Notes under the pieces: generated by a model | Told to the model about the DNA's origin: nothing | Databases searched by the model: none | The model's input: only the letters and a program-made list of their open reading frames with translations | Shown: positions 1-64,000 of the stretch, piece after piece | Layout of the letters: each line of letters starts with the position of its first letter | Numbering within the stretch: position 1 is the first letter of the stretch | Position numbers and translations under genes: made by a program | From: Sabellastarte sp. h YS-2021 | Lineage: Eukaryota > Annelida > Polychaeta > Sabellida > Sabellidae | Reading direction: 5' to 3' | Length of the DNA: 64,000 nt | NCBI GenBank assembly: GCA_964017235.1 | Contig: OZ024927.1 | Span: 29,779,160-29,843,159, forward strand

Positions 1-1295
1 GATCATGTGTAATGTCCACCCATGATGCTTGGAAAGGCTATATTTACAGTTTTTTATTTTCCGCTAAAAACCGAGATGGCTACCAAAAGTGGTGAAAATT
101 GAAATTTTTCCCTCTTGCATAGGATACCCTTGAACATAACATAACATATGATTTTTATATAGCGCTTATCACTTAGTGTGTCTCTAAGTGCTGTGGGTCA
201 AAGATTCACTAGAAATGGCTCTATCTTTTATGGTTGCCCAGATATTTACAATTTTTTATTTTCAGCTAAAATCCAAGATGGCCTCCAAAAGTGGCGAAAA
301 TTGAAACTTTCATCTTTTGCAGAGGTACCCCTGTACTACCTTGTGGGTCAAAAATTTGCTCGAAATAGCTCTATCCCTTATGCTTTACTTGATATTTACA
401 ATTTTTTATTTTCCGCTAAAATCCAAGATGGGCGCCAAAAGTGGCCAAAATTGAAATTTTTCTATTTTCAATAGAACACCCTTGAACTATCCTGGGTTCA
501 AAAATTCACTCAAAATAACTTTATCTCTCACGGTTTCCCAGATATGTACACTTTTTTATTTTCCACTAAAATCCAAAGAGAGCCGCCATAAGTTGCAAAA
601 ATTGAATTTTTTCCCTTTTCAATGGGATATCCTTGTACTACCCTGTGGGCCAAAAATTCACTCAAAATCATTCTATTTCTTACGGTTCCCAGATATTTAC
701 ACTTTCTTATTTTCTGCTAAAATCTGCTAAGATGACCGCCAAAAGTGGCGAAAATTGAAATTTTTCGCTTTTGCATAAGATACTCTTGTATAGCCCTGTG
801 GGCCAAAAATTTGCTCAAAATGGCTCCGTCTCTTACGGTTTCTGAGATATTTTCAATTTTAAATTTTTAGGTTTTACACAGGATAATCTTCTATTACCCT
901 TTGGGTCGAAAATTTGCCCAAAATCACTCTATGTGTAACGCTTTCTGAGATATAAGCAAATTACTCAAAAGTAGTATTGAAAATAGCCAATAAAGTACCT
1001 AAATGGCTATTACTCGCTTACTTGCAGAGCTATCAGTCCCAAATACAATACCAAGCAAGCTATAGACATAATAATCTTGTATTCCCAATTTTAGTAAAAT
1101 ATCTTGAATCATTTTTCCTTAAATGCACGGAAACCAATTGGTACTGAAAATAGCTGTACTTAGGTATTACTCAGTAAGCAAAAGAGCTACAACAGCTGAA
1201 ATCCCAAGCAAGACACTGACCCAATAATCCTGCGTACCAAATTTTGTGAATATAGCTCTAATACAGTAACTTTTCCTTAAAATGAGCGGTAACGA
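1..1295. repeat. Diverged ~149-bp tandem array (monomer classes A then C), Helitron-satellite family
   Basis: A-class monomers are recognised by a block near ttttttattttccgctaaa followed by a degenerate aagatggccgcc and then 'ctgtgggtcaaaaattc'. The 'gatatttaca' landmark recurs at about 242, 390, 541 and 690, giving a 148-151 bp period. From about 945 the monomers grade into C-class units ('agctattactc'), the last two about 155 bp apart. The joining unit reads 'gagatataagcaaattactc', which matches the gagttataagca core of the other arrays in the window. No terminal hairpin or CTAG end is visible and the array runs off the window start, so this is a partial copy. Open frames here are by-products of the repeat. 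Confidence 0.8.
132..192 (-). mobile_element. Short LINE/SINE 3'-tail insertion inside an array monomer
   Basis: A 61-bp block interrupts an otherwise regular A-class monomer between 'ggataccctt' and 'gtgggtca'. On the minus strand it reads agcgctatataaaaatc and then atgttatgttatgtt, the usual form of a CR1/L2-type 3' tail ending in a short simple repeat. A similar tail is seen at 3500-3540. It also contains a small hairpin (cacttag...ctaagtg). Confidence 0.5.
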
Positions 1296-2010
1296 TGTGT
1301 GACGCTGGACATCAGACGTTAGACAGCAGATGCTGGAAAAGCAAAAATAATATGTCCACCCCCACAGGGGGTGCACATAATTAACAAATGTCCTAACTGG
1401 GAGATAGGGATCTAATTTCTTGAGTTGAGCATGGAATCCACAGATGATAAACTCTGTATTGTCAGGGTTTAATTTAAGCATACTTGATGACATCCATTCT
1501 TGAAGATCCAGAAGACATGAATTCAGTTTGTCAAAAGCCAGGGCTGCATTTGTGTGAGACATATGGATAAACAACTGGGTGTCTTCTGCATAAAAGTGGA
1601 GTTTGATGTCACGGTGCATTCCAATAACCTTGCTCAAAGGAGTGGTATATAGGTCTTATGGTACTCCAAACAGCAGCTCACGCAATTCAGAGAGGGTTGA
1701 CCCAATTTTAATTGCTTGGAATCAGTGGCTGAGATAGGATGTGAACTACTTCAAGGCTGTGCCACAGACACCAAACCATGACTTAATACAATTAAGAAGA
1801 GTAGTGTGGTCAACTATGTTGAACGCAGTTCCAGTAAGACCAATTTAGCAGGCTCATCCCATGATAGTGAGAGATGAATCTCAATTTTGATCTCGGTTTC
1901 AGTGGAGTGACCACTTTTGTATGCAGATTGCCTAGGATTATCAAAATTGTTACTGTTGATATGTTGCATGAGATGTTTCAAAGAGAACCTCTTGTTAACA
2001 AAGGATTAAA
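1160..2010 (-). pseudogene. CR1/L2-like LINE reverse transcriptase fragment
   Basis: Reading the minus strand, successive frames give recognisable pieces of a non-LTR reverse transcriptase: QSAYKSGHSTET (about 1920), then FNIVDHTTLLNCIKSWFG with GTALK (about 1800), and then, in the longest open stretch, HFYAEDTQLFIHMS followed by LDLQEWMSSSMLKLNPD (1400-1600). The catalytic YADD box is changed to YAED, and there are stops and frameshifts between the pieces. The endonuclease and the 3' tail are missing. It adjoins the satellite array ending near 1295. This is a dead retrotransposon fragment of the CR1/Rex/L2 group; the exact clade was not determined. Confidence 0.8.
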
Positions 2011-2265
2011 GTCAATATACTGACACATTAATATTAGGTTAAGCATATGCTGCAAGGCAATGAGTCAATTGTTTAGAGTATCAGTGGACTCAACCCTTGT
2101 CAACCCGGATTGAGAGGTTTCACACTACAAAGGGGGTTGCATCAATCTGCTTCGATCCACATCTTAAGCAGGATTTAGGTTTATCCTTATCAACACTCAT
2201 TGAGAGTGTTTACACCTCATCTCCCTATCTGCTTCAATCTGTGTCAACCCAAATTAGATCACTAG
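2010..2265. other. Uncharacterised spacer with inverted GTTGA/TCAACC motifs
   Basis: Between the two LINE fragments, short motifs recur in both orientations: tcaacccttgtcaacccgg, caacactcattgagagtgtt and tgtcaacccaaatt. 'acactcattgagagtgt' is a near-perfect small palindrome. This could be a decayed DNA-transposon end, but no paired terminus was found. Confidence 0.25.
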
Positions 2266-2269
2266 TCTG

Positions 2270-2560
2270 AATGCAAGGTTTCTCTCTGCACAAAATTCCT
2301 CTGAGTAGAGTCATCACAAGACACAAAAATATTAAGTTTCAATTTTATGCTGATGACAAAAAGCTTTAGACCCATCTTGATGAAGAGAATACTATTGCTG
2401 TCTGTGAAAACCTCAATAACAGTCTCAAGGAAGCCAAGTGCTGGATGTCTGACAATAAACTCAAGGTTAGCTCTGATAAAACTGTATGAATTGTGTTTGA
2501 TTCCAAACAACATCAAAACAACAACATCTAAATTGAAGTCCCATTTTTGATTCAACAGAC
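2270..2560 (+). pseudogene. CR1-like LINE reverse transcriptase palm fragment
   Basis: The plus strand translates to HKNIKFQFYADDKKL, then a stop, then THLDEENTIAVCENLNNSL, then CWMSDNKLKVSSDKT. This is the YADD catalytic loop with its following helix and the WxSxNKLKxxxDKT block of a non-LTR reverse transcriptase. The YADD box itself is intact, but stops follow it. It is in the opposite orientation to the fragment at 1160-2010, so the two are independent insertions or pieces rearranged by inversion. Confidence 0.75.
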
Positions 2561-3499
2561 TAGATACAGTCAGAAACATAGGTCTGTGGTCTGATGCTGA
2601 TTTCTGTATCACTGCTCAAGTTGAGAAGACTTGTGGTGGATGATTTACCCAGATGTGTGACCTCAGGCATATCAGTACTTAACAAGGGAAGCAGCAATAC
2701 TTGCCTCAAATGTTCTGGTTCGGCAAATCATTCAAAAACTTTGTACGGGCACAAACTGCTTGAAATATTTCTTGGATTTATGAACTTACTAAATGTAAGT
2801 AAATGTAACTGAATCAGATTGAAATGAAATCCAAAAAATATAAAACTCTTTTGTTGTTATTTATATCAAGCTATACACTGCATCAAATTTTTAACATACA
2901 ATTAGTGAGTTATGGGGAATAATGATTACCAAATTCAACTTCTGTAACCCTCACTCTATTTCTTGTCTTTGATCACTAATAAACACATTCTGATCACTTG
3001 TATTATTCATATGTTCTTATCACACAATTTATTACTGACATTATATATACAGTATTTTTTCAGACAAAATTCAAGAACCAGCACCTATGTTGGCTTGAAT
3101 GGATGTGAAAATATAGAGATAGAGTTGAGGACAAAACCACTAAACAGAATATATATCACGATTGTTGTAACTCTGGATCTTTCAGAGTGGTCTTGAGATG
3201 AAGGTTTTAAAGAGTTGATTGTCAAGTACACTACAACCTACATGTCTAATGTTATGCAAAGGGTGATTTTTTATGTTATGGATTGCATGCAAACACTATA
3301 ACCAGAAGTGGTTTTTATATTTTTAACGGGAGAAGTTTCCTTTCCAGGACAAAATTAAACTTCAGTTTTGATTTATGTAAAAAGTGTTATTTACAAGAAT
3401 CTACACCCCAAATGTGCTGCTGAAGTTTTGCATGTCATCTGTGTGACAAACAACCTATTTTAGTATAAACCCTCATATTCACAGAAGAATAACTGCTTT

Positions 3500-3790
3500 G
3501 ATAACAACATAACATAACATGACATATTTACATAGCGCAATTCTATTTAAGAAAAAACATGGTCACCCATAGAGACGAGTTTTGATCTTTTTTCTTGTAG
3601 CATGTATGATTTTCTTGCCAATCTTGTGGTGCGTTGATGTTGCTGGTAGTTAAGCATTGATGTCAAATATGATGGTGCCTGTCGATTCAAACTCTTATAT
3701 ACTAGTAGATTTATTTTAAATTTGATCCGAAACCTAACAGGCAACCAGTGGAGCTGATGCATATTAATTATTTGGGACTTACCATGCATA
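3500..3790 (-). pseudogene. LINE ORF2 C-terminal fragment with 3' tail
   Basis: The minus strand gives HQLHWLPVRFRIKFKINLL followed by VYKSLNRQAPSYL, the 'LHWLPV' signature found after the thumb of CR1/Rex/L2-like ORF2. Only about 80 residues remain open. Downstream on the minus strand is a gcgctatgtaaat tail with repeated ATGTT (3500-3540), the LINE 3' end. The element is severely 5'-truncated, which is common for LINEs. Confidence 0.75.
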
Positions 3791-3957
3791 TGTTAGAATA
3801 GTTACTTCAGACTCAAATATGACGGAGAACTCAGTGATTCTAAATACTGTTCAAGTATTTAACTTTTGGTAATAAACATTTAGAATTTAAATATCATCCT
3901 ATATAATTTAGTTTTATATAGAGATGTAGTTAAATTTTGGCCTAATCCCAAAGCAAA

Positions 3958-5196
3958 CTAGACCAAGGACGCATCTGTGGCCAGATGCAAGATGTATCCA
4001 CCGGAAAAGGCCAACTAATATAGTTTCAAAGATAAAGAGCATTTTTCCATAATAAGGAAGTTGTAAGCACTTTTAAGTTTGGCTACCTTCATTTGACCTT
4101 GAAACAGGAGCCCAATGTCAAATCTGACTACATCAGAAGATTCGCAGCCCATTATTTCCTAAAGGTTGGTTTCACATTAGAAACCACTAGGACCAAGTAA
4201 TAGGCGAGTTATAAGCATTTGAGTAGGTTATTTGAGAAAAATTGGCTATCTGCAATACTTTTAGAGATAATTAGCATTTACTCATTTTGAGTAGGTGAAT
4301 AATTAGCTACGGGTCTGAAACTGAGAAAAATTGGCTATCTGCAATACTTTTAGAGATAATTAGCATTTACTCATTTTGAGTAGGTGAATAATTAGCTACG
4401 GGTCTGAAACTTCGCCAAGTGAAAGCTCTCCCAAAAGTAGGTGAATGAGTTATTTGAGAAAAATTGGCTATCCGCAATACTTTTACATATAATTCTCATT
4501 TACTCATTTTGAGTAGGTGAGTAATTAGCTATGGGTCTGAAACTTGACCATGTGAAATTGAAAACTTTCATGTTTCAACAGAATACTCTTCTACTACCCT
4601 GTGGGTCCAAAATTCTTTCTCTGACAGTTTCAGAGATATTTGCCATTTTTCATTTTCCGCAAAAATTCAAGATGGCCGCCAAAAGTTGTAAAATTTGAAA
4701 TATTTCATATTGCAACCATATACTCCTGTACTACCCTGTGGGTCAAAAATTCACTCGAAATTGCTCTATCTCTTACGGTTTTCGAGATATTTGCACTTTT
4801 TGTATTTTGTAAAAACATGGTCAAAGAAACACCCACAGCGGCCACCTTGTTTTTGTCCAGATATCCAGAATAATTCCCAAGGAAGCTTTGACCATGATGA
4901 ACATATCCTGCAAATTTGGAAAGTGTACATTGCACGCCCTTTGATATACTGGGGCAGCAAAAGTCCCTAAAAATTTAAATGAAACAGCCGTGGTGGCCAT
5001 CTTGTTTTTGGAAACGAGGCCAAAAAAACTCGGAGGCAAGCTTTTGTACCATTGAACCTATCCTGCAAATTTGAGGCCTCTACCGCTAATACTTTTGGCT
5101 GCAGAGGGGTAACGAGAAATCATCTACACACTGCGGTGGCGGCGGCGTACCCCCACGAAAACCATAGTATCCACCGGATGCATCCAGTGGATACAA
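3958..5196 (-). mobile_element. Complete non-autonomous Helitron-like element with satellite core (copy 1)
   Basis: On the minus strand the element opens TTGTATCCAC at 5196 and forms a 28-bp near-palindrome (5167-5194). A GC-rich CCGCCGCC stretch follows, then D-, A-, C- and B-class tandem monomers, then an inverted copy of the terminus (3993-4004), a perfect 7-bp-stem hairpin (3971-3988, loop tggc) and CTAG (3958-3961) followed by T. Hairpin plus CTRR plus T is the Helitron 3' signature; the asymmetric terminal inverted repeat is typical of Helitron2/Helentron and their HINE derivatives. There is no Rep/helicase ORF, so it is non-autonomous. No target-site duplication is expected or seen. 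Length is about 1.24 kb, close to the other two complete copies. Confidence 0.75.
4234..4411. repeat. Perfect 89-bp tandem duplication within Helitron copy 1
   Basis: The C-class segment beginning gagaaaaattggctatctg is present twice in a row, at 4234-4322 and 4323-4411, with no differences that I can see. Neighbouring monomers are well diverged, so this is a recent duplication inside an old array. Confidence 0.85.
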
Positions 5197-5199
5197 TGA

Positions 5200-5484
5200 A
5201 GCTACAAATAAGTAAAGAATTTACGGCAGTTAACAGAATTTTGAAGAATATTTACTTTATTTAAGGTTTCCTTGATTTGAAGAAAACAAAGAAGGTATTT
5301 TTGAAAAACATTACTTTGGTCACTTTACAAAAACAAGCAATCAGTGCCTGTGAATGGCTGTGTGTCAGCTGACTGTGTGTTTTGAGTTTCAGAGTAGAAG
5401 TGGAAGAAGTAAAGGACACAAAAGTTGTGCCCTGCATATGGTATTCAGAAGTAAAGTACCTAGTTCACTATTAAAGGGTAAAAT
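5200..5484. other. Spacer between satellite blocks
   Basis: About 280 bp of AT-rich sequence follows the Helitron end. I see no motif or repeat in it apart from a short run of 'gtgtgtcagctgactgtgtg'. Confidence 0.4.
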
Positions 5485-5958
5485 GTAGGTGGAAAACATA
5501 TTAAAAAAATACTGTAAATGCAATAGTTTTTGAGTTACAACTGATTTACTCAACAGTGAGAATCTGAAATTAGCTTTTGCTCAGATATACAATGAGTTAA
5601 AGGGCTGCAATTTTACTATGGCATCAATGATCCAGAAGTAGGTGAATAACATATTACTCGACAGTGAAAATCTGAAAGTAGCTATTGTTCTGCTATGCAA
5701 TGAGCTACAGGTCTGCAATTTCACTATGTTTTAGGTGACTGAAAAGTATGTGAATAATATATTTAAAGAAAATACTAGAAATGCAATAGTTTTCAAGCTA
5801 CAACTGATTTACTAAACAGGGAGAACCTGAAAGTAGCTATTGCTCAGGTATGCCATAAGCTACAGGTCTACAATTTCACTATGTTATAGCTGACTCATAA
5901 GTAGTTGAACAACACATTTAAACCAAACTCTCTAAAATCAATAGCCTTCAAGTTACAA

Positions 5959-6098
5959 AGGTCCTCAGGGCCTAGTGGTTAGCAAGTTTGGCATCTAATC
6001 ATAGGCTGTCACCTCTGTGGGTTCGAGTCCCACAAGTGGCAATTCTGTGGACCTGTCCCAATATGACCCTGGCTGTTGAACGGGACGTAAAACCCCAA
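5959..6098 (+). mobile_element. tRNA-derived SINE, family A, with 13-bp target-site duplication
   Basis: The head contains box A tggcctagtgg-like 'gggcctagtggttagc' and a perfect box B 'ggttcgagtcc'. The body ends with 'ctgttgaacgggacgtaaaa' and 'cccc'. Flanking 13-bp direct repeats 'cttcaagttacaa' lie at 5946-5958 and 6099-6111, showing insertion into an existing satellite monomer. Two relatives are at 28665-28817 and 37719-37875. It is a pol III-type retroelement and not a tRNA gene, because the acceptor stem does not close. Confidence 0.85.
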
Positions 6099-6439
6099 CT
6101 TCAAGTTACAACTGATTTACTCGACAGTAAGAACCTGAATGTAGCTATTGCTCTGCTATGCCATGAGCTACATGTCTGCAATTTTATGTTATAGCTGATT
6201 TAAAAGTACATGAATAACATATTTAAACAAAATTCTCTAAATGCAATAGTTTTCAAGATACAACTGATTTACTCAACAGTGAAAACCTCAAAGTAGCTAT
6301 AGCTCAGCTATGTAATGAGCTACAGGTCTGCAATTTACTATGTTATACCTGACCAAAAAGGTAAACCAAATATTCTAAATGCAATAGTTTTCAAGTTACA
6401 ACTGATTTACTCAACAGCAATAATCTGAAAGTACCTATT

Positions 6440-7001
6440 CCAGTTTCAACATGTGCAAGCTGCAGTGTATTCAAAACATACTCGGTAGGATTGTCACAAA
6501 TTGCAATAGATACTCACGGGCTACTCTTATTCTCAAAAAAACTCCATTGGTTGCCAGTTGAATTTTAGTCTATTTTCAAAACTGCCACTTTGGTTAATAA
6601 GTTTCTTCACATTGGTCACCCAAACTATTTCAGCCCTCATCTGTCTATTCGTTGTGGAAGATATGGCACAAGATACAACCGTCCAGATAAAAGGTTCCTG
6701 GAGGTTCCTCAATACTACCCATCTGTACACAAATCAAAAAAACACTTCGGTCACAGTTTTGCTTTTGATGCTCCCACACTTTGGAATGATTTGTCTGAAG
6801 ATGTTCGTTTTGCTCCACTTCTTGCCAGTTTTAGGCAAAAACTAAAATCTTGTCTCTTTGACAAGGCTTTTCCACCTTACCATGTAAACTTGCCGGCGTC
6901 TCCATGGTGTCGACCTGGCTATGTCTATGGAATGATGATTATTGAATTGGACCTGGTGTTGTGCCTTAGAATCAGCACTATAAATGTTAAATAGAATAGA
7001 A
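6440..7001 (+). pseudogene. 3' end of a CR1/L2-like LINE (ORF2 C-terminus)
   Basis: The plus strand reads QCIQNILGRIVTNCNRYSRA, KKLHWLPVEF, then after one stop FKTATLVNKFLHIGHPNYF, HKSKKHFGHSFAFDAPTLWN and ASFRQKLKSCLFDKAFPP. This is the conserved carboxy-terminal region that follows the thumb in many metazoan LINE ORF2 proteins. The fragment ends 'gccttagaatcagcactata' and then a taga(a)ta microsatellite, the 3' terminus. It is 5'-truncated and inserted into the C-class satellite array. One in-frame stop follows LHWLPVEF, so it is inactive. Confidence 0.85.
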
Positions 7002-7340
7002 TATAACCCCAAAGTATGTGAACAACATATTTAATAGCTATTGCTCAGCCATGCGATGAGCTACAGGTCTGCAATTTTACTATGTTATAGGTGACCCAAA
7101 AGTAGCTGAATAACATATTTATACCAAATTCTCTACATGCAACAGTTTTCAAGTTACCAGTGATTTTACTCATTATGGAAGGTACTGCAAAGTCAGAAAG
7201 TAGCTATTACTCACTTAGCTATTGGTATGGATACCCAAGTTACTCACCATGTTTTAGCTATGGAAAAAGTAGCTGAATAACATACTTAAACAAAATGCTC
7301 TAAATGCAATACTTTTTCATGTTATAAGTGACTTATTGCA

Positions 7341-9640
7341 TGATTTCATGAATTTTAATGCGTTAAAAATTATTTATACTCTCACATAAACAAACAAAAT
7401 ACTGATACTCACACAAGGGAATCCACTTGTGGCCTGGTACATATATGCAAGATAAGAGAAAAATCCCTGCCATAGTATATGAGAATATTGTGATAAAGTG
7501 TTGAAATTTAATTTTTAAACTTTGATTGGGGGTACCTCACTTGTAATGGCTCTGGGTAGCAAATAAATGAACAGATCTGCATGCCTTGAACACTTTTTCA
7601 TGCTCGATAATTAACGTATCTTTTAAAAAAACAGCATGTCTCTGGGTCTTGTTGTTTTGGAGGAAAAGTTGTTCACGTGGACACCACAGAGTGATGTCAT
7701 GATGTCAGCTGACATAACAAAAAGGACAAAAAAAGAAAGAAAGAAAAATCACAATAACTTAATAAGGAAAACACAAGCTCAGATCATAATTAGTCATTTA
7801 CTATTATAAATTAATTAAGTGCTCATAAATCATTTCACACAAGAAACCTAGGGATATCCAGCAATAGAGTAAGCTCTGCTGACTCAGGCATCCAGTAGGA
7901 CAAGATCCAAAGCCCTTACACAGGTGAAATACTTATAATTGTCAGGGTGTTGACTGATTAATTATAATGTAAAGCACATATTTAATTCACATCTGTATTT
8001 AATTATACCAATATGAAATTGCATGCTTCAACTTTTTATCAAGAATGGAAATACTACCTTTATATTTTTTCACACTTGAGCAAGTCTGAATTACCTGTAG
8101 ATACAGAAAGTCTTCTGAATACATATAAAAATTTTACAACCTCAGGCCTTACACGTGGTTGTTATATTATTACTCATGGTCAAATATGTAAAATGAAACA
8201 TCATATTTAATAACATTTTCTAATAATTAGAAAAATTTACAAAAACTATCTTCAATTAATTGTATTGTATGCATTGTTAGAGCACAATTCAAACCTTTTA
8301 CACATTTTTGGTTCCACAATATGTACATCAGTAATACTTTTCAATAGTCTACCAATACGTTTTATTAGGCCATATATCTGTTTGACTTAAAATGTTAATT
8401 ATCCTGACTTTTTTCACATTTAGTATACCAAAAAAATTTCACCAGTATTGAAAATTACAATCATTTTGGACGTGTAAAACTGCACACAACAAATAAAATT
8501 GTGTACATCAGACATAAAACTATTATCCCTTACCTTTCTTAGAATAAAATCCATTGTCATCTTTCAGGTTGATATTTAATTATTCACATTTGAACAAGGA
8601 GAAATCCTTAACAAGGGTTGGCAAAGTACATTGTCATTTAATTACAAGATACCCAGGGGTTTAAACTAATAAATCCACACAAAGATTACCCAATCAGACA
8701 ATATTGACTAGGTTTCATTCAGCCAAACTCGTTAGCTATTATTTCTCCACAAGACAAAGTTTGCAAGAGAACAAACTATACACATGTATTCAGCCGATAA
8801 AATTCAGTAGTGGGTTTTCAGAACATAACGAAGTGCATATTTTGGGCAATGATACAGGCCAATTTAATATTGACTTGTAGGAGATTATATTTGAGAACAG
8901 CAAAAGTGTCTGTACCTTGTTATCTCAAGTGTTCATAAGTGAAGAATGCTATAACATATTTATTTAACAAACTTGAAGTCAACATGAAGAGGATCCTTCA
9001 TTTGTAGATAACATAAGCCTACTTCACTCACAAAATTTATAGTTTTGGGTACATTTTCGATCACTTATGTTTCCCTGTTGTTTGTTATATTTTGGAAACA
9101 TAACTAGGATTAGGCCTTATTTGAATCAACCCATGACTGTAAACATGCACATTTTAGTATCTGTCTTGAGTACTCAATCTTAAATTAGGAACTTCGGCAG
9201 ACTTTATTGATACTCTGAACACCCTTTTGTATGTAGTCACCATTTATTTTGAGGGGGGAGTGGGTATGTGACTGGTCAACATCCTTGGATTGCAGGGATA
9301 TCAACATCTTTGATATTTTAGCTACTCAACTTATGACCCATTGGATCACATTCAATGTCAGCCAATTCAAAACTTCAGTCATAAAGGTGAAAAGTACTGA
9401 TGTATAACAATGCAGCCTGTCTAATGCCCATTGGCAGCCTGTCAATTGGTCCACAAGGCAGATCACCAGAAGAGAAATACAGTCAGTCTTTTTCCTATGT
9501 GGGCTGTCCTATGAGCTGTATGGCTGGTTGTTTCACTCATATGTCAAGTTACCCTTGGCTTACAGCCAGTCTCCATTTTGGGAAATGCAGTCATGTGACT
9601 GGTCACAAGTACAATCTTATCCTTCAATGTACATTTTGGC
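7341..9640. other. AT-rich spacer, no supported feature
   Basis: I see no gene, paired inverted repeat or RT signature. Short open stretches (for example 8013-8210 and 9400-9723) have ordinary AT-rich composition and no recognisable domain. Confidence 0.4.
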
Positions 9641-9654
9641 ATAATCAAGAACAC

Positions 9655-9740
9655 AAACAGACAAATCAATCAATCAATCAATCAGTTGTCCAAGTGCTTA
9701 ATCTCCGTATCTACAGATTCTAAGGCACACCATCCAGTTC
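9655..9740 (-). mobile_element. Solo LINE 3' tail
   Basis: The minus strand reads gtgccttagaatctgtagat, then gagattaagcacttg, ending in an attg microsatellite (9663-9684). The 'gtgccttagaatc' motif is the same one that precedes the tail of the LINE at 6440-7001, and it recurs at about 16520 and 26997, so these are short 3' stubs of related LINEs. Confidence 0.45.
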
Positions 9741-9861
9741 GTAAGGAATAAATCATCAAGACATTAGACATATTCCAAGTCGTACCCAGGGAGGCAATCT
9801 GGTGTTCGGTAGTTAGATGCTAAGGTGGAAATGATTTCTGAAACAAATGAATGCATCCAAA

Positions 9862-9900
9862 ACATAACCTCTTGGCGAAGGTAATTAATGGTCACTAATA
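9862..9900 (-). mobile_element. End fragment of a TTACCTCCGCC-type MITE
   Basis: The minus strand reads ttaccttcgccaagaggtta followed by tgttttgg, matching the start of the fuller copy at 57325-57705. The rest of the element is missing or too decayed to see. Confidence 0.5.
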
Positions 9901-11990
9901 CAACGAGTTAATGCCTAAATATTAGCAGGTAAAACTTTACCTTGATAAATGACATTTGACTTTATTCATTTCTTCACTTTTAATCCATATTTCAAACTTG
10001 TTAATGGTCACCGAGCCTGCTCTCAACAGGCCAAAGAGTGTAATTTTGGAATTAATAATTTGAAGTGCTTAAAACTGGACCACACTGCATTCAGCAAGAG
10101 ATATTTGTTTTAGGTAAATAAATATAGAGAGAATTTCAGTCTTTGCCTCTTTTTTCCTTGTGTCAGTTTGTGTTAATTCTTTCACTACAATCTCATTTAA
10201 TGCATCACAAATCAAATGTCTTATGAGCAAAAACATGACCCAGGGCAAGAAATGTGCGCTTTTTTCATCTGCTTCATTGGAAACTCTGACAGGTTTACAG
10301 GGAGCGGGTGGATTTGATTATTAAAATGATATTGTAAAGAAGAAGGTCAACACACTGATTAATCCTTCCAAATTCTACTTTGTACAGTATTGATTCTGTT
10401 AGTGTCACATGATCTCTTGCTGATGGTTCACTGCTATAAAAGCCAATTTAAACTTTCATTTGGTTTAATGAATACTATTTTTAATTTCATCCATAACACG
10501 GATGAATTTTCAGGTGTCTGTGAACTGAAATATGTAAGATCCGAAAATGTATCTTTGGATGGACTTGTGCAGATATGGATCCTCTCTATGTGAATCATTA
10601 AATTTATCAACTGTGATGGACAGTTTCCTGCACCCATCCTTCTAGAATTTTATACATATTTTATAACAAGCCAAAATGAAACAGGTTAACAAAAACAGTT
10701 TTTGGGTTCTCTAATGTAGTAATTTATGGCTTTTGGGTCAAGGAATAATTTTGAGTATTGACATTGTGAAAGCTCAGATGTGTAGAATTCTGTTTTAATA
10801 ATAAATTTATATACGGACCTCTAAATACTGTAACAAAAAGCCCTACATTTTGTAGTTGTACCTTCAATTTTCATTAATTTTCTCATCTGTTAAATGCTGA
10901 TATTTTCGTTTCACTGTGCAAAATGGCATTCCTCAATGATTTATAATGAAAAAGGAGGGTTTTGGGATCAGTGTACAAAGTTTTGGACCAATTTTTTTAC
11001 ATTCTTGAAGTTCGCAACAGTGGAACAGTCCTTTAACACCATCAGTGAACTTCACATTGATTTGAATACCTGGTAGTAAAATTCCGAATGCCATGTTTTA
11101 GTTTGTGTCAATGAATCCACACTGGCTTGCCCATTGGCTTGGACAGAAGACTGAATTCCAAGATTGGACATCAAAGAACTTGATGATATAGGGATGCCAA
11201 GCAGAATTGCTAACCTTCAGTGGTTCTGTGTATAAAGACATTGGATGGCGTCTACAAAGCAATAACATTCCTGCATTAAACTCGTAAACTAGAAAGTCAC
11301 CTCCAAATTAAAATGTACTGCAACATTTCCTGTGTAATTCTACAGATAAGATGGATGGCATCTACAACACAAAATAGCTGAAAATGTTTTTTGGTATTTA
11401 CTTGGCATATTATTAAACCTCTGCTGTCAGGCCAATTTTGTTTGCTTAATTATCTTCACCATGAAGGGGTTTGCTGAGTGTTTTTTATTTATATGTGTTT
11501 CTGTCTTTTAGCATGATCAGGTACTCTCTGTCACAGTTTTCCTTTGGATACAGAATATTAATGTAAGATTTTTACATAGTTATTTATCATTCTTCAGGGT
11601 TGTTTGTGTCAAGGTCAAAATCTAATCTGACCTCAATAAAGACTTGGCCCAATTATAAGCATGTCACAAGTTTTAGACGGTATTATACATAGTTTTAGTC
11701 TTATAAATATTAGTTATCAGATACAGAATGATAAGTAACCTTGAAATAAATATCCAAGGCCATGTTTTACATACTTGAGTTGTGTATATTTGAGTAATTC
11801 ATGGTCTCAGTCCTTATAAATTCTGAAAGATGTCTTGAACTATAAACAAAATAATGTCAATATATTGCAAAAAATGGGCTTCAGTGAAGTAGTTTGGTGC
11901 TCCATGACTTATCCAGAGCAAACAGATGCAAGGTTAAATTTCTGCAAGGTTTCTGAAGACATATATATATATAGTATATATACTTTGCAA
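9901..11990. other. AT-rich spacer, no supported feature
   Basis: There is no recognisable gene or repeat. A short AT dinucleotide run (about 11961-11983) immediately precedes the DIRS terminal segment. Confidence 0.4.
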
Positions 11991-11996
11991 CAAATC

Positions 11997-12105
11997 TGAA
12001 AATTTTAATTACTTAAATGTAGCTTTTATAAGCTACAAGCTTACCATGTGGAACTGAATGCTATCTCGGGAGGCTGCAGGCATCCAGCCAACATCCAAGA
12101 AAAAT
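11997..12105 (-). repeat. DIRS terminal segment, copy A
   Basis: About 110 bp beginning tgaaaattttaattactt is repeated at roughly 90% identity at 24966-25075 in the same orientation. It includes the small perfect hairpin tagcttttataagcta. Because it abuts RT coding sequence abruptly, it marks the 3' end of the element brought in by an internal deletion. Confidence 0.7.
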
Positions 12106-12109
12106 TGAC

Positions 12110-12562
12110 ATCCATTCCCCTCGAATCAGAGAGGCCCTGATGGACTTGGGCGTTTCCATTTTGAACCTTTCTACAAGAAGGAAGGTGTTGAGCCTGCTTA
12201 GGTCTATTACTGGCCTCCACCTTTGGTGAGGCTTGGGTACTAGAAACAGGCGACTGTAAAATCTGAGAGATTTTACATTTTCCACCCTTTCTATTGCATT
12301 CTTTGACAGGAGAGACTGGATACAAGAGACCAGAGCTTGGTCTTTTTGAAGGGCCTTGTAACCTGATCAAATTGGAGAAGCTCTGACAAAATTTGGTTTT
12401 GAGATGAATGGAAGAGTGTAACCATTGGTGATGTTTAACAATGTTTAACACGTTGTCTGAACATTTGTTTGCTAGCCAGTCTCTTCTGAAAGAACGGAGA
12501 CAACCTCCTACTGCTGGACTGAGGGAGGCTTTTAAGGAGTCATTGGGGGAAAGGGTTTCCAC
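12110..12562 (-). pseudogene. DIRS reverse transcriptase, N-terminal part
   Basis: In DIRS elements this protein copies the element RNA into DNA. Here one frame gives VGGCLRSFRRDWLANKCSDN, the region just upstream of the RT core. A second frame gives FYSRLFLVPKPHQRWRPVID, then LSRLNTFL and FKMETPKSIRASLIRGEW, the first RT motifs. The sequence then stops matching RT just where the catalytic aspartates would begin. One frameshift separates the two parts. It follows the gag pseudogene directly. Confidence 0.85.
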
Positions 12563-12566
12563 GCCC

Positions 12567-13894
12567 TCATCCCCTTGAATGGGGTCGAGAACAACCTCTG
12601 AAGCCTATGTTGTTTGATTTCCCCCTACCTGAGGAAAACGATTGATTACTGCTTTGGGAGGCGTTGCCCCCACATGGGCGTTTCCTGTAGGAGCCTCTTT
12701 TCTTATTGTGGTGGGGATCATGAAAGGGCTTACTTTGATAGGGTCCAAAACCATTCATCTTTAGGGGTGCGTTTTTTAAGGAGGAAGTCTTTTCATCCTT
12801 GACTAATTGTAACTTGAACAAAGGAGTAGGCCAGAAGGCGATTTCCTGAGTTCTTGATGTCTAGAATCCCCTAGATGTGGTTGAAGGAGGGTCATCTCAG
12901 CCTTGCATCTCAGCAGGCCAGTGTTGCCCATGGTATACAGCTCCAGACCATGGCAAAATCTGAATTAAGCTCCTGGAGTTTGTCCTCAAAACAATGCTGT
13001 CCCACCTTGTACCATTTTGCTGTTGATGCAGGGGGTTTTATATATTTACCCTCAGGTAAATTAGAGGCCAGGAAGTCCTGCTCCTGGTATCTTTGAGATA
13101 AGGACTTAAAAGGAGCATAGCTAAAGGGCCTCTTGGCCTAAACTCCTGTTGGTCTTTTTCATCGTCCAGGCCCAGCACAGTGGTACAGGACCTAGGCATA
13201 GTTTCCCTGGGGTCTGGGAAATCAAGTATGTGCCTAAAAGTCTCAACTTCCTCTGCATACTGTGAAGGGAGGTCAGACATATCTACCTCCCTGTAAAAGA
13301 CTGGGTCTGGGTTATTTTGTTGTTGGTCTTACTCAGAAGGAGTCCATACTTTTTAATAGGGACAGAGAACTGATCCTCCTCTGAAGATGAAGACTGTGAA
13401 AAATATTTTGCCCAAACCTTGTGTTTCTTTTTGTCCGAGTGTTTCTTGGCTCTAGAAGAACACACCCTTTGAGGTTGTTCCGAGTGTTCGGAATGAGGAT
13501 CCAAATGTTCGAAATGAAGATCGGAGTGTTTGGAGCCATGATCGGACTGTACACTTTGGCCAAACCATGGTGGAAGAGAAGGACCACAGAAGTCCGTTTC
13601 CATAGGTTGAGCTTCCGAGTGATCGGAAGTCCGAGGGTTCAGATATATGTTTGGGTCAGATAATTCAACAGATTGTTTACTAGGTCCAGCTTTTGAAGTT
13701 GAAGCGGAGGTGTTATCTACCTCCGCTTCGGAGGCTTTTTTCATAGATTGCATTTCCGCTCTAAGAGATTCATAACCTCCAGCATGGACGCTTGAAAGAC
13801 TGTAGCACAATAAAAGCTTCATGTTATGTACTATATGTGAGAACTTAAGGTTGACATGTGAAAAAAAATATTGGAAATTAGAAAAGGCTGCCAC
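12567..13894 (-). pseudogene. DIRS gag-like protein (copy A)
   Basis: No enzymatic domain is expected; DIRS ORF1 is thought to be a nucleocapsid-like protein. The upstream part (13283-13894) is rich in Ser, His, Asp and Glu, with short SDH/SEH repeats (HSEHSEQ, SDHGSKHSD), a basic block (RAKKHSDKKKHK) and VWAKYFSQSSSSEEDQ. It continues after a frameshift at 13038-13280 (MSDLPSQYAEEVETFRHI) and, after further breaks, at 12567-12821 with a basic, Ser- and Gly-rich C-terminus. It sits immediately upstream of RT as in other DIRS elements. The identification rests on position and style rather than a domain. Confidence 0.65.
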
Positions 13895-13899
13895 TGGCT

Positions 13900-15390
13900 T
13901 TATAAGTAAAGGTGAGAAAATTGCAGCCCTTTGTCCAGGCCAAGCCTGGCTAAGACATTTTTAAGTTATCGAGTGCCAAAGTAAGTCTCTGTGTTAGTGG
14001 GGTGATTGGCCCAAAAAATGAGGATCCCTTACTTTCACCCAGTTGACAGTTAAAAACAGATGCTATGTTTTTGGAATGACAATATTATTTTTAAATGCCA
14101 TCAAATGAAAGTTTTAAGATTTTCTTTTATTAGTAAGTTTATAGTAGTGACTGACACTATACAGAGTAAAAAATATCGCTTTCTTAGTTTTGGAATATTA
14201 AACCTGAGTGTTACATGTTTGTGTCTTATATTTTTTTCCATTAATAGCATTAATCTGTCAAAAGGTTCTCTGCTTTTATAATTTTTCTTCCTATATCAAT
14301 ATGACCAATCAAATACTGCTATGAGACAAGACCAAAAGTCAGTTTCTAGTGAACTTCTTTCGAACTCAATTTCTTTGTGTATTTTTCACCACTTTTTCTT
14401 TCCAGTTTCCAGACAGATAAATGAAGCATCATCTTTATTTTTTCACACTCAAAGAAAATAAATCAATAAATTCTGTAATAACATCAGCCTCCTAAATCAG
14501 ATCAAGTCACATTGCCATTACCTCAGGAAGTCAAACTGCATGACAATTCTGAAAAGACGCTCCCTTTTTATGAGTGAGTCAAAGAGTTCCATTCAGAAGA
14601 CAGTATGGTTGGTGACGAGACCTTAGCTGGGACCCTATTGAAAAATTCATCCCAATCTCCGCAGAGGCTTGTTCCCGCTTCCTAAAAGCTTGTCATTCAC
14701 CCCCAAAAGACACGCCCTTCAAAAGAACGCCCCACAATGGGAGCTCTAAATCACTTTACTCTGCCGTCAGAAGCAATCACCAAATATGAAAAACTATGAT
14801 CTTAGGAGTGTGAAAACGTATTAATCAATAAGGATCACCAAAAAGCTGTGGCAGCATGTCACCTAAAAATAGCTTACCTGCCCTGTTACCCCTCCTGTCT
14901 CAAGAGAGAGATTCTCTTTTTTCAGCCTTTAAAAATGATCTACACATTTTAAAACCATATTTTTTTCTCCTCCAAAGTCTGCTAGGTATTCAAGTCAGGA
15001 CCATTTGCTTCAGTGAAATATTTCATTCTGCAGCAGCTTATTAAGCATGAATCTTACATCATGAAATGGAACATAAATTGTTCAGCCAACTGTATATTTT
15101 TACTCTATTTTCTTGCAAAGTTATTGCAGTGGTGCTGTGATAGGTTGGTATTAATCCTTTTTGTGACTGGTCAAACGAAGTGAAAATGTTGAAGGGTCCA
15201 GGGCTGGAACCTACACATATGTCCCAATAAATATTATCAGCTTTGGTATGTCACACCATCAAGTCTGTACTTCACTATATATTTAATAATCAGTGCTCAT
15301 GCTTTCATACTTCTGGGCTAATGTCCAGAAATTATATGAAAAACTAAGCTTATATACACAAACAAAAAGAGACTATAATTAAACGTGTCT
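13900..15390. other. AT-rich spacer, no supported feature
   Basis: Nothing recognisable is present apart from the 5' continuation of the DIRS copy, whose upstream terminus I could not place. Confidence 0.35.
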
Positions 15391-15394
15391 CTCT

Positions 15395-15575
15395 GTAAAC
15401 ATTGCTTTCTATACAGAGAGGCAGTGAATACTGGTTAGTTAACACTCTTCATTGCAAGCCATTGGGCATTCAGCAAGGAACTACTGACTGTCCAGCTTCA
15501 TTTCATGGTAGGAACTGAACCCCGGCCTGGAGAGGTGGGTATGTAACCCACTATGCAACTGTGTACTGTAACCTG
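15395..15575 (-). mobile_element. tRNA-derived SINE (decayed)
   Basis: The minus strand has a box A-like 'gcatagtgggttacatacc' and, about 30 nt on, box B 'ggttcagttcc'. Downstream is about 100 bp of body whose 'cagtcagtagttcc' resembles the equivalent region of the SINEs at 26756 and 38075. No target-site duplication was identified. Confidence 0.5.
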
Positions 15576-15579
15576 GTTG

Positions 15580-17755
15580 TATAAGTTCTGGAAAAATAAC
15601 AAATGTATCGGCAGTTTTAACTATATAGGTATTCAGTGTTCACATAAATGTTAACATGGCCAAACCAAGTCATAGTGGCAATGCAGTCTTTTGTTTTAGG
15701 GTTTCACAAATTATATTTACTAGTATATATATGTATAACATTTGAAATGACCAAGCTAGGCTGAAAGGCTTATTTATTTTATAAAATTTGATGTTGCTCA
15801 TATCAATGCTCTCATTTTTGCAAAGAAAATTTAACAGATTTGAAACACACGTTTTAAAAATCTTTTATGCAGAACCATGCATCATTAAAATATTCATGAC
15901 ATAACATCCCTTAGAACAAAGACTAATTGTGAAGGGACTGTCTGCTTTGATTATTCTATGAACTCACAGACTTATTATATACCTCTTTCACACCTTTATG
16001 GGATTGTATATAAACAACTGTACCAGAAAATGCGGTGGGATTATCAAATATTATACTAAATTAAATTGTTACAGAGTTTCAAGAGCTTGCAGAAAGGTTC
16101 ACTTACTTCATGCTGATTCCTGATGTTGAAAGGCTGATACAACCAGTGTTTTCACACACTGAATACTAAAATTTGGCAATGAATAAAACAAAACAAAAAA
16201 AATTCTGTAAAATGGGGTTAATTTTTAAAGACATAACATTCTTGTTTCCCTATGAACTTTGATGATATTTTTATACATCCCCTCAATATAAAAAGGTAAA
16301 TATTATGTTGCTACAGATGCTCACATGCTAAAAATACACTACACACATAACTTATTTCACATGTCTCTATCATTTTTTCAAAAAATTTCAAAATGCTAAA
16401 GTTACTTAATCTTAGCTACATGGAGTAAAAGAGTGTCAGCAGTTTCTGATCTGAGTCAGTCACTAGCAGAATGATCAGGTGATGTAATCCAATGAATATT
16501 TTGCAGCACTTAATCTCTATCAAAAGACTCTAAGGCACTAGAGGTAAGTTCAGAAGGGAAAAGCAGAACTCAGGGTATACATGTATAATGAAATTCAGTT
16601 AATAGAATCAACAAGAGCAACAGAATATGTGTTTATTAAAGTGATTGGCCCCACATCAGTGGTTAGTGTTGTGGAAACAGCCACCAAGAATAACTAAAGG
16701 GAGTGTTGCCGAGGAAATGGCTAATGTAGGATAGGACAAAATAAAGGAAGTAATAACGTAATATAATGGGGGCTTACAGTAAAATAGCAAGACTTGTACA
16801 AAGACTGATAAACAAAATATCCAAGATATATGGTGAAAAACGAGAAGTCACGAGATGCTAAAAGACGTGCCTTATATACAAATGGCTTATTCTATCCAGC
16901 AATGATTGCAAAGGAGATGACCCTAGTTTCCTTAGAAAGTGTCTTCAAGTTGATTGTCATAGAATACCACTATATTCCAATTGCTTGAAATACATTTAAT
17001 TGGTTGGGATGACTGTAGCTTTACCTTCTACTCTTAGTCCAAAGGAATTCATTGACATCACTTCTGATCAGATCATCTTTATTATTTTTAGAATTCTTAA
17101 AACGCTCAGGAATTTAAAAATTCTAAATCATAAAATTGGTTTCTACTTTTTAATTAATTTCTATGTCATAAACGGGGAAAATATATACCACGGCATATAT
17201 TCACTTCATAGTTACCGTCATTTAGAGTAAAAATTTAGGTATCAAGTACCCAAACCTGAATATTATAGCTCATGGGTTCTTTTGAGAATTGTCTTTTTAT
17301 TTCCTATTTATATATACACTGATAACACATATTTTGTGTTGCTCTCATGCTTTTAGGTATTACTTTGATCCCTACAACTGCTGAGGTACAACCAACAAAA
17401 GCCAGTAACTGCACTACCCAAACTGAACACAGATACTTGAAAATCACAATTTATCAATGTTTTCTTTATTTATTATTTTTTTTTTTTTTGAAAATAAAAT
17501 CTTCAGCTCATTATTTTTAATAAAAGTGATCAACTCGGCAATCACTAGAATTTAGGGGCAAGGCATATATTTAAAAGAAGCAGATTTAAACCTGGGTGGT
17601 ATAATAGGAAAATTAATCAAGCGATTTGGTTAATTTTATTGTAATTTTCATAATTCATAATATGACATTATCCCAACAGATGCTTTACGTAACCTACCAT
17701 TCGGTCAAGGACACAGACAATGTGTCTCCCCATTTTTAAATTGAAAGTGCACACA
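15580..17755. other. AT-rich spacer; possible LINE tail stub near 16520
   Basis: Most of the stretch has no recognisable content. At about 16505-16545 'gcacttaatctct' and 'gactctaaggcac' match, on the minus strand, the LINE tail motif at 9655. There is a poly-T run at about 17476-17489. Confidence 0.35.
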
Positions 17756-17757
17756 TA

Positions 17758-17784
17758 AACCCCAGCGGGCATCTGCTGGAGGTT
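17758..17784. other. Isolated hairpin
   Basis: 'aaccccagc' and 'gctggaggtt' can pair around an eight-base loop with one bulged base. It lies about 130 bp outside the end of Helitron copy 2 and has no obvious partner. Confidence 0.3.
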
Positions 17785-17915
17785 ATAAATTCTCTTTAGG
17801 TTGTCATTCTTAAAATTTTGAGCCTACCCCTCAGAAGATGGTAGAGAGGAGGAGGGTGGCACTCTCCCTGTTGGGATTATGTAAGTATTTTTATTTATAA
17901 AAATTCCAATTACAA

Positions 17916-19227
17916 CTAGACCTACACATCGGAGAACCGATGCAAATTTGTATCCACTGGAAAGGCAACTCACCAAAGCCATTGAACCATCGTTTGACCT
18001 TGAAGGAGGGGCCAAAGGTCAAATCTGACATCAGAAGATTCCCAGCCCATGATATCCTATAAGTTGGTTTCACATTGCAAACCTCTAGGATCAATAATAA
18101 ACAAGTTATAAGCACTTTAACGTTTGGCTGTCCTCGTTTGACCTTGAAGGAGGGGGTCCAAGGTAAAATCTGACCACACCAAAAGATTCCCAGCCCCTGT
18201 TTTCCTACAAGTTGGTTTCACAGCAAACCTCTAGGACCAATAATAAGCAAGTTATAAGCACTTTTAAGTTTGGCTGTCTTCATTTGACCTTGAAGGAGGG
18301 GTCCAAGGTCAAATCTGACCAAATCAAAAGATTCCCAGCCCATGATTTCATATAAGTTGCTTTCATATTGTAAACCTCTAGGACCAATAATAAGCAAGTT
18401 ATAAGCACTTTTAAGTTTAGCTGTCCTCATTTGACCTTGAAGGAGGGGTCCAAGACCAAATGTGACCACATCAGAAGATTCCCAGTCCATGATTTCCTAT
18501 AAGTTGGTTTCACATTGCAAACCTCTAGGACTAATAATAAGTGAGTTATAAGCACTTTTAACTTTGGCTATTCTTGTTTGACCTTGCAGGAAGCTCCCAA
18601 GATCAAATCTGACCACATCAAAAGATTCCAAGCCCATGATTTCCTATAAGTTGGTTTCACATTGCAAACCTCTAGGGCCAATAATAAGCAAGTTATAAGC
18701 ACTTTTAGACTTTGGCTATCCTCGTTTGACCTTGAAGGAAGGGCCCAAGATCAAATCTAACCACATCAGAAGATTCGCAACACATGATTTCCTATAGGTT
18801 GGTTTCACATTGCAAACCTGTAAGACCAATAATAAGGGAGATATAGGCACTTTTAAAGTCCGACGTGTGGGTTACTTTGGCACTCCATGGATGACCTTGA
18901 ATTAAGAGCTTCAAGGTCAAATGTCTGCAAGGTTGTAGAGGACATGCATATCTGTTATACATATCACCTATGAAGAGATTCAACCTTCTACCTATGAGAA
19001 ACAGCCAGTAGAAAAATGTAGATAATTTTCAAAAAAATCCCCGCGGCCAACTTGTTTTTCAGAATGAGGCTAATTTCAGTCCCCTAGAAGCGTACCCCCC
19101 AATGAAAATAGCTGGTGTAGTTTTCCTCTGTGAGCGTTAACACCGAAAATCTCTCTACGTGAGGGGGTGGGGGTGGGGTAGCGAACGCTAAACCAATGTA
19201 TCCACTGGATGCCTCTGGTGGATACAA
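17916..19227 (-). mobile_element. Complete non-autonomous Helitron-like element with B-class satellite core (copy 2)
   Basis: The minus-strand 5' end is TTGTATCCAC at 19227 inside a near-palindrome (19198-19225), followed by the same GC-rich subterminal zone as copies 1 and 4. The core is six or more B-class monomers; the 'caaggtcaaatctgacc' landmark falls at 18016, 18161, 18306, 18453, 18600 and 18748, a period of 145-148 bp. The 3' end has an inverted copy of the terminus (17949-17960), a hairpin with a 6-bp stem (17927-17942, loop agaa) and CTAG (17916-17919) followed by T. There is no coding capacity. Length is 1.31 kb. Confidence 0.78.
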
Positions 19228-19740
19228 TAAAATTAACCAATTTTATTGCATAAAAACGTTCTTACATAATCCCACCAGATGCTTGAATGTAGCCCTGAGG
19301 TCCATGGTGGGTAGACTTCTGAGGGCCATGAAGTGACAGGAGAGTTCTTAAGCCTGTACAGATACAAATATGCATTGAAAAATATGTAATACTACAAACA
19401 ACTGTGATATATTACATATAGTTAAAATTATGTTAATCTATCAAGTACTGAAGAAAACATAAAGTAGTTATAGTAAAGTAACTGATAGGTACTCACCCAC
19501 TAATGAAAGCAGCATGCTGTACCTTCAAACTACATTAACATCATATCTCTGAACAGCGTCATCATATCTGTACAATTGTGTAGGGGTCAAATGTCCAGCT
19601 TGAATTAGAACTCCAATGGTAAGAGTGCAGCTGTCCCTCAAGCCATCCATCTGTACTTTGAAATCATATCCATAATCATAGTCCTAATCCAGTCCAGTCC
19701 AACTCCACAAATCCTAAAAATAAAGAGTTGAATAAATTAT
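19228..19740 (-). other. 3' non-coding region of DIRS copy B and short spacer
   Basis: Downstream of the recombinase on the minus strand is non-coding sequence including gctgctttcattagtgggtg, which looks like the 3' region of the DIRS element. The outer terminus was not identified. Around 19230-19285 there is partial similarity to 17615-17690 on the far side of Helitron copy 2. Confidence 0.35.
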
Positions 19741-19746
19741 TAAGTC

Positions 19747-20981
19747 TCAACTGTTCACTACATGTTGTGCAGATACAATCAAACCTAACTTAAAGATATT
19801 GTCATTCCCCCAGCAAATATCCTTTAAATAAAAGTTTGTGAAGGTAGTGTGGGACCTCCAGTAACAGGAGCTCAAGTCCTGCTCTAAGGAGACACCTCCT
19901 TTAAATGCAAGTGATGCAGCCATAGCTCTAACATCATGAGCTCTGACCCGAGTTACCTGTTGATCAGTCATATCTGAAAACTGATAGCAAGTGTGAATGG
20001 TCTGTTTGATTCACTGAGAAATGGTTATTCTAGTGATATCTTTGGAATAACCTACCCTAAGTGATACAAAGAGAAGGGCCATTCCCTTTCTCATGGATTT
20101 TGTCTTGTCTAAGTAGACTTTAAGGGCCCTAACTGGACAAAGTGACTTGTCTTCCACCAGTGAACTGTCCAACATGGTAGTAAGAGCTGGTATCACTACT
20201 GGTTTTATGGAATCAGGGCCATCCAAAGCCAACTGGTTTTTGGCCAGGAATGATGAAGAAGGAGAAATAGTGACTTCTGACCAATTTCTCCTTGAAGAGA
20301 CAGAAGTATGAGTCAAAGGATGTATCTCACTCCTTCCTTTACCTGAGGCTAAAGCCAACAGAAACACTGTCTTGAAAGATAGCCACTTCAAAGGAGCCTC
20401 AGATAACGGCTCAAAAGGGGGTTTAGTCAAAAGACCAAGGAGAGGTCCCATGTAGGTATGGACCTATTTGGTTTAGGTCTATCCCTGGTAAAACTGGCAA
20501 TAAGTCTATTAAGCTGTAGACTTTTTGAGATGAGTTCACCTTGAGAACCCTAAGCATCAGCAATTGCTGTTCTGTAACCAGTGATTGTGGCTAGTTTGAG
20601 ATTTTTAACTATAAACAGGTAGTTTAGAAACTCTACTACCTGGGGAACAGTTGCTGAGGTGAAGTCCATCTTATTCTGTGAGCACCATTACCCATAAATG
20701 GCCCACTTTGATTGATAGACTTTTCTTGAGGATTCCCTTTGAGGTGCCTTCATTCTTTCTGCCACCTCAGATGAGAATCTTCCAGAATTGGATTCCTGGA
20801 ATCCAGAAGCCACACATGTAGATTCAGGTACTCCATGTTGTTGTGGAACCTGTTGGAATGTGGTTGTTTCAGTAGTGTCTTCCAGTGAGGGAGCTGTAGG
20901 GGTATCCTGGTCAAGAGATCCACCAGATCCCAAAACCAAGGCATCCCTGGCCGCCCTGGAGCTAGCACAATCATTCTGCAT
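19747..20981 (-). pseudogene. DIRS tyrosine recombinase
   Basis: This enzyme would integrate the circular DIRS DNA by site-specific recombination without a target-site duplication. The N-terminal part (frames around 20500-20980) reads YQSKWAIYG, DFTSATVPQVVEFLNYLF and ATITGYRTAIADA. The catalytic domain (20451-19747, a single frame) contains ASGKGRSEIHPL with the first catalytic Arg, then RVRAHDVRAMAAS with the His-x-x-Arg pair, then WRSHTTFTNFYLKDI with the expected catalytic Tyr. The R-H-R-Y tetrad is thus present. A single TGA at about 20010, probably from a Trp codon after ITISQ, breaks the catalytic domain; further breaks lie upstream. It follows the RT/RNase H remnant. Confidence 0.85.
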
Positions 20982-21465
20982 GGATATGTTATTATGTTTT
21001 TAATTACTTGCGGCAGGATGGCTACTGGACAGAAGACATAGCCGTCTAGGCCTTCCAAGATATTCAATGCATCTATTTTCCAGGCATTTTGTCTGGGACA
21101 GGAGATACATAAATTGGAAGTTTGTGATTTAGATGAGTTGCAAACAAGTCTACCATTGGTGTGTGCCAAACTCTGCAAATTTGGTTGAATATCTGTTGGT
21201 GAAGGGACCACTCTGTTTGTATGACCTTGTCCCTTCGTGATACAGAGTCTGCAAAATGACTGTTTAGAATACTCAAATCTATCACTGGGCTCCACCTTTT
21301 CAAGGGTTTGGGTACCAGGAATAGTCTGCTGTAATATCCCAGAGTTGTGGGTTTCCCGACATGAACTATCACCTTCTTTGTAAGCATGACCTGAACTGCC
21401 TCGTGGAGGGCGCCATCTTTGTTTTTGTTGTGATATTCGCTCAAAATGAGCGTAATTTTTGACAA
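20690..21465 (-). pseudogene. DIRS RT / RNase H remnant with large internal deletion
   Basis: The open frame 21465-21073 starts with the RT entry region (YYSRLFLVPKPLKRWSPVID then LSILN) and jumps directly into the end of RNase H (PMVDLFATHLNHKLPIYVSP). The RT aspartates and the start of RNase H are missing, a deletion of several hundred bases if the family layout holds. A frameshift follows, and the C-terminal region continues in another frame (WKIDALNILEGLDGYVFCP, QLPHWKTLLKQPHSNRFHNN). It sits between gag and the recombinase. It cannot encode a working polymerase. Confidence 0.8.
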
Positions 21466-21583
21466 TTTTGGGAGAATTTTGAAATCTAGACGATAGCCAT
21501 GTTGTAGTAAACTTACTACCCTAGGATGAGCTTGATTTTTTTACCATACCTGCCAAAAATCCTGTAATCTTGCTCCCGGCCAG

Positions 21584-22648
21584 TCATTTCCTCTTTCCTC
21601 CTCTGCCACTCCGCGATGCGCATGCAGAGAAATTTGCATAGGAGGTGTTTGGCTGTGTTCTTTTGTCACAAAAAGACTTGTTACCTTCCTGAGAAGTTTT
21701 TGAGTGAGAAGATCTTCCGAAATCAAAGGTTCTAGACATATCTCTGTATGATTTGGTGTCAGATTCTTTGATTATAGAGAGTCTTTTTATCATGTTGTCC
21801 TCCACTTGATACAAAATGTCTGAATCAAAGACCTCCTGCTGATCAAAGTGGCCTGTACGCAGATTAGCCAGATCCTTAAGTCCCAGTTTAGAACTACAGT
21901 CCTTCAACAAATTATCCCTTCTGGCTAGAAACATGTTGCAAGCTAGGCTCATATTCTGCTTCAACACAGTATCTAAAGCAATCTCTAGAGATGAAGTAAC
22001 AGAAGCCTGGAGTTGCATGTACTTTCCAATCAGATCAGCTGACTCCCTCACAGTGTCCAGATCTCCTGAATTCCTGATTTCATAGGCTAGCTCCTGAATT
22101 CTGCTGTTCAACTACTCAATGGCAATCTTAAACCACACAACATGGCCTAAAATCTGCACATTCTCTCTACAGACTGTCTGTATAATGTGCTGTTTTGCTG
22201 GGACTGAAATGGAAGCTGAAAGAGTCTTGACTCTAGCAATGTTGAAATATGAGTCTGGGAGCTTTGGAGCCTTCAAAGGATTCTCTTGGGGAGAGGTTGT
22301 GTAATAGATCATATCTGGCCTCTCAAAGGCAAGAAACTGACCTTGTGACAAGGATTCTGAGCTAGATTTGTCCTTCAAAGTTGTTGGTGAAGCCTTTCTA
22401 AATCTGTAATCCCACGTGTTTTTAATGTCCTGAACAGGAGGTAAGGCTAAATTCTGCTTCCTAATAACCTGTTTAGATGTTTTTTTTGAAAAAGCAGGAG
22501 CCACAAGGCACTCAACTTGTGTAACTTCTATATCCAGCAGACCCCTAATGGCATTCAACATCTCTACATAGAAGGGGTCTAATTCTTGTTGATGTGAATC
22601 TACCTTCCCCTGTGGAGACCTAGACCTACAGCGTTTTCTGGAAGGCAA
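21584..22648 (-). pseudogene. DIRS gag-like protein (copy B)
   Basis: One frame runs from ATG at 22648 to 21584 and is broken only by a TAG at 22112-22114, giving about 178 plus 175 residues. The N-terminus is basic (MPSRKRCRSRSPQGK), the middle is helical (SYFNIARVKTLSASISVPAK), and the C-terminus is Ser-, Arg- and Gly-rich (CASRSGRGGKRK), as in other DIRS ORF1 proteins. It is followed by RT in the normal DIRS order. It does not look closely related to the gag of copy A, so the two copies probably belong to different subfamilies. No catalytic function is inferred. Confidence 0.7.
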
Positions 22649-22654
22649 GAAAGT

Positions 22655-24360
22655 TCACCTTCTGATACATACACCTTGTCTGGGAGGCAGGGGCACACAT
22701 ACCCTGCCCCTGTGGAAAAGAAGGATCTCTCTGAGCAGAGCAAGGTTTGTCTTTTCACTTAAGAGATGCCAACTGACAATTTTCCTAACAAATATCACCG
22801 TCCTGATATTTTAAAGTTCATGTTGCACACCTACACTCACAACCAATGTCTCTACCAAGTTCAACTTCTTAAAGGCTGTGGGGTAAAAAGTATCCGTAAT
22901 ATGGGGTGCTGGAGAATAACAAGTTTATTACCACCAGGTCTTTATTTCCAAGTATTTATGTTAAATATCATATGGCATATACCATATTTACTGTATATAT
23001 CTCTCCTGGAGAATACTCTTTTTGGAGTGCATCATCATACTTGATCTTAGACTATCGTTTCTTGGACAATCAGTGAATTATATGGCTGTTCCATATATGA
23101 ATGATTGGATTGTAAACCTGACAATTGGAAAAAATAAAGCCATTCATGATCCATATGTGTATTTGCCAATACCTCTATGATAGCTTCCTGAGCGACATTG
23201 CCATTGGGTCTCAAAAGCCTCGGATTGGTTCCCCAAAATAATGTGATTGTTTCTTGATACATATGACTGGTTCCTGAAAACATTGCAATCAATTCCTGAT
23301 TCCTCCCAAATTGGTAACAAACCTTACAAAGTTTGCTTTATGAACTTTAACATAGGTTTGCAATCGGGTTTTTGCATGTGAGATCTGATAATAATTGGTG
23401 AGGGTTTAAGATAACTTCAAACAGTTTGAAATAATCAGAGACAAACACAATTCACTCCCCAATTTTCTAAATGTTTCCCAATCCAAAATTGCCAGTCCCA
23501 AGGTGGTCATGATTGTTCTAATTGTCATCTACAAACATTCTGATTGAAAAGATCAACTTCCGGAGCACCTAATTTTCACTATTACAAATATACCAGGAAG
23601 GATGAGCAGCATAGTGCAACTCCCCAGTAACAGGGTGTTCACATCAATTTACCTACCTATCCTCCTCACGATTTGAATCACCTAATGCCAGGACAAAACT
23701 TTCACACTCATCTCAGATTTCATCCATTTTTCCTGTTTCTTTACAAATACACTTTTCAGTTTTTTGTTCCATATCTATTGAACATATGTTTCAACCCCAT
23801 TTACTTTTTTTCTTTTTGGTGTCCATTTTAATGCTGTCTTTGTGATATTTCCTGGCTCTTAATTGTTTCCATTTCTATTTTGCCCCTAACATATGTTTTG
23901 CCCCAGTTTACGTTTTCTTTTTGGTGTTCATTATAATACTTTCTCTGTGAGATTTCCTGGCTCTTGTCCTGAACATGCCCAATCCATCTACATCTTCTTT
24001 TGCATGTTTCTTCCTACATAGTAGTTTCCAATGTTTTCTGGAGTAAATCTTTGTTGGTGATTTTCTGTGTCCACTATTACACCAATTTGGTTTAAAATAA
24101 ATCATTCAAACAAATCACAATGTTTAGACTTCCTGTGGAAGTGTAGTTTTCTATGATGAACTGGCTGTCCTTTTAGGCAACGGCCTGTTAAATGAAGTAT
24201 TATGAATGATCCTATGTCTGAGTCCTTAGTATTGCAAACTGAGTGTACTAACCACTTTCTACTGCAACACTTGTATTCTAGCAACCAGCAAAATTTATTT
24301 AGTTCATATTTGGACTAACTAGCCTTCTTCAGCATTTTGAATTTTTGATGTCATCCATCC
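22655..24360. other. DIRS 5' region and AT-rich spacer
   Basis: 22655-22760 is probably the 5' non-coding end of DIRS copy B. The rest, to 24360, shows no gene. At 23150-23300 loosely repeated 'attggttcc' phrases occur but do not form a clear tandem array. Confidence 0.35.
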
Positions 24361-24364
24361 ACCT

Positions 24365-24515
24365 ATATTGTTGTGGTCCCATCATCTAATGGTGAGATAG
24401 TTAGTCTGGTGATCATCAGGTCTTTGATTCAAATCCCAGAAGCATTTCTTGGAACAAGATGTTAACACACACATTGCCAATTTTAATGTGTTACTGTTTG
24501 GTTAATGTTCTATCC
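24365..24515 (+). mobile_element. tRNA-derived SINE fragment
   Basis: 'tctaatggtgagatagttag' resembles a box A region and 'gattcaaatcc' a box B. Downstream 'cttggaacaagatgttaaca' then 'cacattgcc' is the phrase commonly found just after the tRNA-like head in metazoan SINEs. No tail or duplication was found. Confidence 0.45.
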
Positions 24516-24519
24516 CTTT

Positions 24520-24960
24520 TCAGAAATAATTTGGCAACACATACCATAGTTTCTAAAGTGAATACCCACTATCTATATATCACCCCTAGAATGTAACAAA
24601 AATGTAACATTTCTGGGTGACACAGAGCCATAAAGTAAACAAAAAGTGCTTGTGAAAAGCCTGCTAAGAGATTGGTAAATTTTACACTCTGTCAGTCAGG
24701 AACTTGTGTGTCCTACAAATGTTGCAATGAAGCATATGTACATCTTTTACCACTGAATCTGAAAACTAGATGTCTACCATTACAAATATGTAGCAAAGTA
24801 CCTTGCATTATTAATTTTGTCAGTGTGCCACTGCTATTATACTATTACCTCTTACAATTACAGGAAGTAAATCAGATATGAGAGATAGAAATATATATCA
24901 GATATAACATATGAGAGATAGAAATATCTTGTTGTTAAGCTTTTGTATATGAAAGGCCAG
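24520..24960. other. AT-rich spacer
   Basis: There is no recognisable gene. A short direct duplication occurs near 24876-24925 ('gatatgagagatagaaat' and 'catatgagagatagaaat'). Confidence 0.4.
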
Positions 24961-24965
24961 AAATT

Positions 24966-25190
24966 TGAAAATTTTAATTACTTAAATGTAGCTTTTATAA
25001 GATACAAGCTTACCATGTGGAACTGAATGCTATCTTGGGAGGCCGCAGGAATCCGGCCAACGTCCAAGAAAAATAGACGTCTAGTATTGACCGAATTCCC
25101 CTGTCCTGAGAGTATACTATAGCAGTGTAATCCCGCGATTCGTCCTTCTTTTCTCGTTGGCCGTGTGACTAGCAAGTGTTTGAAATAAGC
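24966..25190 (-). repeat. Solo DIRS terminal fragment
   Basis: 24966-25075 repeats the terminal segment of DIRS copy A (11997-12105) at about 90% identity. It continues beyond the copy A junction into sequence absent there (25076-25190). The continuation should be the authentic sequence adjoining this terminus in an undeleted element. No DIRS coding sequence is next to it. Confidence 0.65.
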
Positions 25191-25194
25191 TTAC

Positions 25195-26740
25195 TTTATT
25201 TCACTGTTTTCTTACGATATATGTATTGTTGGATGTTTCTATTCAGCCATTTACTTTATTATTGATCATAGCTTATTCTGTAAAACTTTGAATTCAGGAT
25301 AAGTATTTCTTACTTTTTTCATTGTTGTGACAGCTTTGTTATTCTTATAACACGTTCCTTCTCCTTTGAAAAAAATGCATTGCCCTGGGGCAATTATTGC
25401 AGGCCTTATTGTAAATGTATCAGTTCTAAAAGTGAACAAATCTAACAAAGCTCTTGTAATAAAAGTGATGATGAAAGCCAAATATGCTGCAATGGCATGC
25501 TGCCTTTTTATTTGAAAACCCAATAAAAGCCTTAATACAACAAAAAAGTGCAGCTCGGGCAACTTTTGTGTCACAATCCATTGTCCATAAGATTTTAAAG
25601 GGGATTCTACTCTACTACAGCTTGGTGTTAAAAATGCAACGATACTTTAGCTGTCAATTACCTACAAAATTGATAAAGTGCAAGTTTAACAGCAAGTTAA
25701 ACTGTCATATAGCTGCAACACCACAGAATCAATGGTCTCACTATTAGGAAGGACCTGTGCAAAACCAATGACAAGTGGCTTCAGAGTAACAGCAATAAAA
25801 GGGGTTAAATGGACGAGACATCGTCAACATGAAAAAAAATATACCATTGTTAAAAGGGAAAACATGTTTGTGCTACAGTTGGAAAAAATAGTCTTTTTAA
25901 CCCTATGACAATATCGCAAAAATATTTGGTCAACAAATGGTTGAAAGTGGGCTTATTTACTCGTATTCGATTGTCTCTCAGTACTTTTATTCAACACATT
26001 CTGAAGGAAGAACCAAAGGAGTTGTACGTTTTTGATAATATGGTGTATATTTTAAAAAATCTGAGGCCCTTTGCACCTCCATTGATGGGTATAAATTTAT
26101 GTTGACACCAATGTTTGTCTCCCTCAATTAATGTCTGTCCGTAAGTGTTACCTAAACATATCTGCACCATGTTTGATATTGTCTGAGTTCATGTGGTCTG
26201 ACCAATTACTGACTAATTGTCACCCAGATTATATTAACCTAAGACAAAGAGAGAAACATTAGCTTCAAGATTATACTAAAACAGACTTTATAAGCCTCTC
26301 CTTGACTCAGTGCTTGCTTCTAGTCTGCATTTGTCCTGAATGTGGCTATAAATCTATATTGGTACTGACTCTTGTGCAGGATATGGTGAGACTGTAAACA
26401 GATAATATAATCAATATCCACATATTTGTTCATCGAATTTGCTTTATATCCAATATATAATTAAAATTCATGAAACCTAACTGGTTTCTCATACAAAATC
26501 TTGTATTGCCTTTCATTAATCTAGTCAATCAAGGAAATTTATCACAAATAATTAATATGAAATACAGTTTAATATACACATATTAGAGAGTCCTCAGCTT
26601 CAATTTGATCAACCACATATTTTTGGTCTGAAAATTTCAAATGGGGAAATTAATCGAGTACCCAAGAAATTTTTACATGTACAGAGTTAGAATTTCCAAA
26701 AAAACTTGATCTACTAATTACTATTACCTATATTGCTAAA
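25195..26740. other. AT-rich spacer, no supported feature
   Basis: No domain-bearing frame, paired inverted repeat or RT signature was seen. Confidence 0.4.
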
Positions 26741-26755
26741 TCTCCATTATGTGAC

Positions 26756-26985
26756 GGGGCCATGGTGGCAGAGTGGTAACACTCTCGCCTCCCACCTTTG
26801 CAGCCGGGGTTCGATCCCTGTCATGGCCGTAAGTGGGAAAGCTGGTAGTTGCTTGCCGTTGGTCGGCAGTTTACAGTACAGAACCCTAGCGAACTATATG
26901 TACTGGTTTCCTCTGCCCTTCCAACTACCTGTCGTGATATGACCTGTATAGTGTTGAAAGCGACGTAAAACCCCAAATAAATAAA
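26756..26985 (+). mobile_element. tRNA-derived SINE, family B, with 13-bp target-site duplication
   Basis: Box A 'tggcagagtgg' and box B 'ggttcgatcc' are both near consensus. The body ends atatgacctgtatagtgttg then 'aaagcgacgtaaaacccc' and an (aaat)n tail. 13-bp direct repeats 'tccattatgtgac' lie at 26743-26755 and 26986-26998. The 3' domain is clearly related to that of family A although the heads differ. Confidence 0.88.
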
Positions 26986-26999
26986 TCCATTATGTGACA

Positions 27000-28645
27000 G
27001 ACTCTAAGGCACAACTATACATAAACATATTGAGTAAGGGTTAGTCCTGTAATGTAACTGGGTCACAGAGACACACAGGGGGAAACTTCAACAGTTTTTT
27101 CCAATGCAGAAAATTTCAACACTTTTCCAATGCAGAATCTTCAACACTACTGTCCCCTTAACAACCCGTTGCAATATGACCAAAACAATTGAAACACATG
27201 TGCTGACACTTAGAGCCCCCATTAAACATTGGAAATAATAGGAGTCCTGTATTGCAACAAATTTCTGTCTAGAGATTAACTATATAAACAAAAAACTTAT
27301 GGTGTACAAGATATCCTATTTATCATAACTCCAATGATGAAAGACTGTTAATGCATATTAAGGTAATTCTTTTAATTCTGAAAAATGCACAACAGTTGCG
27401 GCTTGAAATTAAGTATATCTAAGCGAGAAATAGAACAACTAGACAACAGACAAAAATACAAACTCAAAAGGCTTTGTAAATTTCAAGGCCCTTTAATAAA
27501 GACTCTTGCAGCATTCTGGTTATAATTTTAGGGTTACCATAAGTATATTAAAACATCAAACATCAGCTTTGAAAATAACTGGAAACCACAGTTCACATAG
27601 TCAATTCTGACTTTAACTGATACAACTGAAACCGCAGTACAGTATGCCCCGAGTAGATTCAATGACATGAAAAAGAATGCGTAAGTCTTATTGGAAAAGG
27701 TTCCTCAACATATATTCTGCCATTAAATATTGTAAAAGAAATCCTTTACTCTGATCGAGTGTCCCTATGTCATGGCATGCTACAAATGAAAGTCCATTAA
27801 GCAGAGTATTTTTAACCAAGCTTCAAGATACCTTTGAATTTGTAGAATAAAAGAGTTTGTCATACAATCTTTCAGCATCATGCCAGAACAACAATAACCC
27901 AATGTCAGCAAGGAACATTAGGAGACAATTTCTTGAGACTACAGGGTATTTAAAGGGGTTTTCTAATTACAAAATGTAATATCTGATACAAGAAAATGCT
28001 AAACATCTAAAGATCACTTGAAGAGTGCTAATCTCCACAAAGACAGAACAGTAATCCATATCTGGTAATGTAGAAAAGTTACTTGAAAAAATTTCTGGGT
28101 CGAGATAGAATTGGTGTTGTGGATTCTTCTTTCAATGCTTGCGTTCAGATGATCATAAAAAACAATTCAATACAATACAATTTTGAAAGTTTCCTTGACC
28201 CATCTGAAAGTTACCTTTCACCCAGCTGAATAAGTTATCAACCCACTTGCAAAATTTTTTTTTCAAAACTCTCTATCATGAAACTTTGCAAATCCAATAT
28301 CATGATTCCAAAAACATTAAAACAAGGAAACAGAGTGTCAAAAAACAGGTTTCTGGAAAGCAGTAGATTGTAAGTCACAAGATTTGTTCAGCAAAGAAAT
28401 TACTTTCTACATATTACTGGTTTAATACAACACCTGGTTCAAACAATGCAACACATTATTTTTAGACATAAATATGTGATAAAAGCTTGGATAATAGAGC
28501 TTTGGATAAAAGAGATTATACAGTAAACTTTGAAGTTATTAAGTTGTGAAGAGGTGACCAAATATACATTTCTTCCAAAATGACTCAGCAACTGTTCTTA
28601 ACCTAGCTTTGTATGAAACTACTTTTGTGGAAATTTTAAGACAAT
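27000..28645. other. AT-rich spacer; LINE-tail-like motif at its start
   Basis: 'agactctaaggcacaac' at 26998-27015 resembles the LINE tail motif on the minus strand. The rest shows nothing recognisable. Confidence 0.35.
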
Positions 28646-28664
28646 TCTTCATTAAGATACTATA

Positions 28665-28817
28665 TAGGTCCTATGTGGCCTAGTGGTTAACAAGTTTGGC
28701 ATCTAATCATATGTTTTCATCTCTGTGGGTTTGAGTCCCACAAGTGGCAATGGTTAGGACCTGTCCCAATATGACCCTGGCTGTTGAACGGGACGTAAAC
28801 TCCCAACTTTGACTTTG
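28665..28817 (+). mobile_element. tRNA-derived SINE, family A, with 16-bp target-site duplication
   Basis: Box A 'tggcctagtgg' and box B-like 'ggtttgagtcc' are spaced as in a tRNA promoter. The body ends 'ctggctgttgaacgggacgt' then 'aaactccc' and 'aactttgactttg'. Perfect 16-bp direct repeats 'tcattaagatactata' lie at 28649-28664 and 28818-28833. The intact duplication suggests a fairly young insertion. It defines the full family A length as about 153 bp. Confidence 0.9.
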
Positions 28818-28934
28818 TCATTAAGATACTATAAACTCAAGTTCATTTTAATTCACCTATGGAAATCAAAATATGTGTTATTATACTAGCAAACAGTGTT
28901 TGACAATACACAGACCCTTGACCTAGTACTATAA

Positions 28935-29225
28935 AAATAAAAGAAAAACTCAGAAGTTTGCTATCCAGATTCGAATCAGGATCATTGATCTGGGTCAACT
29001 ATGAGGATGACCAAGTCATTGGTAGACCCTCCTTGTGTGTAAAAATATAACTTGGATCCGATGAAAAGATTTGAGTTGTTGCCAAGAAATCACAAAAAAA
29101 CAATTCTGGATTTGGATCATCTTACGGGACGACTGAGCTGAGGGTAGATCCTAGCTTCTGTGAAAATATGATCCCAATCTGATATATGGTTTTCGAATTA
29201 TGCATGCAGGAACACAACCAGACAA
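28935..29225. repeat. Degenerate two-unit repeat
   Basis: Two loosely similar segments share 'tggtagaccct' / 'gggtagatcct', 'tgtgtaaaaatat' / 'tgtgaaaatat' and 'ggatccgat' / 'caatctgat', about 130 bp apart. It resembles an old interspersed repeat of unknown class. Confidence 0.35.
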
Positions 29226-30150
29226 AAATTCTAATCTAATCTAATGCTTTGCAGGCACAATATCCTCACCGCAATGGGGAAGTAAGATTAAGAGAAAATA
29301 TTTATCATTAGGACAGTCAAGGGCAGAAATACAGAGCTATGGGTGTGACCAGGGGGAAGTGGGGAAACTAGAGTTGAACAGCTAACTTTTCAGATGTTTC
29401 CTGAAGGATGTGACAGAAGGGCTTTTTCTTATTTGGAAGGGGAAACACTTTCAGAGAGTTGGTGCATAAAGACTGAAGGAATTTGAAATATGTTTGTGTG
29501 ATTTGTGAATTTTGCAGTCAAAGGTGGGAATGTGAAGCAACTAAGCTTAGAGCTGCTGCATCTGTATTTCTAAAAGAGGTGTAGGGGTGAACTAATTCAC
29601 TAAAGTAGGCTGGTTGGCCATATCTCAGAATTTTGTATGTGACAAGGCCTAATTTGAAATTGTACCCTGTACTTGAATGGAAGCCAGTGAAGTGTTTTCA
29701 GTTGGGGGTGATATGGGAAAACTTAGAGGAGTGCGTGACAACGCTATAGAGGAATTTTTGATGTGCTGATATCTTCTTAACTCTAAATCAGTGAGTGGTG
29801 TAAACAGGGAATTGCAGTTTTCCAATCTGCTACTCACCAAACCATTTGCCAGGACTGATTTTTTAAGGCCCAAGAGGGGACAAATTCTATAAAGGTCTCC
29901 TGTATGGGCTTTGTAGAGGATTTATGACTTATGATACCTGGTCTGAGAGAAATAAATTACAATCAAACCCCACTCCAAGGTTCCTGACATTTTGTGCTGG
30001 TGAGACCGCATTGCCAAGAATATTGATTGGAGAGTATGGAAGGAGTTGATTATTATTGTTATTGGAGGCTATCAAGAAAAATTCAGTTTTCACAGCAATT
30101 TTAAAATAGGAGTTGTTACTAGGGCACAGAAATATGTGAGTTAGCATATG
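29225..30150 (-). pseudogene. 3' portion of a CR1/L2-like LINE
   Basis: On the minus strand, from about 30150: KTEFFLI, ILGNAVSPAQNVRNLGVGFD and LFLSDQVS; then VLANGLVSSRLENCNSLFTP and LTDLELRRYQHIKNSS; then in another frame KTLHWLPFKYRVQFQI; then SFSLYAPTL and SVTSFRKHLKS. This is the ordered thumb-to-C-terminus part of ORF2. The 3' end is near 29230, where repeated ATTAGA forms the terminal microsatellite. Catalytic motifs lie beyond the truncation point. Stops and at least one frameshift make it inactive. Confidence 0.85.
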
Positions 30151-30154
30151 TACA

Positions 30155-32040
30155 AAGACATGCTGCTTATCTACAGCTACACATTAAAACCTTTAAATAT
30201 TTTCAGCCTACGGTAAGGCTGCTATAATTATTTTGTTATGAAGTCTACATAAGTTATGGTATTAATACTCAGTATATTACCTCCAGTCTGTAACATTGCT
30301 TTATCTCCATCGTATGTTTATATGCACTTCAACCCCAGATTACAACAAAAACGATTAATTTCTCCTGAACCAATCAATACCCTTCTAACATTCTATCTGT
30401 TTGGACCACCCAGAGTATTTGGCATCTCTTTCAAAACTCCTCAACTGCTGGCCAAGACTTTTCAAACTATCACTGACTCTTCAATTGCTGCCTTCATTTC
30501 ATAACAGCAAGTACATAATAGGCCTATTTAGATGGGGTGGTTTGTGATGACTTAGATCGCAAATGTGCAAAGGAAATGACCTGACCTAAATAATATGCAT
30601 CTATACAAAACTTCATAGATTATTAAGCACCAGTCTGTTGTAAAGAAATCTTGAATAAGCAAGGATATACTTTTTTGTTTAAATTCAAAAATAAATCACA
30701 TTTTTATGTTTAACCTCTGAAAGTATCACAATAGATGAAAAAAACTTGTGATATGAAGTAACAGAAGTGATGATCTTTTAGAAGTGATTGTGCAGTCTTG
30801 TAGAATCACTTTGTACATATGACTGATATTACACAAAAATGCCATTCTAATACACAAAATAACTTCTGATCATTTCTGATAACGAATTTATGTGCCAATT
30901 TCCATCATTGTTTTTCTCTGAACATGTGACATGAATATAACATGATTCAAATGTATTATGTTAATGCAGAGTTTTAACCTGGTGTGAAGTTATAAAACAC
31001 AAAGGTGAACCTAAGTGGGTTTTTGCAACTAACCAATGGCAAAAATTTTTGGAGATAAACCATTGTTTGGAGGGTTTTATTCCTATTTTAATATGATTTA
31101 TTATTGCATATTTTAGAGTAAAACAAGGCTGCTTTATCCATTATTCTTTGTAAGGGGCTATTATCAGAACAGCCAAATGCATCTACAGAATTCTAACTCT
31201 TGCCAAATCAGATTCACTGACACAACTATGTGATGTCAGAATATACAATTATACCATAATTTTTACATTGCTATTTCTCTTCATCTTGTGTTGGACTTTC
31301 TGGAAAAAGTTGCTAAATTAAAAAAAAACATACAAACAAATACAAAACATAGGACAGTCACAGAATTACTGGCGGTTTCTAAAGTAAACCTGATTAAAGT
31401 TATATAGAATACTGTAATTATGGTTTTTATGCCTACAACAACAGTTGTTTTTGCAAAACCATTTCATGATTTGATTCAACCACAGCCTGATGAAAGAGGT
31501 TTTTTCCTGCCAATATTTATCTCTCATTGGGCAACATTCAGTAATTTGAAAAGAGCAAAATATGTTTCAAACTACGATTTGAATACCTTTATGGAGAAGA
31601 AAAAAAGTAATGCAAACTACAATCTTATTTTCTTGAACCTTGTTGATAAATATTACCTGGTTAGTTAATACTGAAAAGTTTTTCCACACCAATTATTTTC
31701 ATTATTTTCAACAATATTGGAAGCCATGAGTGAAAAAGTGATTAACGAAAGCACATGAATGCCAGTAAACCATATTTTAAATAATAAATTTGCTGGTAAT
31801 TAAGTTTCCTAATGTTGTAACATTTTTCAATCATTTAATTTAGGCATCTCTTTTATAAGGAGCAGAACGTAAAATAAAACCCTTTTGATATAATTGGAAT
31901 AGTTTACATTTTAATAATTTGATTTTAATAATTCATATAGTATACCTCTCCCACAAAAAATATAACGCAAAACATTATCAAATAGCTGGCAAACTGCAAA
32001 ACCTTATCACTATTTTAAATTCACAATTTCCAAAAAAAAC
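30155..32040. other. AT-rich spacer, no supported feature
   Basis: An 82-residue open stretch at 31420-31668 shows no recognisable domain. No repeats with paired ends were found. Confidence 0.4.
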
Positions 32041-32799
32041 TCAGGTACCGTTACTAATTATGGTACTGGTCCATTTCTGTGATATATCGTAAACTTTGAC
32101 CTGATAGCAGCCCATTCCACAACAAATGCAGCAGCCCATTTAACAGCAGATACAGCGGCCGTGCAACAGCAAATATAGTCACTTCCACAGCCACAATGTG
32201 ACACACAACTGTAGAGTACAACAAGCCGCCTATCACCACCAGACCTGACCACTGTAATTACCTTCCACAACCTCATGCTATCAATGCCTATGGATCCACT
32301 CTCAGTAGCCTCAGCAGATGCATCCTTTGAGTCAATCATCCTTGCCTTGCCCCACACCTCAGTAGATAAGAGCTACATCCAGCTCAGCACCCCCTCAGCC
32401 ACTCCTGCCAGAAACCAACCGAGATGACCATGGACAAGATGTTGCAAGTAGCCAGCATTCAGCTGAAAAAAGATTTAGGCCCTTTTCAGCACCACCAAAT
32501 CTTCCGAAAACAATTATTCAGCTACGAGTTCCAATAAAATAAGAAGCATTCCCCAAAAGCCACAGAAAAACTCCCCAAAATTTATCCAATAAAAGAAACC
32601 AACACACACATTCAACCTCATCCAAGCCCTAACCATACAAATGAAGTGAAAGAGACAGTCCCTAATTCAAAAATATTATAAACAGTCCATGGTTTAAACA
32701 GTGGTACCATGTTTGTAAGCCCAAGTCCAAACAAGTTTAAAAGTTTAAAGTGAAACACTTTAAACATACAAAATATTTTTACAAGAGCTTTAATACTGA

Positions 32800-33300
32800 T
32801 ATTGTCCATGTATAAATTGTCCAAAATCTGCTGGCCAAAATCCCTAAAGAGTTATCCACAACTATTCTCCCATGACTCAGCCAGTAGTTGAGTAACTGTT
32901 CACTGATGTCCATGCATCTGCAGGAGAAAGGTTTCATCAGCCAGGTTCTTAGGGGGGAAGGCGTCGTCACCAATGAAGATATACCTAACCTGTGGTCCAC
33001 AAGTGATTTTGCCTGAGGGAATCCAATGGTGTTATCCTCCATCTTTTGCCTTAAATCACTCTACAGGAAAATCAGGCTGTCAGAACAGGATCCACCAAGG
33101 ACAATGTCAAACCAAATAAACTTATAGCCCACGTCCACAAGGCCTAGCAGGACAAGGGAGTGGAATCCCTTGTAGTTTAAGTAGAGACACACCACCTGTC
33201 TGAGGCATCTGTTGGGGATGAGTTTCCTGTCTATGTTTCCAAGACCAAGGAGTAGGTTCCAGCTCTCATTAAATCCCTGCTCGACCTACAAGAAGTCCTC
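32800..33300 (-). pseudogene. Harbinger DDE transposase relic
   Basis: The minus strand reads GNIDRKLIPN, then YLNYKGFHSLVLLGLVDVGY and KFIWFDIVLGGSCSDSLIF, a stop, SDLRQKMEDNTIGFPQ, and after a frame change TWLMKPFSCRCMDISEQLLN and GRIVVDNSLGIL. This is the middle and C-terminal half of a PIF/Harbinger DDE nuclease, including the two regions expected to hold the first two catalytic Asp residues (NID, LVD). The expected VVENAFGIL glutamate reads Asp. Stops and shifts make it dead. It preserves the segment missing from copy 1. Confidence 0.8.
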
Positions 33301-33324
33301 AGAGCAGGTAGGAGAAGTCTCAAC

Positions 33325-33440
33325 CTCATCATGGTATCTCCCGCGGCTCAGCTGGTAGTTGAATACCCACTCAGTGATATCCAGGCTTCTGTGGGAGAAG
33401 GGTTTCATCAGCCAGGTTTGGAGGGGTTAGGCATTGTCAC
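33325..33440 (-). pseudogene. Second, partial Harbinger transposase fragment
   Basis: The minus strand again reads TWLMKPF, now as TWLMKPFSHRSLDITEWVFN and YQLSRG. It is a duplicate of the segment at about 32860-32960, lying directly upstream in the coding direction. It therefore comes from another element copy or from a local duplication. Confidence 0.7.
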
Positions 33441-33459
33441 TGATGTAGAAGAACTTAAC

Positions 33460-33705
33460 AGTAGCAACAGCACTCGGAGGGTGCATACCTTCACCAAGGC
33501 ATGTAAAAATCAGGATTATTTTGTGTCCAGATGGTGATCCAGATCACTCAAAATTTTATTGGGATCTAAGTTGGACCAATACCCATCTTCTGCTTTTTTG
33601 AGGAGGATCCAACAAGTAGTATTTGCCTAATCTTACTGACAAACTAACAGTGAAACAGACAAACAGGAAAACAGAAAATAGCATCAGAGATGCCCATACC
33701 CCACA
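33460..33705 (-). mobile_element. MITE of the TTACCTCCGCC type (3' half)
   Basis: The minus strand ends with 'ttggtgaaggtatgcaccct' and 'ccgagtgctgtt', matching the 3' end of the copy at 57325-57705. It also contains 'gagtgatctggatcacc' and a 'tgtttgtctgtttc' stretch typical of the family. The first third is missing. Confidence 0.6.
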
Positions 33706-33709
33706 GCAT

Positions 33710-34210
33710 GGGTAAATATTTTTCAACACCATGAGATATAGAAGTAGTGAAACAGTACAAAGATTGGCTACTTTTAGAGCAGTGTCAGGTCCAAATAATG
33801 TTTGAGTAGAGAAAATAATGTCTAAGAGAAAGAATATGTATGTAAAGATGAAGTATTAAACAAGACAATTCAACAGCAAGATGACAGCATTAATCAGTAA
33901 ACTAAACATTATGATGTTGTAAAATTTATTAACTGGAAAATATAAGTACATATAATAATCAGTTGCAGCAATCCATATTTTTTTGTCATAAGAGAAACAT
34001 GTCTTAAATATGGCAGGTGAACACACTTTGGCAGAGCCAAGGCTAAACTTCACACCATGACGTTGCACACCTACACCCCCGAAAATGGTTTTCCTCATTT
34101 TATACTAAAATAATTCATTACTCTATTCTTTAAAAATGGCGAGCCTCAACAGGCAGGAACTCCAGCACACAGGTGTAATTGAAGAGCACAAGAGGCATTT
34201 GGCAAATTGA
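33710..34210. other. AT-rich spacer
   Basis: No recognisable feature. Confidence 0.4.
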
Positions 34211-34214
34211 CTAC

Positions 34215-34600
34215 CAAATTAAATGTAAGAGAAAATTTCGTAAAAATCTATAAATGGACTGGACTGTAGAGTACTCGCAAATTTGGAAGTCCAAAGAACT
34301 GAAAAAGTGTTGCCATGGTAACAGTTGATGCCATCTGTAGCCTAGAACCTAACCAGTTTCCTCATTGGATAAACATATTGTGAAAATTTGTTAAAAATCC
34401 CTGCAAGGGTTTGGACCATAGAGTACCGAGAAAAATTACAAGTCTACAAAACAGACAAAGTGTTGTCATAGCAACAGTTGTTGCCAGATGTTGCCAAATA
34501 CTTAATGAGCTCCATCTTCTTTTGGAATAAACATAATCCTGCAAATCTGGTAAAAATTCATACATGGATTAATTGGACTGTACACTTACAGTTGTGTAAG
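34215..34600. repeat. ~150-bp tandem repeat, about 2.5 units
   Basis: Three similar stretches occur, with landmarks 'agagtactcgcaaatttgga' (about 34268), 'agagtaccgagaaaaattac' (about 34420) and a third partial unit near 34570. Each full unit holds a 'gttgycatrgyaacagttg' palindromic core. The period is close to that of the Helitron-satellite monomers, but the sequence is not obviously the same. Confidence 0.6.
34309..34322. promoter_or_regulatory. Exact RFX X-box motif
   Basis: 'gttgccatggtaac' fits the X-box consensus GTNRCCNNRGYAAC at every position. The equivalent place in the next tandem unit (about 34460-34473) reads 'gttgtcatagcaac', one mismatch. Motif match only; no nearby gene is recognised. 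Confidence 0.35.
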
Positions 34601-34604
34601 AATG

Positions 34605-36025
34605 GATGTATTAGTCTGGAGAGCTGTGAAAGCCCCATTAGCTGGTGGGAACTGCATTGATGAGCAGTTCTCCTGGTAGAAACTTTTATCCACACCCCGA
34701 GGGAATTTTGTGTGGCAAATGTCAGGTGTGAGACAACTGGTATAAAAAACAATTTCCTGTGTTATATCTTACATTACTTATTAATGTCAGTTTGTCTAGG
34801 TTAAATATCAATATATGACACACTCAGAGTGTAAATATTATCTAGATTTTTTATGAAATGAATAACAACTTCTAGAATGATTTAAGGCCTGGTCACACTG
34901 TTCTGAGTTGTTCATAACAACTTATATTTGAATTTAGGCTCATACCAGATGTTAAAGGTAGACATTTTCAAAATGAAATACTTATCATTTTCAATATACT
35001 TGTTTATAATATACTTGTTTTGCATTCAGTAACATCCTTACTTGTCAACTGATTCATTGAGGATTCCTTTGGCCATTGCTTCAGTATAACAAGACAAACA
35101 GTTTGATACTAAAAATTGTATATTTAGTTGAATAGTTAAATGGGGGAAAGCAAGGATTGTCTGTATTGATCAATCATTTGAATCCATTGAGGTTGGGCAT
35201 GAGGAAATTCTTTCAACAAAATTAGTGAAAGGAATAAAGTAGCCTATCACTAATGTGGAAACATTTGGTTACTGCCTGAGCCCAAGTTAAGATAGGATAG
35301 TAGAAATAAGAACTGGAGAAACTTGGGATACAGCGCACTTTATTTGCACGGTATTGCTCGTTTCCATAGAACTAGCTGCTGACGCTCGATCTCCAATTTT
35401 ATTGCTTTGACTGATTTTGTTAGAAGTGTTTTCTTTCACCTGGCTTTGGCCAAAGCAGATGACCTATAGTTGGTAAGTTAATAATAAACAAATATCCATA
35501 AAATATATATTTTACTGTACATTGTGTTCTAATTTTTGTCTTGTCACACTGAGGGCACAGGTGAAAGAATCATCCAAATCAGTTTGGAGGTACAAAAGTT
35601 ATGATATAAAAAATAAGTTAATACAAGATTGGCCTTTGAAGTATAGTGTTTGGAAACAGTAGCACAAAGTTACCAGAATTCCCTTCGAGATAAATTGCAT
35701 TATGAAGCTCATCACTGTATATCACTGTGGTTAAAAAAATATTTATTTGATATTAAATTGGTCAATTTAATACATTATATCAAAATTACAATTGCAAAAT
35801 ATGATCACTAGTTACAGAAAAGTTGAAAAATAGAGCAATTGCCTTTTGCTCAAAGTATGGTAAACAACATAAAAAATGTTCATTCCACAGATTATTGTGC
35901 TTGTTTTATATTTCAATATTTTATAGTATCTCTCTTAAGGGTCCCTTAACTTCATAACTTAATGAAAATAAATCCAGTCATAAATTATTGAACATTATTG
36001 AAGTAAAATTTTAAAACTCTTCATA
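34605..36025. other. AT-rich spacer, no supported feature
   Basis: No gene, inverted repeat pair or known element was recognised. Confidence 0.4.
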
Positions 36026-36029
36026 TTTG

Positions 36030-36305
36030 TTTTTAAAACCATTTCAGACACAGATGATCCATAAAGTAATTGCAATTCAAACAAGGCCAAAAGGTGTTTT
36101 GGTCCCCTACCGCGAGCGCAAAGCCATCAGAGACACGAGTAGTGTACTAGAATTTACGAAAATCTGGGAACACAAGGAAATTCCAACTCAGACACATCCC
36201 ACAGCTGGTCTAGAACTCAGACAGTCACCCATCCAAGTACTAACATAGCCCATTGCCGCTTAACTTCTGTGAGCAGACAAATACTCATCACGCTGTGCCA
36301 TAATT
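36030..36305 (-). mobile_element. 5S rRNA-derived SINE (SINE3-like)
   Basis: On the plus strand 'cacccatccaagtactaac' with 'gcttaacttctgtgagcaga' is the reverse complement of the internal promoter and 3' half of eukaryotic 5S rRNA. On the minus strand it reads ttagtacttggatgggtgac. The 5S-like part covers about 36195-36302 with many differences, so it is not a functional 5S gene. About 150 bp of non-5S body follows it on the minus strand, which favours a SINE over a simple 5S pseudogene. Confidence 0.6.
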
Positions 36306-36309
36306 CATG

Positions 36310-36760
36310 AAAGTCCAGAGACAAAAAAAGGATCTATAGAAGCCTTGCCTCTTAAAAATAGCTGTTTTGGAGGCAAACATGTTGTTGAGGCAAGAACTTT
36401 TATGACTACTTTAATTCCATGAAATAAAACATTCACTTGAATCTTTTATTAGTGTTCTGAAAATCAACGGATGGAGTCAAAGAATCCCAATGTTTGTATG
36501 CAGAAACTATTACGAAAATTTAAAATATAGGGTTATTAACTATGTGCTACAGATAAAAATATGCTGATGCACATTTTTGCGACTTAAAATAAGAAAAGTT
36601 TAAAGATCTTCATACAAGTCGGGCCACTTTACTGCCCCGTTTGGTGTTCCATGTTCCACAAGTCAGTGTAAGAAATGATCCTTTCAATCAGGGATGTGTA
36701 ACAAGTACCATCAGTTTTAGTTTGTGGTAACATGTTTCATTATGGTATATCATAAATATA
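36310..36760. other. AT-rich spacer
   Basis: No recognisable feature. Confidence 0.4.
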
Positions 36761-36763
36761 TGA

Positions 36764-36890
36764 TATATTTCTTGTAGTACAAACTAAATATACATCTTAA
36801 TAAATATATATTTCTTGCAGTACAAACTAAATATACATCTTAATAAATATATATTTCTTGTAGTACAAACTAAATATACATCTTCTTAAT
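36764..36890. repeat. 43-bp tandem repeat, three copies
   Basis: The unit 'tttcttgtagtacaaactaa' plus 'atatacatcttaataaata' begins at 36768, 36811 and 36854. The copies are nearly identical, so this is a recent minisatellite. Confidence 0.9.
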
Positions 36891-36911
36891 CCCTCTAAAT
36901 ATTAACACCTA

Positions 36912-37215
36912 TTGACTTTGTATTTGTACTGTATACTTTATACTCAGCACAATGTCTCCTTTACGACAGTGCACAAATTACTATTTGACCCATTCTGATT
37001 GCAGAAGTACAGTCAAGCTCTTTAATGATTGACATTCACCTTACTGAAAGACAGTCTCAGGGAGGACCATTTATCAACATCCCTGAGCCTGCCCCTTAGG
37101 ATAGGACCCCTTGATAGAGGACCACAACTTTTAGTGGCCAGTATGTGACTGTCTGTACCAGGGATCAAACCCAGGTCCCCTGTATTCCTAGGCAAGTGTG
37201 TTACACATTGTACAG
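36912..37215 (-). mobile_element. tRNA-derived SINE, family C (minus copy)
   Basis: The minus strand carries 'cacacttgcctagg', box B 'ggtttgatccc', 'gtggtcctctatcaaggg', 'gtcctatcctaaggggcagg', and the tail 'gagacattgtgctgagtata' followed by 'aatacaaag'. All of these align in order with the copy at 54304-54630. The first part of the tRNA-like head is decayed or missing. Confidence 0.75.
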
Positions 37216-37219
37216 TACA

Positions 37220-37715
37220 ATAAACTACAATTATTTTTCAAGATTTCTAAACCTTCATTTCAGCCAGAACACCCACTATATAGAGGAGTAATTATCCATT
37301 TTACCACACAATGTGAAATTCACCTGTCAGAGAGTGAGGTTACCCATTTCTTATTTCCTAGCTTCCGGTCTCCCTTGATGCAAACTAGCACAAATTTTAA
37401 CTTTTTTATTCACTTTTAAAGATAGCCGTTAGCATCACATTTCACATACTGCAACAAATTTCCCATTTCTTACTCTACAACAAGACTCTACCTCATAAGG
37501 TTCACGAATGGTCATTTATTTAGGACTGACAGTTTGACTGAATCAACTTTTGATATGAAATTAAATTGTGAACTCTGTTTCAAAACGTTTTAAAGGATAT
37601 TCAGTAAAATTGTTTCGGGAATGGTTTCAATCCATGCACATAGTAATTAGTCAATATTTAGTACGGTTGAAAGCAGGTGATCCAATTCAAATATAAAACT
37701 TTACGTAAAGTACAC
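37220..37715. other. AT-rich spacer
   Basis: No recognisable feature. Confidence 0.4.
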
Positions 37716-37718
37716 AAT

Positions 37719-37875
37719 AGGTTCTTGGTGGCCTCGTGGTTAGCAGAGTTTAGCATTTAATCACAGGCTGTCACCTGTGTGGGTTCCAGCCCTACAAGTG
37801 GCAATGCTTGAGGAGCTTCCCCAATGTGACCCTGACTGTTGAATAGGACATAAAACCCCAAGTTTGACTTTGACA
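37719..37875 (+). mobile_element. tRNA-derived SINE, family A (older copy)
   Basis: 'tggcctcgtggttagc' (box A region) and 'gggttccagcccta' (degenerate box B) are followed by 'gtgaccctgactgttgaata' and 'ggacataaaaccccaagttt'. It is more diverged than the copies at 5959 and 28665. Flanks share only about six bases (acacaa), so the target-site duplication has decayed. Confidence 0.8.
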
Positions 37876-38074
37876 AGGACACAAGAGCAGACCACACCGT
37901 AAGATTGGTTGAGCTATGTAGTCTTTGATGGCCAAACCAAAAGGTTTGCTGTGGGAATAGTAACTGGTCAAGATGTGGCAATGATTAAAGTCAGTGATGA
38001 CATTCAAATTCAGAACTGTAAATTATAAATAGAAAACTACACCAAAATATTGCTTGACCTTTAACCTTAAATGA

Positions 38075-38285
38075 GGGAAAGGTGGTGTAGTGGGTAACAT
38101 TCTCAACAGTCAAGTTTTGGATATGCATCCCAGTCCCAACCGAAAGTGAATTTGCTTGTCAGTGGCTGATGGTTTTCAGTGAAGAATCTTGACCAAGTAG
38201 AATCCTCAAGTAGACATCCTTACACAACCTATATATTGTATTGAAAATGAGATAAAAAAATCAATCACTCAATTGATCAGTCAAT
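38075..38285 (+). mobile_element. Decayed tRNA-derived SINE
   Basis: 'ggtggtgtagtgggtaac' is a box A-like start; the box B region ('ggatatgcatccc') is degenerate. The middle ('cagtggctgatggttttcag') resembles the same region of family B, and it ends in a tcaa simple repeat (38262-38290). Confidence 0.45.
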
Positions 38286-38289
38286 CAAT

Positions 38290-38935
38290 ATATTTAATTT
38301 AACAAAAATGTTCTGTTTCTTTTGCAGTACATACTTATTGTGGAAAACTTTCCACCATAACAGCAATACTAACTTGTTGACAATATTACAAAGGATAAAG
38401 TAAACAAGAAGGTATCACAGCTTTGCCCTCAGAATTATAGCACGTAATCCATCCTCAGAACTATGTTCACCCTATTATCGGCACCGAGTAGGTTTTTACT
38501 ACCCAAGTAATTCTGTGGAGGAGGACTGTGTAAACTTTCCACTGGCTGTAAATCATGATTACCATACAGTTGTAAACAGACATAACCTCCAATTAAATTT
38601 ATCCATGAAATTGTTTTCCTACCTATAAAACAGGTGTATAATTCTTAATTAGTGTCCTATTAATCTTTACTCGCTTGTATTTACAACAGATGAGTCATTG
38701 GTATATATCTGTATCATAATTTTAATTGACATTTTAACATGTGCAACAATTTTACATTCTATTTTGTGAAATGCAGTTTAAAGTGGCAAAAGAAAGTACT
38801 GCGACAAGCCCTAAACCCCTAACAGACAAGCTGTAGCAGGTCCCGACAAGCCGTAATGACAAACAGACAGGACTGGAGAAATATACAGAATCACCACGAC
38901 CAGATGTGCATTCAGTATTGCCAGTACAGATTTTG
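38290..38935. other. Spacer with GACAAGCC motifs near its end
   Basis: Most is featureless. At 38800-38870 'gacaagccctaaa', 'gacaagctg' and 'gacaagccgta' recur at short intervals, as also at 39855-39970. Confidence 0.4.
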
Positions 38936-38940
38936 ATGAA

Positions 38941-39650
38941 TTTTTGGGAAAAAAGAGGATCAAGTGTCATCCATTAAACAAATGTTAAACTAGGTCAAGG
39001 CTGAATATTTGGATCCCATCACATGACCTAAACATCCAACTTTCCTTTTTTGTTATTTTAATTATAGTTTCCAGGTTTTTGCTTTTATATTAAACGAGAA
39101 ATACATCAATGTATATATCTGTTTCAGATTATGAACTAAAAAGTCATTTAACATATAAAATTTGAAAATGTTATATCCTTTTTGCATTTTATTTTTTTGT
39201 TTTTGTTTTGTACACCAGCTAGTTTGGGTCAGTCATATATTGAGTGATCCATTTCCAGCCAGGGCTCAACTTTTCATTATTCATAATATATACAATATAT
39301 ACATTTTAACAATATACCATATAAAAATGTTATATCCTGTTGAAAGAAGCATAGAGAGATGTGCTTCTAACAATATCTCACATGACAATGAAAATCCTCT
39401 TGCTTGTTGCTGCTTTTTATACTCCAATTTCGAGCTTCTGGAAAGGACCCCTTCAAAATTCCGTCCCTCTGAGCAATTTCCTACACATTTATACCACATA
39501 ATTTCGAGCCTCTGAGAAAGCACATTTTCTGGACATAAAGGTAAACACCCTGTAGTTCTGGTCATGTGATGGGATCCAAATATTAACTATTGACCTAGTT
39601 TTAGATTTGTCGACTGGTCAACACTTGATCCTCTTTTTGCCCCAAAATTT
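38941..39650. repeat. Foldback: ~90-bp inverted repeat around a 530-bp spacer
   Basis: The left arm 38941-39030 includes 'aaaagaggatcaagtgt', 'aactaggtcaa' and 'atatttggatcccatcacat'. The right arm 39560-39650 carries the same blocks in reverse complement and in mirrored order. Arms are roughly 80% identical. The spacer has no gene. It may be a non-autonomous DNA transposon or a collapsed pair of insertions. Confidence 0.75.
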
Positions 39651-39854
39651 CTTTTTGGAAATAAGCTGGGATTTTATTTTGTTTAACCAAATAAAAATAC
39701 TTTTTCAGGTTTCTTAATTAATAATAGCAAAAATGTGGAACCTAACCTGAAAATTATGATCACTTGCACGGTTTCTTTGTCATTCTTGAAATTTTTTTAT
39801 CATATTTTTACCTCACATCATGCTGGAAATAGAATGTAAATGAGCAGTACTTAA

Positions 39855-39970
39855 GTTGCAAAAGACAAGCCAGCTTCTTGTTAGGACAAACCTAGAAGTG
39901 ATAACGACAAGCCTTAAAGCCTGGATGTTATAAGACAAGACGTCAAGTGACTAGGACAAGCCTATTACCA
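39855..39970. repeat. Cluster of GACAAGCC motifs
   Basis: Variants of 'gacaagcc' occur at about 39859, 39889, 39908, 39937 and 39954. They are in the same orientation as the cluster at 38800-38870 on the other side of the foldback. Confidence 0.45.
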
Positions 39971-39979
39971 GGGGGGCGG

Positions 39980-42565
39980 ACCCTAGGTCGGGAACAAGAG
40001 TCGAGGAGGGAAATATCAAGCATGTTTATTTTTTGCTGACTATCCCCGACAGACCTGGAAACTACAACCGGCCCTACCTGACTATGTAAACATTACTCCT
40101 GACCCTCAAAAATTCCTTAGTTACCGACAGGTTGGCCCCAGTGGAACAACCACATAAGAGGGAACTGAAAGCATCACCAAGTCTTGATAATGGATAAAAC
40201 ATAAGCCTGTGTCTCCCTGCACAAGATTTCCAATTAACACTTTGCAAATGTGATTTTTGCTTTCCCTAAACATGCCAGTCCATGTCAGTGAAATACTGAC
40301 AACAATTAAATAGTAATCATGCTCATATCTTTATTTTCCAAACATGGAAAAAACTGTGGAATGGGATTTTTACGTACCAGAGGCACTCTTACAGAAGTGA
40401 AAAAAATCAAATAAACAAATTACATTTCAGTATATAGAAACATACAGCAATACAAAGCCAGGGTCTTACGATAAAACTGAGCAAGCCAAAGAGGGCAAGT
40501 ATTTACCTAGAAGGTAACTATGTAGGAAAGCTTACTTCATCAGTCTTGAGGACCATACGGCCAATGTCTATCCTTGGCTTTTTGGAATGTAGACACTTGT
40601 ATAACACAAAAGTCAAATATTAAGTCAAAAGGACACTTCTTAAGTCTATGTAACTCAGTAAGATATGTCTAATGTTAGGATTGATGATTAAATATTGTAG
40701 GTTTCATCTTGTAAACATTCAATCTTGTACACATAACGCATCACTACTCTAAGACAGCTGTTCCACTGTCAAGATAGACTGGGGGCAGGCCCAATTTTGA
40801 TCCTCCCAGATCATTCCTATAAATGCCCATGGCTATCATATACACCCAGTGTCAATCAAGCTGCATTTCAGGCTGTCTGGTAGAAAAATTGGTTGCTAAG
40901 AAATTTCTGAACATATTTAGAATTTTCCCTGGACAGTAAAACTGACCACCTGTTGTTACTGGTGGTCCTGGAGTACTACTGGTTACCTGCAATTGATCCA
41001 GGTTAACATCTGTTGACCCCAAGTCATAATATTTGGACAATATTTGGAAAATTTGTTGAGAATATATTCTGTTTTCTCTATAAAAATGTCAAATATCCAG
41101 ATTAAGCCGAAAAAACAGCTCTCTTATAAGGATATGCGTGATTTGATAGGGTCTGGGTCAGAGTCTGGCATGCACCCAAGACCAATGGGGCAATTTTGAT
41201 AAAATATGTGGCATTTTCACTTTCAGTCTTCCCTGGGCCACAGTAGGTATTCATCCAGATACAGTAGGCAATCTCCACAAATACTAGACCTGGGGCGACT
41301 CCTCGACAGTCCTTGACAGTGGGAAAGGGGCCTTACCGAATAAAATTGGACAAATGATTTCTTACTGTTATGGTCTTGTATTCACATCCATGTCTGGATT
41401 TTTGACTCTGGCTTATGGAAGTGTTGCACCTTAGAACCTGCAGTTCACAGAGATTAGGCACTATAAAATTAGAATTAGAATGTCATCATGTTGGAAATAC
41501 TGGCTTTTTGGCCCAATTATGGCCCAATATGACCTTAAAAGTGGAATTTTAGAAAAATCATTTCTTTGTTTAAAAGATGAAATAGCAAGTATAAATTGAA
41601 CATTATTGTGTCAGGTTCAGAATATTTAAAACAGACTTATTACAGACTTTGAACAAAACATTTATGTTTCAAAAAACATTGAGCCAATTTGAGTCATTTT
41701 CAGCCCAGTTAGTTACAGCATAATGTCTCCCAAAACCTTACTGAGTAACAAAATCCATAGTAGGATATTTTAACTTCACGTTCCACATTTATAAAATATT
41801 TACTTTTCCAATTAGTAAAAAGTCTAGATTTTCTTCTGCTTCTTTTACAACGGCTTTAAAAACACAAAGTAAAAAGTCTCCCATTAAGCGTTTAGCTTGA
41901 TGTTCTATCACCCACATACACCTGTGCACAATTACTTCAGGAGGAACAGCATCCCATCTGCTTCAGCCCATCCGTCTGGCTGGCATTTGTGCAAAAAGGT
42001 ATAGATTTCAATGAACAGTGAAACATTAACTTTTTCAGGGGAGGCATGGGCCATCAAATCTACCATCCCGCTGTAGTTTGTATATTTACCTTCTGACTTT
42101 TTCTTGCCTGGAAAGTTCCTGGGACATTTGTTCCTCATCATCGTCTATGTATTTGTACAAGGTAAGTGGGTTTACCATGTACCACAAACCTGTTTTACAG
42201 CTAATATGTCAAATATATTTTTGTTGAAATTTTATAGTTTCTATATGATTGAGGCAATGTGCTTTTTTTCTTCAGGTCTTTGTAATTACAAGCAATGTGG
42301 TGTAGGATGAATCTTAATACAAGGTCAGAAGAATTTTGCTTATCGTTCATACTAAAAGCAATTTTTTGCTTGAGTAAAGGTATTTATATATTTTACACTT
42401 GATTAATTAAATACGTCACACAAGTCTTATAATTGTAACTTTTCCTGGTATAGTTGGACATCTCTCCTTCTAATCCCTTTAGAACCTGCACAAGTGTGTT
42501 CTGTACAACAGGGTCAGATAGAAGTTATCATCTGGATTATTTACATTTACTGTTTATGACCATTT
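39980..42565. other. AT-rich spacer, no supported gene
   Basis: A small hairpin (gaccacc...ggtggtc) is present at about 40946-40969. A hydrophobic open stretch with a good GT donor (42104-42162) was considered as an exon and not accepted. Otherwise nothing was recognised. Confidence 0.35.
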
Positions 42566-42572
42566 ATAGTCT

Positions 42573-42949
42573 ATTCTAACATGACACGGATGTGTCCGTC
42601 ATTCTGATTGGTCGAGAGCGATTTCTGAACCGTCTAAAATTCTGCATCAACATTACGGCTGTTATCAACTTCCCCATGCATAATTTTTGGTTGAAAAACA
42701 ATTGTGTATAAGTCTGTTTTCATAATTATATTTAAAATACTATGAGATAGTGTATAAAGTTGTGCATTTTATAATTGTTTGCTTGTACCTGGATTCAGAA
42801 AAAGTTTACAATATATTTTGGGAAAAAAAATTACCCCTATTCACTTGATGGAACAGCCAACATGGCGGCGCCCTATTGCATTCACTTGGATAATTTTGTT
42901 AATTTTACAAGTGTTTTAGGGTGTTTCATTTAAACAGTCATGTTAGAAT
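42573..42949. mobile_element. MITE-like segment with 13-bp perfect inverted repeats
   Basis: 'attctaacatgac' (42573-42585) and its exact reverse complement (42937-42949) bound about 375 bp. Just inside the left repeat is a small palindrome 'acggatgtgtccgt'. No coding frame is present. The exact outer ends and target-site duplication are unclear, so class assignment is open. Confidence 0.55.
42859..42869 (+). promoter_or_regulatory. YY1-type motif
   Basis: 'aacatggcggc' fits the AANATGGCGGC consensus bound by YY1. It lies within the MITE-like segment. Motif match only. Confidence 0.25.
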
Positions 42950-42954
42950 TTCGC

Positions 42955-44925
42955 CTTCGTGCTTTGACCACGCCACCCGTGCTAAAATTCTGGTTTGGAT
43001 GGTTTTTGAGTGATATATTCCTATAATAAATGGAAACAAGGCAGAAATTTGTTTTAGTTTACATGCATAAGCTGCAAAGCAATCAGAAAGACGAGTAGTG
43101 CAGTACGAAAGTACACAATTCATGGACGTGTGGAGACAAAAAAAAAACTCAAATAAATAAAGTGAAACAAATTATCTCTAGTAGTGCAGGCCTTGGAGAG
43201 AGAGCTCACACTTAAAATGCAAATAACATAAAATTCTCAGTAGAAATTGTAAAATTAGAAAAGGTTGTGAATATAAATTACGGTAGTGTGTGATGCTAGT
43301 CATCAGTGTATGTGTCACTTATATCTGAAAGGAAGCTTGTATTTGTTACCACCATTAAGGTTATCTTAGTTATATTGCTGTTACAATGATCAATATATCC
43401 ACCGTATGAGAAAAATTTGCATATTAAGGTTTAATATGTCAAGGTTTGTTCATCTTTGACTGTATACCTTGAAAAACCTCTGTACAATTAGGGTGGTTTT
43501 ATTTGATTGGATTTGGATTGAATATTACTTGTAACAAGCACAGATTTTTCATGTTTCTGTTGTCTGTTGCATACCATTTAAAAAGATCATCCTTTTTCTA
43601 TGAAACAGAAATATGTTTGACAAGGTAAATAATAGTATATAATGGTACAATTAATTCTGAATATTTCCAACCTCTCCTTACCAATCCAGTCATCTATGTC
43701 TGATATACACACAAATAGGTTGTACAAACACAGCTCACAAAGAGCTGAAGTCCAGCATTGACTTAGTGTTCGATCACAAGTCAATGAATTTAGGATGAAC
43801 AGACAAACAGCAATGAAACTAAATTGACAAGACATTCAATAAGGTGTCCTCTGAAACTGATGCATAATCATTGAAACTTGAATAGAAAACCTTGTCACTC
43901 TACCTCCTACATGATGCGATAGCAAACATATTTCAATTAGATGTTATTCCAAAACAGTTTCTGACTGTAAGTTCTTGCCTTACACCATTTTTATTTCAAT
44001 CAAATTATTGCATTCTGTTTTGATGAAAATTTTTGTTTTACACTAAAGCGATTGGATGTGTCTTTACTCAGTGTCAACGCAAGTTGAGTTAAATTACATA
44101 TTCTAATTACTGTGGTTAAGACTGGATTAACAAGGACATGATTTACAAAAAGTCGCAAGTTATGTAGCTGCAGGACATATTTACCCATTCTTCAACTGGC
44201 ACCTAAACTTGAAGCTACAATCTGATTATTGTTCACATGCTCCATTTACATCTTAAATATGTAATATTTTTATTTCAACTATAACTTATTGTTTAGGAAA
44301 CATCAACAACTGTTTACCACATGTTTATTAATTTTAAGCATTTATAATATTTCATGAAGCCTTGTTTTAAAACTAAGGTTTATTCTTTATTGTTACAGAA
44401 TGATGTCAGTATCACTTTGACATCCTTTAAAAATTCTTGTATTTGCACGGTATACTATTTCAGTTGAAGGGTACAAGAGATTCATTGAATATGACAATCC
44501 AAAAGGATTAGACAAACATGTGGATTTCTTATAAATGTGACCTTCTCACTTGTCTACATTCAGCAATAATGGACTGTCTTTGTAACATTTGACAAACATA
44601 GAATTTATCAAATAAAAATAAAATCCCCCAAGGATACTCAAACATATTCACAAAATTCACATAACATTCTTTCGATAATGTTTTTGCAACAAATTTATAT
44701 ATACTGATTGTACAAGGTGTCCTCTATCTTGGATTTCCTAACTTTATGACTCATTTAATTAATTTTACTAGGAATTTGAGTAGCTAAACATTAAATTACT
44801 AGAAGAACAAATACTAGAAGTCAAATAAGAAAATGTTCCTAAAAAGCAGATTTTAGAAAGTAACATGTTACTTTAACAACATTTTCCTGGCTATGACACA
44901 TCACCTTAAAATACAGTTATAAGGT
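42955..44925. other. AT-rich spacer, no supported feature
   Basis: No recognisable gene or element. Confidence 0.4.
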
Positions 44926-44931
44926 TATAAG

Positions 44932-45304
44932 TTACCGTAAATGACCTATGTAGCACACAGAGCGCCAAGGAAAGACTATTTTTATTCAACATTTTGGTGG
45001 GAAAAAGTTCCCCTTTTAGTGCACCCATCATGAAACACTTTCCGGAATGAAGTATTGGTCAATCCGGTAAGAATAACGGTGTTCCGACATTTAGAATCTA
45101 CTAAAAATACCCACTTCCTGTAAATATGGCGGTAGATATAAACAAAACTCGAAATCCATGGCAAAAATGTCCATTTTTTAAGTAAAAATACAAACAATAT
45201 ATAAAAAATATGTTGATATTGTGCACTGTCACCGACGATATTGCCGGGGAAAAAGAGATAGGGTGTGGTTTCAATGGCGGATGTGCTAAATAGGTCATTT
45301 ACAG
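44932..45304. mobile_element. 373-bp MITE with ~24-bp terminal inverted repeats
   Basis: The left end 'ttaccgtaaatgacctatgt' continuing 'agcac' and the right end, read inverted, 'ctgtaaatgacctatttagc' continuing 'ac' match with two differences. Direct repeats 'tataag' flank it at 44926-44931 and 45305-45310. There is no coding capacity. The superfamily is not assigned; a 5-6 bp duplication is only suggestive. Confidence 0.8.
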
Positions 45305-45314
45305 TATAAGGACT

Positions 45315-46500
45315 TGTTTGTGCAACTTTATGGTGAATATTTACTCCTTAAAATCTAGTTAAGTATTAGTCCTGCTGCTCTGGAAAAGTAGAATAATATA
45401 GATCTAAAGTGACCTAATAATCTTAATACATGATGTCGAAAATTAAATAAATGCAAAGTAAACTACTAAAGCTCCACATTTATGACACATTTCTGGTATT
45501 AAAGGGAGAATCTTTCAAAATAAATGTAATTCCAATATAACACATGGCTAACAAGAAATACTAAGGAAAACACAACAAACAACAGTCACAGAGACTTTAT
45601 ATACCCTGACTTACTGAGGACCATGTAAAAAGAACTTATTTACAACTTAAAAACACAATCTGAAACAAATTAACATAACATTTATGAAACCTGAAACAGA
45701 ACAATTAATGACACAGCATAATAACTGTTTGCAGTTGTTAAAAGAGAGGAAAACTATTCAGCAGTAATCATCTCCAAAACATTGCCAAAATGATTTCAGA
45801 AGTTCCACACCAGAGCTGCTTATCTCCACAGAAGTATCTGATGGTTTGAATTCTCAATACACAAGACAATTCCCTTATCTGTGTCATTTAGACAGACATA
45901 CCAGCAGCTCCATTTTATATATGTAACCCCTGGAATCTCTTTACAGTTGGTCCCAGATGGCCAGCAATAGTGACAAGCAAATATCCACCAAAGGCTTGGC
46001 AACTTTACATCACTATTGAATGTCTTGCAATGTCTATTTTTTTCTGAGGCTTCCATCCTTTCAATCAGAAATTTCCTACTTTATCAATTATTCAAAGCTG
46101 TAATGCAATGCTTTGTGAGAGCGACACTCTGACAACTGTTTGGTGAGTGGAGGTGGAGGGGAGGGGGATCTCTGTGTACAGCCGGGTTTTTCCTGGGAAA
46201 CCCATTGGAACTTCTTAACTCCTATGAAGACTGGTGTTAACTTTTATAGTTTCATGTAGACTTGTTTCATGTCTTGAACCATGACCAAAGTCATCCATGA
46301 TACCTGTAAACCTCTGGACTTTTAACTCCAATTACTGCGCCATTACCAACTTACTGCTGCATGCCATTACCAACTGACAAAGGTCCTGCACCATACTGTC
46401 ATTTCTCTCACACATGTATTATAATACAGCATACTTATGCTGGTGTTGTGATAAAATTTAGGCTCATTTGTTTACAATCATGTTCATCCTTAACTGTATG
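45315..46500. other. AT-rich spacer
   Basis: A 78-codon minus-strand stretch (45820-46056) has an unusual number of Cys and Trp codons but matches no domain that I recognise. Not called as a gene. Confidence 0.35.
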
Positions 46501-46514
46501 TGGATCATGCTGTA

Positions 46515-46640
46515 TTTATGCATGTTCAGATTAAATTGTGTGAATTATACTGCATATTCAGTTTAAATTGTGTAGAGCACACTGATGTTCAGTCTGAATT
46601 GTGTGGACCCTGTTGCATGTTCAGATTTAATATGCATACA
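46515..46640. repeat. Short ~33-bp tandem repeat
   Basis: Variants of 'catgttcagattaaattgtg' recur four times at about 46519, 46553, 46584 and 46616, with imperfect conservation. Confidence 0.6.
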
Positions 46641-46644
46641 CATA

Positions 46645-48090
46645 ACATCATCATTGAAACAATTAACCCTTACATGATAAAAAATTGCAAGCCCCCCAAA
46701 TCAGTAAATAAACAAACAAACCTTAAATAGTTTCAACAATTTCAAACTTTCACGGCACCTTTTTTGACAAATCTAACAACTCAAAGGTCACACAGTTACA
46801 AAATGATATGATAAAGTGTCAGAATGAAAAACTAAAAGATCTGTTACCAAAAGCAAAAAAAAACATATGCTTTATAATATGTTATGTGACCAAGTGTCAG
46901 AATTTAAAGAACTGGTTCCAAGTTTGGAACAGTTTATTAACTTTGGTGCTGTAGAGGTGTCTTAATTTCAGATGAAAAAAAAACTTTCATGGCACATTAT
47001 GTAACTTGCTCACAACTGACACTGTAAGACTTTGATACATTATAAAAATGCAAACAAAATGCAATGGAAATGCCCCAAAAAGCTTTTAACATGCTCAATA
47101 TTTAGACAAAATTGAAATAACCCATGGCCCATTCAAAAGGAAATAAAGCATTTACTGTATTAAAACATCAAACTTTATTTTTATGATGCATGTGTGGAAA
47201 ACAGCAATCAGGAGGTGAATATTCCTTTACCAACTTCCTGGACTGTTTTGTTTGTCATTGGCGATAAAGCTTGTGTAATTTCATTAAATTGAGAGAGAAT
47301 TAAAAGGTGGTTAAGCAAAACCAATGCACTCAACAAGAGCTGCAAAACCCTTAATACTTTTTGTGTCACTCTGCTTCCCCCTTTTAATGACAAAACAGAA
47401 TGAAAACAGAGAAGATTTCGGGGGGGGGGGTCAAAAGATCTTGGACAAAATTCTCTCACGTGGGAGTTCAACTTATTTTCCCACTTGTCTGTTTGCTGTA
47501 ACACAAAATCGGGACTACTTTAATCCACCACTGGCAAGAATAAATCTTCAGCAGAAAACAATTTAAGCCGATTACTGTACATTTCCAAAATAGTGCCTAA
47601 GTTCAAAACGAAACACCTGGTTCAAGTAAATACCTAATGAAGACAACAGTAATAAACATTTTCAGCTGTTTTTGACATATTTAAAATTCACACCTGATTT
47701 ACATGGATGTTTGTCCAACTGGTGTTTGAAATTAATTATCACCTGAGCCATATTTTGCAAACATACGTCACTTTACCTAAGATTTCTTAGAAATTAGGTT
47801 TGGCCACTTAAAGGGAAAAAGTTATACAGTTTATTTTGGCTTAAAATATTTACTGAATGTATCCAGTGAACCCTTGTGTCCTATTTCTACTGGTTCAGCT
47901 TTGCTTTTAGTTTTTAAGAACACCCAGCTCTTTTGTCCTCTTTCATCCCTTTTTATTTAATCACCCAGATTTAATAATAACAAGCATTCTGACGCATGCA
48001 ATTATCTCCCGCCGTATAAATTAGATGTACTAAAGATAGTGTAATATAGCTTTTCTTGTGAAATGGAGGCACATGTAGAAGTAACAATAA
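46645..48090. other. AT-rich spacer
   Basis: There is a nine- to ten-base G run near 47420. No gene or element was recognised. Confidence 0.4.
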
Positions 48091-48094
48091 GCAA

Positions 48095-50808
48095 GAGACA
48101 CTTTTATGTTTGACTGCAATACTTTCAAAGATAAAAGACATTTACTCATTTTAGTAGCTATTATTCTGCCATCCAAAGAGCTATAGGCTACAGTTCTGCA
48201 ACTTCTCTATGTGGTAGAGCATGAAAAAGTAGGTGAAGGACTTATTTTGAAGAAATTGCCCATGTGCAATACTTTTAAAGATAAAAGGTATTTACTCATT
48301 TCAGTAGCTGTTACTCAACTATGCAAAGAGCTACAGTTCTGCAACTTCACTATGTGGTAGATCACCCAAAAAGTAGGTGAAGGACTTATTTTGAAGAAAT
48401 TGCCCATGTGCAATACTTTTAAAGATAAAAGATATTTACTCATTTCAGTAGCTGTTACTCAACTATGCAAAGAGCTACAGTTCTGCAATTTCACTATGTG
48501 GTAGATCACATAAAAGTAGGTGAATGACTTATTTAAAAGAACTTGCTATCTGCATTACTTTTAGAGATAAAGACATTTACTCATTTTAGCAGGTAGGATT
48601 CAGCTATGCAAAGAGCCATAGACATGCAACTTCACTATGTGGTAGATCACCCAAAAGGTGAATGAGTAATTCAGAAGAAATTGCATACCTGAAATACTTT
48701 TAGAGATAAAAGACATTTACTCATTTTAGTAGCTATTACACAGCTATGCAAAGAGCTACAGTTGTGCAACTTCACTATGTGGTACATCACCCAAAAGTAG
48801 GTGAATGACTTATTTAAAAGAACTTGGTATCTGCATTACTTTTAGAGATAAAGACATTTACTCATTTTAGCAGGTAGGACTCAGCTATGCAAAGAGCTAT
48901 AGACATGCAACTTCACTATGTGGTAGATCACCCAAAAGTAGGTGAATGAGCTTATTTAGAAGATATTGCATATCTGTAATAATTTCAGAGATAAAAGACA
49001 TTTGCTCATTTTAGTAGCTATTAATCAGCTATCCAAAGAGCTACAGTTTTGCAACCTCGCCATGTGGTAGATCACCCAAAAGTAGGTGAATGACTTATTT
49101 TGAAGAAATGGCGTATTAGCAATACTTTTAGAGATAAAAGACATTTACTCATTTTAGCAGCTATGACTCAGCTATACAAAGAGCTATAGACCTGAAACTT
49201 CACTATATGGTAGATCAGCCAAAAGTAGGTGAATGACTTATTTAGAAGAAATAGCATATCTGTAATACTTTAAGAGATAAAAGACATTTGCTCATATTAG
49301 TAGCTATTACTCAGCTATCCAAAGAACTACAGTTCTGCAACTTCACCATGTGGTAGATCACCCAAAAGTAGGTGAATGACTTATTTTGAAGAAATAACGT
49401 ATCAGCAATACTTTTAGAGATAAAAGACATTTACTTATTTTAGTAACTATGACTCAGCTATGCAAAGAGCTATAGATCTACAACTTTACCATGTCGTGGA
49501 TCACCCTAAAGTAGTTGAATGATTTACTTATTGCCGAAATTGCTCTATCTTGCACTGTTACCAAGATAATTAATTTTTTTTCTTCTTTTTATGCAGAAAT
49601 TCAATATGGCCGGCAAAAATATTGCAGATGACTCACTGTATACCCTGCGGGTCAAAAATTTCATCAAAATGGCTGTATCTCGCACTGTTTCCAAGATAAA
49701 TGCATTTTACGCAGAAACTCAATATGGTCATCAAAAATGGCGGGAAAGCTATTTTTGGCAAAAAGTTGCTGATAACTCTACACATACCCTATGGGTCAAA
49801 ATTTTTGTCAAACTCGCTCTATCTCACACCATTTGCAAGATAAACAGGTTTTTGCATTTTCCATCGCTGGAAAATTCAGAAAATAGCTATTACTCACTTA
49901 GCTATTGAGGTACACCTGTAAAACAGGTACCATCTTGTAGGTACAGAGAAAGTAGCTGAACAATAAATCTTTGCGAAATGCTCTAAATGCACTGGTTTTG
50001 GAGTTATAAGCAATTTACTCAAATTAGCTACTAGCCCCATTACTCAATTAGCTATTAACCTAGATCTGCTAAAGCAACAAAAATATTAAGTACATAAGAA
50101 ACTAATCCAAAAATAGTGGAGCAGTCCTTAGTATGGTTTGTGAGATAAATGATATTTTCCATTTCCACCACAATTCATGATGGCGGCCAAAATTCGAAAA
50201 AGTCTAAACATTTCAGAGGCCCTAGTGGAGTAGTCCTTAGTACACTGGGGGTCAAAAATTTGCCTGAAATCTCTATCTCTTGCGGTTTTCAAAATAACTG
50301 GCATTTTCCATTTGTGCCAAAATTCAAGATGGCGGCTGAATATTTCAGACAAGTCTAAATTTTTGAGAGGTCCTACAGGAGTAGTCCTTAGTGCCCTAAG
50401 GATATCATATTTTATAGCAAACCTCCATACTGAATACTTTTGAACTTAAAAAGTAACTTTCTCAGTGGCAAAATGTCAAAGTAGCTATTACTCAGTTGGC
50501 ATTATAGTTAGAGCTCTGAGAATGCGTCATGACACAGAACATGAAAAAGTAGATAAACAACACATTTGACAAAAAAACTCTAAATTTAATACTTTTGAAG
50601 TTACAAGCGATTTACTCATTAGCAAAATAACAAAGCAGCTATTACTCAGTTAGCTGTGGAGCTTATGATAGTTGTGAAAATTTGCCATGGCACAGAACAT
50701 CAAGAAGTAGCTGAACAATATATTTGATAAAAACCTATAAATGGAATACTCTTGAAGTTACAAGTGAGTTACTCATTGACAAAATGAGTATAGGTCTGGT
50801 GGATACAA
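48095..50808 (-). mobile_element. Large Helitron-like satellite element (copy 3), 3' end not found
   Basis: The minus-strand 5' terminus TTGTATCCACCAG is at 50808, shared with copies 1, 2 and 4. The body alternates C'- and A-class monomers (49590-50790) and then a clean C-class array (48100-49560). In that array the 'ataaaag' landmark falls at 48131, 48281, 48425, 48567, 48706, 48848, 48991, 49134, 49277 and 49420, a period settling at 142-143 bp. Several A-class units contain 'atggcggc' (about 50178 and 50330). The GC-rich subterminal zone of the other copies is missing, and I find no hairpin or CTAG near 48095. Confidence 0.7.
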
Positions 50809-51855
50809 TAAGCTTAAAGTAGTAAATGATATGTTATTAAAAACTCAATGAATAACATATTTGAAAAGATTGATTTAACTGCAAAACGTTTAAAGATATT
50901 TGACATTTACTTCGTCTGTTTTTTAGCTACAAATGAGAAAATAGCTATTACTGATTTATTATATGCAATGGAGCTCCAAACTATGTATCATCTTATAGCT
51001 AAGGACAAAATAGCTGAACAACATATTTTAGGAAAATACTCTAACTGCTAATAGTTTTGTAGTTACAAAGGCTTTACTCAATAGTAAGAATGTTATAGTA
51101 GCTATTACCCAGCTATTCAATGTGCAACAGGTCTGAAACTTTACTATGCGACAGCTTATCAAAAACTAAATGAATAACATATTTGAAAAGATTTGGCTAA
51201 CTTTAATACTTTTTAAGATATTTGACATTTACTTCTGTCATTATTTTGCTACAAATAAGAAAATAGCTATTACTCACTTATGGCATGCAATAGAACTCCA
51301 AACTATATGCCATCTTATAGCTAAGGACAAAGTAGCTGAACACTATATTTTAGGAAAATACTCTAACTGCAATAGTTTTGGAGTTACAAAGGCTTTACTC
51401 AATGGTAAGAATTTCAAAGTAGCTATTTCTCAGCTATACAATGTGCAATAGATCTAAAACTTCTTACCATGTGATAGCTTACCAAAAAGTAGATGAACAA
51501 CATATTTGAAAAGATTAGCCTAACTTTAATACTTTTTAAGATATTTAACATTTACCTCTGTTATTATTTTGCTAAAAATAACAAAATAGATATTACTCAC
51601 TTATGGCAGACTATGGAACTTCAAACTATATGTCATCTTATAGTTAAGGACAAACTAGCTGAACAAGATATTTTAGGAAAATACTCTAACTGCAATAGTT
51701 TTGGAGTTACAATGGATTTACTCAACAGTCAAAATTTCAAAGTAGCTATTACTCAGCTATCCAATGTGCAATAGATCTAAAACTTCTTACCATGTGATAG
51801 CTTACCAAAAAGTAGATGGATAACAGATTTCCCTAACTTTAATACCTTTGAAGAT
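50809..51855. repeat. Higher-order 322-323-bp tandem repeat (three units)
   Basis: Units begin with tgaataacatatttgaaaag-like sequence at about 50848, 51170 and 51493. Each unit comprises two different half-units of about 160 bp, both carrying 'agctattactca' phrases of the C class. It follows directly on the 5' terminus of copy 3, so it belongs to a neighbouring family member. No terminus of its own was found. Confidence 0.8.
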
Positions 51856-51989
51856 ATGACCAATGTGACTGTGATGTCATAACCTTCATGATAACATAAA
51901 CCCACAGTTGGGCTTACATGGCATGACCAATGTGACTGTGATGTCATAACCTTCATGATAACATAAACCCACAGTTGGGCTTACATGGC
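51856..51989. repeat. Perfect 67-bp tandem duplication
   Basis: The segment starting 'atgaccaatgtgactgtgat' is repeated immediately at 51923 with no visible difference. It contains a CRE-like 'tgatgtcat'. It is a very recent duplication at the edge of the satellite block. Confidence 0.9.
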
Positions 51990-52355
51990 ATTTGTGGCTT
52001 TCCTGTAAAACACATAACTCCAGTTTAAATGTGGCCCTGCTGTTGAACCAGCCTTTACACAAATTGTACCATATCTTTGTAATGAATACAAAGAAAAAAG
52101 TTTGATCTCATGATATTTGAAAAATTAGAATAAAATAAAATGTTGGGGGGCAAGAAAAATACGCCAACAACTCAAAATCTTAAAATGAATTATTATTGAA
52201 TTACACAGCCCATTGAAGTAAATGATTTAAAGAAACTAAAACTTCCAGCCTAAGAATCAATGTAGCTAAAAGAAGACTATATTCTGAACATTTAAAGTTT
52301 AATAAAAACTCGTTACGCAATGACTGCTGTCAAAAAAATGAAAAATTATCTATAA
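51990..52355. other. AT-rich spacer
   Basis: No recognisable feature. Confidence 0.4.
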
Positions 52356-52357
52356 AA

Positions 52358-53608
52358 CTAGACCTAGCGCATGGGCCCAAGGTCAAATCTGAGAATATCA
52401 GAAGATTCCCAGTCCATGACTTCCCATAGGTTGATTTCACATTGCAAACCTCTAGGACCAATAACAAGCAATTTATAAGCACTTTTAAGGTTGAGTATCC
52501 TGGTTTAACCTTGAAGGAGGGGTCCAAGATAAAATCTGACCACATCAAAAGATTCCCAGCCCATGATTTCCTATATGTTGGTTTTACATTGCAAGCCTCT
52601 AGGACCAATAATAAGCGAGTTATAAGCACTTTTAAGTTTGAGTATCCTCGTTTGACATTGAAGGAGGGGTCCAAGGTCAAATCTGACCACATCAGAAGAT
52701 TCCCAGCCCATGATTTCCTATAAATTGGTTTCACATTGCAAGCCATTAGGACCAATAATAAGTGAGTTATAAGCACTTTCAAGTTTTGCTATTCTTGTTT
52801 CACATTGAATGAGGGGCCAAAGGTCAAGTCTGAGCACATCAGAAGATTCCCAGCCCATGATTTCCTATAAGTTGGTTTCACATTGCAAGCCTCTAGGACC
52901 AATAATATTCGAGTTATAAGCAGTTTTAAGTTTTGCCATTCTCGTTTGACCTTGAAGGAGGGGCCCAAGGTCAAATTTGACCACATCAGAAGATTCCCAG
53001 CCCATGATTTCCTACAACTTATTTTCACATTGCAAACCTCTAGGATCAATAATAAGCAAGTTATAAGCACTTTTTTGGAGGGACATTGACGGAGGGGTCC
53101 AAGGTCAAAGCTGATCACATCAGAAGATTCCCAGCCCAACATTTCCTATAGGTTGGCTTCACATACCAAGCCTCTAGGACCAATAATAAGCGAGTTATAA
53201 GCACTTTTTATGACAGCCAAAGAAACTCCCGTGGTGCCCATCTTGTTTTTCAAAATGAGGCCAAAAATATTCCCAGTCAAGATTTTGTAATGATGAACAT
53301 ATTCTGCGAATTTGAGATCTCTACCTATAATACCCTTTGCTCTAGAGCGCCACCAAAACTCCTTGCTGAAAGTAAAAAAAAAAACGCCTGTGGCGGCTAT
53401 CTTGTTTTTCAAAATGAGGCCCAAAATATTCCCAGGCAAGATTTTATGGTTATGAATATATCCTGCAAATTTGAGAAGGCTCGCTATAATATTTTTTTCG
53501 TTAGAGCAGTAACAGTAAAATCTCTCTACACACTGCGGCGGAGGCGGCGGCAGCGCCGTAACAAAGCAAAATCCATAGTATTCACTGGATGCTATCCGGT
53601 GGATACAA
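52358..53608 (-). mobile_element. Non-autonomous Helitron-like element with 147-bp satellite core (copy 4)
   Basis: The minus-strand 5' end is TTGTATCCAC (53608) in a near-palindrome, then the GC-rich zone and two D-class units with 'cttgtttttcaaaatgaggc'. The core is B-class: the 'aaggtcaaatctg' landmark falls at 52380, 52527, 52674, 52821 and 52968, exactly 147 bp apart, then at 53102 (134 bp, a small deletion). The 3' end keeps CTAG (52358-52361) followed by T, but half of the hairpin is lost: only 'atgcgctaggtctag' remains on the minus strand. 147 is a multiple of three, which explains the long open frames here; they are not genes. Confidence 0.75.
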
Positions 53609-53611
53609 ATA

Positions 53612-54290
53612 TGTCACAGAAACATCCAAATAATTCATACAGTCAGCTTATGACTACCTAACCAATAGACAGACTGCTCTGTTTAGTGGTTTCTGGGGTC
53701 AAAAAGATAAACATTTCTTCAATAACACTAAATAAATGACGACTTCACTCTAAGACAAGAAAAAGAAAAAAAAGAAGTGTTATGAGCATTGGGTAAAAAA
53801 GAAATCCTCTAATAAACCCACGCTGAATGGTTTGCCGGAAACCCAGTGCAGGAAACCAAATAATCCATTCAAAAGGGATATCTGCAAAATGAGACAATAA
53901 ACTTCTCCCGAAAGTAATACCCAGATATGTGACAATAAAGCAGCGTGTAGGGGCAGTAAATAAGTCAGTACTCATAAAACAGCACTTGCATCTGCATCAC
54001 CCAACCTCTCTGCCATATCTACCTCCAAATCACCCCAAAATGACTTGTCATATTGCCTAGCCCAAAGCTTGTGTACTGGCCTGATTCAGGCTACAGTCAT
54101 TCATCCAGTAGTAAAGGTCAAATTTGGAGTTTTTAACATTCATTTTAACAGGTCATAAATCCAAATTTTAAGCACCAGGGTATCAGTATTTCCCACATAT
54201 TATAATAAGCTGGATTAGAACCAACAGACTAGAGCCAAGTTGTCTATGCTCAACAGCCACTAGGTCACTAAAACCCCCTTGGTCACTGTA
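53612..54290. other. Spacer
   Basis: No recognisable feature. Confidence 0.4.
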
Positions 54291-54303
54291 CACCCAGGAG
54301 CAT

Positions 54304-54630
54304 CTGCCACTGTGGCCTAGCGGATAGCACACTTGTCTAGGAACTCAGAGGACGTGGGTTCAAACCCAGGTACAGGCAGATACATAGTGGCTCAGATGAC
54401 CACTTAAAATGGTGGTCCTCTGTCATTGGGTCCTATCTCCAGTGGCAGGCTAAAGAACCTCAATGACGTTGATAAAGAGTCATCCTTGAGCCTCTATCTT
54501 CCAGATAGGGGAATGTCAGTTACTTGTGAATAGGGACTGTACCTGTGCAGTCGAATGGGTTTAATAGCACTTTGAGTCCTGTAGTATATGGAGATATTGC
54601 GCTCAGTATAAATACACAATACAATACAAT
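54304..54630 (+). mobile_element. tRNA-derived SINE, family C, full length with 12-bp target-site duplication
   Basis: Box A 'tggcctagcgg' and box B 'ggttcaaaccc' form the tRNA-like head. A long body includes 'gtggtcctctgtcattgggt'. The LINE-like tail is 'ggagatattgcgctcagtat' plus an acaat repeat. Direct repeats 'acccaggagcat' lie at 54292-54303 and 54631-54642. A second copy is at 36912-37215 on the opposite strand. Confidence 0.9.
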
Positions 54631-54644
54631 ACCCAGGAGCATAA

Positions 54645-55490
54645 ATTGATGCATCTATTGATTTGGCAAGGTAACCTTGCAAACACTGGCTGGGACCATT
54701 TCCAGGGAAGCAGAAACACTCCGGAGTTGCTTGATGCCATGAAACAGATGAGATGCATCATTCAGATATGCGAGTATACTTCCAGTGGATGTAAATTATT
54801 ATCAGGCAAAATTTGATCTTGCTAAAATAAGATTGGGTTCAAAATAGTGATAAATTAATTAGGACAAGAGAAGCCTTGACAAGTCTAGTGACTATGTGCA
54901 AGGCCAGTGTAAAAGCAAACAGGCGGTGGTGGGCTTTGTGCTGGGATTTCAATGGCTGCTTGTTGCGAAGATCAAGACCCTGATGATGGCTGTAATTTCA
55001 GTGGACAAAAAATTAAGTGATGATTGTCTACTTGACAATAGCACATGATGCTATATGAAAAGATGATATTAAATGATTTGTGACATTAGATTCATAGGAG
55101 AAATATGAATCTAAGGCCATTTCATAAACTGAAGATATACATTTGGAAAACTTATCAACAAAAGCTTATAAGAGCTTTGATGAAAAAAAAATAATGCAAT
55201 ATTTCTATTGTTAAAGTAAAGCAATTACCTAATGTGATCAAATAGGGTTTATTTAACCCAATTTTCTATGTATTAAAGATGCATTGTGTTAAAATTTCAC
55301 TTTTATTCAATATTGTTATTATTCTGATGCCAGGCTGTAATATTTTGGGTTTCCATATATCAGATTCTAAGAGTTTATGACATGGATACCAATAAGTTAG
55401 CTTGGCGCCAAATATGTTTTATTTTTAATGTCAAAATTTATTGGGAGATATCTGGCAATAGGCATTTTTAAGGCCTGGTAGCAAAGAAAT
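54645..55490. other. AT-rich spacer
   Basis: No recognisable feature. Confidence 0.4.
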
Positions 55491-55503
55491 CTGGGATTGC
55501 CAG

Positions 55504-56302
55504 TAGTGATCTCAACGGGTATCCGGATATCCGGGTACCCGAACCCTGAATATTTACCCGAATCTGAAATCACACACCCGAGTACCCGAATTTAAGCTTT
55601 ATTTCTCTCAATATCGCCCACGTTGGCTGACCAAGTACAGACGTACTTACTGGACTTCATTATGTTATTAACTTAAAAATGAAACTATTCAATTAAAATG
55701 CACAAGAATATTGTTTTCTCACCATTGTACACCATTTATTGTATTTTATTTGTCTTTTATTTTGGTTGTTATACATTGTTAAATACCGGAACCCTTTGAA
55801 AATCGTCAGTATATCAACACAGTTACTTAATTCCGAGTCCATAAAACGCTGTATATTGGCTATGTAGTGACATGCACTCCCTTATTAGATAAGAGTACAA
55901 TATTTTCACACAGTAGTTAATAATTTTACGTTAATAAAATTCACTTACCAACCTGAAATAAAAATGAAGTTTCAATTCCGAAGCTACATTTGAGCAGTAG
56001 TGTAATACTTTTGTGATAGGTCATGTGACTCCATTTTTATATAAACAACCGTGTTTTGAATGTACAGAAGACTTTTTTATTAAACATTTCTTCCGTGTAA
56101 TATTGTTTCGAATGCAAAAACGTGGCCGACAAGAAATAAAGCAAATGGTTTGATCCCATTATTTCTGTAGGTTTTCAGTCTGTAAATATGGATATTTTTG
56201 TAGGTTCTGCTATTATCGCCCATCGGCGCGAGTACCCGGGTACCCGCCCGTTAAAATCACTATCTACCCGGTCCTACTAAAAAGGGTTTATTGAGAACAC
56301 TA
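55504..56302. mobile_element. 799-bp non-autonomous hAT transposon
   Basis: Termini 'tagtgatctcaa' (left) and 'tagtgttctcaa' (right, inverted) fit the YAGNG start of hAT elements. The 8-bp direct repeats 'attgccag' at 55496-55503 and 56303-56310 are identical, which is the hAT signature. Subterminal zones on both sides are full of CGGGTACCCG-type palindromes ('ggatatccgggtacccga' near 55530, 'gagtacccgggtacccgccc' near 56230), with a second inverted block gtgat..t.aacggg further in on the right. There is no transposase ORF. Confidence 0.92.
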
Positions 56303-56314
56303 ATTGCCAGACAT

Positions 56315-57320
56315 CAGTATCAGCTATATGGAAACACCTGAATATAAACAAAAAGTGATGGAATCGGCATTGTCTCTACTGGTCATCGGTGGTTGGCCTT
56401 TGGCTTTATGGAAACACCAATTTAGTGTATTACATATCAAATATATTTTTGTTTACAATGTTTTTTTTTATTATAGTACAGAGTATATTATTCTGTTATT
56501 TATTCTAGTCATCACAAATTTAAAAACCAATCTTTGTTACAAATAACAAAAAAATTTTTTTTAATATATCAATCCACAATGTATAATGCAATGTATAATT
56601 ATTAGAAATAACGATTAGGGAATATCCTTCAGAAAAAAATGCCATGTTTGCCATGCCATGTTTTACTGGGTTTCGCCACAGACGTTTCAATAATTGAAAG
56701 CTTGATAATGGAAAAACACCATTAAACATATAGTTTATACTTAATTTCACAGTAAAAACTTGCTATAATTGTACTTTATGACTGCTTTAATTCCTCAGGT
56801 GACAAGGGCTCCAAGCACATGCAGACATTTTGGGGTAAGTGATAAATGTTTGGAACATTAGCTTTTATAGCTGTCTTACAGCTAAAAAATGCATGCCATC
56901 ACATTGATATTTGTTCCACACAGTCTATTACTCTCAATAAACTTTTTTCTGGGTTCTTGTTACACAAAAACCAGTGAATGTTACTATAAAGTCACTGAAG
57001 TACTCCAGATATACTAATCAAAGCAAAAAGAGTAAGTTTTTGGCACAGCCAAATGTGAATACAACTCAAACTACTGCAAAATGAGAGCCAAGTGTTACAA
57101 TAACTGTAAGATGATTATAAAGAGTACTAAGAAGTATTGAAGGTTAACTGTTTACAATAGTCCCCCATGCTTCTTACAAGCTGACAATTTTGGTGTCAAA
57201 ATTCAGATTTGTAGTTTATTTTATATTTGCCCACTTTATTAAAACTTGATTTGGATTCTTAAAATCCAATTTTATACACTTTTATAGAGTGAAGTTGAGA
57301 TTCTATTTTAAAAAGTTTTA
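56315..57320. other. AT-rich spacer
   Basis: No recognisable gene. A tandem 'tgccatgttt' occurs near 56640. Confidence 0.4.
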
Positions 57321-57324
57321 TTAC

Positions 57325-57705
57325 CACCACCAGGATGTTATGTTTTTGGTTGTGTTTGTTGATCTGTCTGGTTCATTTGTCTGTTTATGTTAGCAATAAC
57401 CCCAAAGTAACCAACAGATCTTTCTGAAATTTTTTATGTGGGTAGAGCCTGAACAAAGAAAGAAATGATTAAATTTTGGAAATGATCTAGATCACATTCT
57501 GGATACAGAAAAAATCCTGAATTTTGAAAGGTCAAATGCATTTGCAATGATTTTTTGGTTTCTGGTTGATATTACTCTGGACAAAGGAAGAAGTGATTCC
57601 ATCAGATCATCCAAAGACCCAGATCATATTCTTGAGACAATAAAATCCTGAATTTTTAAAATACCCCTGTTGGAGGTCTTCACTCTACGAGGGCTTCACA
57701 GTTTA
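57325..57705 (+). mobile_element. MITE-like interspersed repeat of the TTACCTCCGCC type
   Basis: It starts 'ttaccaccaccaggatgtta' then 'tgtttttggttgtgtttg' and ends 'tggaggtcttcactctacga' then 'gggcttc'. The internal 'gatctagatcac' and 'ggaagaagtgatt' are typical of a repeat seen widely in marine invertebrates and fish. Partial copies are at 33460-33705 and 9862-9900 on the minus strand. Superfamily not assigned. Confidence 0.65.
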
Positions 57706-57709
57706 TAGA

Positions 57710-58825
57710 TCTCTATCTTCTGGAAGCCCTAACATCTGGACAAACATGAGCTTGCATTCCTAAACTAAAGAAAATTCAATCCAAGAAATGTTTGCTGACA
57801 AGTTTCTTCACACATTGCTTCTACTGTGTCAAAAACAAATAAAGGAAAATAAGTCTTGAATTTAATTTTGGCAAAATTTAAAAAATGTGCAATACTGTAA
57901 ACTGTTTGCTGTAAAAAGTTTTATTGCAACAACATATAATGGTATACAGACAATTGAGATCTGTTTAGCTCAGGCTTTGACATTATTTAGAAATATGTAA
58001 AATCGACGGTACATATCCAGACCAAAATGTCAATAAACTGGTAAGGTCTGGACATATAAAAGTTGTTTTTCAGGCTGTGAAACAAGGCGTAATAAAACTG
58101 AGATCAATAGTGCAAGATTAGGTTAAGATCCTCTGTGTGTTTCTGCCCAACAAAAAAAGCTACCACATTCTTTTTGTCTTAAAAAATTCCTGGCATCTTT
58201 GCTAATTGTCTGAGACAGCTATGGGTTTTTAAAAACTGAAGCTTATCGAGGACATATTCTGATGTCATTTAAATGTAATAAGAGGGCTTCAGACACAATA
58301 TCCCATCACATTTTTCTAACATGGCAGTAAAGAAGTAATCCTTTTGGAAAAGAACCTAAACATTTCTCAGTCATTTAAAAAATAGACCTATTTTCACCCT
58401 CGCTCTAGATATGTCTTATTGCTTAAAATATTTGTGGTGTACCTTTTAAACATTTATTAATCTCTTGAAATATTTTGAAGTAAGACAAAGTAGCAGAACA
58501 AATAATTACATAGTGTAGGGAGGTTTTAACATTTCTCAATTATGAAGAGCCTTGAACATATTTTTCAAATATTAAATTGTAACATTATGTTAATAGATGT
58601 GATGAAGTTATGTGTGTTATAAATCCAATTTATTTTTGATCATTTCAAAACCACTGTTGCAGCTCCAAAAAAAAATCTGAATCTACAATGTTTAAGATGC
58701 TATTCTACTGTCACAAATAGTTTGGGAACTTCCCCTAAGTTATCGTTTTTGCCATTACTGGCCTTTCTGGAGACAAAGATTATGTGATTCTTGCATAGCT
58801 GAATCCAACTTTTCCGTGAGAAATA
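57710..58825. other. AT-rich spacer
   Basis: No recognisable feature. Confidence 0.4.
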
Positions 58826-58839
58826 TCAAACATGTCCAG

Positions 58840-59240
58840 TCCCAGGCTTCCTCAGGCCTCCTCAGACCCAAATTTACACAGTCCTATGTTGTCTGAGGCT
58901 TCCTGTGACCCTTAGTCCCAGGCGTCCGTAGCTTAGTCCCAGGAAGCCTGTTTGTCAGTCCCCGACTCATAACAGATCTTTAAAGTTTCATGCGTGTGAA
59001 AGGGAATCGGTTTCATTAGTCCCGGGATGCCTCAGACCGTCTCAGGTGTCCTGGGACTAAGAAATCTGGGTCTGGGACTAAGCCCCGACTAAGAGAAGCC
59101 GATCCAAACCGATCCAAACCGGCCTCCTCAGGCTGCCTGGGACCACTGAAATTTAGTCTGTGACGGCCTGAGGACGCCCCAGGAGGCCTGGGACTAAGTA
59201 CCGATTAAGCCCCGACTGCTTTCCGCGCGTCTGAAACCAA
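58840..59240. repeat. Harbinger left subterminal repeat zone
   Basis: Many copies of 'agtcccagg', 'gcctcctcagg', 'gggactaag' and 'ccgactaag' occur in direct and inverted orientation. The same words fill the right zone (62790-63110). Subterminal repeats like these are often transposase-binding sites. Confidence 0.7.
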
Positions 59241-59249
59241 AAAGAGGAA

Positions 59250-59267
59250 GGGGGGGGGGGGGGGGGG
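59250..59267. repeat. Poly-G tract
   Basis: A run of about 18 G bases lies just upstream of the TATA box of the Harbinger plus-strand gene. Length in the assembly may be unreliable. Confidence 0.9.
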
Positions 59268-59274
59268 TCCTGGG

Positions 59275-59284
59275 ACTATATAAG
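59275..59284 (+). promoter_or_regulatory. TATA box of Harbinger Myb-like gene
   Basis: 'actatataagcg' follows the poly-G tract and lies about 185 bp upstream of the ATG at 59462, in a GC-rich context. This is a convincing TATA element for the plus-strand gene. Confidence 0.6.
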
Positions 59285-59461
59285 CGACCGCGCACACGCT
59301 TTCTGTGTTTAGACTGGTTGGCTACTGAGAGATGTGTGTCACTTACTGCTTAGGGGTTTTCAGTTTTTTTACATTTCACATTTTACTTGAGCTTAGGGCA
59401 AATTTAACAGTTAGGAGACACATTTCAGTTTTTTTACTTTTTTGTGATATTCACTGGAGTT

Positions 59462-60633
59462 ATGAAGAGAGAGAAAGGAGGAAACAGAGGAAAGAAGAAG
59501 ATGGATGAGAGGCAAGAGGAGTGGGAGAAGGAAGGTGGAGAGTTGGAGGAGATGACAGAGGAAAGGACAGAGGAGGGTACAGAACAGAGAGAAGAAAGGA
59601 TAGAGGAGAGAGAGGAAGGCTTACAAGCTACTAAGGAAGCTTGGGTAGAAGATGAGAGGTGTGAGGAAGATTAAGAATGCCACTCAGCAGCCAAGAGAGC
59701 CAGGGTTTGTGCTACATTCACTGACAGCCAAGAAATTGCCATTGTTGAGTTTGTGAAGGAGCACCCAGAGATTTATGACAAGGAGCATGCATGTTTCCAC
59801 GACAGACATAGGAAGGAGGCTCTCTGGGCAGAAATTTCTGCAGAACTGAAGCTCCAGCCCTTTGATGTCAGAAGGTGGTTTGAGTCACAGAGAACTCACT
59901 ATGGAAAGCTCTCCAAGCTACAGTCTGGCCATGCCCCAAGGGAGATGACCAAGAGACAGTCTTGGGTCTACAGCAGATGGGTTTCCTTAAGACCCACATC
60001 AGATGCAAGGGGGTCAACAGAAGTTCTGGGTTCGAGGCCAGTCCCAACACCAGCAGGCATGAAGAATCGCGTGGCTCTACTACTGATACAGAACATCTCG
60101 AGTCCAGTGTCCTGAGGGAGAGTGCAAGTCAACCAATTATTACATCTACACCAGTTTCCACAGATTCAAAGATACTTGAACACTTCGACCAGATGAGGAC
60201 ACTGATCTCAGGTTTCCTGCAGCAGAAGTCAGACAGGCAGCCCTTCTTTGACTATGTGGCATCAGAGGCTGAAAAGATGACCCAAGAGGAATTTGAGGAC
60301 CTCAAGGGCAGAATTTTTAGAGACATTGAAGAAGTAAAGAACACTCATAGACGTCAAGTTCTACCCAAGAGATCAGCCACTATTACCAGAGAGTCACAGA
60401 GGGTCGGGATACTGCCAACAACCACTCAACAGGCATCTAGTTCCACCCAGGCTGCAGCGGGCAGCAGTTCCAGGAGTTATGTCTACTATACACCCAGCGC
60501 CATTGGCTTTGGAAACCCTCCATCAGTGCTGACATTACAGGACGAGGGCAGCAGACACAACTTAAGTGGAATACTAAGCCAACTACCAGATCTAACAACA
60601 CAGATCACTGAGCAGCCTCAGCAGCAGCAGTAG
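59462..60633 (+). pseudogene. Harbinger Myb/MADF-like DNA-binding protein
   Basis: In PIF/Harbinger elements this partner binds the element ends and helps bring the transposase into the nucleus. The start at 59462 opens an acidic, Glu- and Arg-rich N-terminus. The same frame has a TAA at 59672-59674 and continues as AKRARVCATFTDSQEIAIVE then FVKEHPEIYDKEHACFHDRH, LWAEISAELKL and RRWFESQRTHYGKLSKL, the MADF/SANT-like helical domain. A one-base frameshift near 59985 moves into the frame carrying ILEHFDQMRTLISGFLQQKS and MTQEEFEDLKGRIFRDIEEV and a Ser- and Gln-rich tail ending at 60633. With one stop and one shift it cannot make the full protein unless repaired by splicing. Confidence 0.8.
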
Positions 60634-61079
60634 CAACAGCAGCAGCTCTACACCATCACCACCACAGCACCGCCTCAACAGCAGCAGCCTCCTTAGTAGC
60701 CAGCCAGTCCGGGTGGGTCTCGTAACCCCCATAGGCCCTTTTGAGGGCCGCCCAAATCTTCCAAAAACAATTATTTAGCTGCAAGTTGATCAAATTCCCC
60801 TCCGAAAACATAACAGTTCAGTACAAATACTTATCACAAAACAAAACAAAAAAAAAAGCCCAAAACCCACACCACCCCAAACATGAAACAAATAAACCAC
60901 AAATAAACCATGGTAATACACATAACAAAAGAAGGCCACATAGAAAAAAAATAGATAAATGAACTCCCAATATGGCCAATAATCTGGCCATTTGTAGTTT
61001 AAAATCCATGGGATAGCTTTAATTCTGTAATGAAAAAGTCCAACACTGACACCATCCCTAGAGGTAAAAAAATTATGTT

Positions 61080-61205
61080 ATGACATGGCCACAAACCAAC
61101 AAACAGATAAAAACCCGATAGCAAACATAACCTCCAACCAACAAACTGACAAACGAATTTGCAAACATAACTCCCCACAACAAACAGACAGATAAACCAT
61201 ACTGT
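61080..61205 (-). repeat. Inverted minisatellite units inside the Harbinger element
   Basis: On the minus strand two to three units read gttatgtttgc, then gtttgtcagtttgttggttg. They are related to the array at 61385-61645 but in the opposite orientation, with about 180 bp between. Confidence 0.7.
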
Positions 61206-61384
61206 AAACAGAACCACACGGGTGGTTATTTTTTGTAAATTTCCCTGAAGTAGAATAAAAAAAATTTAATTTTGAGATTTGCAATAAAGGAAAACCTTTC
61301 AGTTTCAGTTATTTCTCCAGAATAAAAACCAAATGTGAAACTAGATTTCCAAATATATGCCATATTTATTCCATTTACCAAGTT

Positions 61385-61645
61385 ATGTTTGGCATGGGGT
61401 TTGTCTGTCTGTTTTTGTTTGTGGGAATTATGTTTTGCATTGGGTTTGTCTGTTTGTTGGTTGGGTGAATTATGTTTTGCATTGGGTTTGTCTGTTGGTT
61501 GGGTGAATTATGTTGGGCATTGGGTTTGTCTGTTTGTTGGTTGGGTGAATTATGTTGGGCATTGGGTTTGTCTGTTTGTTGGTAGGGTGAATTATGTTGG
61601 GCCTTGGGTTTGTCTGTTTGTTGGTTGGGTGAATCATGTTTATTG
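61385..61645 (+). repeat. 42-bp minisatellite, about six units
   Basis: 'gaattatgtt' marks units at 61425, 61467, 61505, 61547, 61589 and 61631 (as gaatcatg), so spacing is 42, 38, 42, 42, 42. Each carries 'gggtttgtctgtttgttggt'. Because 42 is a multiple of three, open frames persist on both strands; these are not genes. It lies between the two Harbinger genes. Confidence 0.92.
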
Positions 61646-61757
61646 ATGATTGGGTTATTTGGAACAAGCACAGCTGATTAATTGTTTTTGGAATATTTGG
61701 TAGTCCTGAAAAGGACTGGTTACTAGTCCTGAAAAGGACTGGTTACTGCAGTAGTAG

Positions 61758-62608
61758 TTATATTCTGTCATCTTGCCAGGCCACTGCTCCCTCATTATTG
61801 AAGTAGTCCTTGAGGTAATCCCTCAGTCTTTTGGCTTCTCTGGCAGGGTTTCTGTCACGACCACCATCAGCAGCACCACCAATCAACCGACCAGTACCAG
61901 GCACATCATCATCATCATCATCACCACCAGGCTGTTGAGCACCATGTTGACCTTGATACTGGCTTCTCAGTATGTTGTGCAAAACCACACAGGTCATGAC
62001 CACATCCCTGACTGTTTCTAGGGGTAGTTCAATAGTGGTCATCATGACTCTTAATCTTGAGACTAGGATGCCAAAAGCGTTCTCAACAACTCTCCTGCCC
62101 CTTGATATTCTGTAGTTGGCAATCCTTTCCTCTCTGGTTAACATCCTTCTGCCATAGGGTTTCATCAGCCAGGTGTCATCCTGGATGGCCCTGCAGACCT
62201 GTGGTAGAAACTTGGAAATGGTGGATCTGCCAACCCTGAACTGACAGGATAATGATGTGTATGACTCTCCAGTGGCCAGATATCTGATGGTGAGGGCTAA
62301 CTTTTCCCCAACACTGATTGGAGCTCTGTAGTTGGTGGCCTGCCTGGCTAGACGTGGTTCCAGTCTGGTCTTTATCATTTCAAAGAATTCAGGGGTCATC
62401 CTCATGAAATTGGTGAATCCTGGAATGTCTGTGGCATACAGTTCAGCCATAATGTTGTGGTAGGCCCCCTCTCCCCTCTCTGTAGTAGCCATGGCCTGAT
62501 CCACATGTTGTGCCTTCTTCTAGGTGTCTGTATGGCTGGTGGTGGTGGTGGTGGGGCTGCTTGTGGTGGTTGCTGTGGTCGATGTAGAAATAGCAAATAC
62601 ATGAGCAT
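61758..62608 (-). pseudogene. PIF/Harbinger DDE transposase with internal deletion
   Basis: The nuclease would cut and rejoin the element at 3-bp targets. The N-terminus (62608-62470, one frame) reads RRRHNMWIRPWLLQRGERG. After a frameshift, the main frame (62504-61758) gives EGAYHNIMAELYATDIPGFT, an HTH region YTSLSCQFRVGRSTISKFL, then VCRAIQ joined directly to DDTWLMKPYGRR, NYRISRGRRVVENAFGILVS, and a C-terminus with a poly-Asp run encoded by a cat repeat (61904-61924). About 130 residues between VCRAIQ and DDTWLMKPY are missing compared with the family. That segment holds the first two catalytic Asp residues; only the last acidic residue (VVEN) remains. It is convergent with the Myb-like gene. 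Confidence 0.88.
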
Positions 62609-62789
62609 ATGTAACTGAATAAAAAATAAAAAAACCCTAATTTGTTGCTAAAGATGTCTTCCATTGAAAGCTGGCATCCTGCTGTGTTCACAGACAAGTA
62701 ATGATAATTACTTCCCAGAATTTATATATATATACCCAGAAAATCCAGTTATTTTGCAAAACAAGAATCGGCCATCGTGATCTGGGGAA

Positions 62790-63110
62790 GACTGAGGAGT
62801 CCTCAGGACGCCTGAGGAAGCCGGGACTTAATCGGGGGTTAGTCGGGGCTTAGTCCCAGGAGGCCTGAGGCGTCCTGGGACCCAGTCGGTAGATCTATGA
62901 CATGATTGGGCTTCAAACCAACCAGAAAAACGGCTTAATTGGTTCTTAGTCGCAGAACAGTCTGGGACTGTCTGGGGGCGCCTGGGGCCTCCTCAGGCTT
63001 CCTGAGGCCGATCTGAACTTAATCCCAGGGTTTAGTACCGATTCAGTATTCCCGCCCATTTTACCATTTTCTTCACCGACTGTCCACGATTAAGGGTCAC
63101 CGACAGGATC
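62790..63110. repeat. Harbinger right subterminal repeat zone
   Basis: 'gggacttaatcgg', 'gtcggggcttagtcccagg', 'aggcctgaggcgtcctggga' and 'ggcctcctcagg' recur in both orientations, mirroring the left zone at 58840-59240. It lies upstream of the transposase gene. Confidence 0.7.
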
Positions 63111-63139
63111 GGGGCTTAGTCCTTTGGTGGAACAGGGGC

Positions 63140-64000
63140 ATTAAGGTCAACTGTACAGCGGCCCAAGAGGAATATGGCTTGAATATCAGGGTTTGGAAAC
63201 TGCTCTGATCATTTTTCAACGTTGGCCAGTGAGTTGGATGGCACCAACAAATAGCTATGGTCAGGAAATGGTAAGTGTATTTTTCGCAATAAAATATCTT
63301 GCCAAATACACTGAACACATACGATTATTGCAAAAGATTAAGTTAAGAACATCCCTGAATCATCTTTTTGTACATCTTTGTCATTCAGAAATGTTATGCT
63401 GGACAGTGGAACACCAATATATTTTATATTGAAAATAACCGGGTAAATCTGTGACACTGAGTAGAAATCAAAGGTTGTCAAAACATGAATAAGTATAAGA
63501 AAAATGATACAGAATAAACAAATTATTTCTTCAAGTATACTTCATATAAACATGTCAAAATCATTGTTTTTCATGCTGTAAAATGGAAAATGTGTACATG
63601 TAAGTGGCCTATAATACTTGATTTTTCTGGTAAATTGCAGGTTTTTTATTACTTGACAACTCTCTCTCTTGCAATGTATTTTCAATCATGGCAATCTCAT
63701 CAACGCTAAGGAAGTGTAAAGTGTGTTAAAACTGCTATTGCCAGCATCTGATATGAGCAAGTTTGACAAAGATAATCAACATCGGCTGCCAAGCCCAGGC
63801 AAGTGATCCAGTACAAACCAGTACCAACAAATTCAATCTCAGTGGCATCTCATTTTCATATACTGAATTGATACCATTCATTAGCCTCTTAAATTTCTTA
63901 TGGATTTTGGATTTTTCTTCTCTGAAGCTGGATATACAAGTGAAATATATTTATATGTGTACATAAAGCTTTCTTCTGAAGGAGAATTGCAAATTGGAAT
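63140..64000. other. AT-rich spacer
   Basis: 'caggaaatggtaagtg' at about 63262 looks like a good 5' splice site after a short open stretch, but nothing supports an exon. No other feature was recognised. Confidence 0.35.

Follow-up and report, generated by a model that had tools for sequence, protein, structure and literature searches.

Oysters and other bivalves have Helitron-type elements that contain satellite repeats, according to the available text of the reports (PMC11136912, PMC8268682, PMC5139131). For the HINEs of the oyster Crassostrea gigas (Vojvoda Zeljko et al. 2020; PMC7492417), the accessible sections describe one monomer class per element, exceptionally two, and propose recombination, a junction fragment or fill-in as the origin of double arrays. 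The accessible part of a 2025 review mentions differing array types within single oyster elements (PMC12628747). In the open-licence literature, surveyed mostly as listings, no element with three or four satellite classes was found. Against this background, the view taken in the initial annotation of the locus described here, that several monomer classes in one lineage are unusual, holds in moderated form.

The window, a 64,000-nucleotide stretch of Sabellastarte sp. DNA, contains a complete non-coding rolling-circle-type element at positions 3958-5196 on the minus strand (5' end 5196, 3' end 3958), referred to here as HINE-like. Its extent was assigned from ends common to other genome copies and from the empty sites of three other copies. 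The element strand starts with TTGTATCCACCGG and finishes with GGTCTAG, and its layout is 5' TT with a palindromic subTIR, a GGC-rich tract, two D, two A, three C and one B units, an inverted subTIR, a hairpin, and CTAG at the 3' end. The 5' end (5167-5196, minus strand; TTGTATCCACTGGATGCATCCGGTGGATAC) consists of TT and the subTIR joined to its own inverted copy, forming a palindrome (91% complementary) with a 12-pair stem that includes one G-T pair and is favored by folding. A short GGC/GCC-rich tract (5131-5150, minus strand), recognized from the sequence and from the right ends of other copies, occupies the position of the microsatellite in published HINEs. Monomer calls placed two D units of ~155 bp at 4826-5111, two A units at 4575-4822, three C units at 4215-4553, and one B unit of ~147 bp at 4050-4194, all on the plus strand; the repeat search additionally detected a perfect 89-bp duplication (4233-4411) in the C block. 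On the 3' side (minus strand), inverted-repeat comparison identified the 5' subTIR in inverted form at 3994-4005, 36 bp from the 3' end. Folding and paired-column analysis identified a hairpin, GCATCTG-loop-CAGATGC, at 3971-3988 (GCATCTGGCCACAGATGC), 13 bp from the 3' end and followed by GGTCTAG. The terminal CTAG (3958-3961, minus strand) is followed by TT on the element strand, as the plus-strand AA in 31 of 33 loci shows.

Both limits agreed with other copies in the genome: a left end CTAGACC... was recognized in 33 of 50 loci, and a right end ...GGATACAA in 43 of 50. The right-terminal motif matched four times in the window, compared with 0.00 expected from 100 shuffles, and BLAST of the element against the rest of the window gave E values down to 3e-50. 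The complete element with both termini and the order B-C-A-D, as initially annotated, was thus present in full. The annotation had counted three satellite classes; the series itself was confirmed, and the number of classes is four (B, C, A, and D).

Folding of the termini as single-stranded DNA favored both structures. The 5' palindrome had a z of -5.5, a stability that none of 200 shuffles reached, and the 3' end a z of -2.1, reached by 8 of 200. In a second element of the window, at 17916, the values were -3.2 at the 5' palindrome (3 of 200) and -2.8 at the 3' end (2 of 200). The hairpin stem was examined in an alignment of 33 left ends, 25 of them distinct; of its 175 cells, 93.1% were paired, compared with 87.8% in shuffles and 15-29% when the stem was slid. 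The percentage paired, the both-sided cells, and the covariation score were each reached by 0 of 500 shuffles. One hairpin pair showed a U-A/G-C exchange between subfamilies (8 cells). The number of pairs with both-sided change (one) and the number of further pair types showed no excess over shuffles, being reached by 493 and 338 of 500, respectively.

We searched the genome (1.786 Gb, 647 contigs) with the element and with positions 17916-19230. The first search gave 12,732 candidates at an initial look and the second 14,449; 40 of each were scored, and 30 and 20, respectively, were taken as loci. Because the ranking of scored copies used similarity to the entire query, copies with other interiors would score lower. 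When the left 88 bp served as query, 1,150 candidates were obtained, and all 40 that were scored were 97-100% identical. Left ends were recognized in 16 of the 30 loci from the first search and 17 of the 20 from the second, and right ends in 27 and 16, respectively; many of the missing left ends lay beyond the 1.5-kb flank examined, and that of L002 is known from coordinates. Both termini were in view in 26 of the 50 loci at a spacing of 1239-2696 bp. They therefore do recur as pairs within 1-4 kb, the spacing whose absence elsewhere the initial annotation had named as evidence against its proposal. Copies of the family were present on many contigs.

Three architectures were found: L-B1-Cn-A2-D2-R, L-C'5-Cn-A2-D2-R, and L'-Bn-D1-R'. 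C followed by two A and two D units was observed in 30 of 30 first-search loci, which had been selected by similarity to that series. A single B adjoined the left end in seven of them (L001, L003, L004, L006, L009, L010, and L024), and these carried 3 to about 8 C units, one of which, in L009, was called C155. Nine further first-search loci had the left end in view; seven contained five diverged C155 units followed by 3-7 C, L026 contained two C155 units, and L027 none. The left end was out of view in the other 14 of the 30. The 20 second-search loci contained 7-17 B units, some of these arrays being cut by the locus edge, followed by one D. In loci of both searches, the satellite blocks had one orientation relative to the ends. 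Regarding the initially proposed fixed order B-C-A-D, the C-A-D part was retained in all loci selected for it, and the B part was not, as B was replaced by a diverged C array or expanded without C or A.

Related sequences were also found elsewhere in the window. Monomer calls and the genome search identified the third architecture at 17916-19227 (minus strand), consisting of L', seven B units (two partial), a D fragment, and R'. A B-D element at 52358-53608 (minus strand) has lost part of the hairpin and the 3' subTIR, and a C/A composite at 48111-50808 (minus strand) has a right terminus only (CTGGTGGATACAA at 50796), as judged from monomer calls and termini. Monomer calls revealed no recognized termini for an A-class array (15-962, plus strand) or for a diverged C-class (C155) array interrupted by other repeats (5478-7331, plus strand). 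All five had initially been listed as separate arrays; this description fits the last two, whereas the first two are elements with the same kind of ends and the composite keeps its right end. A further diverged C-class array with a 323-bp higher-order period was found by repeat search and monomer calls at 50845-51857 (plus strand); the period, which corresponds to two C155-like units, was seen in 50848-51991, followed by a perfect 67-bp duplication (51856-51991). Within the C155 array, a tRNA-derived SINE-like insertion (5955-6105) and a LINE 3' fragment (6440-7000) were recognized by eye. ARAGORN detected no tRNA in the window, and the frame of the LINE-like fragment had no Pfam match. Positions 59753-62504 contain a MADF domain (59753-60112, plus strand) and a DDE_Tnp_4 domain (61761-62504, minus strand) with a 42-bp minisatellite (61383-61641) between them, a remnant that is presumably Harbinger-like.

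Next, insertion sites were analyzed by comparing the joined flanks of 26 copies with 77 loci and the window. Three of them (L009, L010, and L017) matched continuous paralogous sequence, and for the other 23 no empty site was found in this set. The L010 empty site was gapless across 120 bp, that of L009 had a 3-nt gap in the left flank, and that of L017, which lies inside a B array, had a single extra A that may belong to the element. Apart from this one ambiguous A, no target-site duplication was present at the three paralogous empty sites. In the left flank, A was found at -1 in 29 of 29 loci and AA in 27 of 29. In the right flank, T was found at +1 in 35 of 43 loci (p 6e-11 versus local T content) and A at +3 in 42 of 43, with +2 variable; the A at +3 was host sequence in all three empty sites. 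On the element strand, the target is approximately T-N-A^TTT, and among the 22 loci for which both flanks were scored, 16 had an A^T target. T residues at the boundaries, where Helentrons are reported to have T strings as a trait outside their structural definition, comprise the 5' TT inside the element and the TT(T) after CTAG on the 3' side, where one T may be the element's own, as L017 suggests. HINE insertion also targets another tandem array, one in which GGTCAAGGTCA-like phrases abound; it was observed in the flanks of L010 and in L040, L046, L067, and L036.

We then compared the monomer classes by local alignment of their consensuses against 4000 dinucleotide shuffles; the figures given are the shuffles scoring at least as high. 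The C variants (133, 143, and 155 bp) constitute one family (C-C155, 0/4000). A and C share ~45 bp when the element's A consensus is used (C-A, 2/4000; C155-A, 0/4000), and the A unit of the window array gave no signal against C or C155 (2038 and 1079 of 4000). No convincing relation was detected between B and the other classes (C, 2728; C155, 2956; A, 3174; window A, 2187; C143, 304; D, 680 of 4000), nor between D and the other classes on the same strand (C-D, 2750; C155-D, 1579; A-D, 250; A-D2, 2029 of 4000). The inverted comparison gave 3/4000 for A-D2 and 61/4000 for A-D, and a first run with 300 shuffles gave 6 for B against inverted C155 and 1 for C against inverted A, the latter a long gapped alignment.

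A 14-bp box, CAAGATGGCCGCCA, is shared by A units (plus strand) and D units (minus strand), that is, in opposite orientation (window positions 4668, 4991, 53391, and others). With up to three mismatches, it matched 15 times in the window compared with 2.35 expected, and 14 of the 15 matches lay within A (plus) or D (minus) units. Its reverse was the most conserved stretch in five aligned D units; in an alignment of 12 A units of the window, the box was less conserved than a different stretch, CCTGTGGGTCAAAA. The core of the box, AAGATGGC, is a putative YY1-like site; no paper linking YY1 to satellite-bearing Helitron insertions was found in the open-licence literature. Beyond this box, B and D have no convincing relation to the other classes, so the common phrase noted initially does not show one ancestor. 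The initially suggested single ~145-bp ancestor of all classes was not supported for B or D by the shuffle-tested alignments, and kinship was found among the C variants and, over ~45 bp, between A and C.

The growth of the arrays was examined through the nearest relatives of their units. Among 219 C units, 41 had the nearest relative in their own locus, versus 7.6 expected from numbers alone, with the kinship of loci ignored. For the 178 with the nearest relative in another locus, this relative was at the same rank in 50 cases. Between-locus identity at equal rank was 0.935 beside A, followed by 0.915, 0.903, 0.898, 0.867 (rank 5), and 0.877 (rank 6). We read this as a C tract that is inherited and also gains units locally, the A-proximal units appearing the most stable. 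For B units of the third architecture, the nearest relative was in the same locus for 42 of 161 versus 8.9 expected, kinship again ignored, without a clear gradient. The data do not support the idea that the single B unit was captured recently from the architecture with B arrays, as this unit is 81% like those B units, which are 89% alike among themselves; its similarity to them climbs from ~0.80 to 0.833 towards the right end of the arrays.

The family very probably consists of non-autonomous transposons of a Helentron-like (HINE) type, with satellite monomer blocks arranged in series between the ends. As expected for HINEs, subTIRs of 12-13 bp are located near the 5' end (2 nt) and subterminally at the 3' side (36 bp from the end), and a palindrome lies outside the 3' subTIR at 13 bp, within the range of ~8-35 bp from the end, with a stem that survives the subfamily exchange. 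Insertion was into a T-rich site with TT preferred (after CTAG in 31 of 33 loci) and without target-site duplication (three empty sites). Asymmetrical TIRs and palindromes at both ends, by which the available text of PMC4067079 defines Helitron2, were also found. Against the Helentron placement stand the 3' CTAG and the A^T preference, which are Helitron- or proto-Helentron-like. An alternative is that the element belongs, as a non-autonomous member, to the canonical Helitrons (5' TC, 3' CTRR, A^T target) and lies outside the Helentron group. This would account for the CTAG, which fits CTRR, for the hairpin 13 bp from the 3' end, and for the A on one side (35/43) and T on the other (29/29) on the element strand. 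This origin is nevertheless unlikely, because the 5' end is TTGTATCC, with TT and not TC, and insertion was not always between A and T (16 of 22 loci). Moreover, the inverted subTIRs and the 5' palindrome seen here are absent from the canonical description in the accessible part of PMC4067079. Even less probable is a cut-and-paste MITE (Pearl-like) carrying internal satellites. Short inverted repeats do lie near the ends, and according to the accessible text of PMC7492417, similar-looking elements were originally filed as MITEs; however, the repeats here are placed asymmetrically, at 2 bp from one end and 36 bp from the other, only one end has a second hairpin external to its subTIR, and the three empty sites lack a duplication beyond one ambiguous A. 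That unrelated satellites lie side by side by chance, as the dissimilarity of B and D to the other classes might suggest, is scarcely credible, since the same series between the same ends recurs on many contigs. The Helitron-like carrier of the initial annotation was thus supported by defined ends, subTIRs, hairpin, and paired termini under a narrower name, for which we use HINE-like rather than proven HINE because no autonomous Helentron with matching ends was found around the Rep loci.

For such a HINE-like element, a Rep-helicase encoded elsewhere would nick the 5' TT end, and rolling-circle copying of the strand would proceed until the hairpin and CTAG were reached. The copied strand would then be joined to a T-rich target, with the satellite blocks travelling as cargo. 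Recombination or fill-in among elements whose ends are alike may have brought the blocks together; afterwards, units of the C block (or, in the third architecture, of the B block) would be gained and lost locally, and the remainder would be inherited as a unit.

The PF14214 profile matched at 24 places in this genome and at none in 14 control genomes. Four of the copies (L054, L056, L057, and L059) are Rep-type Helentron copies that are 98.9-99.4% alike, and L057 contains an open frame of 2245 residues. L057 and its in-frame continuation L075 encode Helitron_like_N, a PIF1 helicase, and a C-terminal Exo_endo_phos match (24.0 bits, E 4e-5; curated cut-off 24.5), the domain set expected of a Helentron. 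Judged by sequence, these four copies and L075 are a young autonomous Helentron lineage. Its 3' boundary, where L075 and L077 stop matching, is CTTGTT(A/C)T(G/T)TTT, and no HINE terminus was found at this boundary or 3 kb upstream, where the 5' end was perhaps not reached. The surroundings of all 24 Rep places, about 1.5 kb on either side, contained a single weak HINE left-end candidate (L068, CAAGACC, with no hairpin), which was dismissed. A B array beside a Rep fragment in L071 is probably a separate insertion, as it is absent from the 98% twin L070. L063 and L064 each contain a Rep-bearing segment of 2.66 kb; the two segments are 95% identical, have sharp edges, and may represent a shorter Helitron-like element. 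Neither in the young lineage nor in the surroundings of the 24 Rep loci was an autonomous element found with ends matching the HINE-like family. The oyster HINEs are likewise described without an identified autonomous partner in the accessible text of PMC7492417.

These results indicate that the HINE-like family is real and has unusually many satellite classes, and that apparently separate satellites of one genome are modules of one mobile family. Architectures with common ends and differing blocks make the published conjecture of a recombination origin for multi-array HINEs testable, and a Rep-helicase lineage as candidate partner is suggested by the CTAG end together with the pattern of the flanks. 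More speculatively, this could be an animal family in which subTIRs and palindromes of HINE type are combined with ends of the Helitron/proto-Helentron kind (5' TT, 3' CTAG, ~T-N-A^TTT), and its mobility would depend on a Rep-helicase distinct from the endonuclease-bearing Helentron found in this genome. The family would be an assembly line in which several satellite classes are strung together and arrays grow in only one block per lineage; we regard this as a tentative possibility.

Satellite carriers are known from oysters and flies, and the element here is mainly a richer version of them. As in Cg_HINE, according to the accessible description in PMC7492417, a 5' subTIR with its inverted copy, a microsatellite-like tract, and a 3' subTIR with a palindrome enclose central tandem repeats, there mostly of 140-180 bp. 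Repeats and ends are in constant orientation in both; also shared are a T-rich target without target-site duplication and no identified autonomous partner. Unlike Cg_HINE, compared by its description, the elements here contain three to four classes in series, in architectures sharing modules, and have a CTAG 3' end with the flank pattern T-N-A^TTT (PMC7492417, same sections). Pearl/CvA, DTC84, and MgE of bivalves, again compared by description, are similar in that conserved ends flank a short array of ~160-bp repeats in the available text of PMC7492417 and PMC5139131; this text gives each of them a single central repeat type. The accessible part of Thomas et al. (2014; PMC4067079) places the subTIRs of the mite HINE-Mo 2-4 nt from the 5' end (2 nt here) and the palindrome of HINE-Mo/DINE-1 ~8-35 bp from the 3' end (13 bp here), and describes non-coding elements with tandem repeats in some copies. 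The 3' subTIR, by contrast, lies 36 bp from the end here and about 38-60 bp in the mite, and the Culex and Drosophila Helentrons of that text differ in having variable T strings at their boundaries. In the same text, proto-Helentron-Pi of Phytophthora infestans has the 5' TT, the 3' CTAG, and integration between A and T without target-site duplication seen here, but it is an autonomous ~14-kb oomycete element with typical Helitron structure.
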